Source of the DNA: Helicobacter canadensis MIT 98-5491
GTDB lineage: Bacteria > Campylobacterota > Campylobacteria > Campylobacterales > Helicobacteraceae
DNA: 64,000 nt
Direction of reading: 5' to 3'
Assembly (NCBI RefSeq): GCF_000162575.1
Contig: NZ_CM000776.2
Coordinates: 1,182,950 to 1,246,949 of the forward strand
Shown: in pieces, positions 1 through 64,000 of the stretch
How the letters are laid out: each line of letters begins with the position of its first letter
Position numbering within the stretch: position 1 is the stretch's first letter
Program-made: the position numbers and the translations under genes
Notes under the pieces: model-generated
Databases searched by the model: none
Told to the model about the DNA's origin: nothing
The model's input: the letters and a program-made list of their open reading frames with translations, nothing else

Positions 1-62
1 TCATACAAAAACAAAGTATCGCTATTATAACAATATCCATCTTTAGGCTGATAAATTTGCAT
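1..62 (-). CDS. Probable methyltransferase, N-terminal fragment
   Basis: The minus strand has an ATG at 62 directly after the TAA of the lipoprotein gene (63-65) and stays open to the window edge, giving about 20 residues that begin MQIYQPKDGYCYNSDTL. This resembles the start of the small-domain SAM methyltransferases (YfiC/tRNA1(Val) type) of epsilonproteobacteria, where a short Y/N/S-rich motif precedes the SAM-binding fold. The zero spacing puts it in one transcription unit with the upstream lipoprotein and FlgP-like genes. Only the N-terminus is visible, so the family is a tentative call. Confidence 0.45.
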   Translation of the reverse strand, partial: MQIYQPKDGYCYNSDTLFLY

Positions 63-563
63 TTAAATTCCTGAAATAATAAGGCTAAAGCCACTTTTAA
101 GCTCTTTAAAAGAAATCGTGCCTGTTGTAACTTTATAAACGACTTGATTATTTGCATCATTTATTCTTTGCTCATAACCCTCTTTTAGAATCTTTTTGTT
201 TTTTCCCATAAAGATTTCCCTACCTTCTAAAATAGCCTTAAAATCTAATTCCAATAGCCCATCATTACCAAAAAGCTTTCTAATTAACGAAGCTGTTGCA
301 TAGCATTGTTGATTTAAACAAATGCGATTCTTAGAAACATAAAATTCTAAAAGTAAATGCCCTGCATTAAAGATTTCTAAGGAAATGTCACCATTGGAAT
401 AAGATTTTATCAATCCTGTGTCATAGAATCGAAAATCTTTTGTAGAAAAAAAGATAATTTTAGGAGTTGTTTTCTCTAAGCTTAAGGAGGGCTTAGCACA
501 CCCTCCAAATGCAACAAGAAATAAGAAAATTAAAAATTTTCGCCTGTTAAGATACGATACCAT
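63..563 (-). CDS. Putative lipoprotein beside FlgP-like gene
   Basis: The 166-residue product has a positively charged N-terminus, a hydrophobic stretch and a lipobox ending FGGC with Cys22, so it should be lipidated and membrane-attached. No catalytic motif is visible; the rest is mixed alpha/beta with one Cys pair near residues 78 and 83. Its start lies 34 bp inside the end of the FlgP-like gene, which implies translational coupling and co-transcription from the sigma-54 promoter at 1127-1144. By position it could play the part FlgQ plays for FlgP in Campylobacter, but I cannot show homology. The role is unknown. Confidence 0.7.
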   Translation of the reverse strand: MVSYLNRRKFLIFLFLVAFGGCAKPSLSLEKTTPKIIFFSTKDFRFYDTGLIKSYSNGDISLEIFNAGHLLLEFYVSKNRICLNQQCYATASLIRKLFGNDGLLELDFKAILEGREIFMGKNKKILKEGYEQRINDANNQVVYKVTTGTISFKELKSGFSLIISGI

Positions 564-1084
564 CTTTTTCCATCAAGTTTTAATTCCATATTAACTTGGC
601 ATAAACCATCTTTGTAAATAGTTTCGATAATTTCAGCATTTCTAATTACCGCCATTACTTTAGTTTTAACTGTGGAATTTTTTAGCACCATATCTCTAAC
701 AGTATCTTGTGCATTTACTCTAATTCCATACATTTTCTCACCAATTTGTCTATACGCATCAACAATTGCAGCTCTTTTAGCTAACGCCAAAGCTTGTGCT
801 GGAGAAACCGTTGATTCTGGAGCGACACCCATACCAATAGCACTAATCTCAATAATGCTAGAAGGCGTAATGATAGGCGCATTTGGAATCACAATATCAT
901 CTCCCCCAACTTCTATACCTTGTAAATTAGTTGGCACATTAGAGTTTCTGTTTGCTTGTAAGCTTACATTGCCAATAGGGCTAACTTCACTCGTTGTTGT
1001 CGCTGTATTAACTTGTGCAGCAAACAAACTTGTTCCAAAAAGCATTCCTGCCAAAACCAATGAAATTGTTTTTTTTGTTGCCAT
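530..1084 (-). CDS. LPP20-domain protein, FlgP-like
   Basis: This 184-residue exported protein has a signal peptide cleaved near FAA-QV and an LPP20-type domain over about residues 80-180, including AIGMGVAP, ALALAKRAAIVDAYRQIGEK and a C-terminal KLDGKRWYRIL. The domain is that of Campylobacter FlgP, an outer-membrane component of the basal disk around the flagellar motor. A sigma-54 promoter lies 43 bp upstream of the ATG, as expected for a mid-class flagellar gene. Unlike classical FlgP, the signal peptide has no lipobox Cys, so it appears not to be lipidated. The LPP20 family is clear; the FlgP assignment is inferred from domain, promoter and a neighbouring Maf gene. Confidence 0.75.
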   Translation of the reverse strand: MATKKTISLVLAGMLFGTSLFAAQVNTATTTSEVSPIGNVSLQANRNSNVPTNLQGIEVGGDDIVIPNAPIITPSSIIEISAIGMGVAPESTVSPAQALALAKRAAIVDAYRQIGEKMYGIRVNAQDTVRDMVLKNSTVKTKVMAVIRNAEIIETIYKDGLCQVNMELKLDGKRWYRILTGENF

Positions 1085-1126
1085 TTCAATCCTTTGATAT
1101 TTTGTTTAAAAACACATTACTCTATA

Positions 1127-1144
1127 AAGCAATCCGTGTTCCAA
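1127..1144 (-). promoter_or_regulatory. Sigma-54 promoter for FlgP-like operon
   Basis: The minus strand reads TTGGAACACGGATTGCTT, with GG (-24) and GC (-12) exactly 10 nt apart. This matches the TTGGAAC-N5-TTGCTT form of sigma-54 promoters in Campylobacter and Helicobacter flagellar genes. It lies just downstream of the Maf stop codon and 43 bp before the FlgP-like start, so it splits the locus into two transcription units. Confidence 0.8.
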
Positions 1145-1145
1145 T

Positions 1146-3062
1146 TTATGATAAAATTGTTTCTCTTAAATTTTCTACCATCTTTTCCATTGCCTTATTA
1201 TACAATTCTCCTGCTTTTTTCCAAAGCTCTTCCATATTATCATAAGGCAAATGCAAACTCCCTAGCACTAAGTGATAAAGAAAATGGCTTAAAGTTCCCC
1301 CAAATAAAATTCCTATAAAAGCATTTTTTTGAGAAGTTTGAGCAATTGCTTCAAAAATTTTATCCACTGCACTAAAAAGGCTTTTTTTATTACTTACTTT
1401 TACTTTAAATAAATCTCCAATCGTATTTTTAAAGGCAAGAATCTCAAAAATATAAAGCTGAGAATCTTTAGTATAAAATTTCTCTTCTTTGGAATCTTTA
1501 AAAAGTGATTTTAGTTGCTCCAAAGCTTCCTTTTTATTAATTTCTTTTAATTCAAAATCTTCACAATGTATAGGCGTAGCTCCTTGAATGTAAGCACCAT
1601 CATTTAAGTTTAAAATATTAAAAGGCTTAAGAGACCTAAAGGCTTCTTCTAGTGCATTTCTTGAGAGAGAATAAAGGGCATCTGAATAAATATCCTCACT
1701 AAAATTCCCCCTTACTTGATAAGCGCCTTGTGGAATCTCTTCTGTTTCTTCTCCATAATAAGAATTTTTAGCATGCTTCTTAGCACCTTTCTTGTACCCA
1801 CAATCAAGTCCGCACAAAATCACATCGCTACCCAAATAACTTGCTAAAGATGCTCCAGCATTTCCCACTAGCGGTGCGGTAAATTTGACTTTAAACTTAG
1901 GTTCATTTAAGTTTGCTGCACTAGAACCATCTCTTTCAAACAAATAAACTTCTTTCGCTAGCTCCTTAGCCTCCTTACTCAACACTGTCGCACAAAGCAA
2001 GGGAATATCATCAAGTGGAGCTTCTCTTAAAACATCCACTAAATAATGATGTCTTTCAATTTCAATTTGAAAATCCGGTTTGATTCCAGCAGCCAAAAGC
2101 GGCTTTAGTGCCGTTCCACAACTAAAGAGAATCATTTTGTTTTGATTAGCTTTAATAAAGGGGAGCAAAAAATCTAAACTTGGTCCATTAGCAATCACAC
2201 AAATAGGGGCATTAATGCGTTTTGGTTCTACCAACATAGGCGAAAGCGGAAAGCTCTTTTTATTTACAATTCCTTTCATTTCATCCTCATAAGTTCCCCA
2301 ACCCCTAAGGGATTGCAAATGCAACTCATACACAATGGAACGCACACTTATATTAAGCGGCGTCTGATACATCATTAATTCTAAACGCATCACAGAAGTG
2401 CTGATTCTTCGCATTAAAAAAAAGCTTAGCGCATAATCTTTTTTCATTAGACTTTCAATAAAAATATATCCACCCTTATTTTCTGTCTTGTAAAATAAAG
2501 TTGCAAAATCCACAAAAAAACAAGCAATCCGAAACAAATCTAGCGATTCTTCAAAAATAAAAAAATTATTAAATTTATTGTATTTCTCCACTAATGCTTG
2601 CAAAAAGATTCCACCTCCAAGCCCAAAAAGACTAAGATTAGGTAAAAAATCTGAAGGCAAGTGATAAGAATCAACAGCCCCCTTTTGGGCTACAAAATCT
2701 AAAATTCCATTGACTAAAATTGAGCTATAAGGAAAATCTTCATTCATTATAGCTATATCATTACCATAAACACGATTCCATTTTTCGTTAATTGGTGGAT
2801 TGAATGTGCAATTTTTATGCACCAAAAGCATTGTTGAATAACCCTTATCCAAAGGAAACATTAAAGAGTTATTAAGCGTGTTAATAATATTTAAACCCTC
2901 TTTACCAATATAAAGTTGATATTCTTTAGATGGCTCTTGCAAAGCAGTAAAAAGACTAGGATAATTGACTTGAAAAAATTTCAAATTCTCCTCAAATCTT
3001 TGAGCGCAAAATGCTTCAATCTCTTCACAACTACTCTTTTCTAAAAATTCTATAATTCCCAT
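1146..3062 (-). CDS. Maf-family motility accessory glycosyltransferase
   Basis: The 638-residue protein belongs to the motility accessory factor (Maf/DUF115) family, whose members in Campylobacter, Helicobacter and Aeromonas transfer nonulosonic acids such as pseudaminic acid onto flagellin before export. The core MptE-like domain begins around residue 290 with APICVIANGPSLDFLLPFI, followed by ILFSCGTALKPLLAAGIKPD and GNAGASLASYLGSDVILCGLDCGY. Length fits the family (600-700 aa). It precedes the FlgP-like gene on the same strand. Nonulosonic acid synthesis genes (pseB-I) are not in the window. The family call is firm; the sugar and target are inferred. Confidence 0.85.
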   Translation of the reverse strand: MGIIEFLEKSSCEEIEAFCAQRFEENLKFFQVNYPSLFTALQEPSKEYQLYIGKEGLNIINTLNNSLMFPLDKGYSTMLLVHKNCTFNPPINEKWNRVYGNDIAIMNEDFPYSSILVNGILDFVAQKGAVDSYHLPSDFLPNLSLFGLGGGIFLQALVEKYNKFNNFFIFEESLDLFRIACFFVDFATLFYKTENKGGYIFIESLMKKDYALSFFLMRRISTSVMRLELMMYQTPLNISVRSIVYELHLQSLRGWGTYEDEMKGIVNKKSFPLSPMLVEPKRINAPICVIANGPSLDFLLPFIKANQNKMILFSCGTALKPLLAAGIKPDFQIEIERHHYLVDVLREAPLDDIPLLCATVLSKEAKELAKEVYLFERDGSSAANLNEPKFKVKFTAPLVGNAGASLASYLGSDVILCGLDCGYKKGAKKHAKNSYYGEETEEIPQGAYQVRGNFSEDIYSDALYSLSRNALEEAFRSLKPFNILNLNDGAYIQGATPIHCEDFELKEINKKEALEQLKSLFKDSKEEKFYTKDSQLYIFEILAFKNTIGDLFKVKVSNKKSLFSAVDKIFEAIAQTSQKNAFIGILFGGTLSHFLYHLVLGSLHLPYDNMEELWKKAGELYNKAMEKMVENLRETILS

Positions 3063-3133
3063 TTTTTACTCATCTTAAAATTATTCTACTTTAAAAACTT
3101 CATATTTTCTTGACAAATTAGTAACAATATTTT

Positions 3134-3142
3134 TGTTATAAT
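3134..3142 (+). promoter_or_regulatory. Extended -10 promoter
   Basis: TGTTATAAT is a perfect extended -10 element (TG-N-TATAAT) about 54 bp before the methyltransferase ATG. A second TATAAT follows at 3147-3152. No well-spaced -35 is visible, which is normal for sigma-70 promoters in this group. Confidence 0.55.
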
Positions 3143-3195
3143 ACAATATAATTTCTAAAAAATACGATTTTACATTATAAATATTAAGGCAATCA

Positions 3196-3750
3196 ATGCT
3201 TTTAGAATTCTTAAAACATCCAAAACACACCGGCTCTCTTTATTCTAGCTCACAAGCTCTAAGTCAAGCAATGATAAATAACATAGATCTTCAAAATGCT
3301 CATTACATTGCAGAAATTGGTCCAGGATTGGGTGCTTTTACTCAAAAAATTCTTAATCTCAAACCAAAAGAATCGCGTTATTTTGCAATTGAAATCAATC
3401 CTCACTTTGTCAAAAAACTCCAAGAAAAATTTCCCAATATTGAAATAGAACACAAAAATGCTAATCGGATTCTCTCAATTATGCGTAGCAAAGATATTCA
3501 ACATCTTGATGCCGTTATCTCAGGCATCCCTTGGAGTTTGCTTAAATCAAAAGAACAAGATTTACTCTTAAAAAATATCCATCAAGCTTTAAAAAAAGGA
3601 GGCAGTTTTTCTACCTTTGCTTATGTGCTTCCTACCCCTAAAACTTTAAGTTTTAAAAAAAAGCTTCACAAATACTTTTCTCAAGTCAAAACTTCCCCTA
3701 TTATTTGGAATAATCTACCACCTGCCTTTGTTTATTATTGCAAAAAATAA
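3196..3750 (+). CDS. SAM-dependent methyltransferase, PmtA/KsgA-like
   Basis: The 184-residue product starts MLLEFLKHPKHTGSLYSSS, the pattern of the phospholipid N-methyltransferase (PmtA) and rRNA adenine methyltransferase-like families (conserved P-x-x-x-G-[AS]-x-x-[PS]-SS). Motif I, AEIGPGLGAFTQKIL, is the SAM-binding glycine loop, and the acidic residue ending the second strand is in YFAIEINP. It is too short for full KsgA, which lies near 270 aa. With psd also in this window a phosphatidylethanolamine substrate is possible but unproven. It is followed after 68 bp by prs, which has its own -10. Confidence 0.7.
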   Translation: MLLEFLKHPKHTGSLYSSSQALSQAMINNIDLQNAHYIAEIGPGLGAFTQKILNLKPKESRYFAIEINPHFVKKLQEKFPNIEIEHKNANRILSIMRSKDIQHLDAVISGIPWSLLKSKEQDLLLKNIHQALKKGGSFSTFAYVLPTPKTLSFKKKLHKYFSQVKTSPIIWNNLPPAFVYYCKK

Positions 3751-3781
3751 TTTTTCTTAGCTTTTTAAAATTTTAAAAGAC

Positions 3782-3787
3782 TATAAT
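3782..3787 (+). promoter_or_regulatory. -10 element of prs
   Basis: A perfect TATAAT lies 31 bp upstream of the prs ATG. An AAAGG ribosome-binding site sits between them. The upstream stretch is T/A-rich without a clear -35. Confidence 0.55.
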
Positions 3788-3818
3788 TACACTTTTAAAT
3801 CTTTCTTAAAGGTATCTA

Positions 3819-4748
3819 ATGCAGAATTTTAAAATTTTTAGTGGGAATGCACATCGTGAGTTTTCCGAGAAAGTCGCAAAAAGTCTTGATGTGGAATTGT
3901 CTAATGCTGAAATTACGCGTTTTAGTGATGGAGAAATCAATATTCGACTTTGTGAGAGTGTAAGAGGAAAAGAAGTCTTTGTGATTCAACCCACTTGCGC
4001 ACCCACTAATGATAACTTAATGGAGCTTCTTATTATGATTGATGCACTCAAAAGAAGCTCTGCAGATTCTATTAATGTCATTATGCCTTATTTTGGCTAT
4101 GCAAGGCAAGACAGAAAGGCGGCTCCAAGAGTGCCAATTAGTGCAAAACTAGTTGCAGATTTACTCCAATGTGCTGGAATCACACGCCTTATTACAATGG
4201 ATTTACACGCAGGACAAATCCAAGGTTTCTTTGATATTCCCGTGGATAATCTTTATGGTTCTATCGTATTAAAAAACTATGTAACTTCCAAGAATTTCCC
4301 CAATCCAATCATTGCTAGTCCCGACATTGGTGGAGTTGCCCGAGCAAGATATTTTGCTAAACTTTTAGGATTAGAAATTGTTATTGTAGATAAAAGACGC
4401 GAAAAGGCAAATGAGAGTGAAGTCATGAATGTTATTGGAAATGTAGAAGGTAAAAATGTTATTTTAATTGACGATATGATTGACACTGCAGGAACTATCG
4501 TCAAGGCTGCAGAAGCTTTTAAGAAAAATGGAGCAAGCAGTGTGATTGCATTAGGAACGCACGCAGTTTTTAGCGGTCCTGCCTATCAAAGAATCCAAGA
4601 AAGCTCCCTTGATGAAGTTATCGTTACTGACACCATTCCACTTAAAGAGAAAATTGAAAAAATTAAAGTCGTAAGCGTAGCACCTTTGTTTGCTGAAGTT
4701 ATTAGAAGGATCAATCACAATGAAAGCGTTAATTCCCTTTTTGCTTAA
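3819..4748 (+). CDS. prs: Ribose-phosphate pyrophosphokinase
   Basis: The enzyme makes PRPP from ribose 5-phosphate and ATP for nucleotide, histidine and NAD synthesis. The 309-residue length is typical. Visible signatures are FSDGEI near the N-terminus, the PRPP synthase signature DLHAGQIQGFFDIPVDNL, the flexible-loop region RYFAKLLGLEIVIVDKRR, and the PRPP-binding loop LIDDMIDTAGTIVKAA. An AAAGG site precedes the ATG. The last 29 bp overlap the start of the cyclophilin gene, so the two are probably co-transcribed. Confidence 0.97.
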   Translation: MQNFKIFSGNAHREFSEKVAKSLDVELSNAEITRFSDGEINIRLCESVRGKEVFVIQPTCAPTNDNLMELLIMIDALKRSSADSINVIMPYFGYARQDRKAAPRVPISAKLVADLLQCAGITRLITMDLHAGQIQGFFDIPVDNLYGSIVLKNYVTSKNFPNPIIASPDIGGVARARYFAKLLGLEIVIVDKRREKANESEVMNVIGNVEGKNVILIDDMIDTAGTIVKAAEAFKKNGASSVIALGTHAVFSGPAYQRIQESSLDEVIVTDTIPLKEKIEKIKVVSVAPLFAEVIRRINHNESVNSLFA

Positions 4749-5289
4749 ATTTTTTCTTTGTTGCTTTATTTTTGGAGCTTCACTCAATGCAGCAGAATCT
4801 AAAAAGATTCAAGCCATTTTAGAAACAACTTCTGGGAAAATCACTCTAGATTTATTTCCAGAAGCCGCTCCAAAAGCTGTAGAAAACTTTGTAACACACA
4901 TTAATAATGGATATTATAATGGCACAATTTTTCATCGCACGATTCGTAAATTTATGATTCAAGGCGGTGATCCAACAGGAACAGGAAGTGGTGGAAAATC
5001 CATTTGGGGAAAAGATTTTGAAGATGAAATTGCTAAAGGCTATGCCTTTAATAGAGCGGGAATTTTAGCTATGGCAAATTCAGGACCCAATACTAATGGA
5101 AGTCAATTTTTCATTACCACAACAAGAACACCTCATCTCAATGGACTACACACAATCTTTGGAGAAATTAGCAAAGATAACCAAGAAGAAAGCTTTCAAA
5201 CTCTAAGAAAAATTGAATATTCTCCCACTAATTCTCAAGACAAGCCCCTTAAGGAACAAAAAATTATTAAAGCTTATATCATTCAATAA
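4720..5289 (+). CDS. Exported cyclophilin-type peptidyl-prolyl isomerase
   Basis: From the ATG at 4720 the protein has 189 residues with a signal peptide (KALIPFLLKFFLCC...LNAAES), so it should act as a periplasmic proline isomerase. The cyclophilin core is clear: GTIFHRTIRKFMIQGGDPTG, LAMANSGPNTNGSQFFIT and LNGLHTIFGE, which contain the catalytic Arg, Phe and Gln residues of the family. I chose 4720 rather than an in-frame codon at 4690 because it gives the signal peptide and has AGAAGGA nine bases upstream. It overlaps the end of prs by 29 bp. Confidence 0.92.
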   Translation: MKALIPFLLKFFLCCFIFGASLNAAESKKIQAILETTSGKITLDLFPEAAPKAVENFVTHINNGYYNGTIFHRTIRKFMIQGGDPTGTGSGGKSIWGKDFEDEIAKGYAFNRAGILAMANSGPNTNGSQFFITTTRTPHLNGLHTIFGEISKDNQEESFQTLRKIEYSPTNSQDKPLKEQKIIKAYIIQ

Positions 5290-5317
5290 TCCACAAAAGA
5301 TTGCTTAAATGTTTCTT

Positions 5318-5407
5318 TCATTTAAGCTTTCTTTTATAGAGCAATAAAATTCCCATTACCGCAGCAAAAAACACAATTTCTATTAAGAGATTTTGATAAT
5401 TTTCCAT
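5318..5407 (-). CDS. 29-residue single-span membrane peptide
   Basis: An ATG at 5407, one base after the TAA of the EF-hand gene, opens a 29-codon frame ending in TGA at 5318. The peptide starts MENYQNLLIEIV, continues as one hydrophobic segment of about 17 residues and ends with a basic tail (YKRKLK), which is a classic micro-membrane-protein layout. There is no obvious Shine-Dalgarno site, so translation would depend on coupling to the upstream stop codon. It resembles the peptide at 43366-43461. The function is unknown. Confidence 0.5.
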   Translation of the reverse strand: MENYQNLLIEIVFFAAVMGILLLYKRKLK

Positions 5408-5408
5408 T

Positions 5409-6728
5409 TTAAACATTCAATAAAAGATTTTGTAAAATTGTATCACTTTTAAGCCAATTCTCTCTTTCAAATAAATCCAAAGAATTCAAATAATTTTCAT
5501 CTTGCAAATTTCTAGCGACTTCTAGCCATTCTTGAATTTCTTCATCGTTAGTTGCGATTTTTGCCTGTGTTTCTTTGACTTCATCTTTTTCTTCTTCTCT
5601 TTCTTCTTGCTTTGGCTCTTTTGTTTCTTCTTCTTTAACACCCAAATTCAGCAAAATATTATTAAGCGATTCTTCGATATTTTCAACTTCAAGATTAAAT
5701 TTTTGTATCACAAAAATATCTAAACTTTGAGAATCTCCATTGGTTTGAAAAAGCATAATTTCATTTTTATCCCCCATAATTTCATTAAGATTCAAAGCAC
5801 CATCTAAATTGCTATCTTGAGAAATAGAATGGTTAATATAATCACCCAAATTATCAATAAAACCAACTTGCTCTAAAAATTTCATCTGCTCATCTGTGCT
5901 ACCTGGAATCTGCTCAGATATGGAATGGTATTGTCCATCTTTTAAAGAAACAAGGCTATTTAGGTGAATTCCCTCTTCTAAGCTAATCTTTCCATCGCCA
6001 TCTACATCGCCCTTTAAATAACCCATACCATAAGCGGCATCATAATACCAACCCTTTACATAATCGCTTGCAGCTTCTAAACTCCCAAATTTTTCATTTA
6101 GCTTTTTAGCATTTGCTTCATTTAAAGGAATGGCAACCTTTTTTCCGCTCACCTCATCAATAAAGCTTATCATATTCTCCCCTACACCCTGCTCTGCATC
6201 AACTTCTAGGGGATTATATGCATTTTTGATTTCTTCGCTTATATTTTGTGGAGCTTTAGGGCTTGTTTGAACAAGCGTTTTTTCAAAAAAATCTCCCATA
6301 AAAGAATTTCTTTGATTATTTAATATCAACTCTTCTTTTTCTTGATTTTTGGGTAAGGTAGTTTCTTGATTTGATATTTCATCTTGCAAAGTCAAAAACT
6401 TAGATGCCTTATTTTCAAAATCAAAAAGACTGTTTTTGGGCTTCTTTTCATCTGATACTAAAAATTCACTTGCTTCACTTTCTTGTAAATACTCTAAATT
6501 ATCTTTTGAGGTTTGAGTATCTATTGGCAAAGGATTTTCATTTTCTTGAAACTGCGTAATTATAGTTTGAAATTCTTCTTGTTTTTCTAGCGATTCTGCT
6601 TGATTTAAAGCAGCTTCAAATGTCTCATTTTTATCATTTTGTGGTGTCCAATTTTTTTGAATCTCTTTTAAAAAAGCGATACTGCTTGCATAAGAAGCAT
6701 AATTTTCTTTTATAGACATATTATTCAT
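5409..6728 (-). CDS. EF-hand protein under sigma-54 control
   Basis: The 439-residue acidic protein has no signal peptide. Residues 241-252 form a canonical EF-hand loop (DVDGDGKISLEE) and residues 305-316 a second one (DSNLDGALNLNE), so calcium binding is likely. The first 160 residues are low-complexity, Q/E/N-rich and probably disordered; a highly charged stretch rich in E and K lies near 365-390. The start at 6728 has GGGAG seven bases upstream. A sigma-54 promoter at 6791-6808 puts it in the flagellar regulon by inference. I do not recognise a named family; a flagellum-linked or type III-exported role is possible but unproven. Confidence 0.75.
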   Translation of the reverse strand: MNNMSIKENYASYASSIAFLKEIQKNWTPQNDKNETFEAALNQAESLEKQEEFQTIITQFQENENPLPIDTQTSKDNLEYLQESEASEFLVSDEKKPKNSLFDFENKASKFLTLQDEISNQETTLPKNQEKEELILNNQRNSFMGDFFEKTLVQTSPKAPQNISEEIKNAYNPLEVDAEQGVGENMISFIDEVSGKKVAIPLNEANAKKLNEKFGSLEAASDYVKGWYYDAAYGMGYLKGDVDGDGKISLEEGIHLNSLVSLKDGQYHSISEQIPGSTDEQMKFLEQVGFIDNLGDYINHSISQDSNLDGALNLNEIMGDKNEIMLFQTNGDSQSLDIFVIQKFNLEVENIEESLNNILLNLGVKEEETKEPKQEEREEEKDEVKETQAKIATNDEEIQEWLEVARNLQDENYLNSLDLFERENWLKSDTILQNLLLNV

Positions 6729-6790
6729 AAACTTTCTCCCAAATTATCTCCATCCTTGAGAAAGAAATTTAGCTCCTATTGCATTTTTAT

Positions 6791-6808
6791 AAGCAATTTT
6801 TATTCCTA
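6791..6808 (-). promoter_or_regulatory. Sigma-54 promoter for EF-hand gene
   Basis: The minus strand reads TAGGAATAAAAATTGCTT, with GG and GC separated by 10 nt and the TTGCTT end typical of epsilonproteobacterial sigma-54 promoters. It lies 63 bp before the ATG. The -24 half (GGAAT) is one base off the usual GGAAC. Confidence 0.65.
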
Positions 6809-6880
6809 TTTCAAAAATTATCTACCTTTAATTTTTTAAATTTTATAATTCCATTTTTTATTTCAAAAGACAGGATTTCA

Positions 6881-7531
6881 GTGCAAACACTTCATCAAGC
6901 ATTACTTTTACAAAAACTCTATTTACTAAAATCCATTGGTTTTGATTATTATGATTTGCAATTTCAAAAACCCTTACAAACACAATTTCCAAGCCAAAAC
7001 CAAAAGAATCTTAACCAAGCTATAAAGGAATGCCAACTCTGCCCACAAAAACTTTCTCAACCCCATATAGGACTTTGCAATCCGCATTCTAAACTTCTTT
7101 TTTTAACCATAACGCCTCTTTTGGATTTGCAAACGCGTTTTGTCTCTAAAGGTGCGTTAATGTTAAAAAAAATTATTGAAAATGTCTTTGCACTCCCATT
7201 GCAACAAGTCTCCATTCTCTCACTCCTTAAATGCGAGATTCCTAAAAACACGCAAGAAGAATGCACTAAAAATTGTATGGGCTACTTTCTTAAACAATTG
7301 GAATTTTCACAAAGTAAAACCATTGTGATTTTAGGAGAAGAAGTATATAACGCCCTCACTCAAGACAAAACTCCTTATAAAAACATACAGGGCAAATTAT
7401 TTAAATGGAATCATTTAAAGCTTTTTCCAACTTTCTCACTCGCCCAACTCTTAAGGCAACCTGAACTTAAAATACAAGCCCATAAAGAATTTTTAACCCT
7501 AAAAAAGGATCTCTATGAAACTAATCAATAA
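6881..7531 (+). CDS. Uracil-DNA glycosylase family-4-like protein, degenerate
   Basis: Read from GTG at 6881 (AGGA five bases upstream) the product is 216 residues. An in-frame TTG at 6779 would add 34 Phe/Leu-rich residues with no ribosome-binding site, so I reject it. The protein keeps a four-Cys layout like the iron-sulfur site of family 4 UDGs (CQLCP, then Cys residues in KCEIPKNTQEECTKNC). However, the GEAPG motif is replaced by a sequence around TITPLLDLQTRF, and the HPS-x-LLR motif reads FPTFSLAQLLR. Catalytic activity is therefore doubtful. It overlaps the next gene by 17 bp. Confidence 0.7.
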   Translation: MQTLHQALLLQKLYLLKSIGFDYYDLQFQKPLQTQFPSQNQKNLNQAIKECQLCPQKLSQPHIGLCNPHSKLLFLTITPLLDLQTRFVSKGALMLKKIIENVFALPLQQVSILSLLKCEIPKNTQEECTKNCMGYFLKQLEFSQSKTIVILGEEVYNALTQDKTPYKNIQGKLFKWNHLKLFPTFSLAQLLRQPELKIQAHKEFLTLKKDLYETNQ

Positions 7532-8744
7532 AATCTTTTTATTATGGCTTTTACCGAGCCTTATTTTTGCTAGTGGAAAATATCCCTCACCCCTTCCTAC
7601 TCCTAGTGCAGAAGTTCTAAACATTGAAACTCAAAAATGCAACACGAGTTGCTTAGAAGAACTATTAGAACAAGGACAAGTTTTTTCTTTTATTGCAAAT
7701 TTCACACAAAATAATCAAAATCAAACCCTACTTGAATCACTTAATACCCTAATGAGCACTTTAGAAATTTCCCAAATTCCTTATTTTACAGATTCTCAAA
7801 AATCATTTTTTAACATTGCACTTCTGTTTTCTCGCAAAGATATTGGTGCTTATTCAGCCTCAACTACCAATGTGATTTTAAGTTACTTATTGCATCAAAA
7901 TAAACTTTTTAACTTTGAAATTTTTGATAGCAAAAGTGAATCTGCACAAGATCTTCAAGAAGCTATTAATACAATCCATTCTAAAGGTTACCGACAAATC
8001 ATTGCCATTTTAACCTACAATGGTGCTAATAATCTTAACACGCTTAATATTCAAACTCCTATTTTTATACCCAGTGTGCATTCTTCCCAAATCACAACCA
8101 ACCCCCTTCCTAATATTATCTATGGTGGCATTAGCTATGAAAAACAAATTCAAAAACTCTCCAAACACAATTCCCAAATTAAAGCCGTTAGCTTTTATGA
8201 TTCTAGCTACATAGGCGATCAAATCCACCAAAGTGTCTTAAAATATAATCCCGATATTGCTTACTCAACAGCCTTTAATCTCAAAGACAATTCTAACTTT
8301 ACCAAAACTGCAGGGAAACTCAAATCATTATTAAAACATTCACGCATTTTTCTCAATACACCAGTGATTAATTCAAGCATCATTCTTTCTCAACTTACTT
8401 ACTATGATATTGCCATTGAGGGTATCTACTCTACACAAATTAACTATAGCCCAACGCTTTTATCTATCACACAGCCCAAAGATAGAAAAAATATGTATAT
8501 TGCAAACTCAATTCAAACTCTAGATAGTTTGCTAAGCGAAGAAACTCAAATGCTTAATGCGGATTTGAAATATGATTGGATAAACTATGCCACTGCTTTT
8601 GGGATTGAATATTTTTATCGCAAAAATGTTCCTAGTGCAAAACGCTATTTTAAAGAGACCATTAAAGACAACCAAGTTCAATATGAAATTGAGATTTTAT
8701 CACCTATTAACAACCGCTTTGTAGAATCTGATGCTTCCTTTTAA
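7515..8744 (+). CDS. Conserved periplasmic protein, possible binding fold
   Basis: The 409-residue product has a signal peptide (KLINKIFLLWLLPSLIFAS) and is otherwise soluble, so it is probably periplasmic. The alternation of strands and helices in the middle (RQIIAILTYNGAN, TPIFIPSVHS, IKAVSFYDSSYIGDQ) recalls type 1 periplasmic-binding or LpoA-like folds, but I see no diagnostic motif. One Cys pair (CNTSC) lies just after the signal peptide region. It overlaps the UDG-like gene by 17 bp and the YgjP-like gene by 14 bp, so the three are translationally coupled. The function is unknown. Confidence 0.65.
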   Translation: MKLINKIFLLWLLPSLIFASGKYPSPLPTPSAEVLNIETQKCNTSCLEELLEQGQVFSFIANFTQNNQNQTLLESLNTLMSTLEISQIPYFTDSQKSFFNIALLFSRKDIGAYSASTTNVILSYLLHQNKLFNFEIFDSKSESAQDLQEAINTIHSKGYRQIIAILTYNGANNLNTLNIQTPIFIPSVHSSQITTNPLPNIIYGGISYEKQIQKLSKHNSQIKAVSFYDSSYIGDQIHQSVLKYNPDIAYSTAFNLKDNSNFTKTAGKLKSLLKHSRIFLNTPVINSSIILSQLTYYDIAIEGIYSTQINYSPTLLSITQPKDRKNMYIANSIQTLDSLLSEETQMLNADLKYDWINYATAFGIEYFYRKNVPSAKRYFKETIKDNQVQYEIEILSPINNRFVESDASF

Positions 8745-9402
8745 TCTTAAGATTATTCAAAAGCGTAATTATAAGAATCTAAGAATGTCTTTTAGAGATT
8801 CTTCTACCTTGCTAATTAGTGCCCCTAAACATTTTAGTAAAAAGAAATGCTTGGAGTTTTTGGAGCAGAATCAAAACTGGATAGAAGAACAACAGCAACT
8901 TTGGAATCAAAGACTAAATCTCAAGCTGCCCAATCATCAAATATTTCTTTTTGGGGAATGGCAGGATATTCAAGATAATGCAATCCAAACTCATTGGGAA
9001 GAATGTATTCATTCCAACCCTACACCAAAAACCAAAAAGGCTTTAATTCAATTCTTTCAAAATAAACTTGATTCTTATCTTCAAGTGCAAATACCATTTT
9101 TTTCTACACAAATGAAGCTTTTTCCTAATAAAATTTTGTATGGTAAAAGTTATAAACAGCTTGCTTGTTGCTACCATAAAACCAAAAATCTTCGCTTTAG
9201 TTTAAGGTTAGCACTTATGCCAAGATGGCTTATTAATTCTATTATTATTCACGAATTAGCACATATTCGCTACCCTAATCATCAAAAAGATTTCTGGAAT
9301 CTCATAAACACCTATGATCAAAATCCACAAAAAATCCACATTTGGCTTAGAGAATATCAAGACTTACTACTTCTTTTACATCATAAAATTTTTAAAGCCT
9401 AA
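8731..9402 (+). CDS. YgjP-type metal-dependent peptidase
   Basis: The 223-residue protein carries the zinc-binding motif HELAHIRYPNHQKDFW near residue 175, the HExxH-x(5)-H pattern of the YgjP/WLM (DUF45) family. The preceding CYHKTKNLRFSLRLALMPRWLINSII also fits, corresponding to the family's S-x-x-G-x-L-x-x-N-x-x-L-x-x-x-P region. The family's substrates are largely unknown. It overlaps the preceding gene by 14 bp, and its TAA overlaps the convergent LysR stop codon by four bases. Confidence 0.85.
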   Translation: MLPFNLKIIQKRNYKNLRMSFRDSSTLLISAPKHFSKKKCLEFLEQNQNWIEEQQQLWNQRLNLKLPNHQIFLFGEWQDIQDNAIQTHWEECIHSNPTPKTKKALIQFFQNKLDSYLQVQIPFFSTQMKLFPNKILYGKSYKQLACCYHKTKNLRFSLRLALMPRWLINSIIIHELAHIRYPNHQKDFWNLINTYDQNPQKIHIWLREYQDLLLLLHHKIFKA

Positions 9403-10313
9403 TATAAAGATATTTTGGTATCAAACATTAAAAAATCACAAATATTTTCTATCATGGAATGGCTTCTATCCTCTTTTAAAACAGCTAAATAAATTTTTCT
9501 CTTTAGATTAAGCCCACGAATTTTAGTGTAATAAAAGGTTTTATTTTGCAATTCTTCTTTAATGTGCAAATAAGGTAAAAATGTCATATAATTTTTCTCT
9601 TTAGATTCTTGAAATAAAAATTCCTTAATTTTTTCATAAGTTTCAAATTGTGCAACAACATTAAAATTATTTGTATTAATATCCAATTTACTCAAATAGT
9701 TTTTAATAGCAGTAAATTCTCCATCTCCCAAAATCAAATCAACCCATTCATAAGAAAATAAATTTTCTACTTTAATGATTCTAGGCAAAGGCTTCGTAGA
9801 AACAAGAACAATCTCATCTTCTAGCCACTCTCTATAAATAATATTTTCTTTAAAAATTGGGGATTCCACTAATGCAATCTTTGTGTTTTCTTTACAAGAA
9901 TCTTGCAAATCCTCAATAGCGCGTAAAGAATCTGCGGCATAATAATGAATCTTTGGATAAATCTCTCGAGTTAATTTTGGAAAAATCTTAGGCAAAATAA
10001 ATTTCTCAATCACTGGAGAACAAACTATTTCAATGGTATTGTTATATCGTATATTATGCACAAATTCTCTACGATAGGCACACAAATTTCTTTCAATTTT
10101 TAAAGCGATATTAAAAATCTTCTCACCCTCTTTAGTAAGGCTAACTCCACTTTTCTTTCTCACAATAAGCTTTGTATTAAAATAAGATTCAAGGTATTTA
10201 ATTTGCTGAGTAATGGCAGGTTGAGAAATTCCTAACTTCATTGAAGCTTTAGAGAAACTTTTCTCTCTAACTACAATAATAAAAGTTTTTAATTTAGTGA
10301 GGTCATATAACAT
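9399..10313 (-). CDS. LysR-family transcriptional regulator
   Basis: From the ATG at 10313 the protein has 304 residues. The N-terminal winged helix is typical: LTKLKTFIIVVREKSFSKAS, then LGISQPAITQQIKYLESYF as the recognition region. The C-terminal part is a LysR effector-binding domain of normal length. The chosen start has AAGGA six bases upstream; an in-frame ATG at 10337 lacks one. It diverges from uvrD, an unlikely target, and the YgjP-like gene converges on it, so the regulated gene and the inducer are not evident. Confidence 0.9.
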   Translation of the reverse strand: MLYDLTKLKTFIIVVREKSFSKASMKLGISQPAITQQIKYLESYFNTKLIVRKKSGVSLTKEGEKIFNIALKIERNLCAYRREFVHNIRYNNTIEIVCSPVIEKFILPKIFPKLTREIYPKIHYYAADSLRAIEDLQDSCKENTKIALVESPIFKENIIYREWLEDEIVLVSTKPLPRIIKVENLFSYEWVDLILGDGEFTAIKNYLSKLDINTNNFNVVAQFETYEKIKEFLFQESKEKNYMTFLPYLHIKEELQNKTFYYTKIRGLNLKRKIYLAVLKEDRSHSMIENICDFLMFDTKISLY

Positions 10314-10425
10314 TTTAGCTTCCTTAATACAATTCATAAAATAAAAGTTAAATTATTTTTAATATTTCTAAAAAATTATATTTCATTTCAAATAAAATAT
10401 CAATTTAATTGCCCTTGCAATAAAT

Positions 10426-10434
10426 TGGTATAAT
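10426..10434 (+). promoter_or_regulatory. Extended -10 promoter of uvrD
   Basis: TGGTATAAT is a perfect extended -10 (TG-N-TATAAT), 27 bp before the uvrD ATG. An AAGG site follows. Confidence 0.6.
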
Positions 10435-10461
10435 TCCAAAAAAAGTTTATCAAGGTCTTTT

Positions 10462-12570
10462 ATGCAAGAGAAATTTTTAAATCAACTCAACACTTCACAA
10501 AAACAAGCAGTCACTACAATTGAAGGGGCTTTATTGATTTTGGCAGGTGCAGGAAGTGGAAAAACCAAAACCATCACAACTCGACTTGCATATTTGATTG
10601 ATGAAGTAGGGATTCCGCCAAGTAATACCTTAACTCTCACTTTTACCAACAAGGCAGCCAATGAAATGCAAAAACGAGCCTTAAATATGTTGAAAAAATC
10701 AACTTCTCATCCCCCATTGCTTTGCACTTTTCATAAATTTGGACTATTGTTTTTAAAATTTTATATCTCACTTTTAGGGCGAAAAATAAACTTTATTTTA
10801 GCCGATAGTGATGATACTAAAAAAATTCTCAAAGAGCTTAATTGCGATCTTGCACCACTTCCTTTAATTATTAGCGAAATTTCCCGTTATAAAAATTCTC
10901 AAATTACCCCACAAGAAGCCCTTAAAAATGCCCACAATGAACTCTACAAACACATAGCAAAAGTTTATTTAAACTACCAAGAAACGCTTTTACAAAACAA
11001 TATGGTAGATTTTGATGATTTGCTCTTACTCCCTATTGAGATTTTAAAATCCAATCCAAATGTCGCCACAGAAATTAGTCAAAAATACCAATACATTATG
11101 GTTGATGAATATCAAGACACCAATGATTTGCAATACCAACTTTTAAAATATCTCTGCACCACACACAATAATATCTGTGTAGTGGGCGATGATGATCAAA
11201 GTATTTATAGTTGGAGGGGTGCTAATATCCAAAATATTCTTAATTTCTCTCAACATTTCAAAGGCGCAAAAACTATTAAACTAGAAGAAAACTATCGCTC
11301 CAGTAAATCCATTTTAAATGCTGCCAATCATCTTATTTCCAATAATAAAGAACGGCTAGGAAAGACATTAAAAAGCACTTTAGATGAAGGAAAGCCCATT
11401 GAAGTTTTGCATTCTTATGACGAACAAGAAGAAGCAAAAAATCTCTCAAAAATCATCAAAAAACTACTCCAAAATGGGATAAATCCAAAAGATATTGCTA
11501 TTTTATTTCGTTTAAATGCACTCTCTCGATCTCTAGAAGAAGGCTTCAATCGTGAAAGAATCCCTTATGTTTTAGTGGGAACCATTCGCTTTTATGAGCG
11601 TAGCGAAATTAAAGATGTGATTAGTTATTTTAGAGTTTTAACAAACATTAATGATGACTTCTCACTCCTTAGAATTATCAATAAACCCAAAAGAGGCATA
11701 GGAAAAACCACCCTTGAAAAACTAAAATCACTTAGTCAAATCCATCATTGTAGCATTTATGAGCTTTTTTCAAATCAATCTCCACAATTATTACAACAAG
11801 AAATTAGCAAAAAAACCTACAATACAATTTGGGAGTTTTTTAAAACTATTAAAGAACTCCAAGATTTACAAGCACAATCTAGCCTCAAATTCCTTGATGA
11901 TTTTGAAGAAAAAATTGGACTCTGCAAAGCTTTATCGCAAAATAGCGAGGAAGTTGATAGGGTAAGCAATATTGAAGAATTTTATGGATTATACCGCGAA
12001 TATGTTAAACAAAATCCACTTATGGAATTAGAAGATTTTCTAAATGAACTTGCACTAAGAAGCGATCAAGAAGATACCGAATTAAGAAATGAGCAAAAAG
12101 GGGTTGAAGGCGTTTCGTGTATGAGCGTTCATTCTAGCAAAGGTTTGGAATTTGATTATGTTTTTATCATCGGACTTGAAGAAGGTTTTTTTCCTATGGC
12201 AAGGGAAGATACTAATCTCCAAGAAGAAAGACGACTAGGCTATGTTGCCTTTACTAGGGCAAAAAAGGAGCTTTATTTAAGCTATGTTGATTCAAGATTT
12301 TACAGAGGAAATCGCACTAGTTTGTATCCCTCAAGATTCTTGGCAGAAAGCAAGATTCTTGCTAAAGAGAATTTTTTAAATCAAAACACCACCGATATTT
12401 CAAAAACCGCCTATGAGATAGGTTTTCAAAGGGGAGATTGTGTAATGCACAAAATTTTTGGAGCAGGAAGAATCACTGAAATCACAAAAAGCGGACAAGA
12501 AATTAAATTAAAAATTAATTTTGGCGGACTTTTAAGGGAAATTTTAAGTGGCTATGTTACAAAAGTTTAA
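10462..12570 (+). CDS. uvrD: UvrD/Rep-family DNA helicase
   Basis: The 702-residue superfamily 1A helicase shows motif I LILAGAGSGKTKTI, motif Ia TLTFTNKAANEM, motif II VDEYQDTN, motif III GDDDQSIYSWRGA, motif IV LEENYRSS, motif V MSVHSSKGLEFDYVFIIG and motif VI RRLGYVAFTRAKKEL, plus a C-terminal Tudor-like tail (GDCVMHKIFGAGRITEI). It should unwind DNA with 3'-5' polarity in repair and replication restart. Separation from Rep or PcrA is not clean, but H. pylori has a single UvrD-like protein of this kind. Confidence 0.93.
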   Translation: MQEKFLNQLNTSQKQAVTTIEGALLILAGAGSGKTKTITTRLAYLIDEVGIPPSNTLTLTFTNKAANEMQKRALNMLKKSTSHPPLLCTFHKFGLLFLKFYISLLGRKINFILADSDDTKKILKELNCDLAPLPLIISEISRYKNSQITPQEALKNAHNELYKHIAKVYLNYQETLLQNNMVDFDDLLLLPIEILKSNPNVATEISQKYQYIMVDEYQDTNDLQYQLLKYLCTTHNNICVVGDDDQSIYSWRGANIQNILNFSQHFKGAKTIKLEENYRSSKSILNAANHLISNNKERLGKTLKSTLDEGKPIEVLHSYDEQEEAKNLSKIIKKLLQNGINPKDIAILFRLNALSRSLEEGFNRERIPYVLVGTIRFYERSEIKDVISYFRVLTNINDDFSLLRIINKPKRGIGKTTLEKLKSLSQIHHCSIYELFSNQSPQLLQQEISKKTYNTIWEFFKTIKELQDLQAQSSLKFLDDFEEKIGLCKALSQNSEEVDRVSNIEEFYGLYREYVKQNPLMELEDFLNELALRSDQEDTELRNEQKGVEGVSCMSVHSSKGLEFDYVFIIGLEEGFFPMAREDTNLQEERRLGYVAFTRAKKELYLSYVDSRFYRGNRTSLYPSRFLAESKILAKENFLNQNTTDISKTAYEIGFQRGDCVMHKIFGAGRITEITKSGQEIKLKINFGGLLREILSGYVTKV

Positions 12571-12571
12571 C

Positions 12572-13345
12572 CTAAAAAACCTCCAAATAAAACAAAAATG
12601 CAATTCCAAGAATAATGCGATAGATTCCAAAGGGGATAAAATTAAATCTTGAAACAAAACCTAAGAATAATTTAATCGCTATCAAAGCACTTAAAAATGC
12701 TACAACAAACCCTACTCCCAAAACAAGGAGATTATCAGCATTAAACACGGCATAGTTTTTATAAGCACTATATCCACTTGCAATAATCATCGTAGGTAAA
12801 GCTAGGAGAAAAGAAAATTCTGTTGCTACTTTACGATTGCAGCCCAAAAGCAATCCACCAATAATAGTCGCCCCACTCCTAGAAGTGCCTGGAATCATCG
12901 CCAAAGCTTGAAAAATCCCAATCAAAAAGGATTGTTTATAAGAAATTTCTGCTATTTCTTTGGTGTGATGCTCTTTTTCTTTATAAAATATCTCTATAAC
13001 AATAAAGGCGATTCCACCCACAATTAGCATAATAGAAGTCGTAATGGGCGCAAAAAGCATTTTAATCAAATCATAAAGTAAAAAACCCAAAATACCCGCG
13101 GGTAAAAATCCAATGGCAAGCTTAACCCAAAGCTCCAAACTATTCTTAAACAACCTTTCCCAAAAGACAAAAATAACTGCCAAAATTGATCCTAATTGAA
13201 TCATAACTTCAAATGTTTTGTGAAATGTATCTTGTTGAATTCCAAGCAATTTTGAAGTAAGAATCAAATGCCCTGTTGAAGAAACGGGCAAAAATTCCGT
13301 CAAACCCTCAACAATTCCTAAAATTATCGCATAAATCAAATCCAT
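12572..13345 (-). CDS. uppP: Undecaprenyl-diphosphatase UppP/BacA
   Basis: This 257-residue polytopic membrane protein dephosphorylates undecaprenyl pyrophosphate to recycle the lipid carrier for peptidoglycan, and overproduction gives bacitracin tolerance in other bacteria. The two signature loops are present: [20 protein letters not shown] and [21 protein letters not shown] start at ATG 13345, which has AAGG six bases upstream and the family's usual MD-L-I-Y beginning; an upstream in-frame ATG at 13387 would add a poor N-terminus. It converges on uvrD with one base between stop codons. Confidence 0.95.
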
Positions 13346-13455
13346 AAAAAGCCTTGTTTTACATAAAAAATAAAGCGATTCTAACATAATTTGCTTTTTT
13401 TATAAAGTTTTATAATATCCCTAAAAGAAAATTTTAAAATAAATACAAAATAAAA

Positions 13456-13569
13456 TTATCCATTCCAAAAATACTCTACCCTTTTACACTCTTTGTCTTG
13501 ATAGCTCTCTCCCATAATGGCATTTTTAAGATTACAATTATCTTTTACCAAGCCAAAAAATAAAAGCTT
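13456..13569 (-). pseudogene. Orphan coding-like fragment
   Basis: A 37-codon open stretch between two in-frame stops reads like protein rather than AT-rich spacer: its last part includes KNAIMGESYQDKECKRVEYF, with two Cys and good residue diversity. It has no ATG at a useful place and no ribosome-binding site; a TTG near 13551 would give about 31 residues. It could be the C-terminal remnant of a lost small gene or an unannotated micro-protein. I do not recognise the family. Confidence 0.3.
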
Positions 13570-13630
13570 TTAATTATTTAAATTTTTAAATTATAGTAGT
13601 GATTATTATAATTGTTTATTTTTATTTAAT

Positions 13631-13668
13631 TTAATAATAAATATAATTTTGAATATTATTATTATTTT
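13631..13668. promoter_or_regulatory. Candidate Fur-box repeat upstream of TonB receptor
   Basis: An imperfect inverted repeat built from TAATAATAAATATAA and AATATTATTATTATT lies directly upstream of the AGAGGAG site of the TonB-dependent receptor. Helicobacter Fur sites are similarly made of TAATAAT-type hexamers, so iron repression is plausible. The sequence is also simply AT-rich, which lowers confidence. Confidence 0.4.
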
Positions 13669-13682
13669 TAAGAGGAGTAAAA

Positions 13683-15779
13683 ATGTTTATACTAAACAAG
13701 GTTAGATATTCATCTGTTGTGTTATCTTTAATACTTAGCACAATTGGTGTAAATGCTACTGAAGAATATCGTTTAGATACTTCAGTCGTAAGTGCTAGTG
13801 GATTCTCTCAAGATATAAAAGAAGCCCCCGCTAGTATTTCGATTATCAAAAAGGAAGATTTAGAAAACAAGGCTTATCGAGATATAGCAGAAGCGATTGC
13901 GGATATTCCCGGAGTAGATTTATTTGCTAGTAAGGGAAAAACAGGGACTTATCAAATAACTATGCGTGGAATCACAGGCTATACCCTTATCTTGATAGAT
14001 GGCAGAAGACAAAGCGTTGGGGGCGATGTGGGTCCTAATGGCTTTACTGAAATCACTTCATCTTTCTTGCCCCCTATTTCTGCAATTGAACGCATTGAAA
14101 TCATCAAAGGTCCAATGAGCACCCTTTATGGTTCTGATGCATTAGGTGGTGTGGTTAATATTATTACAAAAAAATCTCCCGAAAAATGGGGCTTAAGCGT
14201 CCAAACAGAAGCCTTGTTTCAAGCAGATTCGCAATGGGGAAATCTCTATGGAACGAGCGTTTATGGTAGCGGACCACTTATTAAAGACAAACTCTCCCTT
14301 ACTCTACGTGCAAGAGAATTTTATAGAGAGAGTTCTAGTGTAAGTTATTCAGAGCCTAATGGGACAATAATTGATGCCTCTCAAGCACAAAGCCCAACAA
14401 GAGCCAATAATCACAATTTTGGATTCAAACTAGATTATCTTGCTAATCCCCAAAATCTTTTGACTTTAGATGTAGATTATTCACAAAGTGTTTTTGATAA
14501 TGCTAATGGACAACTAGGGACACTAACAAAACCACTTAATGACACAGGTGCATTAACGGGGGGTTATACTAAAACAATGCAAGTTGATAAATTGGTAACC
14601 TATTTAACACATAAGGGAACTTATGAGAATTTTGTATTAGATTCTGGAATCCAATACAATCGCGTAAGCAATGATGGCAGGGAAGTTGTCGGACTTGCAA
14701 CACAGCCTTATTTGGGAGAAAATAGAGATATTCTAGCAGAAGATATTATTTTAGATACCAAAGCTGTTGTTCCATTAGGAGAGAGAAATCTCTTGAGCGT
14801 GGGCGCTGAATATCGTGTAGAAAAAATGCAAGATAAAATCGCAAATCCAACCAAATTTGATCAATATTTGCTTGGTGTTTTTGCAGAAGATGAACTCTCA
14901 ATTTTAGACAATCTAAACTTTACACTAGGGGCAAGATACAATCACCACGAAATCTTTGGCGACAACCTTTCACCTAGAGGCTACCTTGTTTATAATCCAA
15001 CTGATTCTCTAACGCTAAAAGGTGGTGTTGCAACTGGATTTAAAGCGCCAACGCCAAATCGCCTTATTGCAGGATATTATAATTTTAGCGGTCAAGGAAG
15101 ATTTCCTAGCTATGGGAATCCAAATCTCTCCGAAGAGACTTCAATTAATTACGAATTAAGCGCAATTTACAATCAAGATTCTCACTACATAAGTCTTACA
15201 GGATTTTTGACAGACTTTAAAGACAAAATCTCAAGCATGACTATAAATAATGGAGAAAATATTTCAGGAGTTGGAATCTGCACCTATGAGAGATGCTCAC
15301 AAGCCATCAATCACGGAGAAGTGCGATATATGGGAGTGGAATTAGCCGTAGGATTTAAAATCTTAGAGAAAATCAACATTGACACTTCCTATACCTATTT
15401 AGATTCTGAAGTGCGTGAATCTTCTACTAAAAGCACTATTGGAAAGCCAGAGAGCGATTCTTTAAAACACAATTTTATCACTAAAATTAGCATTCCCTTT
15501 AACAAATTCACACCTTATCTTAAAGGACAATGGCAAGGTAATCGCTACACAGGCGGTGATCCTGTAATAGGCGAATATTACAAAAACATATTCTTAATGA
15601 CTACGGGTGGAACTTATGCTTTTAATGATTCTTGGAAGCTTAATGTAGCAATTCACAATCTTTTAGACAAGAAATTTACCGATAATTTTGTGGGTAATCC
15701 AGTCGATGGCTATGTCTCTCAATACAATAGAATCGAAGAAGGGAGACGCTTTTGGGTTTCTTTAACAGGTAATTTTTAA
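13683..15779 (+). CDS. TonB-dependent outer-membrane receptor, CirA/FepA-like
   Basis: The 698-residue protein has a signal peptide ending near GVNATEE, a plug domain (about residues 40-165; ASISIIKKEDLENKAYRDIAEAI, GSDALGGVVNIITKKSP) and a 22-strand barrel ending in the aromatic RFWVSLTGNF. The layout and the plug wording are closest to the catecholate-siderophore/colicin I receptor group. Substrate import would use TonB-ExbBD energy; those genes are not in the window. A strong AGAGGAG site precedes the ATG and a Fur-like repeat lies upstream. The ligand (ferric enterobactin-type or other) cannot be told from sequence alone. Confidence 0.88.
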   Translation: MFILNKVRYSSVVLSLILSTIGVNATEEYRLDTSVVSASGFSQDIKEAPASISIIKKEDLENKAYRDIAEAIADIPGVDLFASKGKTGTYQITMRGITGYTLILIDGRRQSVGGDVGPNGFTEITSSFLPPISAIERIEIIKGPMSTLYGSDALGGVVNIITKKSPEKWGLSVQTEALFQADSQWGNLYGTSVYGSGPLIKDKLSLTLRAREFYRESSSVSYSEPNGTIIDASQAQSPTRANNHNFGFKLDYLANPQNLLTLDVDYSQSVFDNANGQLGTLTKPLNDTGALTGGYTKTMQVDKLVTYLTHKGTYENFVLDSGIQYNRVSNDGREVVGLATQPYLGENRDILAEDIILDTKAVVPLGERNLLSVGAEYRVEKMQDKIANPTKFDQYLLGVFAEDELSILDNLNFTLGARYNHHEIFGDNLSPRGYLVYNPTDSLTLKGGVATGFKAPTPNRLIAGYYNFSGQGRFPSYGNPNLSEETSINYELSAIYNQDSHYISLTGFLTDFKDKISSMTINNGENISGVGICTYERCSQAINHGEVRYMGVELAVGFKILEKINIDTSYTYLDSEVRESSTKSTIGKPESDSLKHNFITKISIPFNKFTPYLKGQWQGNRYTGGDPVIGEYYKNIFLMTTGGTYAFNDSWKLNVAIHNLLDKKFTDNFVGNPVDGYVSQYNRIEEGRRFWVSLTGNF

Positions 15780-15809
15780 TCACATTTTACAGACACTAAA
15801 TTTCATTTT

Positions 15810-15833
15810 GCTAGGCTTTCTTTTAAGTCTAGC
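15810..15833 (+). terminator. Hairpin after TonB receptor gene
   Basis: GCTAGGCTT and AAGTCTAGC pair over 9 bp (one G-U) around a TCTTTT loop, 30 bp after the stop codon. The U-rich tail is short, so it is a weak intrinsic terminator candidate. Confidence 0.45.
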
Positions 15834-15868
15834 TCTCCTTAAAACATCGAATTTACAATCTCTTTATC

Positions 15869-15908
15869 ATTCAAAATGGCTCACTCAATCACGGCAGCCA
15901 TTTTGAAT
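15869..15908. repeat. Perfect 13-bp inverted repeat
   Basis: ATTCAAAATGGCT (15869-15881) and AGCCATTTTGAAT (15896-15908) are exact reverse complements around a 14-nt loop. No T-run follows on either strand, so it does not look like an ordinary terminator. It lies midway between the TonB receptor and pycA-like genes. The role is unknown: an RNA hairpin or a protein-binding site are both possible. Confidence 0.6.
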
Positions 15909-16071
15909 TTCGCGCAAAACTACAAAAATCTATGTGTAAAAATAGAACGATTTTAGTGTAATTTACTTTTTTAATAAAGTCTTATATTAACTCCTAAAGA
16001 AAAAATTAAAAAGATTCAATATAAAATAAAATCATTACTTTTTAAATCTATGCCAAAATTTGGGGGCTTTT

Positions 16072-17493
16072 ATGTTTAGACGAATCCTTATTGCCAATCG
16101 TGGCGAAATTGCTATTCGTATTATTCGCGCTTGTAATGACTTAAATATCGAATCTGTAGCAATCTATTCTCACGCCGATAGAGATAGCTTACATGTCAAA
16201 ATGGCAACTCACACCTATGCTATTAGTGAAGATCCTATTAAAGGCTATTTAGATCCTGATAGAATCATCGAAGCAGCAAAAGCAACCGAATCAGAAGCTA
16301 TTCACCCAGGTTATGGTTTTTTGAGTGAAAATGCCCTTTTTGCAAAAAAAGTCAAAGAAGCAGGATTAGTATGGATTGGTCCAGAGAGTGAAGTTATTGC
16401 CAAAATGGGGGATAAGAATGCTGCAAGAAATCTAATGATACAAAATGGAATCCCTGTTGTCCCAGGCACAGAGCCACTTAACAAACTAAGCCTTTATGAA
16501 ATACAAAAAATTGCAAGAAAAATTGGCTATCCTGTCATACTTAAAGCAAGTAGCGGAGGGGGTGGCAGGGGAATTCGTGTCGTGCAAGAAGAAAGCGAAT
16601 TAGAAAATGCTTTTAATGCCTGCAAAAGAGAGGCTTTAACCTTTTTTAAAAATGATGATGTTTTTATGGAAAAATATATCCAAAATCCAAAACACATTGA
16701 ATTCCAGATTCTAGCAGATAATTATGGCAATGTCATTCACTTATTAGAACGCGACTGCTCTATTCAAAGGCGTCACCAAAAACTCATAGAAATTGCCCCC
16801 TGCCCTACTATGAGTGCTGATTTACGACGCCGAATGGGAGTGGTTGCTGTTGCTGCGGCTAAGGCTGCAAACTATACCAATGCGGGGACAATCGAATTTT
16901 TAATTGATGATTCGAATAATTTTTATTTTATGGAAATGAATACTAGAATCCAAGTTGAACACGGCGTAACAGAAGAAATCACAGGCTTAGATCTCATCGG
17001 AAGGCAAATTCGAATCGCTTATGGAGAAATTCTTGATTTAAGTCAAAATGACATTACCGCACAAGGATTTGCTATTGAAGCTAGAATTAATGCTGAAGAT
17101 GTGCATAATGATTTCATACCAAACCCTGGAACTATCACTGCTTATTACCCAGCACTTGGACCTTTTGTGAGGGTAGATAGCTATATTTATAAAGACTTTG
17201 TGATTCCTCCTTTTTATGATTCAATGATTGCCAAGCTCATCGTGCGTGCTACAAGCTATGATTTAGCTGTTAATAAACTCAAACGTGCTTTAAGCGAATT
17301 TAAAATCCGTGGCGTTAAAACCACAATCCCATTTTTAATTAACATTTGCAATGACAAAGATTTCAAACGCGGGATTTTTGACACTTCTTATTTGGAGAAC
17401 AAACTACCATCACTAATGCCACAAGAAACAAGCGATGAAAGTGATTTAGTAGCAGCTATTGCAGTGGCATTAACTAGTCAATTTGAAGAGTAA
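16072..17493 (+). CDS. pycA: Biotin carboxylase, pyruvate carboxylase subunit A type
   Basis: The 473-residue ATP-grasp enzyme carboxylates biotin with bicarbonate. It shows the N-terminal RRILIANRGEIAIRIIRAC, the glycine loop KASSGGGGRGIRVV, HIEFQILAD, ERDCSIQRRHQKLIEIAPCP and the active-site MEMNTRIQVEHGVTEEITG. The length and the C-terminal RGVKTTIPFL resemble PycA of two-subunit pyruvate carboxylases (as in Campylobacter) more than AccC, usually near 450 aa. No biotin carrier or pycB lies adjacent. ATG 16072 is preferred over 16060 because it begins the family motif and has GGGGG upstream. AccC remains an alternative. Confidence 0.85.
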   Translation: MFRRILIANRGEIAIRIIRACNDLNIESVAIYSHADRDSLHVKMATHTYAISEDPIKGYLDPDRIIEAAKATESEAIHPGYGFLSENALFAKKVKEAGLVWIGPESEVIAKMGDKNAARNLMIQNGIPVVPGTEPLNKLSLYEIQKIARKIGYPVILKASSGGGGRGIRVVQEESELENAFNACKREALTFFKNDDVFMEKYIQNPKHIEFQILADNYGNVIHLLERDCSIQRRHQKLIEIAPCPTMSADLRRRMGVVAVAAAKAANYTNAGTIEFLIDDSNNFYFMEMNTRIQVEHGVTEEITGLDLIGRQIRIAYGEILDLSQNDITAQGFAIEARINAEDVHNDFIPNPGTITAYYPALGPFVRVDSYIYKDFVIPPFYDSMIAKLIVRATSYDLAVNKLKRALSEFKIRGVKTTIPFLINICNDKDFKRGIFDTSYLENKLPSLMPQETSDESDLVAAIAVALTSQFEE

Positions 17494-17570
17494 AAGCTCT
17501 TTTAATAAAAGTAATTTTAAGTAATTTTATAGTAAAATTAACCCTTATTTTTACAAAAAGGCAATAACTT

Positions 17571-17705
17571 ATGAAAAGAACATATCAACCACACAACACA
17601 CCAAGAAAAAGAACACATGGTTTTCGCGTAAGAATGCAAACTAAGAATGGTAGAAAAGTTATCAATGCACGAAGAGCAAAAGGTAGAAAAAGATTAGCTG
17701 TTTAA
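17571..17705 (+). CDS. rpmH: 50S ribosomal protein L34
   Basis: The 44-residue basic protein [18 protein letters not shown]... ending in the KGRKRLAV tail is L34 at its usual length. An AAAAAGG site lies upstream. It heads the conserved rpmH-rnpA-yidD-yidC-jag-mnmE cluster. Confidence 0.97.
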
Positions 17706-17726
17706 TCTCTACTTGGATTTTTAGTT

Positions 17727-18053
17727 TTGATCACTTTAAAAAGCAAAAAAGACTTTGACATTGTCTATAAAAGCCCCAAAAAATGGCATAATCCTTATTT
17801 TATTCTTTTTTTTAAAGAAAATCTCAAATCAAGTCGGATTGGCTTTTGTGTTTCCAAAAAAGTGGGTAATGCGGTTTGTAGAAATTTTGTCAAAAGACGC
17901 TTAAGAAATTTATATCGCAACTCAATGTCAAATCTCATCAGTGGCGATATGGTTTTATTGGCAAAAAGTGGGCTAGACAAAGCCCCCTATTCTACTTTAC
18001 AAAGTAGCTACAACCACGCATTGATGCGATTAAAATTACTCCAAACTGGGTGA
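17727..18053 (+). CDS. rnpA: Ribonuclease P protein component
   Basis: The 108-residue basic protein pairs with the M1-type RNA (encoded at 43656-43978 in this window) to remove 5' leaders from pre-tRNAs. The family signature is [20 protein letters not shown]. The start is TTG at 17727, 21 bp after rpmH. Its TGA overlaps the proposed GTG of yidD. The N-terminal [20 protein letters not shown] fits other RnpA proteins. Confidence 0.94.
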
Positions 18054-18442
18054 ATCCAAAAATGCTAAAACGCTTCTTTTTGTTTCTTATTTCTTTTTAT
18101 CAGCGTTATATTTCAACTTTGTTTGGTCCTAAATGCCGTTATTATCCTTCTTGCTCGGAATACTCTAAACAAGTTTTTGAATTTCAAAATCCTATTATTG
18201 CTTTTCTAAAAACTTTTTTAAGAGTTTTAAGCTGCAACCAATTCTTTCAAGGGGGCATTTCTTATCCAAAAATTCGCAAGGTTCTCCGCTATAGCTTTAT
18301 GCCACCCAAAACACCAAAATATTGGTTAATTCCTACAAAAGTTAAAAATTTTACTTTTAAGAATCTTCCTTGTGTAACCAGAGATTCTATACAAAATGTT
18401 TATATTATAAAAAATTTCTCAAAGGTTTCCCGTGCTCAATAA
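18050..18442 (+). CDS. yidD: Membrane protein insertion efficiency factor YidD
   Basis: The YidD signature is clear: [24 protein letters not shown], with [13 protein letters not shown] further on. YidD is a small amphipathic protein thought to help YidC-dependent insertion at the inner membrane. The 130-residue length is longer than the usual 70-115, due to a C-terminal tail after the conserved region. GTG at 18050 overlaps the rnpA stop codon; an ATG at 18062 is an alternative. It overlaps yidC by 11 bp. Confidence 0.92.
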
Positions 18443-20042
18443 ACTTGATAATTTAAATTCGCAAACTCGTATCATCATAGCTGTTGTTTTAGCATTAGCT
18501 TTCTTTGTGCCTTATAGTTATTTTTATGCACCAAAACCACAAGAAAATAACGCCACTGCTACATCATCTATCCAAACCACGCAAAATCTCCCCATAACCC
18601 AAGAAGCCAAACCCAACCCCACTCAAGAATCAGCACAACTCTCTACCACACAAGAAATTATCACGACCATTAATGGAGAGAATTTTGAATACCAAATCGA
18701 TCGCTTAGGAAGAATTACGCAAGTTACTCTTAAAGAAGAAAAGTATCACAAGGACGCAAAAAATCTCGAGTTATTTAGTAACGATATTGCCAATCAAAAT
18801 AATCCAAAAATCTTAGAAATTCGTTTTGCTGATTCAATGCTTAATCAACAAGCCTTTAACACCCCTTATCAAACAAGCGCTACAAATATTGAGCTAAAAG
18901 ACAAGCCGCAATCTCTCACACTCACGCAAAAACTAGAAAATTTTACACTTACAAAAACCATCACATTTCACCCCAATGGACTCTATGAAGTCAAAGTAGA
19001 AATTCCACAAAATTACACTTACTTTATCTCTCCTGGTATGCGTCCAAGTGCTGAAAATGATTCTTATGTTTTTAAAGGCGTTATCATCAAAGAGCAAGAT
19101 GGAACCATTACTACTATTGAAGATGGCGATTCTAGCGGACAAAGCAACTTTACTAATTCAAGTATCCTAGCTGCTGTAGATAGATATTACACCACTTTAT
19201 TCTTTAGTCAATCTAACAATCTTAATGCAATAGTTTTAAGCAACGCCGAAGAAAATCCAATGCCTTTTTTAAGTGCTAATGGAAATATTGAGCTATCTGG
19301 CTACATTGGACCTAAAGATTATCGGCTCTTAGAAAGCATTAATCCAAATCTTACCGAAGTGGTTGAGTATGGAATCATTACTTTTTTTGCAAAACCACTC
19401 TTTTTGCTTTTAGAAACCCTTTATGATTGGTGTGGAAATTGGGGATGGGCAATTATCTTATTAACACTTATTGTTCGTGTAGTGCTTTATCCTTTGACTT
19501 ACAAAGGAATGGTTTCTATGCAAAAACTCAAAGAGCTTGCTCCAAAAATGAAAGAGATTCAGCAAAAATACAAAGGTGAGCCACAAAAACTCCAAGTCCA
19601 TATGATGGAACTTTACAAAAAACACGGAGCCAATCCAATGGGAGGATGCCTACCACTTCTTCTACAAATGCCTGTATTTTTTGCAATTTACCGCGTTTTA
19701 TACAATGCAATTGAACTAAAAGGAGCTGCTTGGTTGCTTTGGATTCAAGATTTATCCGTTATGGATCCTTATTTTGTTTTACCAATTCTTATGGGTATTA
19801 CTATGTATCTACAACAACATTTAACCCCAACAACTTTTAATGATCCCATACAAGAAAAAATCTTTAAATTCTTACCACTTATCTTTACCATTTTCTTTGT
19901 GACTTTCCCTTCTGGATTAGTGCTTTATTGGTTTGTTAATAATATCTTCTCAATCTTACAACAATTACTTATCAACAAAGCCCTTGAACGAAAGAAAGCA
20001 AGAGAAATTGCCGAACACAAAAAGCACAAGGTTGAAAAATGA
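18432..20042 (+). CDS. yidC: Membrane protein insertase YidC
   Basis: The 536-residue inner-membrane insertase has an N-terminal anchor (IIIAVVLALAFFVPYSYFY), a large periplasmic domain to about residue 320, and the conserved hydrophobic core from WGWAIILLTLIVRVVLYPLTYK through MQKLKELAPKMKEIQQKYK, GGCLPLLLQMPVFFAIYRVL and GLVLYWFVNNIFSILQQLLI. The start is GTG at 18432 with AAAGG upstream. Its stop overlaps the jag start by ATGA. Neighbours are the usual partners. Confidence 0.97.
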   Translation: MLNKLDNLNSQTRIIIAVVLALAFFVPYSYFYAPKPQENNATATSSIQTTQNLPITQEAKPNPTQESAQLSTTQEIITTINGENFEYQIDRLGRITQVTLKEEKYHKDAKNLELFSNDIANQNNPKILEIRFADSMLNQQAFNTPYQTSATNIELKDKPQSLTLTQKLENFTLTKTITFHPNGLYEVKVEIPQNYTYFISPGMRPSAENDSYVFKGVIIKEQDGTITTIEDGDSSGQSNFTNSSILAAVDRYYTTLFFSQSNNLNAIVLSNAEENPMPFLSANGNIELSGYIGPKDYRLLESINPNLTEVVEYGIITFFAKPLFLLLETLYDWCGNWGWAIILLTLIVRVVLYPLTYKGMVSMQKLKELAPKMKEIQQKYKGEPQKLQVHMMELYKKHGANPMGGCLPLLLQMPVFFAIYRVLYNAIELKGAAWLLWIQDLSVMDPYFVLPILMGITMYLQQHLTPTTFNDPIQEKIFKFLPLIFTIFFVTFPSGLVLYWFVNNIFSILQQLLINKALERKKAREIAEHKKHKVEK

Positions 20043-20734
20043 AAAAAATAGAAGCAGCTACCCTTGAAGATGCTTTAATTGAAGCTTCTAAGCTTTTTAA
20101 TTGCTCTATTGTGGATTTAGAATATGAAATCATCCAAAATCCCCAAAAAGGATTCTTAGGTTTTGGCAAAAAAAACGCCATTATCTGTGCTCAACCCAAA
20201 ACAAAACAAACTCCAATTGAGCAAACTCCAACACCAAAAACCCAAGCAATCTCACAAAAAGAATCCCCAAAAGACTTAAATCAAATCTCCATACAAGTTC
20301 AAAAAGAATTACAAGAATTACTCCAACTCCTTCCTTATAGCATCAATGAAGTTATCGTAAAACCCTATGATGAGAATACCTTGTATATCAAAATTGATGG
20401 AGAAGATTCTGCCTTATTAATTGGCAAAGAAGGTTACCGCTACAAAGCTTTCTCCTATCTTATCTTTAATTGGATTAATCATATCTATGGTTTAATGGTA
20501 AGATTAGAAATCGCCGAATTTCTTAAAAACCAAGAAGAAATGATTGCTAATCATCTCATACCCGTTATTGAAAATATTAAAACCTATGGAAAGGCTCAAA
20601 CAAAACCATTAGATGGTGTTTTAGCACACATTGCACTCAAACAATTAAGAGAACAATTCCCAGACAAGTATATTTCTTTTAGAATTAATCAAGAAGGGCA
20701 AAAGTATATCATCATCAATGAATTCCAACATTAA
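20039..20734 (+). CDS. jag: Jag/KhpB RNA-binding protein
   Basis: The 231-residue protein has the N-terminal Jag domain (KKIEAATLEDALIEASKLF, then NPQKGFLGFGKKNA), a Q/P/T-rich linker, a KH-like domain (LYIKIDGEDSALLIGKEGYR) and a C-terminal R3H-like region, although the R3H motif itself is weak (ISFRINQEGQKYIII). It probably binds RNA. It overlaps yidC by 4 bp and mnmE by 17 bp, so it is translationally coupled on both sides. Confidence 0.88.
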   Translation: MKKIEAATLEDALIEASKLFNCSIVDLEYEIIQNPQKGFLGFGKKNAIICAQPKTKQTPIEQTPTPKTQAISQKESPKDLNQISIQVQKELQELLQLLPYSINEVIVKPYDENTLYIKIDGEDSALLIGKEGYRYKAFSYLIFNWINHIYGLMVRLEIAEFLKNQEEMIANHLIPVIENIKTYGKAQTKPLDGVLAHIALKQLREQFPDKYISFRINQEGQKYIIINEFQH

Positions 20735-22103
20735 TCAAACCATAGTTGCTCCAGCCACCACTTATGGAAAGTCCTCTCTCAATGTCATTAGACTAAGCGG
20801 ACAAGATTCTCTTCTTATTGCCTCCAAACTTGCAAAAGTAAATCCAAATCATTTTAAAGTTCGCTATGCCAAGCTTACTAAAATTTATTTTCAAAATGGT
20901 GAATTACTTGATGAATGTATTTTAATTTATTTCAAAGCACCTCATAGCTACACCACTGAAGATGTGATTGAATTCCAATGCCACGGCGGCACCTTTATTG
21001 CCCAAAGTATTTTAGAAGAATGCATCAAGCTTGGTGCGAGATTAGCTAAACCTGGAGAATTCACCAAACGCGCCTTTTTAGGTGGCAGAATCGATCTAAG
21101 TCAAGCTCAAGCTATCGCCAAGCTCATTGAATCTTCAAATGCCAACGCACACAAAATGTTAATGCGTCATTTAAATGGCGAGATGTATAGTTTTTGTGAA
21201 AATTTACGCAAAAATCTCCTTACACTCTTAGCTCATAGCGAAGTTTTTATTGATTATGCCGATGAAGCATTACCACAAGATTTAATGGAAAATCTCCTAA
21301 ATAGGCTTGATTCCACGCTACAAACTCTTCAAAATCTTTTAGAGCAATCCATACAAAAAAAATCCCTTTTTGAAGGTTATAGACTTTGTATTATCGGAAA
21401 ACCCAATGTAGGCAAGAGTTCTCTACTTAACGCACTTTTGCACGAAGATCGTGCTATTGTTAGTGATATTGCAGGAACAACACGCGATAGCATTGAAGAA
21501 AATTTTCTTTTAGAAGGGCATTTATTGCGTCTCATTGACACAGCAGGAATCCGACAAAGCCAAGACATAATTGAAACCAAAGGCATTGAACGAAGTTTGC
21601 AAAAAGCAGAACAAAGCGATATTTTAATCGCCCTTTTTGATAGTAGTCGCCCCCTAGAAGAAGAAGATTTAAAAATAATAGAAATCCTAAAAACCTACCA
21701 AGATTCCAAAAAAATCATCGTTTTATTAAACAAAACAGATTTAAAGGGAAGCTTTGATACCCAAATCCTAGCCCCCTTTAATCCCCTTAATTTATGCCTT
21801 AAAGACGATAATTTAGCTTCTAACAATTCCTTATTATCTCATTTTAAAAACCATCTTATCTCACTGCTTAATTCTCAAGAAAGCTCACAAATGCTACTTC
21901 TAGTCTCACAATATCAATTCCAAGCTATTCAAGCTTGCATTCAAGCTCTCTATGATTCAAAACTTCCATTAGAAAATGGCGAACTAGAACTTTTTAGCTT
22001 TCATATTAACGAAGCTCTAAAAGCTTTAGCCTCCATCACAAAGCCCTATGAATATTCTCAAATGCTTGATGTGATGTTTAGCGATTTTTGCCTTGGCAAA
22101 TAA
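20718..22103 (+). CDS. mnmE: tRNA modification GTPase MnmE
   Basis: The 461-residue GTPase works with MnmG to place the aminomethyl-type modification on U34 of tRNAs. The N-terminal folate-binding domain begins TIVAPATTYGKSSLNVIRLSG. The G domain has G1 GKPNVGKSSLL, G2/G3 DIAGTTRDSIEE and DTAG, and G4 NKTD. The C-terminal CLGK is the family's C-[ILV]-G-K tail. It closes the rpmH-to-mnmE cluster; a minus-strand membrane gene converges on it 26 bp later. Confidence 0.97.
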   Translation: MNSNINQTIVAPATTYGKSSLNVIRLSGQDSLLIASKLAKVNPNHFKVRYAKLTKIYFQNGELLDECILIYFKAPHSYTTEDVIEFQCHGGTFIAQSILEECIKLGARLAKPGEFTKRAFLGGRIDLSQAQAIAKLIESSNANAHKMLMRHLNGEMYSFCENLRKNLLTLLAHSEVFIDYADEALPQDLMENLLNRLDSTLQTLQNLLEQSIQKKSLFEGYRLCIIGKPNVGKSSLLNALLHEDRAIVSDIAGTTRDSIEENFLLEGHLLRLIDTAGIRQSQDIIETKGIERSLQKAEQSDILIALFDSSRPLEEEDLKIIEILKTYQDSKKIIVLLNKTDLKGSFDTQILAPFNPLNLCLKDDNLASNNSLLSHFKNHLISLLNSQESSQMLLLVSQYQFQAIQACIQALYDSKLPLENGELELFSFHINEALKALASITKPYEYSQMLDVMFSDFCLGK

Positions 22104-22128
22104 GGCTTTAGCTATAATCCAACTAATC

Positions 22129-22671
22129 CTAGCTTTTAGTTTTTAAAAATCCAAATTGCAACACCAAAACCACTACAATATTTGCTAGAATCAATCCACT
22201 AAAGAATCCAACAAAATCTAACCAGCCTTTTTTTAAAAAGATTAAAAACAAAACAACAAAGAGTGCATACGCTAATAATCTCAAAGGCAAAAAAAACATT
22301 TTAAATCCAACCTTACTAGCATCTTTACTAAACCCACGCCAAAATTTTCGCCCCTTTTGTTTGCATTCTTTTACAAACTCTTCTTCAGAGATTTGAGGCG
22401 CATTTTCATCCCAAAACTCTTCTTCCTTGTCTTCTTTACTTTGATAGAGATTTGCCAATGCTTCTAATTCTTCTTTAGATGATCCTCTAATAAGTCGAGA
22501 AATTTTATTTTTTTGAGCTAGACAAGTAAAACCCACAATCACAAGAAAAGAAAGAAAAGCAAAAATAAAACTAAGTGCAAAAAGCCTACCCCAAAAAATA
22601 GCAGCCAAACTTCCACTCACTATCAAGACTCCAACAAGCACAAAAACTTGTGTCCTAATCCTCATCATCAT
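22129..22671 (-). CDS. Conserved membrane protein of unknown function
   Basis: The roughly 180-residue protein has two hydrophobic segments at the N-terminus (VFVLVGVLIVSGSLAAIFW and a following one), an acidic cytoplasmic stretch (QSKEDKEEEFWDENAP) and two more near the C-terminus. No motif identifies it. Several in-frame ATGs (22692, 22671, 22668, 22665) could start it and none has a strong ribosome-binding site; I use 22671. It overlaps the AtpI-like gene and so is probably coupled to it. Confidence 0.6.
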   Translation of the reverse strand: MMMRIRTQVFVLVGVLIVSGSLAAIFWGRLFALSFIFAFLSFLVIVGFTCLAQKNKISRLIRGSSKEELEALANLYQSKEDKEEEFWDENAPQISEEEFVKECKQKGRKFWRGFSKDASKVGFKMFFLPLRLLAYALFVVLFLIFLKKGWLDFVGFFSGLILANIVVVLVLQFGFLKTKS

Positions 22672-22951
22672 CCCATTTACTTTGATAAGCATATTTTGGA
22701 TCTTTACTTAGCTCATCTAGCTCCCTTTTTTGTCTTTTATAAGCTTTATATACATTTAAAATAGCCGCCAAAACACCCCAAATAACCCCAAGCCAAAAAA
22801 GCCACCGATAGCCAAATAAAGCCTCCAATCCATAACCAATCCCAACCCCAATAAGCACCGCCACCACCATTGAGATTCCAAGAGTAGCGTTAGAATACGC
22901 TAGTATCGCATCATTATACTTTGGTTTTTGAGTAGAATCTTTATTTTCCAT
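22655..22951 (-). CDS. AtpI/AtpZ-like small membrane protein
   Basis: The 98-residue protein has two transmembrane segments joined by a short loop: [18 protein letters not shown] and [22 protein letters not shown], the layout of the AtpI/AtpZ (F1F0-ATPase gene 1 or Q) family. The hydrophilic tail ends DDDED. The ATG at 22951 has AGG five bases upstream and overlaps the hemL 3' end by 11 bp; a GTG at 22957 is less likely. No ATP synthase genes are near, so a role in that complex is not supported by context. Confidence 0.7.
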
Positions 22952-24260
22952 ATGCACCTATCTCTAAAAACACCTCTTTGGCTTTACTTAAAACTTCATC
23001 AATCATTACTTCATTCATTCCCACACAAATAAAGCCTGTCTCAAACTGCGAAGCAGCAAAATACACTCCCTTTTCCAACATTCCTTGATGAAACTTTCCA
23101 AACAATTCCGTATCGCTCTTTAGCGCATCTTCAAAGTTTTCTACTGGATTTTGGTTAAAGAAAAATCCAAACATACTTCCCCTTACACAAGTTTGAAGAG
23201 TGATTCCAAATTTAGCTGCAATATTCTTTAATCCTTCAGTTAATCGCAAAGCAAGTAATTCTAACTCATTATAAATTTCTGGATTATTTTTTAGCTTTTT
23301 TAAAGCCACAAGCCCTGCACTCATTGCTACTGGATTCCCACTTAATGTGCCTGCTTGATACACGCTACCTTGAGGCGAAAGAAGATTCATAATCTCCGAT
23401 CTTCCACCAAAAGCTCCAACTGGCATTCCCCCTCCAATCACTTTTCCAAAAGTTACTAAATCCCCATTCACTCCATAAAAATTTTGAGAACCATTTAATG
23501 AAGCCCTAAATCCACTCATCACTTCATCTAAGATTAAAACAATCCCCTCTTGCTTACAAAGCCTCTCCAAAGATTCTAAAAATTCTTTTTTAGCAGGAAC
23601 TAACCCCATATTTCCTGCAATAGGCTCTAAAATTACACACGCTATACCTTTGCCCTTTTGTTTGCTAATTTGAATACAAGATTCTACACTTTGAATATCA
23701 TTATATCGCGCAACTAAAGTATGCTTAGTAAAATCCTCAGGCACACCAGGAGAACTTGGCGAACCAAAAGTTGCCAATCCACTTCCCGCACTCACAAGCA
23801 AAGAATCGCTATGCCCATGATAGCAACCCTCAAACTTAATAATATCATCTCTTTTTGTATAAGCCCTAGCTAGTCTAATAGCACTCATTGTCGCTTCAGT
23901 GCCACTTGAAACAAAACGAATCTTATCAATTCCTTCATAAATTGAAATCACTTCTTTAGCTAAAGCTGTTTCCAAAGTCGTTGGAGCCCCAAAGGATAAG
24001 CCTTTTTTGATTGTTTCTATCACAACAGCCTCAATCTCTTTATCACAATGCCCAAAAATCAAAGGTCCCCAACTTTGGACAAAATCAATGTAAGTGTTAT
24101 TATCCTCATCAATCAAATAAGGACCTTCTCCTCTTTTAATAAAAGGAGGTGTGCCACCCACACTTTTAAATGCTCTAACAGGAGAATTCACTCCACCTGG
24201 AATCACCTGTTTTGCTTCATTAAAGTCATTAATACTATTTAAATGATTTAAAATTTCCAT
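22941..24260 (-). CDS. hemL: Glutamate-1-semialdehyde 2,1-aminomutase
   Basis: This 439-residue PLP enzyme converts glutamate-1-semialdehyde to 5-aminolevulinate for heme. Signatures are [41 protein letters not shown], the aspartate region [10 protein letters not shown] and the PLP lysine in [19 protein letters not shown]. Length is normal. Heme is needed in quantity for the NrfHA cytochromes encoded at 39031-41404. It is 10 bp downstream of the GspS-like gene. Confidence 0.97.
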
Positions 24261-24270
24261 AAACTGCCCT

Positions 24271-25443
24271 TTATTTTATTTTATGGGAGACAAATTTTGA
24301 CATATTATCCAAAATCTCTCCACCTTTTCTAAATCCTAATGCACAAGCTTCATACGCATAAAAAACATTGGCTTGATAAAAACTTCCATTGTGCTGATTT
24401 AGCAAAGCATATTCTTGATAAATCTCAGGATAATTTCCATAATTTCCACTATTTTGCACCAAAGCATTACCCTTTGAATCAAGAATACTCACGCTCTCAC
24501 CTTCCCTACCAAAAGCGTGTTTTTTTACTTGTTTTTTGCCAACCAAAGGTTCATAAGAAGTCTCTAACAATAAAGGATGGTTAGGGAATAAATCCCACAA
24601 AATCTTAAGCATTCTTTTACTTTGAAACATTAATGTGTAAGCAGGATTTAAAAAAATAGTATTTTTATTGCGTATCATTGCTGTAATAAGATTAGCCAAA
24701 TCAGGCTCATCAATGGCAATACTTTCCCAAGGAATCAATTTAAACCAAAATTCATAATTTTCACCATTAAAACTTAAACCGGCATTTTCATCTAAATGTG
24801 CTTCATGTGCATAACAAAAATTTGTCCCAAACCCAGCTTCTTTAGCAATAACTTCAAGCAATCGTGTCGTTCTCTCTTCTTCATCACTTCCTTGTATGCT
24901 AGAAAAAAGTATCTTCCACCCCTCATAAACTTTATTAAAATTTGAAATATCATCACCCAAAGTAATCATTCGCTTAAAATTATCACCCAATGATTCATAT
25001 AAACTATTAAATTGCAAAGATTCTTTAAAGCCATTTTTCTTAAGTAAAGCCCACTGAATAATCGCACTTTCATAAACCATAGTTGGAGTATCTGCATTGA
25101 ATTCTAGTAACTTAATAGGTGTTCCATCAAGCCCACCTGCTAAATCAAACCGCCCATATAAATGCCAATGCACTTCCTCTTCCCAACTCATTTGAATCGC
25201 TTCTACTAAATTAAAGGGAATTCCAAGCTCAAAAAATAAATCATTATCAATCACATATTGACCTGCTTCTACATACATATCATATAGCTCATTGACAGCA
25301 TCATAATAATTTTGTGCTTCTTGCTCACTTAACACAACAATTTCATCGCTCACATAAGGCGTCTCATCAACATCGGTATGCCAATTAAGACCTAAATCCT
25401 CCAAATCCTCATTGCTTAGTGGCGTTGCTTTGATAATTTCCAT
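24271..25443 (-). CDS. Glutathionylspermidine synthase-family ATP-grasp protein
   Basis: The 390-residue protein matches the C-terminal ATP-grasp amide-ligase domain of glutathionylspermidine synthase and the E. coli YgiC/YjfC proteins: [52 protein letters not shown] and the C-terminal [33 protein letters not shown]. The amidase half of GspS is absent, so the true substrate is unknown. The last codons of the lipoprotein gene upstream supply its GGAGGATAAAA ribosome-binding site, which implies tight coupling with that gene. Confidence 0.88.
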
Positions 25444-25445
25444 TT

Positions 25446-26078
25446 TTATCCTCCAAATGCACTTGAAGAGCTGCTAGAGCGATTCTGAGTTGTGCTAGTG
25501 TTATTTGGAGAATAAAATCCACTACGACCTGCACTACTTGTAGCACTTGTAGCACTACGATTAAAAGAATTTTGCGAACGCTCATAAGCTTGTGGAGTTT
25601 TGTAACTTGTTCTTTGTTGAGCTTGATAGTTTTGATTATTAAAAAGCTTACTTCCAATCCAACTCCCCAAAATAGCCCCTGCTGCACTTGCTAAAATCGT
25701 TTCACCAAGGGATAATCCAGCTCCTGTTGGGTTTGTAAGCTGCGAAGTGCCTGCATCGATTTTTTTTGATTCTTCTGCTATGATTTTATCAATTTCTTCT
25801 TGACTTAAAATCCGCTCATTTCCATCAGCTTCTCTCAAAATCACACGCGTTGTATTACTTGGAGTTTCTTCTAAAATTTTATAAGTTCCATCGCTTTGTT
25901 GCTCAATGGTTACTGTCGCCCCATTTTTAGTCGCTTGTTCCAAACCTCCAGCGTTATTAGAATTTTGCGATCCACTATCACAGCCTACCAATGCTAAAAT
26001 CGCTACCAACCCCAAGCCACTTTTACTAAAAACACCTACAATTTTGGGATCTGATATTTTTTTTAAAAACTTTTTCAT
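25446..26078 (-). CDS. UPF0323-family lipoprotein
   Basis: The 210-residue lipoprotein has a lipobox at LVGC (Cys33), after a rather long N-terminus of [17 protein letters not shown] middle part (about 45-100) precedes a glycine-rich hydrophobic stretch [17 protein letters not shown] and a Ser/Asn/Thr-rich tail ending [10 protein letters not shown]. This is the UPF0323 family found in Campylobacter and Helicobacter, where it also adjoins a GspS-like gene. A -10 TATAAT lies at 26119-26124. The function is unknown. Confidence 0.88.
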
Positions 26079-26118
26079 TATTCTAAAAACTCCTTAATTT
26101 TCACAAATTTTAAAAGAG

Positions 26119-26124
26119 ATTATA
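26119..26124 (-). promoter_or_regulatory. -10 element of UPF0323 lipoprotein operon
   Basis: The minus strand reads GTGTATAATC, giving a perfect TATAAT 41 bp before the lipoprotein ATG. It would drive lipoprotein, GspS-like gene and possibly hemL. No clear -35 was seen. Confidence 0.5.
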
Positions 26125-26327
26125 CACATAAGAAAATAAAAATGCCCTTGAAAAATTGTGCTATTTCTCTTTAGATTTAACTTTACACACTTAGCCATAA
26201 CTTCCTAACAAAATCTTAAAAATTTAAAAAATACCATACATTATGTAACTAACTTTTTTATAAAAGTTTAAGTTTCAATTAAATAATATTTAGCGTTTAT
26301 TTAAAAATTTTATTTTAAGGAAACATA

Positions 26328-27731
26328 ATGAAAATAACTAAATTATCCCTTGCGACTTGCATTGCACTTGGAAGTCTTTCAACTGCAAGTTTTGCACAAC
26401 CACTTGAAGAAGCCATTAAAGGCATTGATGTAAGCGGAATGTTGCGTTATCGCTACACTGATAATCGCTACAAAGATCAAAATTTTAACAAAAATGGAAC
26501 TACAAAAGGAAATGCCAATCACCAATGGCGTGCAGAAGCACTCTTTAAGACTCCTGTAATCAACAATATTTCAATGAATCTAGGGATTGGCTACCACAAC
26601 GCACAACAAAATGTCAATCATGGAAAAGGAGATGGCACTTCTATAGCGCCAAATGCGGGTGCATTCACTGGTAATGGACTTGGTTCTGGATCAGATAGCT
26701 GGTTTGGTGTAAGAGAATTTAATATGGTAATTACTCCTGATTCAACTAACACCACTATTAAAGCGGGTAAAATGATTATGCAAACCCCAATTAGTGATAC
26801 ACTTGATGATAGAGCAACAGGTATTTTTGTAACAAATTCAGATTTAAATCATTGGACCTTTAACCTTGGAGCATTTGATTCTTGGAGCATTGATGACTAC
26901 CAAACAGGATATGCACTAACACCTGACAATAAATCCTTTGATAAACCTCTTTATACCGCTGCTGCTTTAAGCAATTATGATACAAATATTGGAAATTTCA
27001 GCACTCAACTTTGGCTTTTTAATGCTACAGATATGATTGATTTTGCAGGTTTTGGCGAACTTGCTTGGCAAGATTCAATGTTTCATTTAAGAGGGCAATA
27101 TGCTTTTAGCAAACTTAATAGCGATGCCAATTCTCCTTGGACGAGTGTATATAAAGGAAATAAAGTAAAAGAAGGGAACGATCTTTACACACTTGAAGCA
27201 GGTGTAAAATTCCACGATCTTAATATTCCACTTGCTGCAAAAATAGGATATTGGGGTAACACACAAGATGGTTATGCAGTTTCGCTAGATAATGAAGGAT
27301 CATTCCAAAAAGTAGGACAAATTTGGTTTGAAAATGCCGCAACAGGTGTTAGCATTTCTATGTTGCCTGCAGAAGGACAAAATATGCCACGAGGCTTTGA
27401 ATCCAATGAATTAAGTCTATTTTATGCCAATATCAACTATGACATTTTAGAAAACCTAAATGTTGGAATAGACTTCGTAACTGGGACTAATAAAATCTCA
27501 AGAGGTCAAGGTGCAGCACACTATAGTGGCGATATTGACTTTACAGAAATTAACCCAAACATTACTTGGCAATACTCTAAATCCCTTAGAATCTTTGCTC
27601 ACTACTCTATTTTAACAACAGACGCAACAAGACAAATTGCTACTGCTATGAATAACACTCTTCCTGCAGAGCAAATTAGTGATTCTGAAGATAGAAATCG
27701 CCTAAGAGTGGAAGTTAAATACACTTTCTAA
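26328..27731 (+). CDS. Major outer membrane porin, MOMP family (1)
   Basis: The 467-residue protein has a signal peptide ending SFAQPLEEAIKGIDVSGMLRYRY and a beta-barrel ending RNRLRVEVKYTF with C-terminal Phe. It belongs to the Campylobacter MOMP/OprD-like porin family. The sequence NHQWRAEALFKTPVINNISMN and VREFNMVITPDS recur closely in the second porin at 50773-52212. TTTAAGGA precedes the ATG. A hairpin at 27736-27756 closes the gene. The substrate preference is unknown. Confidence 0.9.
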   Translation: MKITKLSLATCIALGSLSTASFAQPLEEAIKGIDVSGMLRYRYTDNRYKDQNFNKNGTTKGNANHQWRAEALFKTPVINNISMNLGIGYHNAQQNVNHGKGDGTSIAPNAGAFTGNGLGSGSDSWFGVREFNMVITPDSTNTTIKAGKMIMQTPISDTLDDRATGIFVTNSDLNHWTFNLGAFDSWSIDDYQTGYALTPDNKSFDKPLYTAAALSNYDTNIGNFSTQLWLFNATDMIDFAGFGELAWQDSMFHLRGQYAFSKLNSDANSPWTSVYKGNKVKEGNDLYTLEAGVKFHDLNIPLAAKIGYWGNTQDGYAVSLDNEGSFQKVGQIWFENAATGVSISMLPAEGQNMPRGFESNELSLFYANINYDILENLNVGIDFVTGTNKISRGQGAAHYSGDIDFTEINPNITWQYSKSLRIFAHYSILTTDATRQIATAMNNTLPAEQISDSEDRNRLRVEVKYTF

Positions 27732-27735
27732 GTAT

Positions 27736-27756
27736 AAATGGGAATTTTTCCCATTT
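27736..27756 (+). terminator. Hairpin after MOMP porin 1
   Basis: AAATGGGAA and TTCCCATTT pair perfectly over 9 bp around a TTT loop, 5 bp after the stop codon. A strong stem supports termination or mRNA 3'-end protection; the following sequence (AACCCCCTTTA) lacks a clean U-run. Confidence 0.6.
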
Positions 27757-27937
27757 AACCCCCTTTATTCTCTTTTTACTTTTTTATAAAACTCCATTGA
27801 AAGTTTGCTACAAATTCTATTTTTTTTAAAACTTTTTTCATTTCTCATAAAAAGAAAAGCTAAAATTTATTTTTATTTTGCTACCTTAATGTTGCATATT
27901 CTAAAAAATTATTATTATTCTATTTTAAGGAGAATCT

Positions 27938-29269
27938 ATGCGAACAAAATGGGTAGAAGCCCGAAAAAATGACAAAATTAAAACTCAACTCCATTATGCA
28001 AAAAAAGGAATTATTACTCAAGAAATGGAATATGTGGCTAATATCGAGCACTTAGAAGCCGAAACGATTAGAAAAGAAATCGCCAAAGGGCGTTTGATAT
28101 TACCCTCCAATGTCAATCATACTAATCTAGAACCTATGGGTATTGGGATTTCTGTAAGAACAAAAATTAATTCCAATATCGGAAGCTCTGCCCTTGCAAG
28201 CTCCATAGAAGAAGAAGTTCAAAAAACAATCATCTCTATTAAATATGGTGCAGATACTATTATGGATTTAAGCACAGGTGGAGATTTAGATTCTATTCGT
28301 GAAGCGGTGATTAAAAATTCTAGCGTCCCAATTGGAACTGTGCCAATCTATCAAATTTTACACGATGTTAAAAATGATATTAATGCCTTAACCATTGATA
28401 AAATGCTAGAAGTTATGGAAAGACAAGCCAAACAAGGCGTTAGCTATTTCACAATTCATTGCGGATTCTTACTAGAACATATGCCTCTTCTTGCCAAACG
28501 CAAAATGGGAATCGTTAGCCGTGGAGGTAGCCTAATGGCTTCTTGGATGATGCATTATCACAAGCAAAATCCTTTCTATGAAGCCTTTGATGATATTTTA
28601 GATATTTGTCAAAAATATGATGTTTCTTTAAGTCTTGGAGATTCTTTGCGTCCAGGTTGTTTAGCTGATTCAAGTGATGCAGCTCAACTTAGTGAATTAA
28701 AAGTCTTAGGGGAATTAACCAAAAGAGCTTGGGAAAAAGATGTTCAAGTAATGATTGAAGGTCCAGGGCATGTTCCAATGAATGAAATTGAACGCAATGT
28801 AGAGCTTCAAAAAGAACTTTGCTTTGAAGCACCTTTTTATGTTTTAGGTCCGCTTGTTACAGATATTGCCGCAGGATATGATCATATTGCTTCGGCTATT
28901 GGAGCAGCCATTGCTGCTTGGAAAGGTGTCGCAATGCTCTGCTATGTTACCCCAAAAGAACATTTGGGCTTACCTAATGCCAAGGATGTTCGTGAGGGAA
29001 TCATTGCCTACAAAATCGCCGCACACGCTGCAGATATTGCTAGAGGACGCATTAATGCAAGAGTAAGAGATGATGCAATGAGCAATGCACGCTATAATTT
29101 TGATTGGAATAAGCAATTTGAACTTGCACTTGATCCAGAAAGAGCAAAAGAATATCACGATGAAAGTTTGCCACAAGAAGTTTTCAAAGAAGCAAAATTT
29201 TGTTCAATGTGTGGTCCAAAATTCTGTAGTTACAAAATTTCACAAGAAATTATCCAACAAAACAATTAA
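27938..29269 (+). CDS. thiC: Phosphomethylpyrimidine synthase
   Basis: This radical-SAM enzyme rearranges aminoimidazole ribotide to HMP phosphate in thiamine synthesis. The 443 residues correspond to the short bacterial form. Signatures are [75 protein letters not shown] and the C-terminal 4Fe-4S motif [16 protein letters not shown] precedes the ATG. The 206-bp upstream spacer contains none of the conserved TPP riboswitch core that I could find. thiL lies nearby on the other strand. Confidence 0.97.
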
Positions 29270-29283
29270 CAAAAGGAAAAATA

Positions 29284-30399
29284 ATGAATCAAGAACAATT
29301 AGTTAGCTTATTAAAAGAAATCATTTATCCTAATTTCGAAAAGGATATTGTAACCTTTGGGTTTGTTAAAGAAATGTTAATTCACGAAAATGCGGTATCA
29401 CTTCGCATTGAAATCCCCTCAGCCTCACCAGAAGTAGCAGAAACACTCCGCACACAAATTACTCAAAAGCTTAATGCACAAGGAATTACTAAAATCAATC
29501 TTGATATCAAACAACCCAAACCCCAAGCTCAAAACCAAAAACCACAAGGCACAAAAAATCTTGCTCCACAAATCAAAAACTTCGTGATGGTAAGCAGCGG
29601 TAAAGGTGGAGTTGGAAAATCAACCACTAGCGTTAATCTTGCAATTGCATTGGCTCAACAAGGTAAAAAAGTAGCCTTACTTGATGCAGATATTTATGGT
29701 CCAAATATACCGCGTATGCTAGGTTTGCAAAATGATAAACCCGAAGTGGATCAAAAACTCAAAAAACTCATTCCACTCCAAGCTTATGGAATTGAGATGA
29801 TTTCAATGGGAGTGCTTTATGATGAGGGACAAAGTCTCATTTGGCGTGGTCCAATGATTATTCGTGCTATTGAACAAATGCTTAGCGATGTTTTATGGGA
29901 TAATCTAGATGTAATGGTTATTGATATGCCACCAGGAACGGGAGATGCACAACTAACTTTAGCTCAAAGCGTCCCTGTTACAGCTGGCATTGCTGTCTCT
30001 ACTCCACAAAAAGTGGCTTTAGATGATGGAGCAAGAGCCTTAGATATGTTTGCAAAACTCAAAATTCCTGTTGCTGGAATTATTGAAAATATGAGCGGTT
30101 TTATTTGTCCTGATTGCGGCAAAGAATATGACATTTTTGGCAAAGGCACCACTGAAGAAGTCGCTAAAGCCTATGGAACAAAAACTTTAGCACAAATCCC
30201 AATTGAACCAAGCGTGAGAGAAGCTGGGGACAATGGAAAGCCTATTGTCTATTTCCATCCTGATTCAAAATCTGCTAAGGAATATCTAAAAGCCGCCAAG
30301 GAATTATGGGATTTTATGGAAGAAGTGAATGCAAAAAAATTAGCAGATAATAGCGCAATCCAACCTGTGGATACCGGCAAATCTGCTTGTTCTTCTTAA
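29284..30399 (+). CDS. Mrp/ApbC-family iron-sulfur carrier ATPase
   Basis: The 371-residue protein has an N-terminal MIP18/DUF59 domain (about residues 1-75), a Pro/Gln-rich linker and a P-loop ATPase with deviant Walker [32 protein letters not shown], and the switch region [21 protein letters not shown] motif near residue 280 fits scaffold or carrier function for iron-sulfur cluster assembly. It lies 14 bp after thiC, which needs a 4Fe-4S cluster, so a shared transcript makes sense. Confidence 0.92.
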
Positions 30400-30404
30400 G
30401 TTTA

Positions 30405-30434
30405 TTAAGCAAATTCCTTTAAGGGTTTGCTTAA
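30405..30434. terminator. Bidirectional hairpin between mrp-like and thiL
   Basis: TTAAGCAAA and TTTGCTTAA are perfect 9-bp arms with a 12-nt loop, placed between convergent stop codons. Tails on both sides are only moderately T-rich. Confidence 0.5.
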
Positions 30435-30451
30435 GATTCTATCTTACCAAA

Positions 30452-31312
30452 TTATGAATGCCAATTTTTCTTTAGCTTCTTATATTTTCCTCTCTTTGCT
30501 CTAGCAAAAACAACAAGATTGTGACGAAATTTTCCTGCTAAATTCTGTGCTTTTTTTAGCTTTTTTGCACTTAGCGCATAGAGCATTTGATATTCCTCTG
30601 GAGAATAAAACCACTCTCCTTTGGGTTGAAAAAATTTAAAATCTACATTATTAAGCTTTGCAAGTCTAGCTAACTCAGCAAAGATTCCATCAGAAATATC
30701 CATTCCTGCTTTGGCAACTTTATTTAAAGCTAAAATCATTTTAGGATACAAAATTGGAGAATCAAAGCGAGTATTTTTTATAACTTGATTAAAACGCAAA
30801 GCACCTTTTAGATTCTTAAGGTTTTTTCCAAAGGCTTGTTTATTGGACAAATTTAATGGACTTCTTGGGCTAAGATAAGCTAGAAAATCACCCTTTTGAA
30901 TTGGTTTTCTAAAAAGTGTTTTTTTGCCTTTTTGTCCAAGAATCGTAAGAGAAAAGTGTAGCTTCTCCCCTACAATAGTATCACCACCCACAATCTTAAC
31001 GCCAAAATTTTCTGCCATTAGGTTAAAGATTCTTGCTAACTTCTTTGCTTCTTTAAAATCCTTTGGAATACAAAGTGTCAATAAAACATATCTTGGAATG
31101 GCATTCATCGCATAAATATCAGAAAGATTAACCAAAAAAGCCTTTTTGATAAGCCTATCTAAACTTCCCCATTCTTGCTTAAAATGAATCCCTTCAAAAA
31201 AGGCATCATTTGCAACAACAAAATCACCTAGCACGACTCCATCATCGCCTATACCAAAACCTGCCCTGCTTTGACTTAATTCTTCAATAAAAACCTTTTC
31301 TCTATCTCGCAT
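30452..31312 (-). CDS. thiL: Thiamine-monophosphate kinase
   Basis: The 286-residue protein phosphorylates thiamine monophosphate to the active diphosphate. Family features are the N-terminal GIGDDGVVL, NLSDIYAMNAIPRYVLLTL, the metal-binding VGGDTIVGEKLHFSLTILG and GMDISDGIFAELARLA. It is shorter than E. coli ThiL (about 325), with the shortening spread over the C-terminal half. It is the last gene of the long minus-strand run; thiC lies upstream on the opposite strand. The ribosome-binding site is weak. Confidence 0.9.
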   Translation of the reverse strand: MRDREKVFIEELSQSRAGFGIGDDGVVLGDFVVANDAFFEGIHFKQEWGSLDRLIKKAFLVNLSDIYAMNAIPRYVLLTLCIPKDFKEAKKLARIFNLMAENFGVKIVGGDTIVGEKLHFSLTILGQKGKKTLFRKPIQKGDFLAYLSPRSPLNLSNKQAFGKNLKNLKGALRFNQVIKNTRFDSPILYPKMILALNKVAKAGMDISDGIFAELARLAKLNNVDFKFFQPKGEWFYSPEEYQMLYALSAKKLKKAQNLAGKFRHNLVVFARAKRGKYKKLKKNWHS

Positions 31313-31330
31313 TACTTTGGTTAATTTACT

Positions 31331-32158
31331 TTAATCAATTTTCATACTCATATCAAGCCAAGTTGCTTGATGAATGATTGCTCCACTAGAAATCGCATCT
31401 ATTCCACTTTTGGCATATTCTCTTATATTGGCTAAAGTAATATTACCACTTGCCTCCAACAATACATTAGGTGCGATTAAATCACGCATTTTAACGATTT
31501 CTTTTATTGTTGTAGCCTCCATATTATCGCACATCAAAATATCAATTTTTGATTCTAAAGCCTCTTTGGCTTGCAAAACATTTTCGCATTCTACTTCTAT
31601 TTTAGTAGTAAAGGGGATTTTTTCCTTAATTTCTTGAATAAATTTACTTAGAGATAAAATTCTTGATAAATGAGTATCTTTTAACATCAAGCAATCATCC
31701 AATCCAAAACGATGATTAATAGCCCCACCATTTCGTGTGGAATATTTCTCAAAATCCCGAAGTAAAGGTCGCGTTTTCCTTGTATCCAACAGCACACACT
31801 GCGTTCCTTCTAAAGCCTTTACATATTTGTTTGTAAGTGTAGCAATTCCGCTAGAATGCTGCAAAAGATTCAAAATGGTTCGCTCTGCCCCCAAAATCGC
31901 ACTCATCTTGCCTTTGAAAGTTGCAATTTTAGCTCCTTTATAAAAGGCTTCTGCATCCTTTAAAGAAAATTCTACTTCAATACCCAATAACTCGCACAAA
32001 CGCTCCACATAAATTCTACCTGATAAAATTCCATCTTCTTTGGCTAAAATATAGCTTTCTACTTCAATATTATTTTCAATTCTCGCATACAAATCTCCCT
32101 TTCCCATATCCTCTTTTAGGGTTGCTTTTAAAAAATCATCTAATAAAATCTTATGCAT
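31331..32158 (-). CDS. nadC: Nicotinate-nucleotide pyrophosphorylase
   Basis: The 275-residue enzyme makes nicotinate mononucleotide from quinolinate and PRPP. Typical features are ILGAERTILNLLQHSSGIAT, LLDTRKTRPLLRDFEKYSTRNGGAINHR, VECENVLQAKEAL and the C-terminal LEASGNITLANIREYAKSGID. AAGGA lies six bases before the ATG. It follows nadA by 9 bp, so the two NAD genes form an operon; prs in this window supplies PRPP. Confidence 0.96.
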   Translation of the reverse strand: MHKILLDDFLKATLKEDMGKGDLYARIENNIEVESYILAKEDGILSGRIYVERLCELLGIEVEFSLKDAEAFYKGAKIATFKGKMSAILGAERTILNLLQHSSGIATLTNKYVKALEGTQCVLLDTRKTRPLLRDFEKYSTRNGGAINHRFGLDDCLMLKDTHLSRILSLSKFIQEIKEKIPFTTKIEVECENVLQAKEALESKIDILMCDNMEATTIKEIVKMRDLIAPNVLLEASGNITLANIREYAKSGIDAISSGAIIHQATWLDMSMKID

Positions 32159-32167
32159 TATCTATCC

Positions 32168-33163
32168 TTATGAAAGCTCCAACATTTTTTCTAAAGCGCG
32201 TTTAGCCTTGATTGCCACCTCTTCTTTAAGCAAGATTTCATTGTATGCTTCTCCCTTATCTAAAGCTTCTAAAACATTCAAAACATCTTGCAAAGTTGTT
32301 TCATTCATCGTAGGACATTCAGGCTTAGTAGAAGAAAGCACAAAGGTATTTTGGATTCCATTATAGGGTTTTCTTAAACGATTTACAAGATTAAATTCTG
32401 TTCCTACTACAACCCTTTGTGCTGGATCTAAATTTTGCACATATTGAATAATTTGACTAGTAGAACCAACAAAATCTGCCTTTTGCACAACCTCAGGAGT
32501 GCATTCTGGATGCACTGCTACTAAAATATCAGGATATTTCTGCCGATAAAAATCCACATCTTCTGCTGTAAAAAGCTGATGAACCGAACAAAATCCATCA
32601 TAACAAATAATGTCCGCATCTAAAATTTTCTCTTTTGAATCCAACCCTAAAACCGCACTCTTTAAACCATTTTGGGAAGCTAGATTCTGCCCCAAGCACC
32701 TATCTGGCAAAAAAAAGATTTTTTTATTATGCTTGAGGGCATAATCCATAATTTTAGCTGCATTAGCACTTGTGCAAACCACTCCATCAAGCTCTGCCAC
32801 TTTTGCCTTAACCTCTGCATTGGAATTAATATAAGTTACTGGAAAAATAGTTTCAATGCCATATTCTTTTAATTTTTCAATAGATTTATCAAAATAAGTA
32901 TCATCAATCATTCTAGCCATTGAACAACAAGCAATTTTAGGCATAAAAACACGCTTTTTTGGTGCTAGAATTTTCACACTCTGCCCCATAAAACCAACTC
33001 CACAAAACACCACATTTTGATTCTTGCTTTGGGAGGATTTTCTAGCCAACTCCAAACTATCCCCAATCAAATCTGCAATTTCTACAATCTCATCGCGTTG
33101 ATAGAAATGTGCCACTAACAATACATCAAGCTTCTTTTGCAATTCTTTGATTCTTGCTTTCAT
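32168..33163 (-). CDS. nadA: Quinolinate synthase A
   Basis: This 331-residue 4Fe-4S enzyme condenses iminoaspartate with DHAP to quinolinate. Recognisable parts are [80 protein letters not shown] and the C-terminal [10 protein letters not shown] with the cluster cysteines. I start at ATG 33163 because AAGGAG of the psd 3' end is five bases upstream; an in-frame GTG at 33169 is too close to that site. It is the middle gene of psd-nadA-nadC, an order also known in H. pylori. Confidence 0.96.
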
Positions 33164-33165
33164 TT

Positions 33166-33948
33166 TCACTCCTTGTATTTAGCAATTTGTTGTCCAAAAA
33201 ACACTTTTTCTCTAGGCTTTAAATCATATTCCCAATTCTTGGAAAGTATTACAATCGTTGAGCCCATATGAAAACAACCTATCTCTTCACCTTTTTTAAT
33301 TTTTATAGGCTTTTTATATTCATAAATTTTATTCATTTTAAGATTAACAATTTCTGATTCTACATTAATTTGAATTTTCCCCACATTTAAAGCACCAATT
33401 GCCACATAATAAAAAGCATTACCAAAATCATCTTGACATTCCAAAACCACCCTTTTATTTTTATTAAAAAGATTCTCATTTTTTAAAAGTGATCTTTCAT
33501 TAACCGGCAAAAGCATTCCTTCAATTAATTCAATTTTTTTGACCTCCAAATTAATTGGTGCGTGAAACCGATGATAATCTCTTGGAGAGAGATAAAAATT
33601 CACAAAACAATAATGTTCATCCAAGTCTTGATGAATAAAATCCCTCAAACCATAATTTTTTCCTTTAATTTGCATTGCCATATTATTTTTACAAACTCCA
33701 CTCTCCATTACCACTCCATCACAAGGAGATATTAACACATTTTGATTTTTATCAAAACTTCGCATTTTAACTAATGATCGTGTAAAAAGGGCATCAAGTG
33801 TGGGATAACTCTGCAAGGTATCAAATTCTTCTAAATCAATTTTGAATAATTTAACATATGCCTTATTGATTAAAAATTGTATCTTAGGACAAAAGGCAAA
33901 ATGAGACAATTTTTCAAAAATTCGTGAAATTAAATTCGTGTAATGCAA
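33166..33948 (-). CDS. psd: Phosphatidylserine decarboxylase proenzyme
   Basis: The enzyme makes phosphatidylethanolamine and self-cleaves to a pyruvoyl form. The cleavage motif is present as HMGST (family LGST) near residue 230, with [15 protein letters not shown] and PCDGVV earlier. I choose a TTG start at 33948: AAAGGAG is five bases upstream, and the resulting N-terminus ([18 protein letters not shown]) fits the family. An in-frame TTG at 33966 lies upstream of that site and would add six residues. The Shine-Dalgarno site is formed by the last codons of the bpt gene. Confidence 0.93.
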
Positions 33949-33950
33949 GA

Positions 33951-34664
33951 TTACTCCTTTATCCAAATAGAATCTTCATTTAAATTAGGGCGATTTTGAA
34001 GCACTTCAAAAGGTTTAAATTTTTCCTTATATCCCATAGAATGATGATCTTTTATCCAATACCCAGGATAAAGATATTTGATATTATACTCTTTTGCAAA
34101 GGCAATTTGCTTGAGAATAGAATAGCTTCCGATAGAAAATTTCTTGAAATCATGATCATAATAACAATAAACTGCTGAAATTGCATTATCCAAAATATCA
34201 ACTAACGCCACTCCAACTAGCTTTTCTTCATAGTAATAATCAAATTCATAACCAAAATCTTGATAGCCTTGCACAAAAGTTTCATAATAGATTTCTAAAG
34301 TGCTCTTTTGGTATTGCCAACCCTTTTTACCTTGCATTATCCTATGATATTTCTCATAAAGCTCCAAATGTTCTAAACTTACTTTTGGTCTTGTAATTTT
34401 AAGCTTTAATGGATTCTTTAAGATTCTCTGTTGGGACTTTGAAAAAACAAAATTTTCACAATCTTGGCGTATAGAAATACACTCTTCACAGCCTTGACAA
34501 ATAGGCACAAAAAAATAATAACCAAAACGCCTCCAGCCCCTCTGTAACAATAAATCATAAAATTCTTTACTGCATTGTTTAATATAAAAATAACGAAACT
34601 TAGATTCTATTCCCTCTAAATAGCTACAAGGTTTTGGGCTTTGGAGAATCTCAAAAATTTCCAT
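33951..34664 (-). CDS. bpt: Aspartate/glutamate leucyltransferase (Bpt/Ate)
   Basis: The 237-residue protein transfers an amino acid (Leu for Bpt) to N-terminal Asp or Glu of proteins, marking them for ClpAP-type N-degron turnover. The Ate N-terminal Cys cluster is clear (PCSYLEG and CQGCEECISIRQDC), with RRFGYYFFVP and, in the C-terminal half, AVYCYYDHDFKKFSIGSYSILKQIAFA and YLYPGYWI. Its ATG overlaps the mltC-like TAA by one base. Bacterial members with this length are Bpt type, so leucyl transfer is inferred. Confidence 0.9.
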   Translation of the reverse strand: MEIFEILQSPKPCSYLEGIESKFRYFYIKQCSKEFYDLLLQRGWRRFGYYFFVPICQGCEECISIRQDCENFVFSKSQQRILKNPLKLKITRPKVSLEHLELYEKYHRIMQGKKGWQYQKSTLEIYYETFVQGYQDFGYEFDYYYEEKLVGVALVDILDNAISAVYCYYDHDFKKFSIGSYSILKQIAFAKEYNIKYLYPGYWIKDHHSMGYKEKFKPFEVLQNRPNLNEDSIWIKE

Positions 34665-35959
34665 TATTTTACACTAAGCAAAATGGGAGAAGCATTTGTG
34701 TTTCTAGCAGCGGTTTGAAATTCTTTCTTAGCATTTGTAACTTTTAATAAATAATTGCGTGCTTCTTCATATTTCAATGAAGTCCTAAGCTTACGATACA
34801 CTTCTGCTGAAGTCATAGAATTAATCACTTCAACTGCTTTTTTTCTATCACTATGAAAAACCGAAAGCACATTTCCACTTCCTGTATTATAGGCAGCAAT
34901 CACACAATATTCATGAGAAAGATTATTTTTAATGCCTGTTAAATAACGCGTAAAAAGAATATCTAAATAAGTCGAGCCATATTGAATATTGATTTTGGGA
35001 GTAAAAAGCATTTCTTTGGTTGGAATACCATCTTTATTGTTTAATGCCTTATAAACATCTCTCCCAGCACTTGCAGGAACAACTTGCATAAGTCCATAAG
35101 CAGGAATATGACTAACTGCATAAGGATTAAAACTACTTTCTGTTTTAATAATAGCAAAAATCAAAGCTTGTTCTATGCCATATTCTTTAGCATACAATGC
35201 CACATATTCACCATATTTATGCTCACTTTGAATCTCTCTATCTGCCACCATATCAAATTGCACATAATAAACAATCTTTTTTTTACCCGCTTCTTCTATT
35301 TCTCTTGTTTTTAAATCATTATCAATCAAATAAGTTGCATAGCGATTTGCTCTCCAAGGATACAAAACCACTTTCCCTTCATTATCCTTAACTAAATTCG
35401 CCAAATAAGGAGTTCCCGAATAAACCACTTCCTTATCTGAATACAAATCTACTTTTTCTGGATCATCTGGAGTAAGCAAAGTTGCCACAATCGCTTTATG
35501 CAAAGCTTCTTTAGGATTTTTAGTATCTAGAGTTGAAACTGAAATAATCCCTTTGGCAAAATCCACTTCCGCACGAGAAAGATAAGAATCGGTATATTTT
35601 ACATACACTTCTTGAGAAGCGGTTTGTGCATCATCTTTACCCCAATTTTGAATAACTTTTTGAGTTAGCTGTGCGACAATTTTTTTAAAATTTGCTTGAA
35701 GATTTTTGATGATATTCTCTAATTGCTCAGAATCTAAAACTTCTTCTAAAACTGCATTAATAGCAGAATCTAAAGTAGGAGCAGTATTGGATTGCGTTGC
35801 TTCTAGAGTTGTATCTAAAGTTTTATTAACAACTTTCTTAACAATTTGCTGTGTAGAAAGGTTTTGGGAATTATAGATTAAATCTCTATAACCTAGCAAA
35901 CAACCGCCCAAAAAAAGGGCTAAAAAGGCTAATGGAATTATAGTTTTCAAAGATTTCAA
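34664..35959 (-). CDS. mltC: Membrane-bound lytic murein transglycosylase, MltC-like
   Basis: The 431-residue lipoprotein (lipobox LFLGGC, Cys20) has an N-terminal DUF3393-like domain to about residue 240 and a C-terminal SLT domain with the catalytic Glu in IFAIIKTESSFNPYAVS, followed by AYGLMQVVPASAGRDVY and YGSTYLDILF. It should cleave peptidoglycan glycans at the outer-membrane inner face. The start is TTG at 35959, overlapping the DJ-1-like stop as TTGA; no better start is visible. Confidence 0.9.
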   Translation of the reverse strand: MKSLKTIIPLAFLALFLGGCLLGYRDLIYNSQNLSTQQIVKKVVNKTLDTTLEATQSNTAPTLDSAINAVLEEVLDSEQLENIIKNLQANFKKIVAQLTQKVIQNWGKDDAQTASQEVYVKYTDSYLSRAEVDFAKGIISVSTLDTKNPKEALHKAIVATLLTPDDPEKVDLYSDKEVVYSGTPYLANLVKDNEGKVVLYPWRANRYATYLIDNDLKTREIEEAGKKKIVYYVQFDMVADREIQSEHKYGEYVALYAKEYGIEQALIFAIIKTESSFNPYAVSHIPAYGLMQVVPASAGRDVYKALNNKDGIPTKEMLFTPKINIQYGSTYLDILFTRYLTGIKNNLSHEYCVIAAYNTGSGNVLSVFHSDRKKAVEVINSMTSAEVYRKLRTSLKYEEARNYLLKVTNAKKEFQTAARNTNASPILLSVK

Positions 35960-36507
35960 GAAACTAACATTCCCTCTTTGATTTCTTGAGCTTTTTGTTT
36001 TGAAACTAAAATTTCAGCCAAGTAAAACGCAAATTCTAGTGCAGTTGCAGGACCTTTTGAAGTGATAATATTCTCGCTTTGAATCACATTTTTAGAAATT
36101 TTATAATTTGGATTTTTTATATTTTTTTCAATGCCTGGATAGCAAGTAAAATCACAATTTTCTAACATCCCCATTTTAAAAAGTGCTAATGGAGCAGCAC
36201 AAATAGCCGCAATGATTTTATGATTAGAGTGTAATTTCAAAACAATTTCTTTCAATTCGCTAGAAGCGATAAGATTCTGTGTCCCTTCCCAACCTCCTGG
36301 AAAAACAACCGCATCCAAACTAGACTCATCAATTTCTCTAAGAGAAGCATCTGCAATAACTTTTACACCACCTTGGGAAATAACTTCCAAAGAATCATTT
36401 AAACTAGCAACAACAACTTCACATCCTACTCTTCTTAAAACATCAATAATAGAAATTGCTTCTAATTCTTCAAAACCCTTGCCAAGTGGAATCAAAACTT
36501 TTGCCAT
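35956..36507 (-). CDS. DJ-1/PfpI-family protein (YajL/ThiJ-like)
   Basis: The 183-residue protein has the DJ-1 layout: KVLIPLGKGFEELEAISIIDVLRR with the acidic residue that contacts the reactive Cys, LDAVVFPGGWEGTQNL, the nucleophile-elbow Cys in IIAAICAAPLALF and a C-terminal TSKGPATALEFAFYLAEIL. Members act as chaperones, deglycase-like enzymes or redox sensors; which applies here cannot be told. It sits between efp and the mltC-like gene in the long minus-strand operon. Confidence 0.9.
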   Translation of the reverse strand: MAKVLIPLGKGFEELEAISIIDVLRRVGCEVVVASLNDSLEVISQGGVKVIADASLREIDESSLDAVVFPGGWEGTQNLIASSELKEIVLKLHSNHKIIAAICAAPLALFKMGMLENCDFTCYPGIEKNIKNPNYKISKNVIQSENIITSKGPATALEFAFYLAEILVSKQKAQEIKEGMLVS

Positions 36508-36516
36508 TAAAATACC

Positions 36517-37080
36517 TTATTTAACTTTATCGAGATATTCGCCTGTTTCAGTATTAACACGAATCACATCACCCTCTAGGACATGATAAGGCACCTGCAC
36601 AACTGCACCTGTTTCTAAAGTAGCTGGTTTTTTGCTTGCACTTGTCGTATCACCTTTGAAATTTGGTGGAGTTTCCACTACTTTTAATTCAACCGTCTGT
36701 GGCACATCAACCGATATTGCTTTACCATTATGGAATAAAATATTCACCACCATTGATTCTATCATCCATTTTGCAACATCGCCAACTTGATCTTCGCTTA
36801 AGCCAATTTGCTCATAAGTTTCATTGTCCATAAATTGAAAGAAATCTCCATCGTGGTAAAGAAACTGCATTGACTTTTCTTGCAAATTTGGTTCTTCACA
36901 TTTATCACCAGCATGAAAAGTTTTTTCTAGCACTCGACCATCTAAAAAAGATTTCATTTTTACTCGCACGAATGCTGCCCCTTTACCAGGCTTTACATGT
37001 TGATATTCTGTGATTCTATAGGGGACACCCTCTAACTCAATCTTTAAGCCTTTTTTTAAATCTCCCATTGAATAAGCCAT
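36517..37080 (-). CDS. efp: Translation elongation factor P
   Basis: The 187-residue protein has the three-domain EF-P layout with the loop [14 protein letters not shown] holding the usual modifiable lysine (Lys34), [12 protein letters not shown] and the C-terminal signature [28 protein letters not shown] rescues ribosomes stalled at polyproline. No EpmAB modification genes are in the window. The fba-efp adjacency is as in H. pylori. Confidence 0.97.
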
Positions 37081-37096
37081 TTTTTTCCTTTTTTTA

Positions 37097-38020
37097 TTAA
37101 ATTTTATTTGAACTTCCTAAAATATCCATTCTCTCTGCCATAACCTTAACCATTGCTTCCTTAGCAGGAGCAAAGAATTTACGCAAATCAAATTGTGTTT
37201 TATCTTCATTAGCAACGCGTCTAACTTCTGCCATAAAAGCTATTCGCAAATCAGTGTCCGTATTAACCTTATTAATTCCACCCTTAATTGCTTCTTTTAA
37301 GAAATCAAAAGGCACACCTTTACTTCCTTTTAAATCTCCGCCTGTGTTTAAAAAACTCGCTCTTACATAGTCAGGAATCGCACTAGCACCATGAAGAACA
37401 AGAGGGATCTTAGTCCTGCGTTTCACTTCTTGAAGTCGCTCAAAATCAAGCTTTGGCTCTCCTTTAAATTTAAAGGCTCCATGACTTGTCCCAATAGCAG
37501 GAGCTAAAAAATCCACCTTAGATTCTCTAACAAATTCTTCTGCTTCTTGTGGATTTACTAAACAAGCATCTTTTTCATCTACTGAAATATTATCCTCAAT
37601 TCCCATTAATCTTCCAAGTTCTGCTTCCACACTTACACCTGCAATATGGGCAACTTCAACCACTTTTTTTGTCTCTGCTAAGTTTTCTTCAAAAGGATGA
37701 TGACTAGCATCAATCATTACCGAAGTAAATCCCGCTCTAATTGCACGAACACAAGATTCAAAACTAGTCCCATGATCCAAATGTAATGCAACAGGAATAT
37801 ACGGATAACGACTAGCAAGAATCTTTACCATTCCCACTGCCATATCAATCCCCATATATTTAATAGCCCCCTCACTAGCCTGCACAATAATGGGTGAATT
37901 TTTGAGATTTGCTGCTTCAAAAATAGCACTAAGCATTTCATAATTTACAAAATTAAATGCCCCCACTCCATAGTTTTCTTGATTAGCCTTTTGTAAAATT
38001 GTATTTCCGCAAACTAACAT
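37097..38020 (-). CDS. fba: Class II fructose-bisphosphate aldolase
   Basis: The 307-residue zinc enzyme interconverts fructose-1,6-bisphosphate with DHAP and glyceraldehyde 3-phosphate. Key parts are [47 protein letters not shown] (metal and catalytic residues), [23 protein letters not shown] and [23 protein letters not shown]. In a Helicobacter it serves mainly gluconeogenesis. It follows the PEB4-type gene by 8 bp, as in H. pylori. Confidence 0.97.
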
Positions 38021-38028
38021 ATAAGCCC

Positions 38029-38844
38029 TTATTTAATAATTTCCACTTTAGCTTTAGAACGCAAATCTTGACCTTCTTTTCTAACATTTTCTTGGAATTT
38101 TGTTAATTTCAAATTTTGTTCAATTTGTCCGCTGACATCTTTAAGTGCTAAAGTTGTGGTAGGGCGTTTATCATCAACATAAATCACATGGTATCCAAAT
38201 TGTGTTTTTACTGGAGTTTGAGTGTATTGACCTTTATTGAGTTTAAAAGCTGCATCCGCAAACTCTGGAACAACTTGACCTTTTGCAATCCAACCCAACT
38301 CACCACCATTTTGTGCGCTTCCATCTTTAGATTTTGCTTTGGCAAACTCCTCAAACTTACTTGCAACATTTTTACCTGCTTTTTTAAGATCAGCAATAAT
38401 ATTTTTAGCATCAGCCTCACTGCTAACTAAAATATGCTTAACTTTAGCAGTTTCTGGTTGAACAAATTTTGTTTTATTTTGATTATAGAATTTCTCAATT
38501 TCAGAGCTAGAAACTTTTACTTTTCCCATTTCTTGACGCATCCAAACTTCTAACGCTAAATCTTCTTTGACACTTTCTAGGGCTTCTTTAAATTCTTTTG
38601 ATTTTTCAACACCTTCTTTTTTGGCTTGTGCAATCAAAAGTTTTCTTTCGACAGCTTGATTTACCACTTGATCTTTTGCTTCTTGTGGTAATTGTGCAAA
38701 AGAAACCCCTGGCATTGCTCTCATAAGTGCTGCGATATCTTTTTCTGTAATCTCATCTCCATTAACTTTTGCAAAAGTCTCTGCAAAACTCACGCCTTGC
38801 AATAAAGAAAATGCTACAACTGAACTCAAAAGTATTTTTTTCAT
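38029..38844 (-). CDS. PEB4/Cbf2-type periplasmic peptidyl-prolyl isomerase
   Basis: The 271-residue protein has a signal peptide (KKILLSSVVAFSLLQGVSFAE), an N-terminal SurA-like chaperone part (about 22-130) and a parvulin domain (ETAKVKHILVSSEADAKNII, KDGSAQNGGELGWIAKGQVV, KTQFGYHVIYVDDKRP). It matches Campylobacter PEB4 and H. pylori HP0175-type proteins, which fold outer-membrane proteins and are antigenic. It heads the ten-gene minus-strand run and should support the two MOMP porins and the TonB receptor. Confidence 0.93.
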   Translation of the reverse strand: MKKILLSSVVAFSLLQGVSFAETFAKVNGDEITEKDIAALMRAMPGVSFAQLPQEAKDQVVNQAVERKLLIAQAKKEGVEKSKEFKEALESVKEDLALEVWMRQEMGKVKVSSSEIEKFYNQNKTKFVQPETAKVKHILVSSEADAKNIIADLKKAGKNVASKFEEFAKAKSKDGSAQNGGELGWIAKGQVVPEFADAAFKLNKGQYTQTPVKTQFGYHVIYVDDKRPTTTLALKDVSGQIEQNLKLTKFQENVRKEGQDLRSKAKVEIIK

Positions 38845-38993
38845 ATTTAAAACCTTATTAAGAAATTTTTTATAATTCTACCCTTATTTTTTTAAATATT
38901 CGATTAACTAACCTAAAGATTTTAAATTTTATTAATAAAAACTGCAAAGAAAGTAAAAAATGTAAAAAAGAAGGTAAAAAATTTTTAAATTTT

Positions 38994-39022
38994 AGAGATT
39001 CTAAGTTTTACCTAGAATCTCT
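38994..39022 (-). terminator. Terminator of nrfHA
   Basis: On the minus strand AGAGATTCTA and TAGAATCTCT form a perfect 10-bp stem with a 9-nt loop, followed by an A/T-rich tail with a run of six T a little downstream. It sits 9 bp after the nrfA stop codon. Confidence 0.65.
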
Positions 39023-39030
39023 AAAGAAAA

Positions 39031-40875
39031 TTAATAAGAGGAAGTTTTAGAATCAATCACCTTGTAATTATAAGGCTTATTGTTCTTATCTAATTCCAAA
39101 AGTTCTTTTGGAGCAGGACCATTAATTTCTTCATGTTTATAGTATCGCTCACCTGCTTTATGTCCATTTAAATCCACTTTATAGCGAATCTCTCCAGGAT
39201 TATATTTTTGCATATCTTCAAAACCTAAATTAGAAGTTTTGAAATCTTTAATTCCATTTGCATTAGCGATTTCTACAAGTTTAGTTTGCCCCATTCTAGC
39301 CATTTCAACAGCTTGAAGCAGCATTCGACTTGCTTCTCTTGGATTATGGAAACCAGTTGAATTTTCAGCACCCACAAAATCACCTCTCATTTGACCTTTT
39401 CTATGCAATTCCAAAGGCTCTTTTAATGCTGCAGAAATTTTTGTATCATCGGGTTTGCCATTAGTTTGATAACTAGGCATTGCACCAAGTTTCTCGCGTA
39501 ACACTTTAATATCTTCAATCAAACTTACCATTGCATATTCTGCACTTCTTAAATCATAAGCCACAGATTTTTGAATATCTGCTACTTGTTGTCTAAGATA
39601 TTCTTCACTTTGAGTATGGCAAGACTTACAAGCTGCATTAATATCTTGCAATGGTGAAGTAATATTGTGTTGTGTCATTTTCTTAGAACCTTTTCTAATA
39701 TAAGGCATATGGCAATCTGCACAACTCACACCATTAGCTGCATGCACACCACCGCTATAAAGCTCTGATTCTGGGTGTTGAATCTTAAGCATTGGCGCTT
39801 TAGTAAATTTATGTGCCCAATCTTTATCAAACACATCTCTTACTTTTTCATAATGTGCATCAAACATTTCAATTCTAAAAGGTTCATTTTTCTTCCATTC
39901 ACTCCAAGGGAATACAAGTTCCAACCCATCTACTTCGATTTCTGTAGGTTTGTTTCCATCTCTCCAAACATCAATTTCATCATAAGTTTTTTGTGTGCCA
40001 TTCCACCATTTTTTACTTGGATCATTAGCAATTGATTCACCCATAACTTTTACTTTTGTTCCTGTTGGTTTAAAATAATACTCCACATGACATTGTGAAC
40101 AAACAAGTGTTCTCATTTCTTCTCTTGAAGCCTTTACACCTGTTACTGGATCTGGCTCATAACCCCTAAAATTCACCAATGCATTAATGGCTGCTTGTCT
40201 TGTAAGACGCAATTGCATATCATTTGGATTATGGCAATCTGCACAAGTTACCCCCATTCTTGTTCCTCCGTGTGGTCCGCTATGATCAGCAACACCCTCT
40301 ACTTCTGGAACATTTTTAATCATTGTCCAATATTTTGTAGAGTTAAAAGAAATCCATTTTTCTTCTGGAGTATCTCCGATTCCTACATTTTTAAGCAACC
40401 ATGGACTCCAACCGCTATGGCAATTCATACAAGCTGTAGGTTGTCCCCCAAAAGCTGCAAAACCATGGGCATTTAGAAAATCTTTATTGTTTCTTGCTGT
40501 ATCCATTTGATCAACTTGAATCCAAAAATGCCCTCTTTCTTCATTAGCATCAAGGCTAAATGGATATCCCGCCCAAAGAATTGTAAGCTGTGGATAACGA
40601 ATGAGTTTTGAATAAGCTAGATTTCCACCAAATTCTGTTGAAATAGGCTTCTCTGTCTCCACAGTCAAATACATATCCAAATAATCTGGGAAATTTTTAC
40701 CCCAATGATCAAAAGTTGGATTATCATCACTCATTTCTACAAAGCCTTTTGAGCTAATTCCTCCCGTTCCTTCGGATTGTTTTTTAGTAATATCGCTATT
40801 TAACCATAACAATCCTGCAATAATAATCACTGCAATAACAACTAAAATTGGCAATACAGGTGATTTCTTTTGCAT
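39031..40875 (-). CDS. nrfA: Ammonia-forming cytochrome c nitrite reductase
   Basis: The 614-residue pentaheme enzyme reduces nitrite to ammonia in the periplasm. An N-terminal anchor (LPILVVIAVIIIAGLLWL) precedes five heme sites: CMNCH (149-153), CADCH (211), CSQCH (259), CADCH (385) and CKSCH (416). The first, the catalytic heme in this family, is CXXCH instead of the CXXCK of E. coli and Wolinella, as known in Campylobacter jejuni. AGGAGG precedes the ATG. It lies 19 bp after nrfH. Confidence 0.96.
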   Translation of the reverse strand: MQKKSPVLPILVVIAVIIIAGLLWLNSDITKKQSEGTGGISSKGFVEMSDDNPTFDHWGKNFPDYLDMYLTVETEKPISTEFGGNLAYSKLIRYPQLTILWAGYPFSLDANEERGHFWIQVDQMDTARNNKDFLNAHGFAAFGGQPTACMNCHSGWSPWLLKNVGIGDTPEEKWISFNSTKYWTMIKNVPEVEGVADHSGPHGGTRMGVTCADCHNPNDMQLRLTRQAAINALVNFRGYEPDPVTGVKASREEMRTLVCSQCHVEYYFKPTGTKVKVMGESIANDPSKKWWNGTQKTYDEIDVWRDGNKPTEIEVDGLELVFPWSEWKKNEPFRIEMFDAHYEKVRDVFDKDWAHKFTKAPMLKIQHPESELYSGGVHAANGVSCADCHMPYIRKGSKKMTQHNITSPLQDINAACKSCHTQSEEYLRQQVADIQKSVAYDLRSAEYAMVSLIEDIKVLREKLGAMPSYQTNGKPDDTKISAALKEPLELHRKGQMRGDFVGAENSTGFHNPREASRMLLQAVEMARMGQTKLVEIANANGIKDFKTSNLGFEDMQKYNPGEIRYKVDLNGHKAGERYYKHEEINGPAPKELLELDKNNKPYNYKVIDSKTSSY

Positions 40876-40894
40876 TTTAACCTCCTAAAATAAT

Positions 40895-41404
40895 TTAAAA
40901 ACCTCTTTTGTGTCCCGCACTTGCGTGGCAAGATACACAGCTAAGCGACCCATTTCCGTGTGGATTTGTTGTTGGATTCACAACATTGCTAACCATTTCA
41001 CTATGGCAACGCACACAATTCTCTTGAATCATATCTTTGGATTTTTGCGTTGCAGTCAAGTTTGTTGGTAAGACATCTAATTTAAAAGTAAAAGCATAGG
41101 CATGCCCTATCCCACTTTCTGCTTTTGCAACCCATTTTTCCACAAAACTATGCGGTAAATGACAATCATTACAAGTTGCGCGTGGCTTACCAGCTATTTT
41201 TTGTGAATGTGCCCCCCTTGACCAATCATTATAAACATCATTCATAATGTGGCAATTATTACAGGCTTCACTATCATTGCTAAAATAAGACAAACCCTTT
41301 GCATTATAAAAGGTATAAAGCCCTACTACAACGATAACAACACATAAAAATCCAAGTAATCCTGCCATAAATGAGAGCGGCTTTTTAGGTTTATTACCTT
41401 CCAA
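40895..41404 (-). CDS. nrfH: Cytochrome c nitrite reductase small subunit
   Basis: The 169-residue NapC/NirT-type quinol dehydrogenase has one N-terminal membrane helix (LLGFLCVVIVVVGLYTFY) and four CXXCH hemes at Cys48, Cys78, Cys130 and Cys156. It passes electrons from menaquinol to NrfA. The start is TTG at 41404 with AAGGAG seven bases upstream. An FNR-type box with a matching -10 lies upstream. No nrfI-type cytochrome biogenesis gene follows nrfA here. Confidence 0.96.
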   Translation of the reverse strand: MEGNKPKKPLSFMAGLLGFLCVVIVVVGLYTFYNAKGLSYFSNDSEACNNCHIMNDVYNDWSRGAHSQKIAGKPRATCNDCHLPHSFVEKWVAKAESGIGHAYAFTFKLDVLPTNLTATQKSKDMIQENCVRCHSEMVSNVVNPTTNPHGNGSLSCVSCHASAGHKRGF

Positions 41405-41463
41405 TTTACGCTCCTTAAAAAATTTTTGAATTTAAAAAGATAACTTTAAATCCAATTTTGAAA

Positions 41464-41469
41464 TTTTAA
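41464..41469 (-). promoter_or_regulatory. -10 element of nrfHA
   Basis: The minus strand reads TAAAAT. With a start point about 7 bases on (near 41457), the FNR-type box would be centred at about -41.5, the class II activation position. Confidence 0.5.
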
Positions 41470-41491
41470 TCATTTTTGATTATTTTTACCT

Positions 41492-41505
41492 TGATTTAAA
41501 TCAAA
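41492..41505 (-). promoter_or_regulatory. FNR/CRP-type operator upstream of nrfHA
   Basis: TTGATTTAAATCAA is a perfect palindrome matching the FNR consensus TTGAT-N4-ATCAA, about 90 bp before the nrfH start codon. It lies between the TRIC-like stop codon and nrfH and fits anaerobic activation of nitrite reduction. Confidence 0.75.
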
Positions 41506-41529
41506 AAGTAAATAATTGGTAAATGAAAA

Positions 41530-42159
41530 CTAATTTTTAGGCGTATATTTAAAAGTTGGAAGCCCCAAATGGTATCGAATAGCAATAATCCTTGCTACAA
41601 ATCCTACAATCAAAGCAAAAATCACAATAAAATTTTCATCCAACACAAAATAACTCTGACTAATCCACTCTAAAAACACATACAAACTACCTACAAACAA
41701 AGCAATACTTGCATAAAGCTCCTTTTGAAAAACAAGCGGAATCCTCGCACAAAAAATATCCCGCAAAATTCCTCCAAAAACTCCTGTAATTACTGCTCCA
41801 GCAACCGCCATTGCACCACTTGGATGAAAATCCATTCCAATTCTAGCACCAATCACGCTAAATACCGCCAAACCTAATGCGTCCAAAATCAAAAAGGCTT
41901 TTTCAAAACGCTCTACGAAATAAGGGATTTTAGTGGTTAGCAATGCTGCTACACAAACAATAGCTAGATATTGCGGATGTGCTACCCAAGTAAGCGGATA
42001 ATGTCCAAACAAAATATCCCGAATCGATCCTCCGCCAATGGCTGTAACACAAGCAATAAAAATCACCCCAAACCAATCCATATTATGCCGCCCTGCTGCA
42101 AGTGCGCCTGTCATCCCCTCTGCTGTGATTCCAATAATATATAAAATAGTCAAAAGCAT
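41530..42159 (-). CDS. TRIC/UPF0126-type cation channel protein (YicG-like)
   Basis: The 209-residue polytopic protein has about seven membrane segments and two family motifs in the paired repeats: GGGSIRDILFGHYPL and GGILRDIFCARIPLV. The family includes the TRIC-type potassium channels and E. coli YicG. Its ATG follows the HD gene TAA after one base, so translation is coupled. The physiological ion is not evident. Confidence 0.85.
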   Translation of the reverse strand: MLLTILYIIGITAEGMTGALAAGRHNMDWFGVIFIACVTAIGGGSIRDILFGHYPLTWVAHPQYLAIVCVAALLTTKIPYFVERFEKAFLILDALGLAVFSVIGARIGMDFHPSGAMAVAGAVITGVFGGILRDIFCARIPLVFQKELYASIALFVGSLYVFLEWISQSYFVLDENFIVIFALIVGFVARIIAIRYHLGLPTFKYTPKN

Positions 42160-42160
42160 T

Positions 42161-43360
42161 TTAAGCCTTAAATTCCCTAAATAAATAGCCTAAATCCACT
42201 CCGCTTATTGTCTTTGCATTATATAAATATTCCAAATTTCTTGCACCTTCTTCTAATTCCCTGCTTGAAATCCCGTGTCGCATAGAGATTCTAGCTTCTA
42301 AGAATGCACTCAAATGATCACAAAATTTTAAAAATTCTCCATAAATAGCACAACAAGAATCTTGATTGTATTTTTCTAAAAATTCTTCACCTTTAGGTAA
42401 ATACACAACTCCTTTAGTCGTTTTATAACGATTTGCAAATTCATTTTGTGTAAAATACAAAATATCTTTTTTAATAGCTTCTGGAACTTTTGAGAGTATC
42501 TTTTCTCTCACCTCTTCTTCTTCAATTTGCTTTATAAATTCGTCTAAACCTTCCACACTGCGTTTAATAGGAGAAATAATATCTCGCGTTAAAATCTCTG
42601 GTAAATCGTGGAATAATCCACACAAAAAGTGATTAATCTGCATTTGCCGACAAAATCCCAAATCATAGCCTAGCAAATACGCACAAAGTGCCACAATTAA
42701 AGTATGTCCCAAAACTGAAGTAGGCGGAACCCTTGGAGTCTGACTCCAACGCTTCTGAAACCTAAGCTGCCCAAACATCGCTACAAGCTCTCTCATATCC
42801 TCATACAGCACAATCTGCCTAATCCCAGCTAAATGATAATGCTCTTCTACTTGCTTATCGATGATATTTTTAATATTTTGCACATCATACATTTTAGGAT
42901 TAAAATGATAAATAATATCAAATTCCCATTTTGAAGCATAATAATGCGAGGCTTTAAGAATCTCTTTCTCAAGATTCTCAACCTCTCCATACAAATATTT
43001 CCGCATTGATTCAAAAAAGGCAAACCCACTTAAATCTTCTTCCAATTCTTTGCATACAAAATCTACAAGTTCTTTATTATGTGTTTGTGTAAGTTTATGA
43101 AATACGGGAGGTTTAATATCTGTAAGAATAATGCGTTCAAAAAATTCATAACAAAACTGCAAAATTAACCGCTCCCAATCAATCTTTTTGCCATTTTCAA
43201 TTTCTTCAAAATGTGCCAAAAGATAAGCTATTACAATTTTATGGGCTTGTTTATCTAATTCATAGAATTCTACAGGGGTGGCTTGATCATTCCAACGCCT
43301 TATATTAGCGGCTACAAAAATTTTTTGCAATAAGGCGATACTAAGTGTAGGTTTTTTCAT
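42161..43360 (-). CDS. HD-domain hydrolase
   Basis: The roughly 399-residue protein carries HD-family residues in VLGHTLIVALCAYLLG and INHFLCGLFHDLPEILTRDIISPIKR, resembling YfbR-like or dNTPase-like phosphohydrolases; the N-terminal 170 residues have no clear match. Two ATGs are possible: 43366, overlapping the upstream peptide's TAA as TAATG, and 43360. I prefer 43360 because AAAAGG is then 8 bases away rather than 2. The true substrate is unknown. Confidence 0.75.
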   Translation of the reverse strand: MKKPTLSIALLQKIFVAANIRRWNDQATPVEFYELDKQAHKIVIAYLLAHFEEIENGKKIDWERLILQFCYEFFERIILTDIKPPVFHKLTQTHNKELVDFVCKELEEDLSGFAFFESMRKYLYGEVENLEKEILKASHYYASKWEFDIIYHFNPKMYDVQNIKNIIDKQVEEHYHLAGIRQIVLYEDMRELVAMFGQLRFQKRWSQTPRVPPTSVLGHTLIVALCAYLLGYDLGFCRQMQINHFLCGLFHDLPEILTRDIISPIKRSVEGLDEFIKQIEEEEVREKILSKVPEAIKKDILYFTQNEFANRYKTTKGVVYLPKGEEFLEKYNQDSCCAIYGEFLKFCDHLSAFLEARISMRHGISSRELEEGARNLEYLYNAKTISGVDLGYLFREFKA

Positions 43361-43365
43361 TTCCA

Positions 43366-43461
43366 TTACCTTTTCTTAAATAAATTTCTATTTTGATAAA
43401 TCAAAAATGCCAAATACATAAGCGTAACAATGCTAATAGCCACTTTTTCATAAAATTCCAA
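43366..43461 (-). CDS. 31-residue single-span membrane peptide
   Basis: A TTG at 43461 with AAAGG six bases upstream opens 31 codons ending in TAA at 43366, which abuts the HD gene start. The peptide begins LEFYEKVAISIV (initiator read as Met), has one hydrophobic span and ends NRNLFKKR. It shares E2, Y4, I9, I11 and V12 with the 5318-5407 peptide, plus the basic tail. An extended -10 sits 30-40 bp upstream, and the downstream gene is likely coupled. I know no named family. Confidence 0.5.
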   Translation of the reverse strand: MEFYEKVAISIVTLMYLAFLIYQNRNLFKKR

Positions 43462-43497
43462 ATCAAGCCTTTATCATTTTATCCAACTAAAAGCAAA

Positions 43498-43506
43498 ATT
43501 ATAACA
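43498..43506 (-). promoter_or_regulatory. Extended -10 promoter of micro-peptide/HD/TRIC operon
   Basis: The minus strand reads TGTTATAAT, a perfect extended -10, giving a start near 43491 and a leader of about 30 nt before the TTG at 43461. Confidence 0.6.
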
Positions 43507-43639
43507 TTAATTCAAAAATGCTAAAATGGAATTCTCTTAAGAATCACCCAATATCCCTTAATATTTTACCCACTAAATTATAAATCATTGCAAGATTAAT
43601 AGTAAGTTTCAAGAATTAAAAATTATTTTTATCTCTTTT

Positions 43640-43648
43640 TGCTAAAAT
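43640..43648 (+). promoter_or_regulatory. Promoter of rnpB
   Basis: TGCTAAAAT is an extended -10 (TG-N-TAAAAT) ending 7 bases before the first base of the RNase P RNA stem at 43656, the expected spacing for a start there. Confidence 0.6.
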
Positions 43649-43655
43649 TTCAAGC

Positions 43656-43978
43656 TTAGGTGTAGCAAGTGGTTGCTTTTTAAAGAGGAAAGTCCGAGCT
43701 GCTTTGGGATAGGATTCCATTTAACTAATGGCTAGAGTAATCTAAGGGAAAGCGCAACAGAAAACAAACCGCCTTTAACTTTTATAAGGCAAGGGTGAAA
43801 AGGTGGGGTAAGAGCCTACCGAGAGTGTAGCAATACATTCTGTCATTGCAAGCCCAATCCGCAGCAAGAAAGGTATGGTTAGTATCCCAAAATTTTAACC
43901 TTTCGCTAGATTTTTGCCGTAAGGCAAAAGCAAGATAAATAACCACATAAACAGAACTCGGCTTATAGCTACACCTAA
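43656..43978 (+). ncRNA. rnpB: RNase P catalytic RNA (M1, A-type)
   Basis: The 323-nt RNA cleaves 5' leaders from pre-tRNAs with RnpA (17727-18053). P1 is perfect: TTAGGTGTAGC at 43656-43666 pairs with GCTACACCTAA at 43968-43978. Conserved regions are visible: AGAGGAAAGTCCGAGCTGC, GGGTGAAAAGGTGGGGTAAG with AGAGCCTACCGAGAG, AGCCCAATCCGC and the 3' ACAGAACTCGGCTTATAG. hypE follows after 26 bp. Confidence 0.95.
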
Positions 43979-44004
43979 ATCATCTTTCTTCTTAAGGAAT
44001 CCAA

Positions 44005-45027
44005 ATGAAACAATCCATCATTACTCTAAGTCACGGAAGCGGAGGCGTAGAATCTCAAAAACTTATTTCAGAGCTTTTTTATCCTTTTTTGGAAGGTTGT
44101 GTAATAGGCAATGGAGAAGATGCAGGCATTGGTGAGTTAGATTCTATCTCTCAAGGAAAGTTTGCTATTAGCACTGATGGTTATACAATCTCTCCACTAT
44201 TTTTTCCCGGTGGAGATATTGGAAAATTAAGCATTTGTGGAAGTTGCAATGATGTAGCAATGATGGGTGCAAAACCTAAATATTTAAGTGCTAGTTTTAT
44301 GATTGAAGAAGGGTTTTTAATAGATGATTTAAAAAAGATTCTCGATTCTTTTGGAAAAACTCTCAAAGCAAGTGGAGCAAAACTCCTTTCAGGAGATACC
44401 AAAGTCTTACCAAAAGGAACGCTAGATAAGATTTTTATCACCACCACTGCTTTTGGAGAATTTCTCTATCCACATTTACAGATTAGTGCTTTTAATATTC
44501 CGCAAGATTGTTGCATTTTAGTAAGTGGAGAGATTGGAAATCACGGAGCAGTAGTGTATTCTAAACGCGAAGAAATTTCCTTGCAAAGTAATTTAGAAAG
44601 CGATTGTCAATTACTCTATCCAAGCCTAGAAGAGCTTTTTAAAAATAATCTTTCAATCTATGCTTTACGCGATGCGACAAGGGGCGGAATTGCAAGTGTC
44701 CTAAATGAATGGGCAAATGCTTCACATATCGGAATTGAAATAGAAGAAGAAACTTTGCCTATCAAAGATGAAGTGCGTGGAATCTGTGAGCTTTTAGGTT
44801 TTGAAGCGTGGAATCTTGCTAATGAGGGAATGTGCGTATTAGCTATTGCAAAAGAAGATTCTAAAAAAGCCCTAGAAATCTTAAAACGAACTCCAGCAGG
44901 AAAAAATGCTACTATAATCGGCTATACCACTTCCACAAATCTTAATAAAGTTGTCTTAAAAACCGCCTATGGCGCGAAACGATTCTTAGATTATCCAAGT
45001 GGAGAATTACTTCCTAGAATCTGCTAA
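44005..45027 (+). CDS. hypE: [NiFe]-hydrogenase maturation protein HypE
   Basis: The 340-residue protein dehydrates a carbamoyl group carried on its C-terminal Cys to make the cyanide ligand of the NiFe site. The diagnostic C-terminus PRIC is present, along with LSHGSGGVESQKLI, ISTDGYTISPLFFPGGDIG, SCNDVAMMGAKPKYLS, SGDTKVLPKG and LRDATRGGIASVLNEWA. AAGGA lies upstream of the ATG. The other hyp genes are not in the window. The rnpB transcript may extend into it. Confidence 0.96.
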   Translation: MKQSIITLSHGSGGVESQKLISELFYPFLEGCVIGNGEDAGIGELDSISQGKFAISTDGYTISPLFFPGGDIGKLSICGSCNDVAMMGAKPKYLSASFMIEEGFLIDDLKKILDSFGKTLKASGAKLLSGDTKVLPKGTLDKIFITTTAFGEFLYPHLQISAFNIPQDCCILVSGEIGNHGAVVYSKREEISLQSNLESDCQLLYPSLEELFKNNLSIYALRDATRGGIASVLNEWANASHIGIEIEEETLPIKDEVRGICELLGFEAWNLANEGMCVLAIAKEDSKKALEILKRTPAGKNATIIGYTTSTNLNKVVLKTAYGAKRFLDYPSGELLPRIC

Positions 45028-45063
45028 AACTACAAAGATTCTATTTATAAAGTATTTTGTTTT

Positions 45064-45098
45064 CAAGAATCAAAGGCTTAAAATCCATTTGATTCTTG
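45064..45098. terminator. Bidirectional hairpin between hypE and EF-hand gene 2
   Basis: CAAGAATCAAA and TTTGATTCTTG are perfect 11-bp arms around a 13-nt loop between convergent stop codons. CAATTTTT follows on the plus strand, so it best fits hypE termination. Confidence 0.65.
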
Positions 45099-45104
45099 CA
45101 ATTT

Positions 45105-46592
45105 TTAAGCAGCTAAGAGTTTATGTAGATTACCAACAAGACTTTCTTTAAATAAATTCTCTTCCATACCATCAAACACAAAACGATTCAAATCCGCAAA
45201 AGTCTCATCAAATTGCTTCAAAAGATCTCCAAATATATGAGATGATTCTTCCTTACCCTCAAAACCCAAAAACGCTTCTTGCAATCCTTTCCATAAAGTA
45301 GATAACTCTTGACTAACGCCATTATTAGCACTCTCTAATGAACTAAGACTAAAGGAATATTGTGTAGCACTAAAGCTAAAAGCACTCAACGAAGTTTGAT
45401 TTCCATTTAAAATATTTCCGCTGCCTTGAGAAAAACTAAAATTAATATTCAAATTTTGCAAATAAGCACGACTTGCTGCAACCTGCAATCCTTGTTGCGA
45501 ATTAATATTAGAAGTATTTTGCGTATTATTTGTTGGATTTTCTGCTACAAAATCAATATGATGAATCGCTCCAAGACTTCCATCTTCTCTCATAAAATTG
45601 GAAGTTTGTTGCTTAATTCCCAATAAATCTCCTTCTTCTCCCCTCATCATTTCTTGGCTCTCTTTAGCATCAAGATAAATCACACCAATCCCTTTTTCTC
45701 CAAGCCCCACTAATTCACCTTCACCCTTTTGGTTTGGCGTCCAGATTCTTAGCTTATCATAGATAGGATCATTTTTATCAATCTTGCCATCTTGATTAGA
45801 ATCATAAGCACTTAAATCTTTAAATCCATTGCCGCTTTTTGTTCCAAAAAGTTCATTTCCATCATTAATTTTGCCATCATTATTTTTATCTAATGCCAAA
45901 AATCCAGAACCTTCTTTTAATGTAGAAATTTGATCTTTTGTTCCATCGCTATCAAGGTCAAAGCTCATCTTTGTATCACTAAGCTCTGTCCCATTCCCCG
46001 CATAATCAATCACAAGCGGATCAATCACCTTATTAGAATTGTTAGAATTAGTATTGCTATTAGTTGTGTTTTGTGAATTAATTTGCAAATTCTGCACGAA
46101 GCTTTGAGACACGCTAATACTCAAATCCAGCTTCTTTGTTACTCCATCTTTGCCTACAATGGTGCCTTGAATAGATAATTCCAAAGATTGCGAAAAGCCT
46201 TGAGTGATGCTAATTCCACTTCCAAGATTATAATTAGGGCGTGAAAAATTTCCATTTAATAGCGATTCTAAAGAAATACTTGTATCAGAAGAATTTGTTG
46301 ATTTCCCACTAGAAACTCCAAAAACTTCTTCCCAAACCTTAATCATTTCATTTTGAATTTCGGCAATTTTACCTAAAGCTTGATTAATAACTTGCTTATG
46401 AAAATCTCCTAATTTACTATTTAAAAGCTCCGTTGAAGAAAGAATATTAGAAGCTTTTTGGCTATTCTCCCCTTCATTATTAATTTGTGGAACACTATTT
46501 GCTTGATTGTTTGCAATCTCTTCTCCAAGAGCACTCCAATGCGTGGTGGTATATGAGGCTTGTAGAGAAGAGAAATTCATACTTGCTTGCAT
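45105..46592 (-). CDS. EF-hand-type protein under sigma-28 control
   Basis: From ATG 46592 (AAAGGAG five bases upstream) the protein has 495 residues and no signal peptide. Residues about 190-340 match the secreted-type calcium-binding module: IDYAGNGTELSD, FDLDSDGTKDQ (about 211), LDKNNDGKINDGNELFG (about 234) and DSNQDGKIDKND (264). The flanks are Ser/Asn/Gln-rich with helices near 55-90 and at the C-terminus, somewhat like exported flagellar proteins. A near-perfect FliA promoter precedes it. It may leave the cell by flagellar type III export; this is inference. An in-frame ATG at 46628 lies inside the promoter. Confidence 0.75.
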   Translation of the reverse strand: MQASMNFSSLQASYTTTHWSALGEEIANNQANSVPQINNEGENSQKASNILSSTELLNSKLGDFHKQVINQALGKIAEIQNEMIKVWEEVFGVSSGKSTNSSDTSISLESLLNGNFSRPNYNLGSGISITQGFSQSLELSIQGTIVGKDGVTKKLDLSISVSQSFVQNLQINSQNTTNSNTNSNNSNKVIDPLVIDYAGNGTELSDTKMSFDLDSDGTKDQISTLKEGSGFLALDKNNDGKINDGNELFGTKSGNGFKDLSAYDSNQDGKIDKNDPIYDKLRIWTPNQKGEGELVGLGEKGIGVIYLDAKESQEMMRGEEGDLLGIKQQTSNFMREDGSLGAIHHIDFVAENPTNNTQNTSNINSQQGLQVAASRAYLQNLNINFSFSQGSGNILNGNQTSLSAFSFSATQYSFSLSSLESANNGVSQELSTLWKGLQEAFLGFEGKEESSHIFGDLLKQFDETFADLNRFVFDGMEENLFKESLVGNLHKLLAA

Positions 46593-46627
46593 TATTTCTC
46601 CTTTGTAAAAATAAAATAGCACATTCA

Positions 46628-46654
46628 ATATCGGCTATTTCAAAAAAAACTTAA
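46628..46654 (-). promoter_or_regulatory. Sigma-28 (FliA) promoter
   Basis: The minus strand has TTAAGTTT, an 11-nt spacer and GCCGATAT, almost identical to the FliA consensus TAAAGTTT-N11-GCCGATAA. It lies 36 bp before the ATG at 46592. Confidence 0.82.
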
Positions 46655-46842
46655 TAAAAAAATAAATAAATTATTCTTAAATCAAAATTTCACTTTATTT
46701 TTCAAGCAAAAATCCCTACAAATCGATACTTTTAAACTATTCAACCTTTAAAAAAGATTTATATTCTATATAATAACTTAAAAAAAATATTTAATCTTAT
46801 AAGCTTAGATTAATTAAAGTATAAATAAAATTTCACTCATAA

Positions 46843-49058
<2,216 letters not shown>

Positions 49059-49105
49059 TGCTTTTATGCTAAAATCCCAAAGAAATTTATCATCTAGGAT
49101 TTAAA

Positions 49106-49744
49106 ATGTTTGAAGAACTACAACCTTGGATTTTAGCTCAACTTTATAGTATTTTACTAGCCGCTGTTACGATTCTAGCTGTTTTAAATCCTTTTGGGAA
49201 TCTCCCACAATTTATTTCAATGACAGAAGAACTAGAAACCTCATTACGCCAAAGTCTTTTTCGTAATATCCTCTACACTTCCTTTATCATTGTTATCCTT
49301 TTTTTATTAGTTGGACCCTTTATTATGCGTTATTTATTTAATGTGGATTTAAATGACTTGCGAATCGCCGGAGGTTTGCTTTTAATATTAGTTAGCCTAA
49401 AAAACCTACTTTTTGCTCCACACAAAAATACCCACCATTATGAAACGACCGACAAGAACGAATTATTAAGTCAAAGTATCGTGCCTATGGCATTTCCTAT
49501 GCTAGTTGGTCCAGGAACACTCTCAACAGGTATTGTCATCTCCGAAGAAAACGGAACTTTTATAGCTCTTAGTGCCGTAGTAACTGCCTTTGCTTTTATG
49601 CTTATTTTATTTCATTTCTCAGCAACCATTGAACGCGTTTTAGGTAAGCTTGTTTTGCATGTGCTATCTAGAATCGCACTAGTCTTTATTATGGCAATGG
49701 GGGCAAAGATGATGATAACAGGTCTCAAAGCAACTTTTGCTTAA
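49106..49744 (+). CDS. MarC-family integral membrane protein
   Basis: The 212-residue protein has about six membrane helices and the MarC layout: LAVLNPFGNLPQFISMTEE near the start, LRIAGGLLLILVSLKNLLF, SQSIVPMAFPMLVGPGTLSTGIV and RIALVFIMAMGAKMMITGL. The family's role is unknown despite its name. The DUF455 gene begins 12 bp later, so the two are probably co-transcribed. Confidence 0.9.
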   Translation: MFEELQPWILAQLYSILLAAVTILAVLNPFGNLPQFISMTEELETSLRQSLFRNILYTSFIIVILFLLVGPFIMRYLFNVDLNDLRIAGGLLLILVSLKNLLFAPHKNTHHYETTDKNELLSQSIVPMAFPMLVGPGTLSTGIVISEENGTFIALSAVVTAFAFMLILFHFSATIERVLGKLVLHVLSRIALVFIMAMGAKMMITGLKATFA

Positions 49745-49756
49745 AAGGAGGATTCT

Positions 49757-50590
49757 ATAGAACTTTTTAACGCACTCAAAAATGCTTTAAACGCTAAAAC
49801 AGCGGAAGAAAAATGCACCCTAACCCAAGAAATTTTTAAAAATTTTCAACTTTTTAAAATAAATCACGATGAAGAAATTCTTCCCCTATCCACTCCAACT
49901 TTTTCTCATTTTTGCCAAATTGTCCCACCCAAAAAAGTCCCACAAGGCAAATATCTCAAAAATGATCTTAATGCAGCTCATCTGCTACACTCTATCGCAC
50001 ATATTGAATTTTCTGCCATTGATTTAGCACTAGATTGTGCTTATCGTTTTAGAAACTTACCCCTAGAGTATTATCAAGCTTGGGTGGAAGTCGCATTCCA
50101 AGAAGTGCATCATTTTCTTAAACTCAATCAATTGCTTCAAAGCATAGGATTCAAATATGGCGATTTTGGAGTGCATACTTTACTTTTTGATTCAATGAAA
50201 AATTGTAATATCCTTTTAGATAGAATCGCCCTTGTTCCAAGGGGAATGGAAGCCGTAGGCTTAGATGTTAATCCCTTTTTGTGCGCTAAAGTCCAAGCAA
50301 GCAATCACCCTATCAAAAAAGATTTTTTAAAAGTTTTAGAAATAATTTTTCAAGAAGAAATTTTACATGTCTCAAAAGGTAATATTTGGTTTCATTATAT
50401 ATGCGATAAACAAAGCATCCCTAAGCAAAAACGCGCAGAAGTCTATTTAGAAATTCTTAAAAAATACCATTTTTCATTCCCCAAAGCCAACACTGCTTTC
50501 AACACTCAAGCAAGGATTCAAGCTGGTTTCACACAAGAAGAACTTACAATGCTAAGAGATTCAACATTTCTCTCCAAAAATCCAAAATAA
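49757..50590 (+). CDS. DUF455 ferritin-like protein, probable ATA start
   Basis: The reading frame runs 277 codons from an ATA at 49757, with AAGGAGG five bases upstream, through HSIAHIEFSAIDLALDCAYRF, WVEVAFQEVHHF, YGDFGVHTLLFD, RIALVPRGMEAVGLDV and FQEEILHVSKGNIWFHY. These are the metal-ligand and core motifs of DUF455 ferritin-like proteins, whose usual length is 260-280. The only good conventional start, GTG at 50084, lacks a ribosome-binding site and would delete the first ligand helix. So the gene uses ATA, or its ATG has mutated, or there is a base-call error. Function is unknown. Confidence 0.75.
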   Translation: MELFNALKNALNAKTAEEKCTLTQEIFKNFQLFKINHDEEILPLSTPTFSHFCQIVPPKKVPQGKYLKNDLNAAHLLHSIAHIEFSAIDLALDCAYRFRNLPLEYYQAWVEVAFQEVHHFLKLNQLLQSIGFKYGDFGVHTLLFDSMKNCNILLDRIALVPRGMEAVGLDVNPFLCAKVQASNHPIKKDFLKVLEIIFQEEILHVSKGNIWFHYICDKQSIPKQKRAEVYLEILKKYHFSFPKANTAFNTQARIQAGFTQEELTMLRDSTFLSKNPK

Positions 50591-50740
50591 TCACCACTTT
50601 ATCTCCAATTATTTTCCTATCTCTAATTCTATTTTAAAAAGACAACAAAAGATTAATAAACCATAAACACTTTTAAAGTTATGAATATTTTAATTATATG
50701 AGTTTTAATATTTATGAAGTAAAAAGAAGTTTTAAAAAAT

Positions 50741-50764
50741 AACAAAGCCCAAAAAGGCTTTGTT
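50741..50764 (-). terminator. Terminator of MOMP porin 2
   Basis: On the minus strand AACAAAGCC and GGCTTTGTT form a perfect 9-bp stem with a 6-nt loop, followed by ATTTTTT. It is a good intrinsic terminator just after the porin stop codon. Confidence 0.8.
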
Positions 50765-50772
50765 AAGAAGAA

Positions 50773-52212
50773 TTAGAAGCTGTATTTTGCTTCTACTCTG
50801 AATCTATCTCTATCTTGATCTTGACCAGCAACAGGCGTTACATAAGTGTAATCATTTTTCAAGAATGCATAGTAAGTTGATAGAGTAAGTTGTTTGCTGT
50901 GTTTCCAAGTAATTGTTGGAGTAATTTCAGTAAATTCAACTTTTTTAATAATATTATTATTTGCTGCTGCTACTCTATTGTAAGAAATATCATTTTCACC
51001 CCAAGCAAACTCTAAACCTACATTTAATCTCTCATCAAGGAAGCTATAATCTACACCAGCATAGAATACATCAATATCTTGCTCAGTGCCAAATCCTTGA
51101 ACACCATAACCTCTAAGCACTGAAGTAGAGATACCTGTTCCAGCATTTTGCCACCAAATTTTACCTTTTCTTGATACATTGCTTCCTTCATCTTCAAGAG
51201 CTACTGCTGTTCCATCTGCGAAGTTTGTAATATATCCTAAAGCTACATTCAATGGAAGTTGGAAATCATTTCTAAAATCTGCACCTACTTCAACTACAAA
51301 AGCATCATTAGCTTCTGAAATATTTGCTTTATTTCTATTTGCTGTTCCATAACCATATAATCCAGCAAATATAGAATCAGAATCATTATTTAATGCTGCA
51401 AAAGAGTATTGTAATTTTGCTCTAAGCAAACTACCTTGCCATGAAAGCTCACCAAACACTAAAGCATCTACCGTATCATCGATATAGAATCCCCAAAGTT
51501 GTCCGCCAAATCGACCATAGTTAGTATCAATACCATAAATACCAGCTAAAGCATAAAGAGGTTTATCAATAGAGTAATCATTTGATAATCCATTATTAAT
51601 AAGGGAACCTCCACCATTATTAGTAACAACACCACCTGCATTATTAATCTGATTTTGTGCATTCACTTCATTAATAGACCAAGAATCAAATGCTGCGGCT
51701 GCTAAAGTAAGGTTTGGAATATCGCTATTAAGTGCTAAAATACCTGTTCCTCTATCACCATCATAAGCATTTGTTACAGGTGTATCAAGAAGTTGCTTAC
51801 CGATTTTGATTGTTGTAGCTGTGCTATCTGGAGTAATAGTAGCATAAAACTCTCTTACACCAAATTGACCATCAGAACCTGAACCTAAGCCACTACCTGT
51901 GAATGCCTGAGCTGTTCCAGGAGTTTCATTTCCTGTTCCTTTACCATGATTTACATTGTTTTCATTTTGATACCATACACCAAAATTCAAAGCAACATTA
52001 TTAACAACAGGAGTTTTGAAGTCTGCTACTGCTCTCCATTGATGTGCAGCATTTCCTGTTGAATCGTTATATCTATCATCATTGTATCGGTATCTTAAAT
52101 ATCCGCTTACATCGATTCCTTTGATCGCTTCTTCAAGTGGTTGAGCGAAACTTGCTGTAGATAATGCACCTAGTGCAACGCTAGCTGCAAGACTTAATTT
52201 GATAAATTTCAT
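50773..52212 (-). CDS. Major outer membrane porin, MOMP family (2)
   Basis: From ATG 52212 (AAGGAG upstream) the protein has 479 residues, with a signal peptide ending STASFAQPLEEAIKGIDVSG and a barrel ending DRFRVEAKYSF. It is a paralogue of the porin at 26328-27731; shared stretches include AHQWRA, FKTPVVNN, VNHGKG, GSGLGSGSD and VREF. An Asn/Gly-rich loop (about 185-205) is special to this copy. A -10 sits at 52252-52257 and a strong terminator at 50741-50764. An in-frame ATG at 52281 overlaps the promoter and is rejected. Confidence 0.92.
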   Translation of the reverse strand: MKFIKLSLAASVALGALSTASFAQPLEEAIKGIDVSGYLRYRYNDDRYNDSTGNAAHQWRAVADFKTPVVNNVALNFGVWYQNENNVNHGKGTGNETPGTAQAFTGSGLGSGSDGQFGVREFYATITPDSTATTIKIGKQLLDTPVTNAYDGDRGTGILALNSDIPNLTLAAAAFDSWSINEVNAQNQINNAGGVVTNNGGGSLINNGLSNDYSIDKPLYALAGIYGIDTNYGRFGGQLWGFYIDDTVDALVFGELSWQGSLLRAKLQYSFAALNNDSDSIFAGLYGYGTANRNKANISEANDAFVVEVGADFRNDFQLPLNVALGYITNFADGTAVALEDEGSNVSRKGKIWWQNAGTGISTSVLRGYGVQGFGTEQDIDVFYAGVDYSFLDERLNVGLEFAWGENDISYNRVAAANNNIIKKVEFTEITPTITWKHSKQLTLSTYYAFLKNDYTYVTPVAGQDQDRDRFRVEAKYSF

Positions 52213-52251
52213 TTTAATCTCCTTAAGATTGAATTTCGAAATTACAATCTG

Positions 52252-52257
52252 ATTATA
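52252..52257 (-). promoter_or_regulatory. -10 element of MOMP porin 2
   Basis: The minus strand reads TTTTGTATAATC, a perfect TATAAT 40 bp before the start codon, with T-rich sequence upstream as is common for sigma-70 promoters in this group. Confidence 0.6.
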
Positions 52258-53647
52258 CAAAATTTCGCACACAAAAAACAAAACAAATTTGTTTCAAGTC
52301 AGAGTTTGCATAATAGATTTCTCGCTTAAAGCTTAGAATCTAAACTCATAAGCTTAATTGCGATTTTAACACATTGTTTTTATAAATGCAAGAGTTTTAA
52401 CAGAAATTAAACATAAAATTGATAATTTTTTAAAAAAAATTAAGTTTCAATTTAATAACCATTTATTCACCAAACTTTCTTCATTTTTCTTTTCCATCAA
52501 GTATCATAAAGCTTTCTAACCTATTTTATTTTAATAAAGCTCCTATCTCCATAAACATTACCAAAAAATCTTTAAACTCTATCATATCCGAAAAATATAC
52601 TCTTATTTTTGAAAAATAGCACTCAACAACATCTATTTCCTAAGCAATACTTAAATATAAAATAGCAATAAACCTTCATTTACTCTATAAAATAAAATTT
52701 CTACTTTTAATCTCTCTAATACCATAATGATAAAATATATCCTTTCACTCAAATTACATAGAATCATCCACATAAATAGATATAAATAGATTATCTTTAC
52801 AATAGAAAACCATTTCTAAAACACCAAAAATACTAATGATAAAATATATCCTTTCACTCAAATTACATAGAATCATCCACATAAATAGATATAAATAGAT
52901 TATCTTTACAATAGAAAACCATTTCTAAAACACCAAAAATACTCTACAATAAACACAATCAACTACTTTAAATCTCTAAAATATTAAAAAATAGAATAAA
53001 TTAAAAAAATTTAAACCAAGTAACAAAGTATAAAAACCAACAAACAAAGATTACAAAAAACTATATAATACTCTTTATAAATAAAATACACCAAATTTAC
53101 TTACTCTAGCAACTCTTTATTATCCCACCCTTTCCCTTTTACACTAGAATTTCTATCTTTTATTTTTTCAGTTTCTCCCCAACAATCCTAATGTTAAAAA
53201 TTACAAAGCTCATCATCAAACACCCACAAACCTATACAAAAACCTATACAAACCTTAAATTTACCATTTTAAAATATTTATATTTTATTCTATTACCTTC
53301 CAATACACAACTCACACATTATTGATTAAGCAACCTATTTGCATATAATAAGACTATTTAAAAATATAAAATAATATTATTATCTTTAAACCAAATACTA
53401 TTTCTCTTTTTTAAGACAAATTTACCGCTAACAATAAGCAATATCTCTTATATTAAAATAACTTTTTTCTTTAATAGTTTTCAAGTATTTTTATTTTTAT
53501 TATCTAAATCTTATATTTCTTATATCCATTCACACACTTATTATCTATATTATCTTATAATTCTTTTCTATCTATTCAATGATTTAGTTAATATAAGTTT
53601 TACAAGGGAGAAATAAAAAGCAGTTTAACTCATTTTCTTTTACACTC
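52258..53647. other. Gene-free, G-poor region between porin 2 and 5S
   Basis: About 1.4 kb holds no gene I can support. Beyond the porin's upstream region and a palindrome AAACAAATTTGTTT near 52290, it is very A/T-rich with strikingly few G on the plus strand (about 3 per 120 bases near 52921-53160) while C stays common. It contains the 109-bp tandem repeat at 52725-52942 and small repeats of CCTATACAAA near 53231-53255. A plus-strand RNA would be C-rich and G-poor, like Rho-loading sequence. No intrinsic terminator for the rRNA operon was recognised. Confidence 0.6.
52725..52942. repeat. Perfect tandem duplication, 2 x 109 bp
   Basis: Copies at 52725-52833 and 52834-52942 look identical base for base, each starting TAATGATAAAATATATCC and ending CACCAAAAATAC. 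Each holds a short inner repeat (ATAAATAGAT twice). Each also contains a 20-codon ATG frame (MIKYILSLK...), which I do not regard as a gene. Confidence 0.9.
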
Positions 53648-53770
53648 TCATCTCCGCACCGTCCTACTTTACCACATCTGAAAGTTGCAGTATCATCAGC
53701 GAAGAAGAGCTTAACTTCTAGGTTCGGAATGGAGCTAGGTGGAACCTCTTCTCTATTAGCACGAAGATGA
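53648..53770 (-). rRNA. 5S ribosomal RNA
   Basis: The minus strand carries the conserved core CCATTCCGAACCTAGAAGTT with AAGCTCTT. Helix I is visible: TCATCTTCG at the 5' end pairs with CGGAGATGA at the 3' end. It lies about 90 bp after 23S in the same transcript. Ends are accurate to a few bases. Confidence 0.93.
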
Positions 53771-53832
53771 CAATGTAAAAAAAGCCTATTAGTATCAATC
53801 ACTAACTAAGATTTAAGAGTGCTTTACACTCA

Positions 53833-53845
53833 TTAAGGCAGTGGC
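53833..53845 (-). other. 3' arm of 23S processing stem
   Basis: TTAAGGCAGTGGC here is the reverse complement of GCCACTGCCTTAA at 56755-56767, on the other side of 23S. The pair would form the long-range stem used for RNase III processing of pre-23S. Confidence 0.65.
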
Positions 53846-53857
53846 TTAAAGTCTTTA

Positions 53858-56745
<2,888 letters not shown>

Positions 56746-56754
56746 TATTCTAAC

Positions 56755-56767
56755 GCCACTGCCTTAA
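56755..56767 (-). other. 5' arm of 23S processing stem
   Basis: GCCACTGCCTTAA here pairs with TTAAGGCAGTGGC at 53833-53845, bracketing 23S. Further small hairpins (AGACTTAAAAAGTCT at 56881, and AATGTGA with TCACATT after it) lie between this arm and tRNA-Ala. Confidence 0.65.
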
Positions 56768-56939
56768 AGAATGTAAATCTCTAAGATTAACAATCTTTAG
56801 GCAAATCTTTAGTTATTTGTTTGCGTGATTGTAGTTATTTACTTATATAGGCTTTAACAATGAGTTTTTAAATAACTTTTAGACTTAAAAAGTCTAATGT
56901 GAATCTTAAGATTAAAAAAACTCACATTAAACCTTTTAA

Positions 56940-57015
56940 TGGTGGAGAATAGCGGGATCGAACCGCTGACCTCCTGCGTGCAAAGCAGGCGCTCTCCCAG
57001 CTGAGCTAATTCCCC
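56940..57015 (-). tRNA. tRNA-Ala (TGC)
   Basis: The 76-nt gene reads GGGGAATTAGCTCAGCTGGG at its 5' end, has the anticodon loop CTTTGCACG (anticodon TGC), T arm GGTTCGATCC and an encoded CCA. It lies 2 bp after tRNA-Ile in the 16S-23S spacer. Confidence 0.97.
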
Positions 57016-57017
57016 AA

Positions 57018-57094
<77 letters not shown>

Positions 57095-57110
57095 CTACTC
57101 TAAAGCTTGG

Positions 57111-57135
57111 ATGATCTCTGAAAACTAAGCAGGAA
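57111..57135 (-). other. 3' arm of 16S processing stem
   Basis: This 25-nt segment (plus strand ATGATCTCTGAAAACTAAGC then AGGAA) pairs with 58880-58904 with two mismatches, bracketing 16S. It is the expected RNase III stem of pre-16S. A spacer hairpin (ACTAAATA with TATTTAGT) follows at about 57155-57175. Confidence 0.7.
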
Positions 57136-57186
57136 AAAAGACTTCCTTATTCAACTAAATAAATGAATATTTAGTGATGTCTCTTG

Positions 57187-58686
<1,500 letters not shown>

Positions 58687-59020
58687 TGGGGAGTTAAAAA
58701 TCTTAATAAAAAGACTTAAACTCTCCATAAAAATAAATTGGATTGTTTGTCCTAAAATCTCAAAATCTCTGTTTTATAGATTTGTGGTTATAAAACTACA
58801 AAGTCATAAATGAGTTTATGTTGTATGATTTTAGAAATATAAAAAGAATAGAAATAATTTCTAGGTTGTCTTTTTTATATTCCTGCTTAGTTGTCAAAGA
58901 TCATTTTAACTTTAAATCAATGTTTATGTATATAAAGCCAAAAGAACACTTTTTTTATGCAAAAAAGGAAGTGGAATTATAGCAGCTTAAGCTTAAGGGG
59001 AGATTAAAGGGGGAGATTTT
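58687..59020. other. rRNA operon leader and promoter region
   Basis: These 334 bases between 16S and the ubiX repeat hold the operon leader. The 5' arm of the 16S processing stem lies at 58880-58904. A TATATA on the minus strand at 58929-58934 is a possible -10, about 25 bases before the stem; no -35 is clear. Near 58981 a palindrome AGCTTAAGCT sits beside purine-rich sequence. I see no gene here. Confidence 0.5.
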
Positions 59021-59366
59021 ATTATTTTTCTCCCCAGCGATTATATTTATAGAAAATTCCTAGACTATCACACCATTTACCTATCAACATCTCTTCAATA
59101 CTTTTAAGATTATCTCCAGCATAATAGCCCATTATAGGCGGTGCTATAATCACTCCAAGTCTTGAGAGTTTTAGCATATTTTCTAAAACAATCATTATTT
59201 TTCTCCCCAGCGATTATATTTATAGAAAATTCCTAGACTATCACACCATTTACCTATCAACATCTCTTCAATACTTTTAAGATTATCTCCAGCATAATAG
59301 CCCATTATAGGCGGTGCTATAATCACTCCAAGTCTTGAGAGTTTTAGCATATTTTCTAAAACAATC
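59021..59366. repeat. Perfect tandem duplication, 2 x 173 bp, over ubiX 3' end
   Basis: Copies at 59021-59193 and 59194-59366 appear identical, each beginning ATTATTTTTCTCCCCAGCG and ending TTCTAAAACAATC. The second contains the last 57 codons and the stop of ubiX; the first is a spare copy downstream of the stop codon, so the gene stays intact. Confidence 0.9.
59022..59193 (-). pseudogene. Duplicated 3' fragment of ubiX
   Basis: This fragment repeats the C-terminal coding part of ubiX with its own TAA at 59022. An internal ATG would give a 51-residue piece beginning MLKLSRLGVIIAPP, but there is no reason to expect expression. It is not in frame with the intact gene, since 173 is not a multiple of three, and lies after its stop. 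Confidence 0.75.
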
Positions 59367-59764
59367 GGACTTAGGGGCATTTCTCGTGGAGAAAGCAAAA
59401 GCTTTCTTTGTTCTTTTATCATAACACTTGCAGCACGAGTAATCAAGGTATCACTAATCCCACAAGCAATTTTTGCCAAAGTATTTTGAGAGCAGGGAAT
59501 CACTGCCATCGCCTCACAAACAAAAGAACCACTAGCAATGCAAGCTCCCATATCGCTATCTTCTAACATAAAAATCTTATTATCTTTAGCTTGTATTGCT
59601 TCAAATTCTAAGTATTCATTTTGCCCTTCTTCTGAAAACAAAACCTGCTTAGCTCCATTTGAAATTACGCAATATTTTTCTAACTCCTTAGGTAAAGCTT
59701 TTAAGAATCGCAATCCAAGCCCTGCTCCACTTGCTCCACTTATCCCAATAATAATTCGCTTCAT
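59195..59764 (-). CDS. ubiX: Flavin prenyltransferase UbiX
   Basis: The 189-residue enzyme prenylates FMN to the cofactor of UbiD-type decarboxylases. Motifs are RIIIGISGASGAGLGLRFL at the N-terminus, ASGSFVCEAMAVIPCSQNTLAKIACGISD and LLSPREMPLSPIVLENMLKLS. The ATG overlaps the flgA stop by ATGA. Its last 57 codons are duplicated in tandem downstream. In H. pylori ubiX is followed by coaD; here the rRNA operon comes next on the same strand. Confidence 0.95.
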   Translation of the reverse strand: MKRIIIGISGASGAGLGLRFLKALPKELEKYCVISNGAKQVLFSEEGQNEYLEFEAIQAKDNKIFMLEDSDMGACIASGSFVCEAMAVIPCSQNTLAKIACGISDTLITRAASVMIKEQRKLLLSPREMPLSPIVLENMLKLSRLGVIIAPPIMGYYAGDNLKSIEEMLIGKWCDSLGIFYKYNRWGEK

Positions 59765-60657
59765 TGCAAAATTCCTCTTCCTTCATCAATGACTTTAACT
59801 TGATAAGTCTTTTTACCCTCAAGTGCTTTAGCTCTTATCACATCGCCAATGGCTCCATTTTTAAGTGCTTCTAGCACAAACTCTAGCACCACTCCTTCTT
59901 CTTGCACACTCACCACAATTTTATCACCCTTTTTGACAACTCGTTTAGCTACTAATCGATCGTGTGTTACCAAGACTTCTTTTGGGGTATAAGAACGCAC
60001 TGCTACTTTGCCAATCTCATCACTTCTCATTAATTCACTACCAATTTTATCAAAAGGAATCTCAACTACACGAATATTTTGATAGGTAATTGTCTGCCCT
60101 CCGCTGATTTCATCTATTGTTACCATTCCCTCTAAAGTGGCATCAAGATTGTATTTAAAAAACACTTTTTTATTACGCCCATTTTCTTCTATTACCACAT
60201 CAAAAGTACCTTCCTTGCGTTTTAAAAGCTTAGAATGAAAATCAATCTCTCTTATTGCATTAGAGTTAAAATCTGTTGGTGTAATTTGTTCTAATTCAAT
60301 CGATCGAATCTTAATATTATTTTTTTTGTATTCTTGCAAAAATAAACCTGCAATATAATTCTTAATGCCTTCAATATCACCTTTAATGCCTTTTTTAAAG
60401 GTAACAACTGAAGATTTTGCACCCATTTGTATGCCTTCTTTTTCAAATAAAGCAATAAGTTGTGAGCTTTTGATTTGAAAATTACTAGAATTTGTAGGAA
60501 TCTCTAAAAGCAAAAAATTGTGATCTAATTGCGGAAATAATGTTTTAGCATAGATTTTATTCTCACTAAAAGAATATTCTTCTTCTAATACAAAATATTC
60601 TAATCCATACAAAGTAATTCCAAAAAAGAGAAAAATTCCAAGAATCCTTTGGAGCAT
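59761..60657 (-). CDS. flgA: Flagellar P-ring assembly chaperone FlgA
   Basis: The 298-residue periplasmic protein has a signal peptide (QRILGIFLFFGITLYGLEYF) and a C-terminal SAF/FlgA domain (about 190-298) with VAVRSYTPKEVLVTHDRLVAKRVVKKGD and a final GDVIRAKALEGKKTYQVKV. FlgA chaperones FlgI for P-ring assembly. Its ATG directly follows the copA stop codon, so its expression appears tied to copA rather than to a flagellar promoter. It is longer than E. coli FlgA (219). Confidence 0.9.
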   Translation of the reverse strand: MLQRILGIFLFFGITLYGLEYFVLEEEYSFSENKIYAKTLFPQLDHNFLLLEIPTNSSNFQIKSSQLIALFEKEGIQMGAKSSVVTFKKGIKGDIEGIKNYIAGLFLQEYKKNNIKIRSIELEQITPTDFNSNAIREIDFHSKLLKRKEGTFDVVIEENGRNKKVFFKYNLDATLEGMVTIDEISGGQTITYQNIRVVEIPFDKIGSELMRSDEIGKVAVRSYTPKEVLVTHDRLVAKRVVKKGDKIVVSVQEEGVVLEFVLEALKNGAIGDVIRAKALEGKKTYQVKVIDEGRGILQ

Positions 60658-62808
60658 TTATTCTCCCTTTAACTTTAGCTTTGTGATACGCAACGCATTG
60701 CTCACTACACTCACTGAACTAAGCGCCATTGCCATTCCTGCAAATGCTGGTTGCAAAATAATTCCAAATGCAGGATACAAGACTCCAGCAGCAATAGGAA
60801 TCAAAACTATATTATATATGTATGCAAAAAATAGATTCTGCTTGATGTTGCTTAAAGTTGCAAAGGAAATTTCAAACACCTTAATAATCCCCTTTAAATC
60901 ATCCTTTAAAAGCAAGACATCTCCTATTTCTTGAGCTAACTCTGTAGCATTAACAAAAGAAATACCAAAATTAGCTTGTTTAAGCGCTAAAGCATCATTA
61001 ATTCCATCTCCCACAAAGCACACTCCACCCTCTTGTGCAAGTTTTGCCACCACTTCGGCTTTTTGTGTGGGATTTACCCCTGCATAAAATCTTGAAATCC
61101 CCACGCTCTTAGCCACTCTCTCCACGCTCTCTATATTATCTCCACTTAAAATAACAGATTGTATTCCTTTAATCTTAAGAGATTCTACCACTTCTTTTGC
61201 GCCATTTTTAATTGAATCTTGCAAATAAAACAAAGCCAAAAGCTTTTCATTATCACATAGGGCAATCACATTTTCCCTGCTTTTTATCTTTTCTATCCTA
61301 CCTAAAATCTCTTCAATCCACCCTAATGATCCCAAAAAATATTCTTTTTTCTGATATTTTGCCCTCACTCCCTTAGCAATAAGATATTCTTTTTCTTGCA
61401 ATTTAATTGCCTGTTTATCTGCTTTAAAATACTCCAAAAATGCCTTTGCAATAGGATGAGGATTGTTCTCTTGCATCGCATAAACCAAACTCGCAAGAAA
61501 GTTTAAATTAAACTCCGCATTTTTTTCAACTAGCTCAACATTCTTTAGCGTAATTTCACCCTTTGTAAGCGTTCCTGTTTTATCAAATACAATCGTTTTA
61601 ATCTGCCTTGCTCTCTCATAAATCTCTGGAGACTTAATTAAAATCTCACTTTTTTTTGCACGCATACTCGCACACACAATCGCTAATGGCACAGCAAGCC
61701 CCAAAGCACAAGGACAAGAGACTACCAAAATAGCTGCTGCAATGGATAAACTAAAGGCAAATCCCATACCCATCATCCACCAAAACACAAAGGCTACAAG
61801 ACTTAAAATCACAATACTTGGCACAAAAATAGAAGCAATCTTATCTGCCATTTTGCCAATAGGCGGTTTTTGAGTTTGTGAAAGCTCCAAAAGATCTAGC
61901 ATTTCATAGACAAAAAACTCATTAGAATCTTTACTAGATTGAATGGTGATTTCGCCATTTAATACCAAACTTCCTCCAATAACTTCACTGCCTACTTCTA
62001 GCACTCTAGGCATTTCTTCGCCATTGATATGCGCGCTACTAACTTCTGCGTTCCCCTTTATTACAATTCCATCTAGCGGAATCTTCTCTCCACTTACCAC
62101 AAGACATTCATCACCTTTTTTAATTTGATTAATAGCAATCCACTCTGCTTTTCCATTTTTTAAGATTCTAGCTTGACTTGGCAGAATCTTAACCAAAGAT
62201 TCAAGCTCATCACCTGCCTTTTTTTTGGCTTTACTTTTCAAAAATTCCCCCAGTAAAACAAAGCAAATCACCGCACTAGAACCTTCAAAATAATACCCAT
62301 TACTCTCACCAATAACAAATAAATATAATGAATACAAATACGCCACACTCGTTCCAAGTGCAATCAACACATTCATATCTGCACTTTTAGTCTTAAAAAA
62401 ACTTTTAGCACCTACATAGAAAGGATAACCACAATACACCTGCACTATCGTTGCCAAAATGAGCTGAATAGTGGAATTCCAAGCGTTATGAAATCCACTC
62501 ATATGTAATATAAAAATCAATAAAAACAAAGGGATTCCAATCCACAAACGCTTTTTTAGACTATGAATATATAAAATTTCTAATTCCTTAGCATTATCCT
62601 TTGAAGCAGGAAATCCATAAGAAGTAATTAATTCAACAATTTCTTGCTCACTCACTTTTGTGGAATCAAAAGCGATTTTTGCCCTACCGCTAATTGCATT
62701 AATCTTAATATTTGTAATGCCTGATACTTTTTTTAAGTTATTTTCAATCGTTGCAGAACAAGCACTACAATGCATTCCGCTAATATTTAATTTCACAACT
62801 TCTGTCAT
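60658..62808 (-). CDS. copA: Copper-exporting P1B-type ATPase
   Basis: The 716-residue pump has one N-terminal HMA domain with GMHCSAC (Cys14, Cys17), eight membrane helices, the transport motif SCPCALG (CPC 365-367), the phosphorylation site DKTGTLT (409), the nucleotide-binding NNPHPIAKAFL (HP), SGDN and GDGINDALAL. These define Cu+ export (CopA). The actuator loop reads INGEEMP rather than the usual TGES-MP, keeping the key Glu. flgA and ubiX follow without gaps. nrdB diverges upstream. Confidence 0.95.
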   Translation of the reverse strand: MTEVVKLNISGMHCSACSATIENNLKKVSGITNIKINAISGRAKIAFDSTKVSEQEIVELITSYGFPASKDNAKELEILYIHSLKKRLWIGIPLFLLIFILHMSGFHNAWNSTIQLILATIVQVYCGYPFYVGAKSFFKTKSADMNVLIALGTSVAYLYSLYLFVIGESNGYYFEGSSAVICFVLLGEFLKSKAKKKAGDELESLVKILPSQARILKNGKAEWIAINQIKKGDECLVVSGEKIPLDGIVIKGNAEVSSAHINGEEMPRVLEVGSEVIGGSLVLNGEITIQSSKDSNEFFVYEMLDLLELSQTQKPPIGKMADKIASIFVPSIVILSLVAFVFWWMMGMGFAFSLSIAAAILVVSCPCALGLAVPLAIVCASMRAKKSEILIKSPEIYERARQIKTIVFDKTGTLTKGEITLKNVELVEKNAEFNLNFLASLVYAMQENNPHPIAKAFLEYFKADKQAIKLQEKEYLIAKGVRAKYQKKEYFLGSLGWIEEILGRIEKIKSRENVIALCDNEKLLALFYLQDSIKNGAKEVVESLKIKGIQSVILSGDNIESVERVAKSVGISRFYAGVNPTQKAEVVAKLAQEGGVCFVGDGINDALALKQANFGISFVNATELAQEIGDVLLLKDDLKGIIKVFEISFATLSNIKQNLFFAYIYNIVLIPIAAGVLYPAFGIILQPAFAGMAMALSSVSVVSNALRITKLKLKGE

Positions 62809-62995
62809 TTTATCCCTTAAATCCTAGGTGTATTAAATATTTATCTCTAAGAAAATATGGCTTTAAAGTTAATTTTATTAAGATTCTAACGAATTCCTTT
62901 TTTAGTTACATTTAAAATCAAGCTATTTTAAATAAAAAACTTATTATAATTACAAAAATAAAACATTTAAAACTAAATGACTTCAAGGAAAACCT

Positions 62996-64000
62996 ATGTT
63001 GCATCGCAAAAAAATTTACAATCCTAGTTCTAACGAAAGCGTTAATGAGCGGAGAATTTTTGGCGGCAACCCAACAAGCATCTTTGAACTTAATAAAATC
63101 AAATACCAATGGGCTTATAACCTTTGGAAAGTAATGCTTGCGAACTCTTGGTTTCCAGAAGAAGTAAATATGACACAAGATAAACGCGATTACGCAGATG
63201 GGCTTACTCCTGAAGAAAAAATTGGCTATGATAGAGCTTTAGCGCAACTTATTTTTATGGATTCTTTACAAACCAATAATCTAATTGATAATGTCAATCC
63301 CTATATCACAAGCCCAGAAATTAATCTTATCTTGGTGCGTCAAGCCTTTGAAGAAGCACTTCATTCACAAAGCTATGCAGTAATGGTAGAATCAATCTCG
63401 GCTAATACCGATGAAATTTATGATATGTGGCGGAGTGATATGCAGCTAAAGGCTAAGAATGATTATATTGCAGAAGTTTATGAGCAGCTTGCAACAAATC
63501 CAATAGAACGCAATATCATCAAAGCAATGTTTGCCAATCAAATTTTAGAAGGGATCTACTTTTATAGCGGTTTTGCCTTTTTTTACACTTTAGCAAGAAG
63601 TGGAAAAATGCTCGGAAGCGCTCAAATGATTCGCTTTATCCAACGCGATGAAGTAACTCATTTGATTTTATTTCAAAATATGATTAACTCTGTTAAAAAA
63701 GAATCTCCAGAACTTTTTACTAAAGATTTAGAAGAAGAAGTTATTGAAATGTTTAGAGAAGCTGTTAAGGTAGAAACTGCGTGGGGAGAATATATCACAC
63801 AAGGACAGATTCTTGGATTAACTAGTGAAATTATTCAAGAATACATTAAATATCTAGCCGATGAGCGATTAAGACGCATTGGGCTACCTACACTTTATAA
63901 TGCCAAACACCCTATCAAATGGGTTGATTCTTTTAGCTCTTTTAATGAGCAAAAAACCAATTTCTTTGAGGGAAATGTAACAAATTACGCAAAAGGGAGT
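62996..64000 (+). CDS. nrdB: Ribonucleotide reductase class I, beta subunit (partial)
   Basis: The frame opens with ATG at 62996 (AAGGA upstream) and reaches the window edge after 335 codons; only a few residues should be missing. It is the R2 subunit that carries the diiron-tyrosyl radical. Ligand motifs are visible: [48 protein letters not shown] and [11 protein letters not shown]. The 187-bp gap to copA holds no further gene and probably both divergent promoters. Confidence 0.95.

What the first reader, a model, noticed from the sequence alone, without database searches (positions are those of the whole stretch)
45105..46654. Second EF-hand protein, driven by a near-perfect FliA promoter
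TTAAGTTT-N11-GCCGATAT precedes a 495-residue protein with three calcium-loop-like motifs and no signal peptide. With the sigma-54 EF-hand protein at 5409 this gives two calcium-type proteins in two flagellar gene classes of one genome. They may form an uncharacterised calcium-dependent flagellar or type III-secreted system.
Basis: partly seen in the sequence, partly recalled or inferred. Interest (0 to 1): 0.65.

Follow-up and report, generated by a model that had tools for sequence, protein, structure and literature searches.

The report
Flagellar-regulated FrpC-like self-cleaving protein
A flagellum-controlled Helicobacter protein turns out to carry the same fold and the same Asp-Pro cut site as a calcium-triggered self-cutting, self-gluing module known so far only from large RTX toxins, and it belongs to an unrecognised family found across swimming bacteria of several phyla.

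Summary
At 46654..46628 (-) lies TTAAGTTT-N11-GCCGATAT, the only exact copy in the genome. It precedes a 495-aa protein (46592..45105, -) with three Asp-rich loops and no signal peptide.

"EF-hand" is not the right name. Residues 191-350 are a divergent self-processing module (SPM) of the FrpC type. The AlphaFold model matches only the two FrpC SPM structures (Z 19, rmsd 2.4 A; next unrelated chain Z<4), and the scissile Asp-Pro bond sits at the right place (D191-P192). That Asp-Pro is invariant in 83 aligned relatives from Campylobacterota, Pseudomonadota, Lachnospiraceae and others. These are small stand-alone proteins without RTX repeats. Sigma-28-like promoters are strongly enriched upstream of the family (57/87 against 34/464 neighbouring genes), and carriers are flagellated (34/34 in Lachnospiraceae, where 79/150 genomes have flagellin).

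Best reading: a late-flagellar (FliA/SigD) protein, probably exported by the flagellar secretion apparatus, that folds in external calcium, cuts itself at Asp-Pro and may link its N-terminal part to a neighbouring lysine. Regulation and fold are well supported; cleavage, export and linkage are inferred. The proposed partnership with the sigma-54 protein at 5409 is not supported. It is a new variant of a known kind.

The parts
46647..46654 (-). -35 element TTAAGTTT of the sigma-28 (FliA) type promoter
   Evidence: 11/12 on the reduced sigma-28 score, a level reached by only 4 of 464 control genes
46628..46635 (-). -10 element GCCGATAT, spacing N11
   Evidence: conserved in genus relatives
46598..46604 (-). 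Shine-Dalgarno AAAGGAG
   Evidence: direct reading
45105..46592 (-). 495-aa protein P0001, ATG start, stop included
   Evidence: single copy in the genome
46527..46592 (-). N-terminal segment (aa 1-22), the counterpart of the M[KRI]IxxSxIxMxSxH motif kept at the N-terminus of relatives in several phyla; candidate export signal (inferred)
46080..46214 (-). predicted long beta hairpin (aa 127-171), alternating polar/apolar second strand, G143/D149/G150 conserved
   Evidence: model 2, column profile
46017..46022 (-). Asp191-Pro192, predicted self-cleavage bond (codons GAT CCG)
   Evidence: invariant in 38/38 and 83/83 relatives; equivalent of FrpC D414-P415 by sequence and structure
45543..46019 (-). 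SPM-like domain (aa 192-350)
   Evidence: phmmer E 5e-6 and profile E 4e-16 to FrpC SPM; Foldseek 5e-10, Z 19
45924..45959 (-). Asp-rich loop 1 (aa 212-223, DxDxDG); no counterpart among the four FrpC calcium sites
   Evidence: D212, D216, G217 invariant in 38 relatives
45852..45890 (-). calcium loop 2 (aa 235-247), equivalent of FrpC D462-E474
45768..45803 (-). calcium loop 3 (aa 264-275), equivalent of FrpC loop starting D499
45108..45527 (-). C-terminal helical tail (aa 356-495), seen only in the Helicobacteraceae members; absent from most relatives
   Evidence: helices with low confidence

Best explanation
The gene encodes a late-flagellar (FliA-class) protein built as: conserved short N-terminus, variable linker, amphipathic beta hairpin, Asp-Pro bond, SPM-like calcium domain, and in Helicobacteraceae a helical tail. 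In the cytosol (low Ca2+) the SPM would stay unfolded, which suits passage through the flagellar type III apparatus. Outside, Ca2+ would fold the SPM, strain the D191-P192 bond and break it. That leaves an N-terminal fragment ending in a reactive aspartyl (anhydride), which is hydrolysed or joined to a lysine of a neighbouring protein such as flagellin, sheath, mucin or a cell surface. Supported here: sigma-28 type promoter, SPM fold, invariant Asp-Pro, coupling to flagella. Inferred: export route, cleavage, covalent linkage, target. My estimates: sigma-28 control 0.9; SPM homology 0.97; self-cleavage 0.6; export through the flagellum 0.5; covalent linkage 0.4.
For: SPM homology: phmmer hits only FrpC SPM below 0.001, family profile E 4e-16, Foldseek E 5e-10 with prob 1.00, VIA Z 19.3-19.5 over 156 residues with next unrelated chain below Z 4. 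Asp-Pro invariant in 83/83 aligned relatives while the 15 residues before it are not conserved; 88/90 de-duplicated stand-alone proteins carry it and the two exceptions look RTX-like; RTX-type giants have S/C/P/T/D there. Promoter: score >=10/12 upstream of 57/87 members against 34/464 other genes in the same loci, p 1e-31; >=11 in 27/87 against 4/464. Flagella: 34/34 carriers in a Lachnospiraceae sample have flagellin against 79/150 overall, p 4e-12; 12/13 against 126/232 in Gammaproteobacteria, p 0.003; 40/42 family genomes reached through loci. In a Geobacteraceae contig the gene lies 33 bp before flgM, near cheW and an MCP gene. No HlyD above cut-off in this genome. Published: SPM affinity for Ca2+ about 150 uM, so processing happens only outside cells (PMC7078468).
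Against: No cleavage, secretion or expression data. Two of the four FrpC calcium sites are degraded (site 1, D419/421/423+D456; site 4, D521-E532, with a four-residue deletion) and D478 is not kept, so activity may be lost or altered. The position of D579 could not be settled. Export by the flagellum rests on co-regulation and absence of other signals only. Promoter scores were counted on related, not independent, sequences, and about a third of members have no convincing box by this scoring.
Confidence: 0.5

Rival explanations
1. FliA-class exported calcium protein with an SPM fold that no longer cuts: the domain is a calcium-folded scaffold or adhesin on the flagellum, and Asp-Pro is kept for folding only.
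For: Two FrpC calcium sites and D478 are not conserved; Asp414 itself is modelled as a ligand of a fifth Ca2+ in FrpC (PMC7078468), so an Asp there could be structural.
Against: RTX-type relatives of the fold tolerate S, C, T or P before the Pro, so the fold does not need Asp; in this family Asp is invariant (83/83).
Confidence: 0.25
2. Cytoplasmic motility regulator or calcium sensor that is never exported (for example acting on FlgM/FliA or on chemotaxis).
For: No Sec signal; adjacent to flgM in one Geobacteraceae contig; a few relatives have regulator genes nearby.
Against: SPM domains bind Ca2+ in the 100 uM range (PMC7078468), far above cytosolic levels; neighbourhoods are otherwise unrelated to signalling.
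Confidence: 0.15
3. RTX-like protein exported by a type I secretion system.
For: The SPM fold is published from RTX proteins (PMC7078468).
Against: No RTX nonapeptide repeats, 495 aa only, no HlyD-family gene above cut-off in the genome (best 52.7 against 208.65 bits), family also in Gram-positive Lachnospiraceae.
Confidence: 0.04
4. One reading: this protein and the sigma-54 protein at 5409 form one calcium-dependent two-protein flagellar system.
For: Both are in flagellar-type regulons of one genome and both have Asp-rich loops.
Against: Unrelated sequences; the 5409 protein is nearly confined to the genus while the SPM family occurs widely without it.
Confidence: 0.05

Closest known systems
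[quoted passage not shown] PMC7078468) and ApxIVA
   Same: Fold over ~156 residues (Z 19), Asp-Pro at the N-terminal edge, two calcium loops (D462-E474, the D499 loop), W519 equivalent (W284, 95%).
   Different: About 28% identity; calcium sites 1 and 4 and D478, W451 not kept; extra invariant DxDxDG loop; stand-alone 300-560 aa protein under a sigma-28 type promoter, no RTX repeats, no type I exporter.
FtxA of Filifactor alocis (PMC7692872)
   Same: An SPM-like region in a Firmicute protein.
   Different: Large RTX protein (1989 aa) with 16 calcium repeats; not flagellar.
Non-flagellar proteins exported by the flagellar apparatus in Campylobacter (FlaC, Fed proteins; PMC4863622, PMC5223770)
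   Same: Late-flagellar or flagellum-dependent, small, no Sec signal, in Campylobacterota.
   Different: No SPM; no sequence relation was tested or is claimed. Works-like analogy only.

Membership tests
FrpC-type self-processing module (SPM) | SPM fold | tested here: met
   Foldseek E 5e-10, VIA Z 19.3-19.5, only these chains above Z 4
FrpC-type self-processing module (SPM) | Asp-Pro bond at the N-terminal edge of the module | tested here: met
   D191-P192, invariant in 83/83; P192 aligns with FrpC P415
FrpC-type self-processing module (SPM) | Four calcium sites (D419 region+D456, D462-E474, D499 loop, D521-E532) | tested here: not met
   Two of four retained; site 1 and site 4 degenerate; a DxDxDG loop at 212 added
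FrpC-type self-processing module (SPM) | D478 and D579 near the cleavage site | tested here: inconclusive
   D478 position is T/P; D579 aligns either with position 345 (H/Q) or, with a two-residue shift, with the 95%-conserved D347
FrpC-type self-processing module (SPM) | Calcium-dependent autocleavage and Asp-Lys isopeptide formation | not testable with these tools
   needs protein
RTX exoprotein | GGxGxDxxx repeats | tested here: not met
   absent from the 495-aa sequence by reading; Pfam scan finds only weak EF-hand matches
RTX exoprotein | dedicated type I secretion | tested here: not met
   no HlyD above cut-off in the genome; flanked by an AIR-synthase-related gene (HypE-like) and a glutamate dehydrogenase gene
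EF-hand protein | curated Pfam EF-hand score | tested here: not met
   PF13202 18.3 bits against cut-off 25.9
FliA (sigma-28) regulon | sigma-28 promoter, conserved in relatives | tested here: met
FliA (sigma-28) regulon | loss of expression without FliA | not testable with these tools
   needs RNA data
Flagellar type III export substrate | flagellum-dependent secretion | not testable with these tools
   conserved N-terminal motif only

The most novel reading that the evidence does not exclude
A widespread, so far unnamed class of flagellum-exported proteins uses calcium-triggered Asp-Pro cleavage and anhydride chemistry to fix their N-terminal part covalently to flagella, sheath, mucus or neighbouring cells, in both Gram-negative and Gram-positive swimmers.
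Probability: 0.35. Interest if true: 0.88.

Novelty: new variant of a known kind. Interest (0 to 1): 0.68.

Why it matters
[quoted passage not shown] A stand-alone, sigma-28-type family in swimming bacteria of several phyla would move this anhydride chemistry into flagellar biology and suggest a general role, such as covalent decoration of flagella or attachment surfaces. It would also supply many natural SPMs for protein-ligation tools of the NeissLock type. The cleavage claim can be tested in a day with one purified fragment.

Tried and rejected
EF-hand membership: Pfam below cut-off. Lanmodulin: weak NCBIfam and PDB hits (E 0.02-0.03) over the two loops only. Partnership with the 5409 protein: no sequence relation, different distribution. 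RTX/type I export: no repeats, no HlyD above cut-off. Genome-wide count of the promoter motif with two mismatches is no higher than its reversed control (16+8 against 14+7), so the single box was judged on conservation instead. Plasmid collection: no match. Papers on SPM plus flagella: only two, both incidental. Weak Z 3-4 matches of the beta hairpin to pore-stem hairpins were treated as a common arrangement, not as evidence of a pore.

Full report
Observation. The window lies in a Helicobacter-type genome of 1.62 Mb. With two mismatches allowed, the motif is no commoner in the genome than its reversed control, so the box cannot be judged alone. It is as good as the flaA promoter of the same genome, TAAAGCTT-N12-TCCGATAT. 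The gene starts at ATG 46592 after AAAGGAG and ends at 45105, 495 codons. It is a single copy between an AIR-synthase-related gene (HypE-like) and a glutamate dehydrogenase gene. Three Asp-rich loops are present, but Pfam EF-hand models stay below their cut-offs.

What the domain is. [quoted passage not shown]). A profile of the family reaches E 4e-16. AlphaFold2 models the region 190-350 with pLDDT about 90, or 95 with a deeper alignment. Foldseek gives the two FrpC entries as the only significant matches, and VIA gives Z 19.3-19.5 over 156 residues at 2.4-2.5 A, the next unrelated chain being below Z 4. From my own knowledge, the FrpC structures (released 2020) postdate the AlphaFold2 training set, and no templates were used. 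The SPM cuts its own Asp414-Pro415 bond when Ca2+ is added, forms an aspartyl anhydride and can link to a lysine (PMC7078468). The window protein has Asp191-Pro192 at the same place.

The family. 46 relatives were found in GTDB genomes, and further ones by profile in Lachnospiraceae, Campylobacterota and Gammaproteobacteria. Most are stand-alone proteins of 300-560 aa with a conserved N-terminus M[KRI]IxxSxIxMxSxH, a variable linker, a predicted beta hairpin and the SPM. Asp-Pro is invariant in 38/38 and 83/83. After de-duplication 88 of 90 small proteins have it, the two others (L055, L143) looking RTX-like. A divergent paralogue, L142, has Asn-Pro. Large RTX-type proteins with the same fold have S, C, P, T or D there. 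The residues just before the Asp are not conserved. The first 46 relatives were found partly through the peptide DKNNDGKI, so conservation of that loop in them is partly built in; the profile-found sets do not have this bias.

Differences from FrpC. Calcium loops D462-E474 and the D499 loop are kept (aa 235-247 and 264-275), as is W519 (W284). Site 1 (D419/D421/D423 with D456) and site 4 (D521-E532, four residues shorter) are degenerate, D478 and W451 are not kept, and an extra DxDxDG loop (212-217) is invariant in the 38-sequence alignment. D579A abolishes FrpC processing while D579N does not; its counterpart here is either position 345 or the conserved D347, which sequence alignment cannot decide. 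So the fold and the scissile bond are shared, but activity cannot be assumed.

Control by sigma-28. In the genus the box is kept 55-62 nt before the start codon in most relatives. Across all de-duplicated members, a TAAA-N14-16-GCCGATA(A/T) score of at least 10/12 occurs upstream of 57 of 87, against 34 of 464 other genes in the same loci (p 1e-31), and at least 11/12 in 27 of 87 against 4 of 464. The sequences are related to each other, so these p-values overstate independence, but the boxes appear separately in Helicobacter, Lachnospiraceae, Gammaproteobacteria and a Syntrophorhabdaceae MAG. In one Geobacteraceae contig the gene lies 33 bp before flgM.

Link to flagella. In 150 Lachnospiraceae genomes all 34 carriers of the family have flagellin, against 79 of 150 overall (p 4e-12). 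In Gammaproteobacteria 12 of 13 carriers do, against 126 of 232 (p 0.003). Of the 42 family genomes reached through loci, 40 have flagellin; the two without are MAGs.

Mechanism. Co-regulation with late flagellar genes, no Sec signal, no RTX repeats and no HlyD above cut-off make flagellar type III export the likeliest route. This is inference. The SPM of FrpC has a Ca2+ affinity near 150 uM and stays unfolded in the cytosol (PMC7078468), which would suit passage through a type III channel and activation outside. Cleavage would leave a 191-residue N-terminal fragment with a reactive Asp, to be hydrolysed or linked to a lysine nearby. What it attaches to is unknown; flagellin, sheath or mucus are candidates.

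The other protein. The 5409..6728 protein is unrelated. It has two 12-residue EF-hand-like loops and a sigma-54 box conserved in its orthologues, so it looks like a real RpoN-class gene of the genus. Nothing found here joins it to the SPM protein.

Known or new. The SPM is known. I found no paper in the held library that describes an SPM in flagellar genes or as a stand-alone protein, and Kuban et al. state that it is exclusive to RTX proteins of Gram-negatives (PMC7078468); an SPM-like region has been noted in the Filifactor RTX protein FtxA (PMC7692872). Pfam has no model for the domain. From memory, PANTHER groups such proteins as FrpA/C-related, a lead I could not check. I rate it a new variant of a known kind.

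Noticed in passing
window 5409-6728 (-): Protein with two canonical 12-residue EF-hand-like loops; its orthologues across the genus keep a sigma-54 type -24/-12 box ([TAG]GGAAT-N6-TTGCT) 75-85 nt before the start codon, so it is probably a genuine RpoN-class flagellar gene of unknown function.
   Followed up: partly
L159, L160, L161: A second group of small (about 290-330 aa) stand-alone Gammaproteobacterial proteins with DPLALD, closer to FrpC (L159 E 9e-22 to 6sjw); one host genome (G390) has no flagellin, so this group may not be flagellar.
   Followed up: no
L142: Paralogue of the family in a Campylobacterota genome that also has a normal copy (L130): here the Asp-Pro has become Asn-Pro, a natural candidate for a non-cutting control.
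   Followed up: no
L037:4365-5863: In a Geobacteraceae MAG the family gene lies 33 bp upstream of flgM (Pfam PF04316, E 2e-11), with cheW and an MCP gene close by.
   Followed up: partly
window 46080-46214 (-): Predicted long beta hairpin just before the Asp-Pro with alternating polar/apolar residues in its second strand across the family; weak resemblance (Z 3-4) to stem hairpins of beta-barrel pores, not interpreted.
   Followed up: partly
G333:C1:1006795-1022264: A Campylobacterota genome with a cluster of at least five SPM-like RTX-type domains within 16 kb, besides one flagellar-type family member elsewhere.
   Followed up: no
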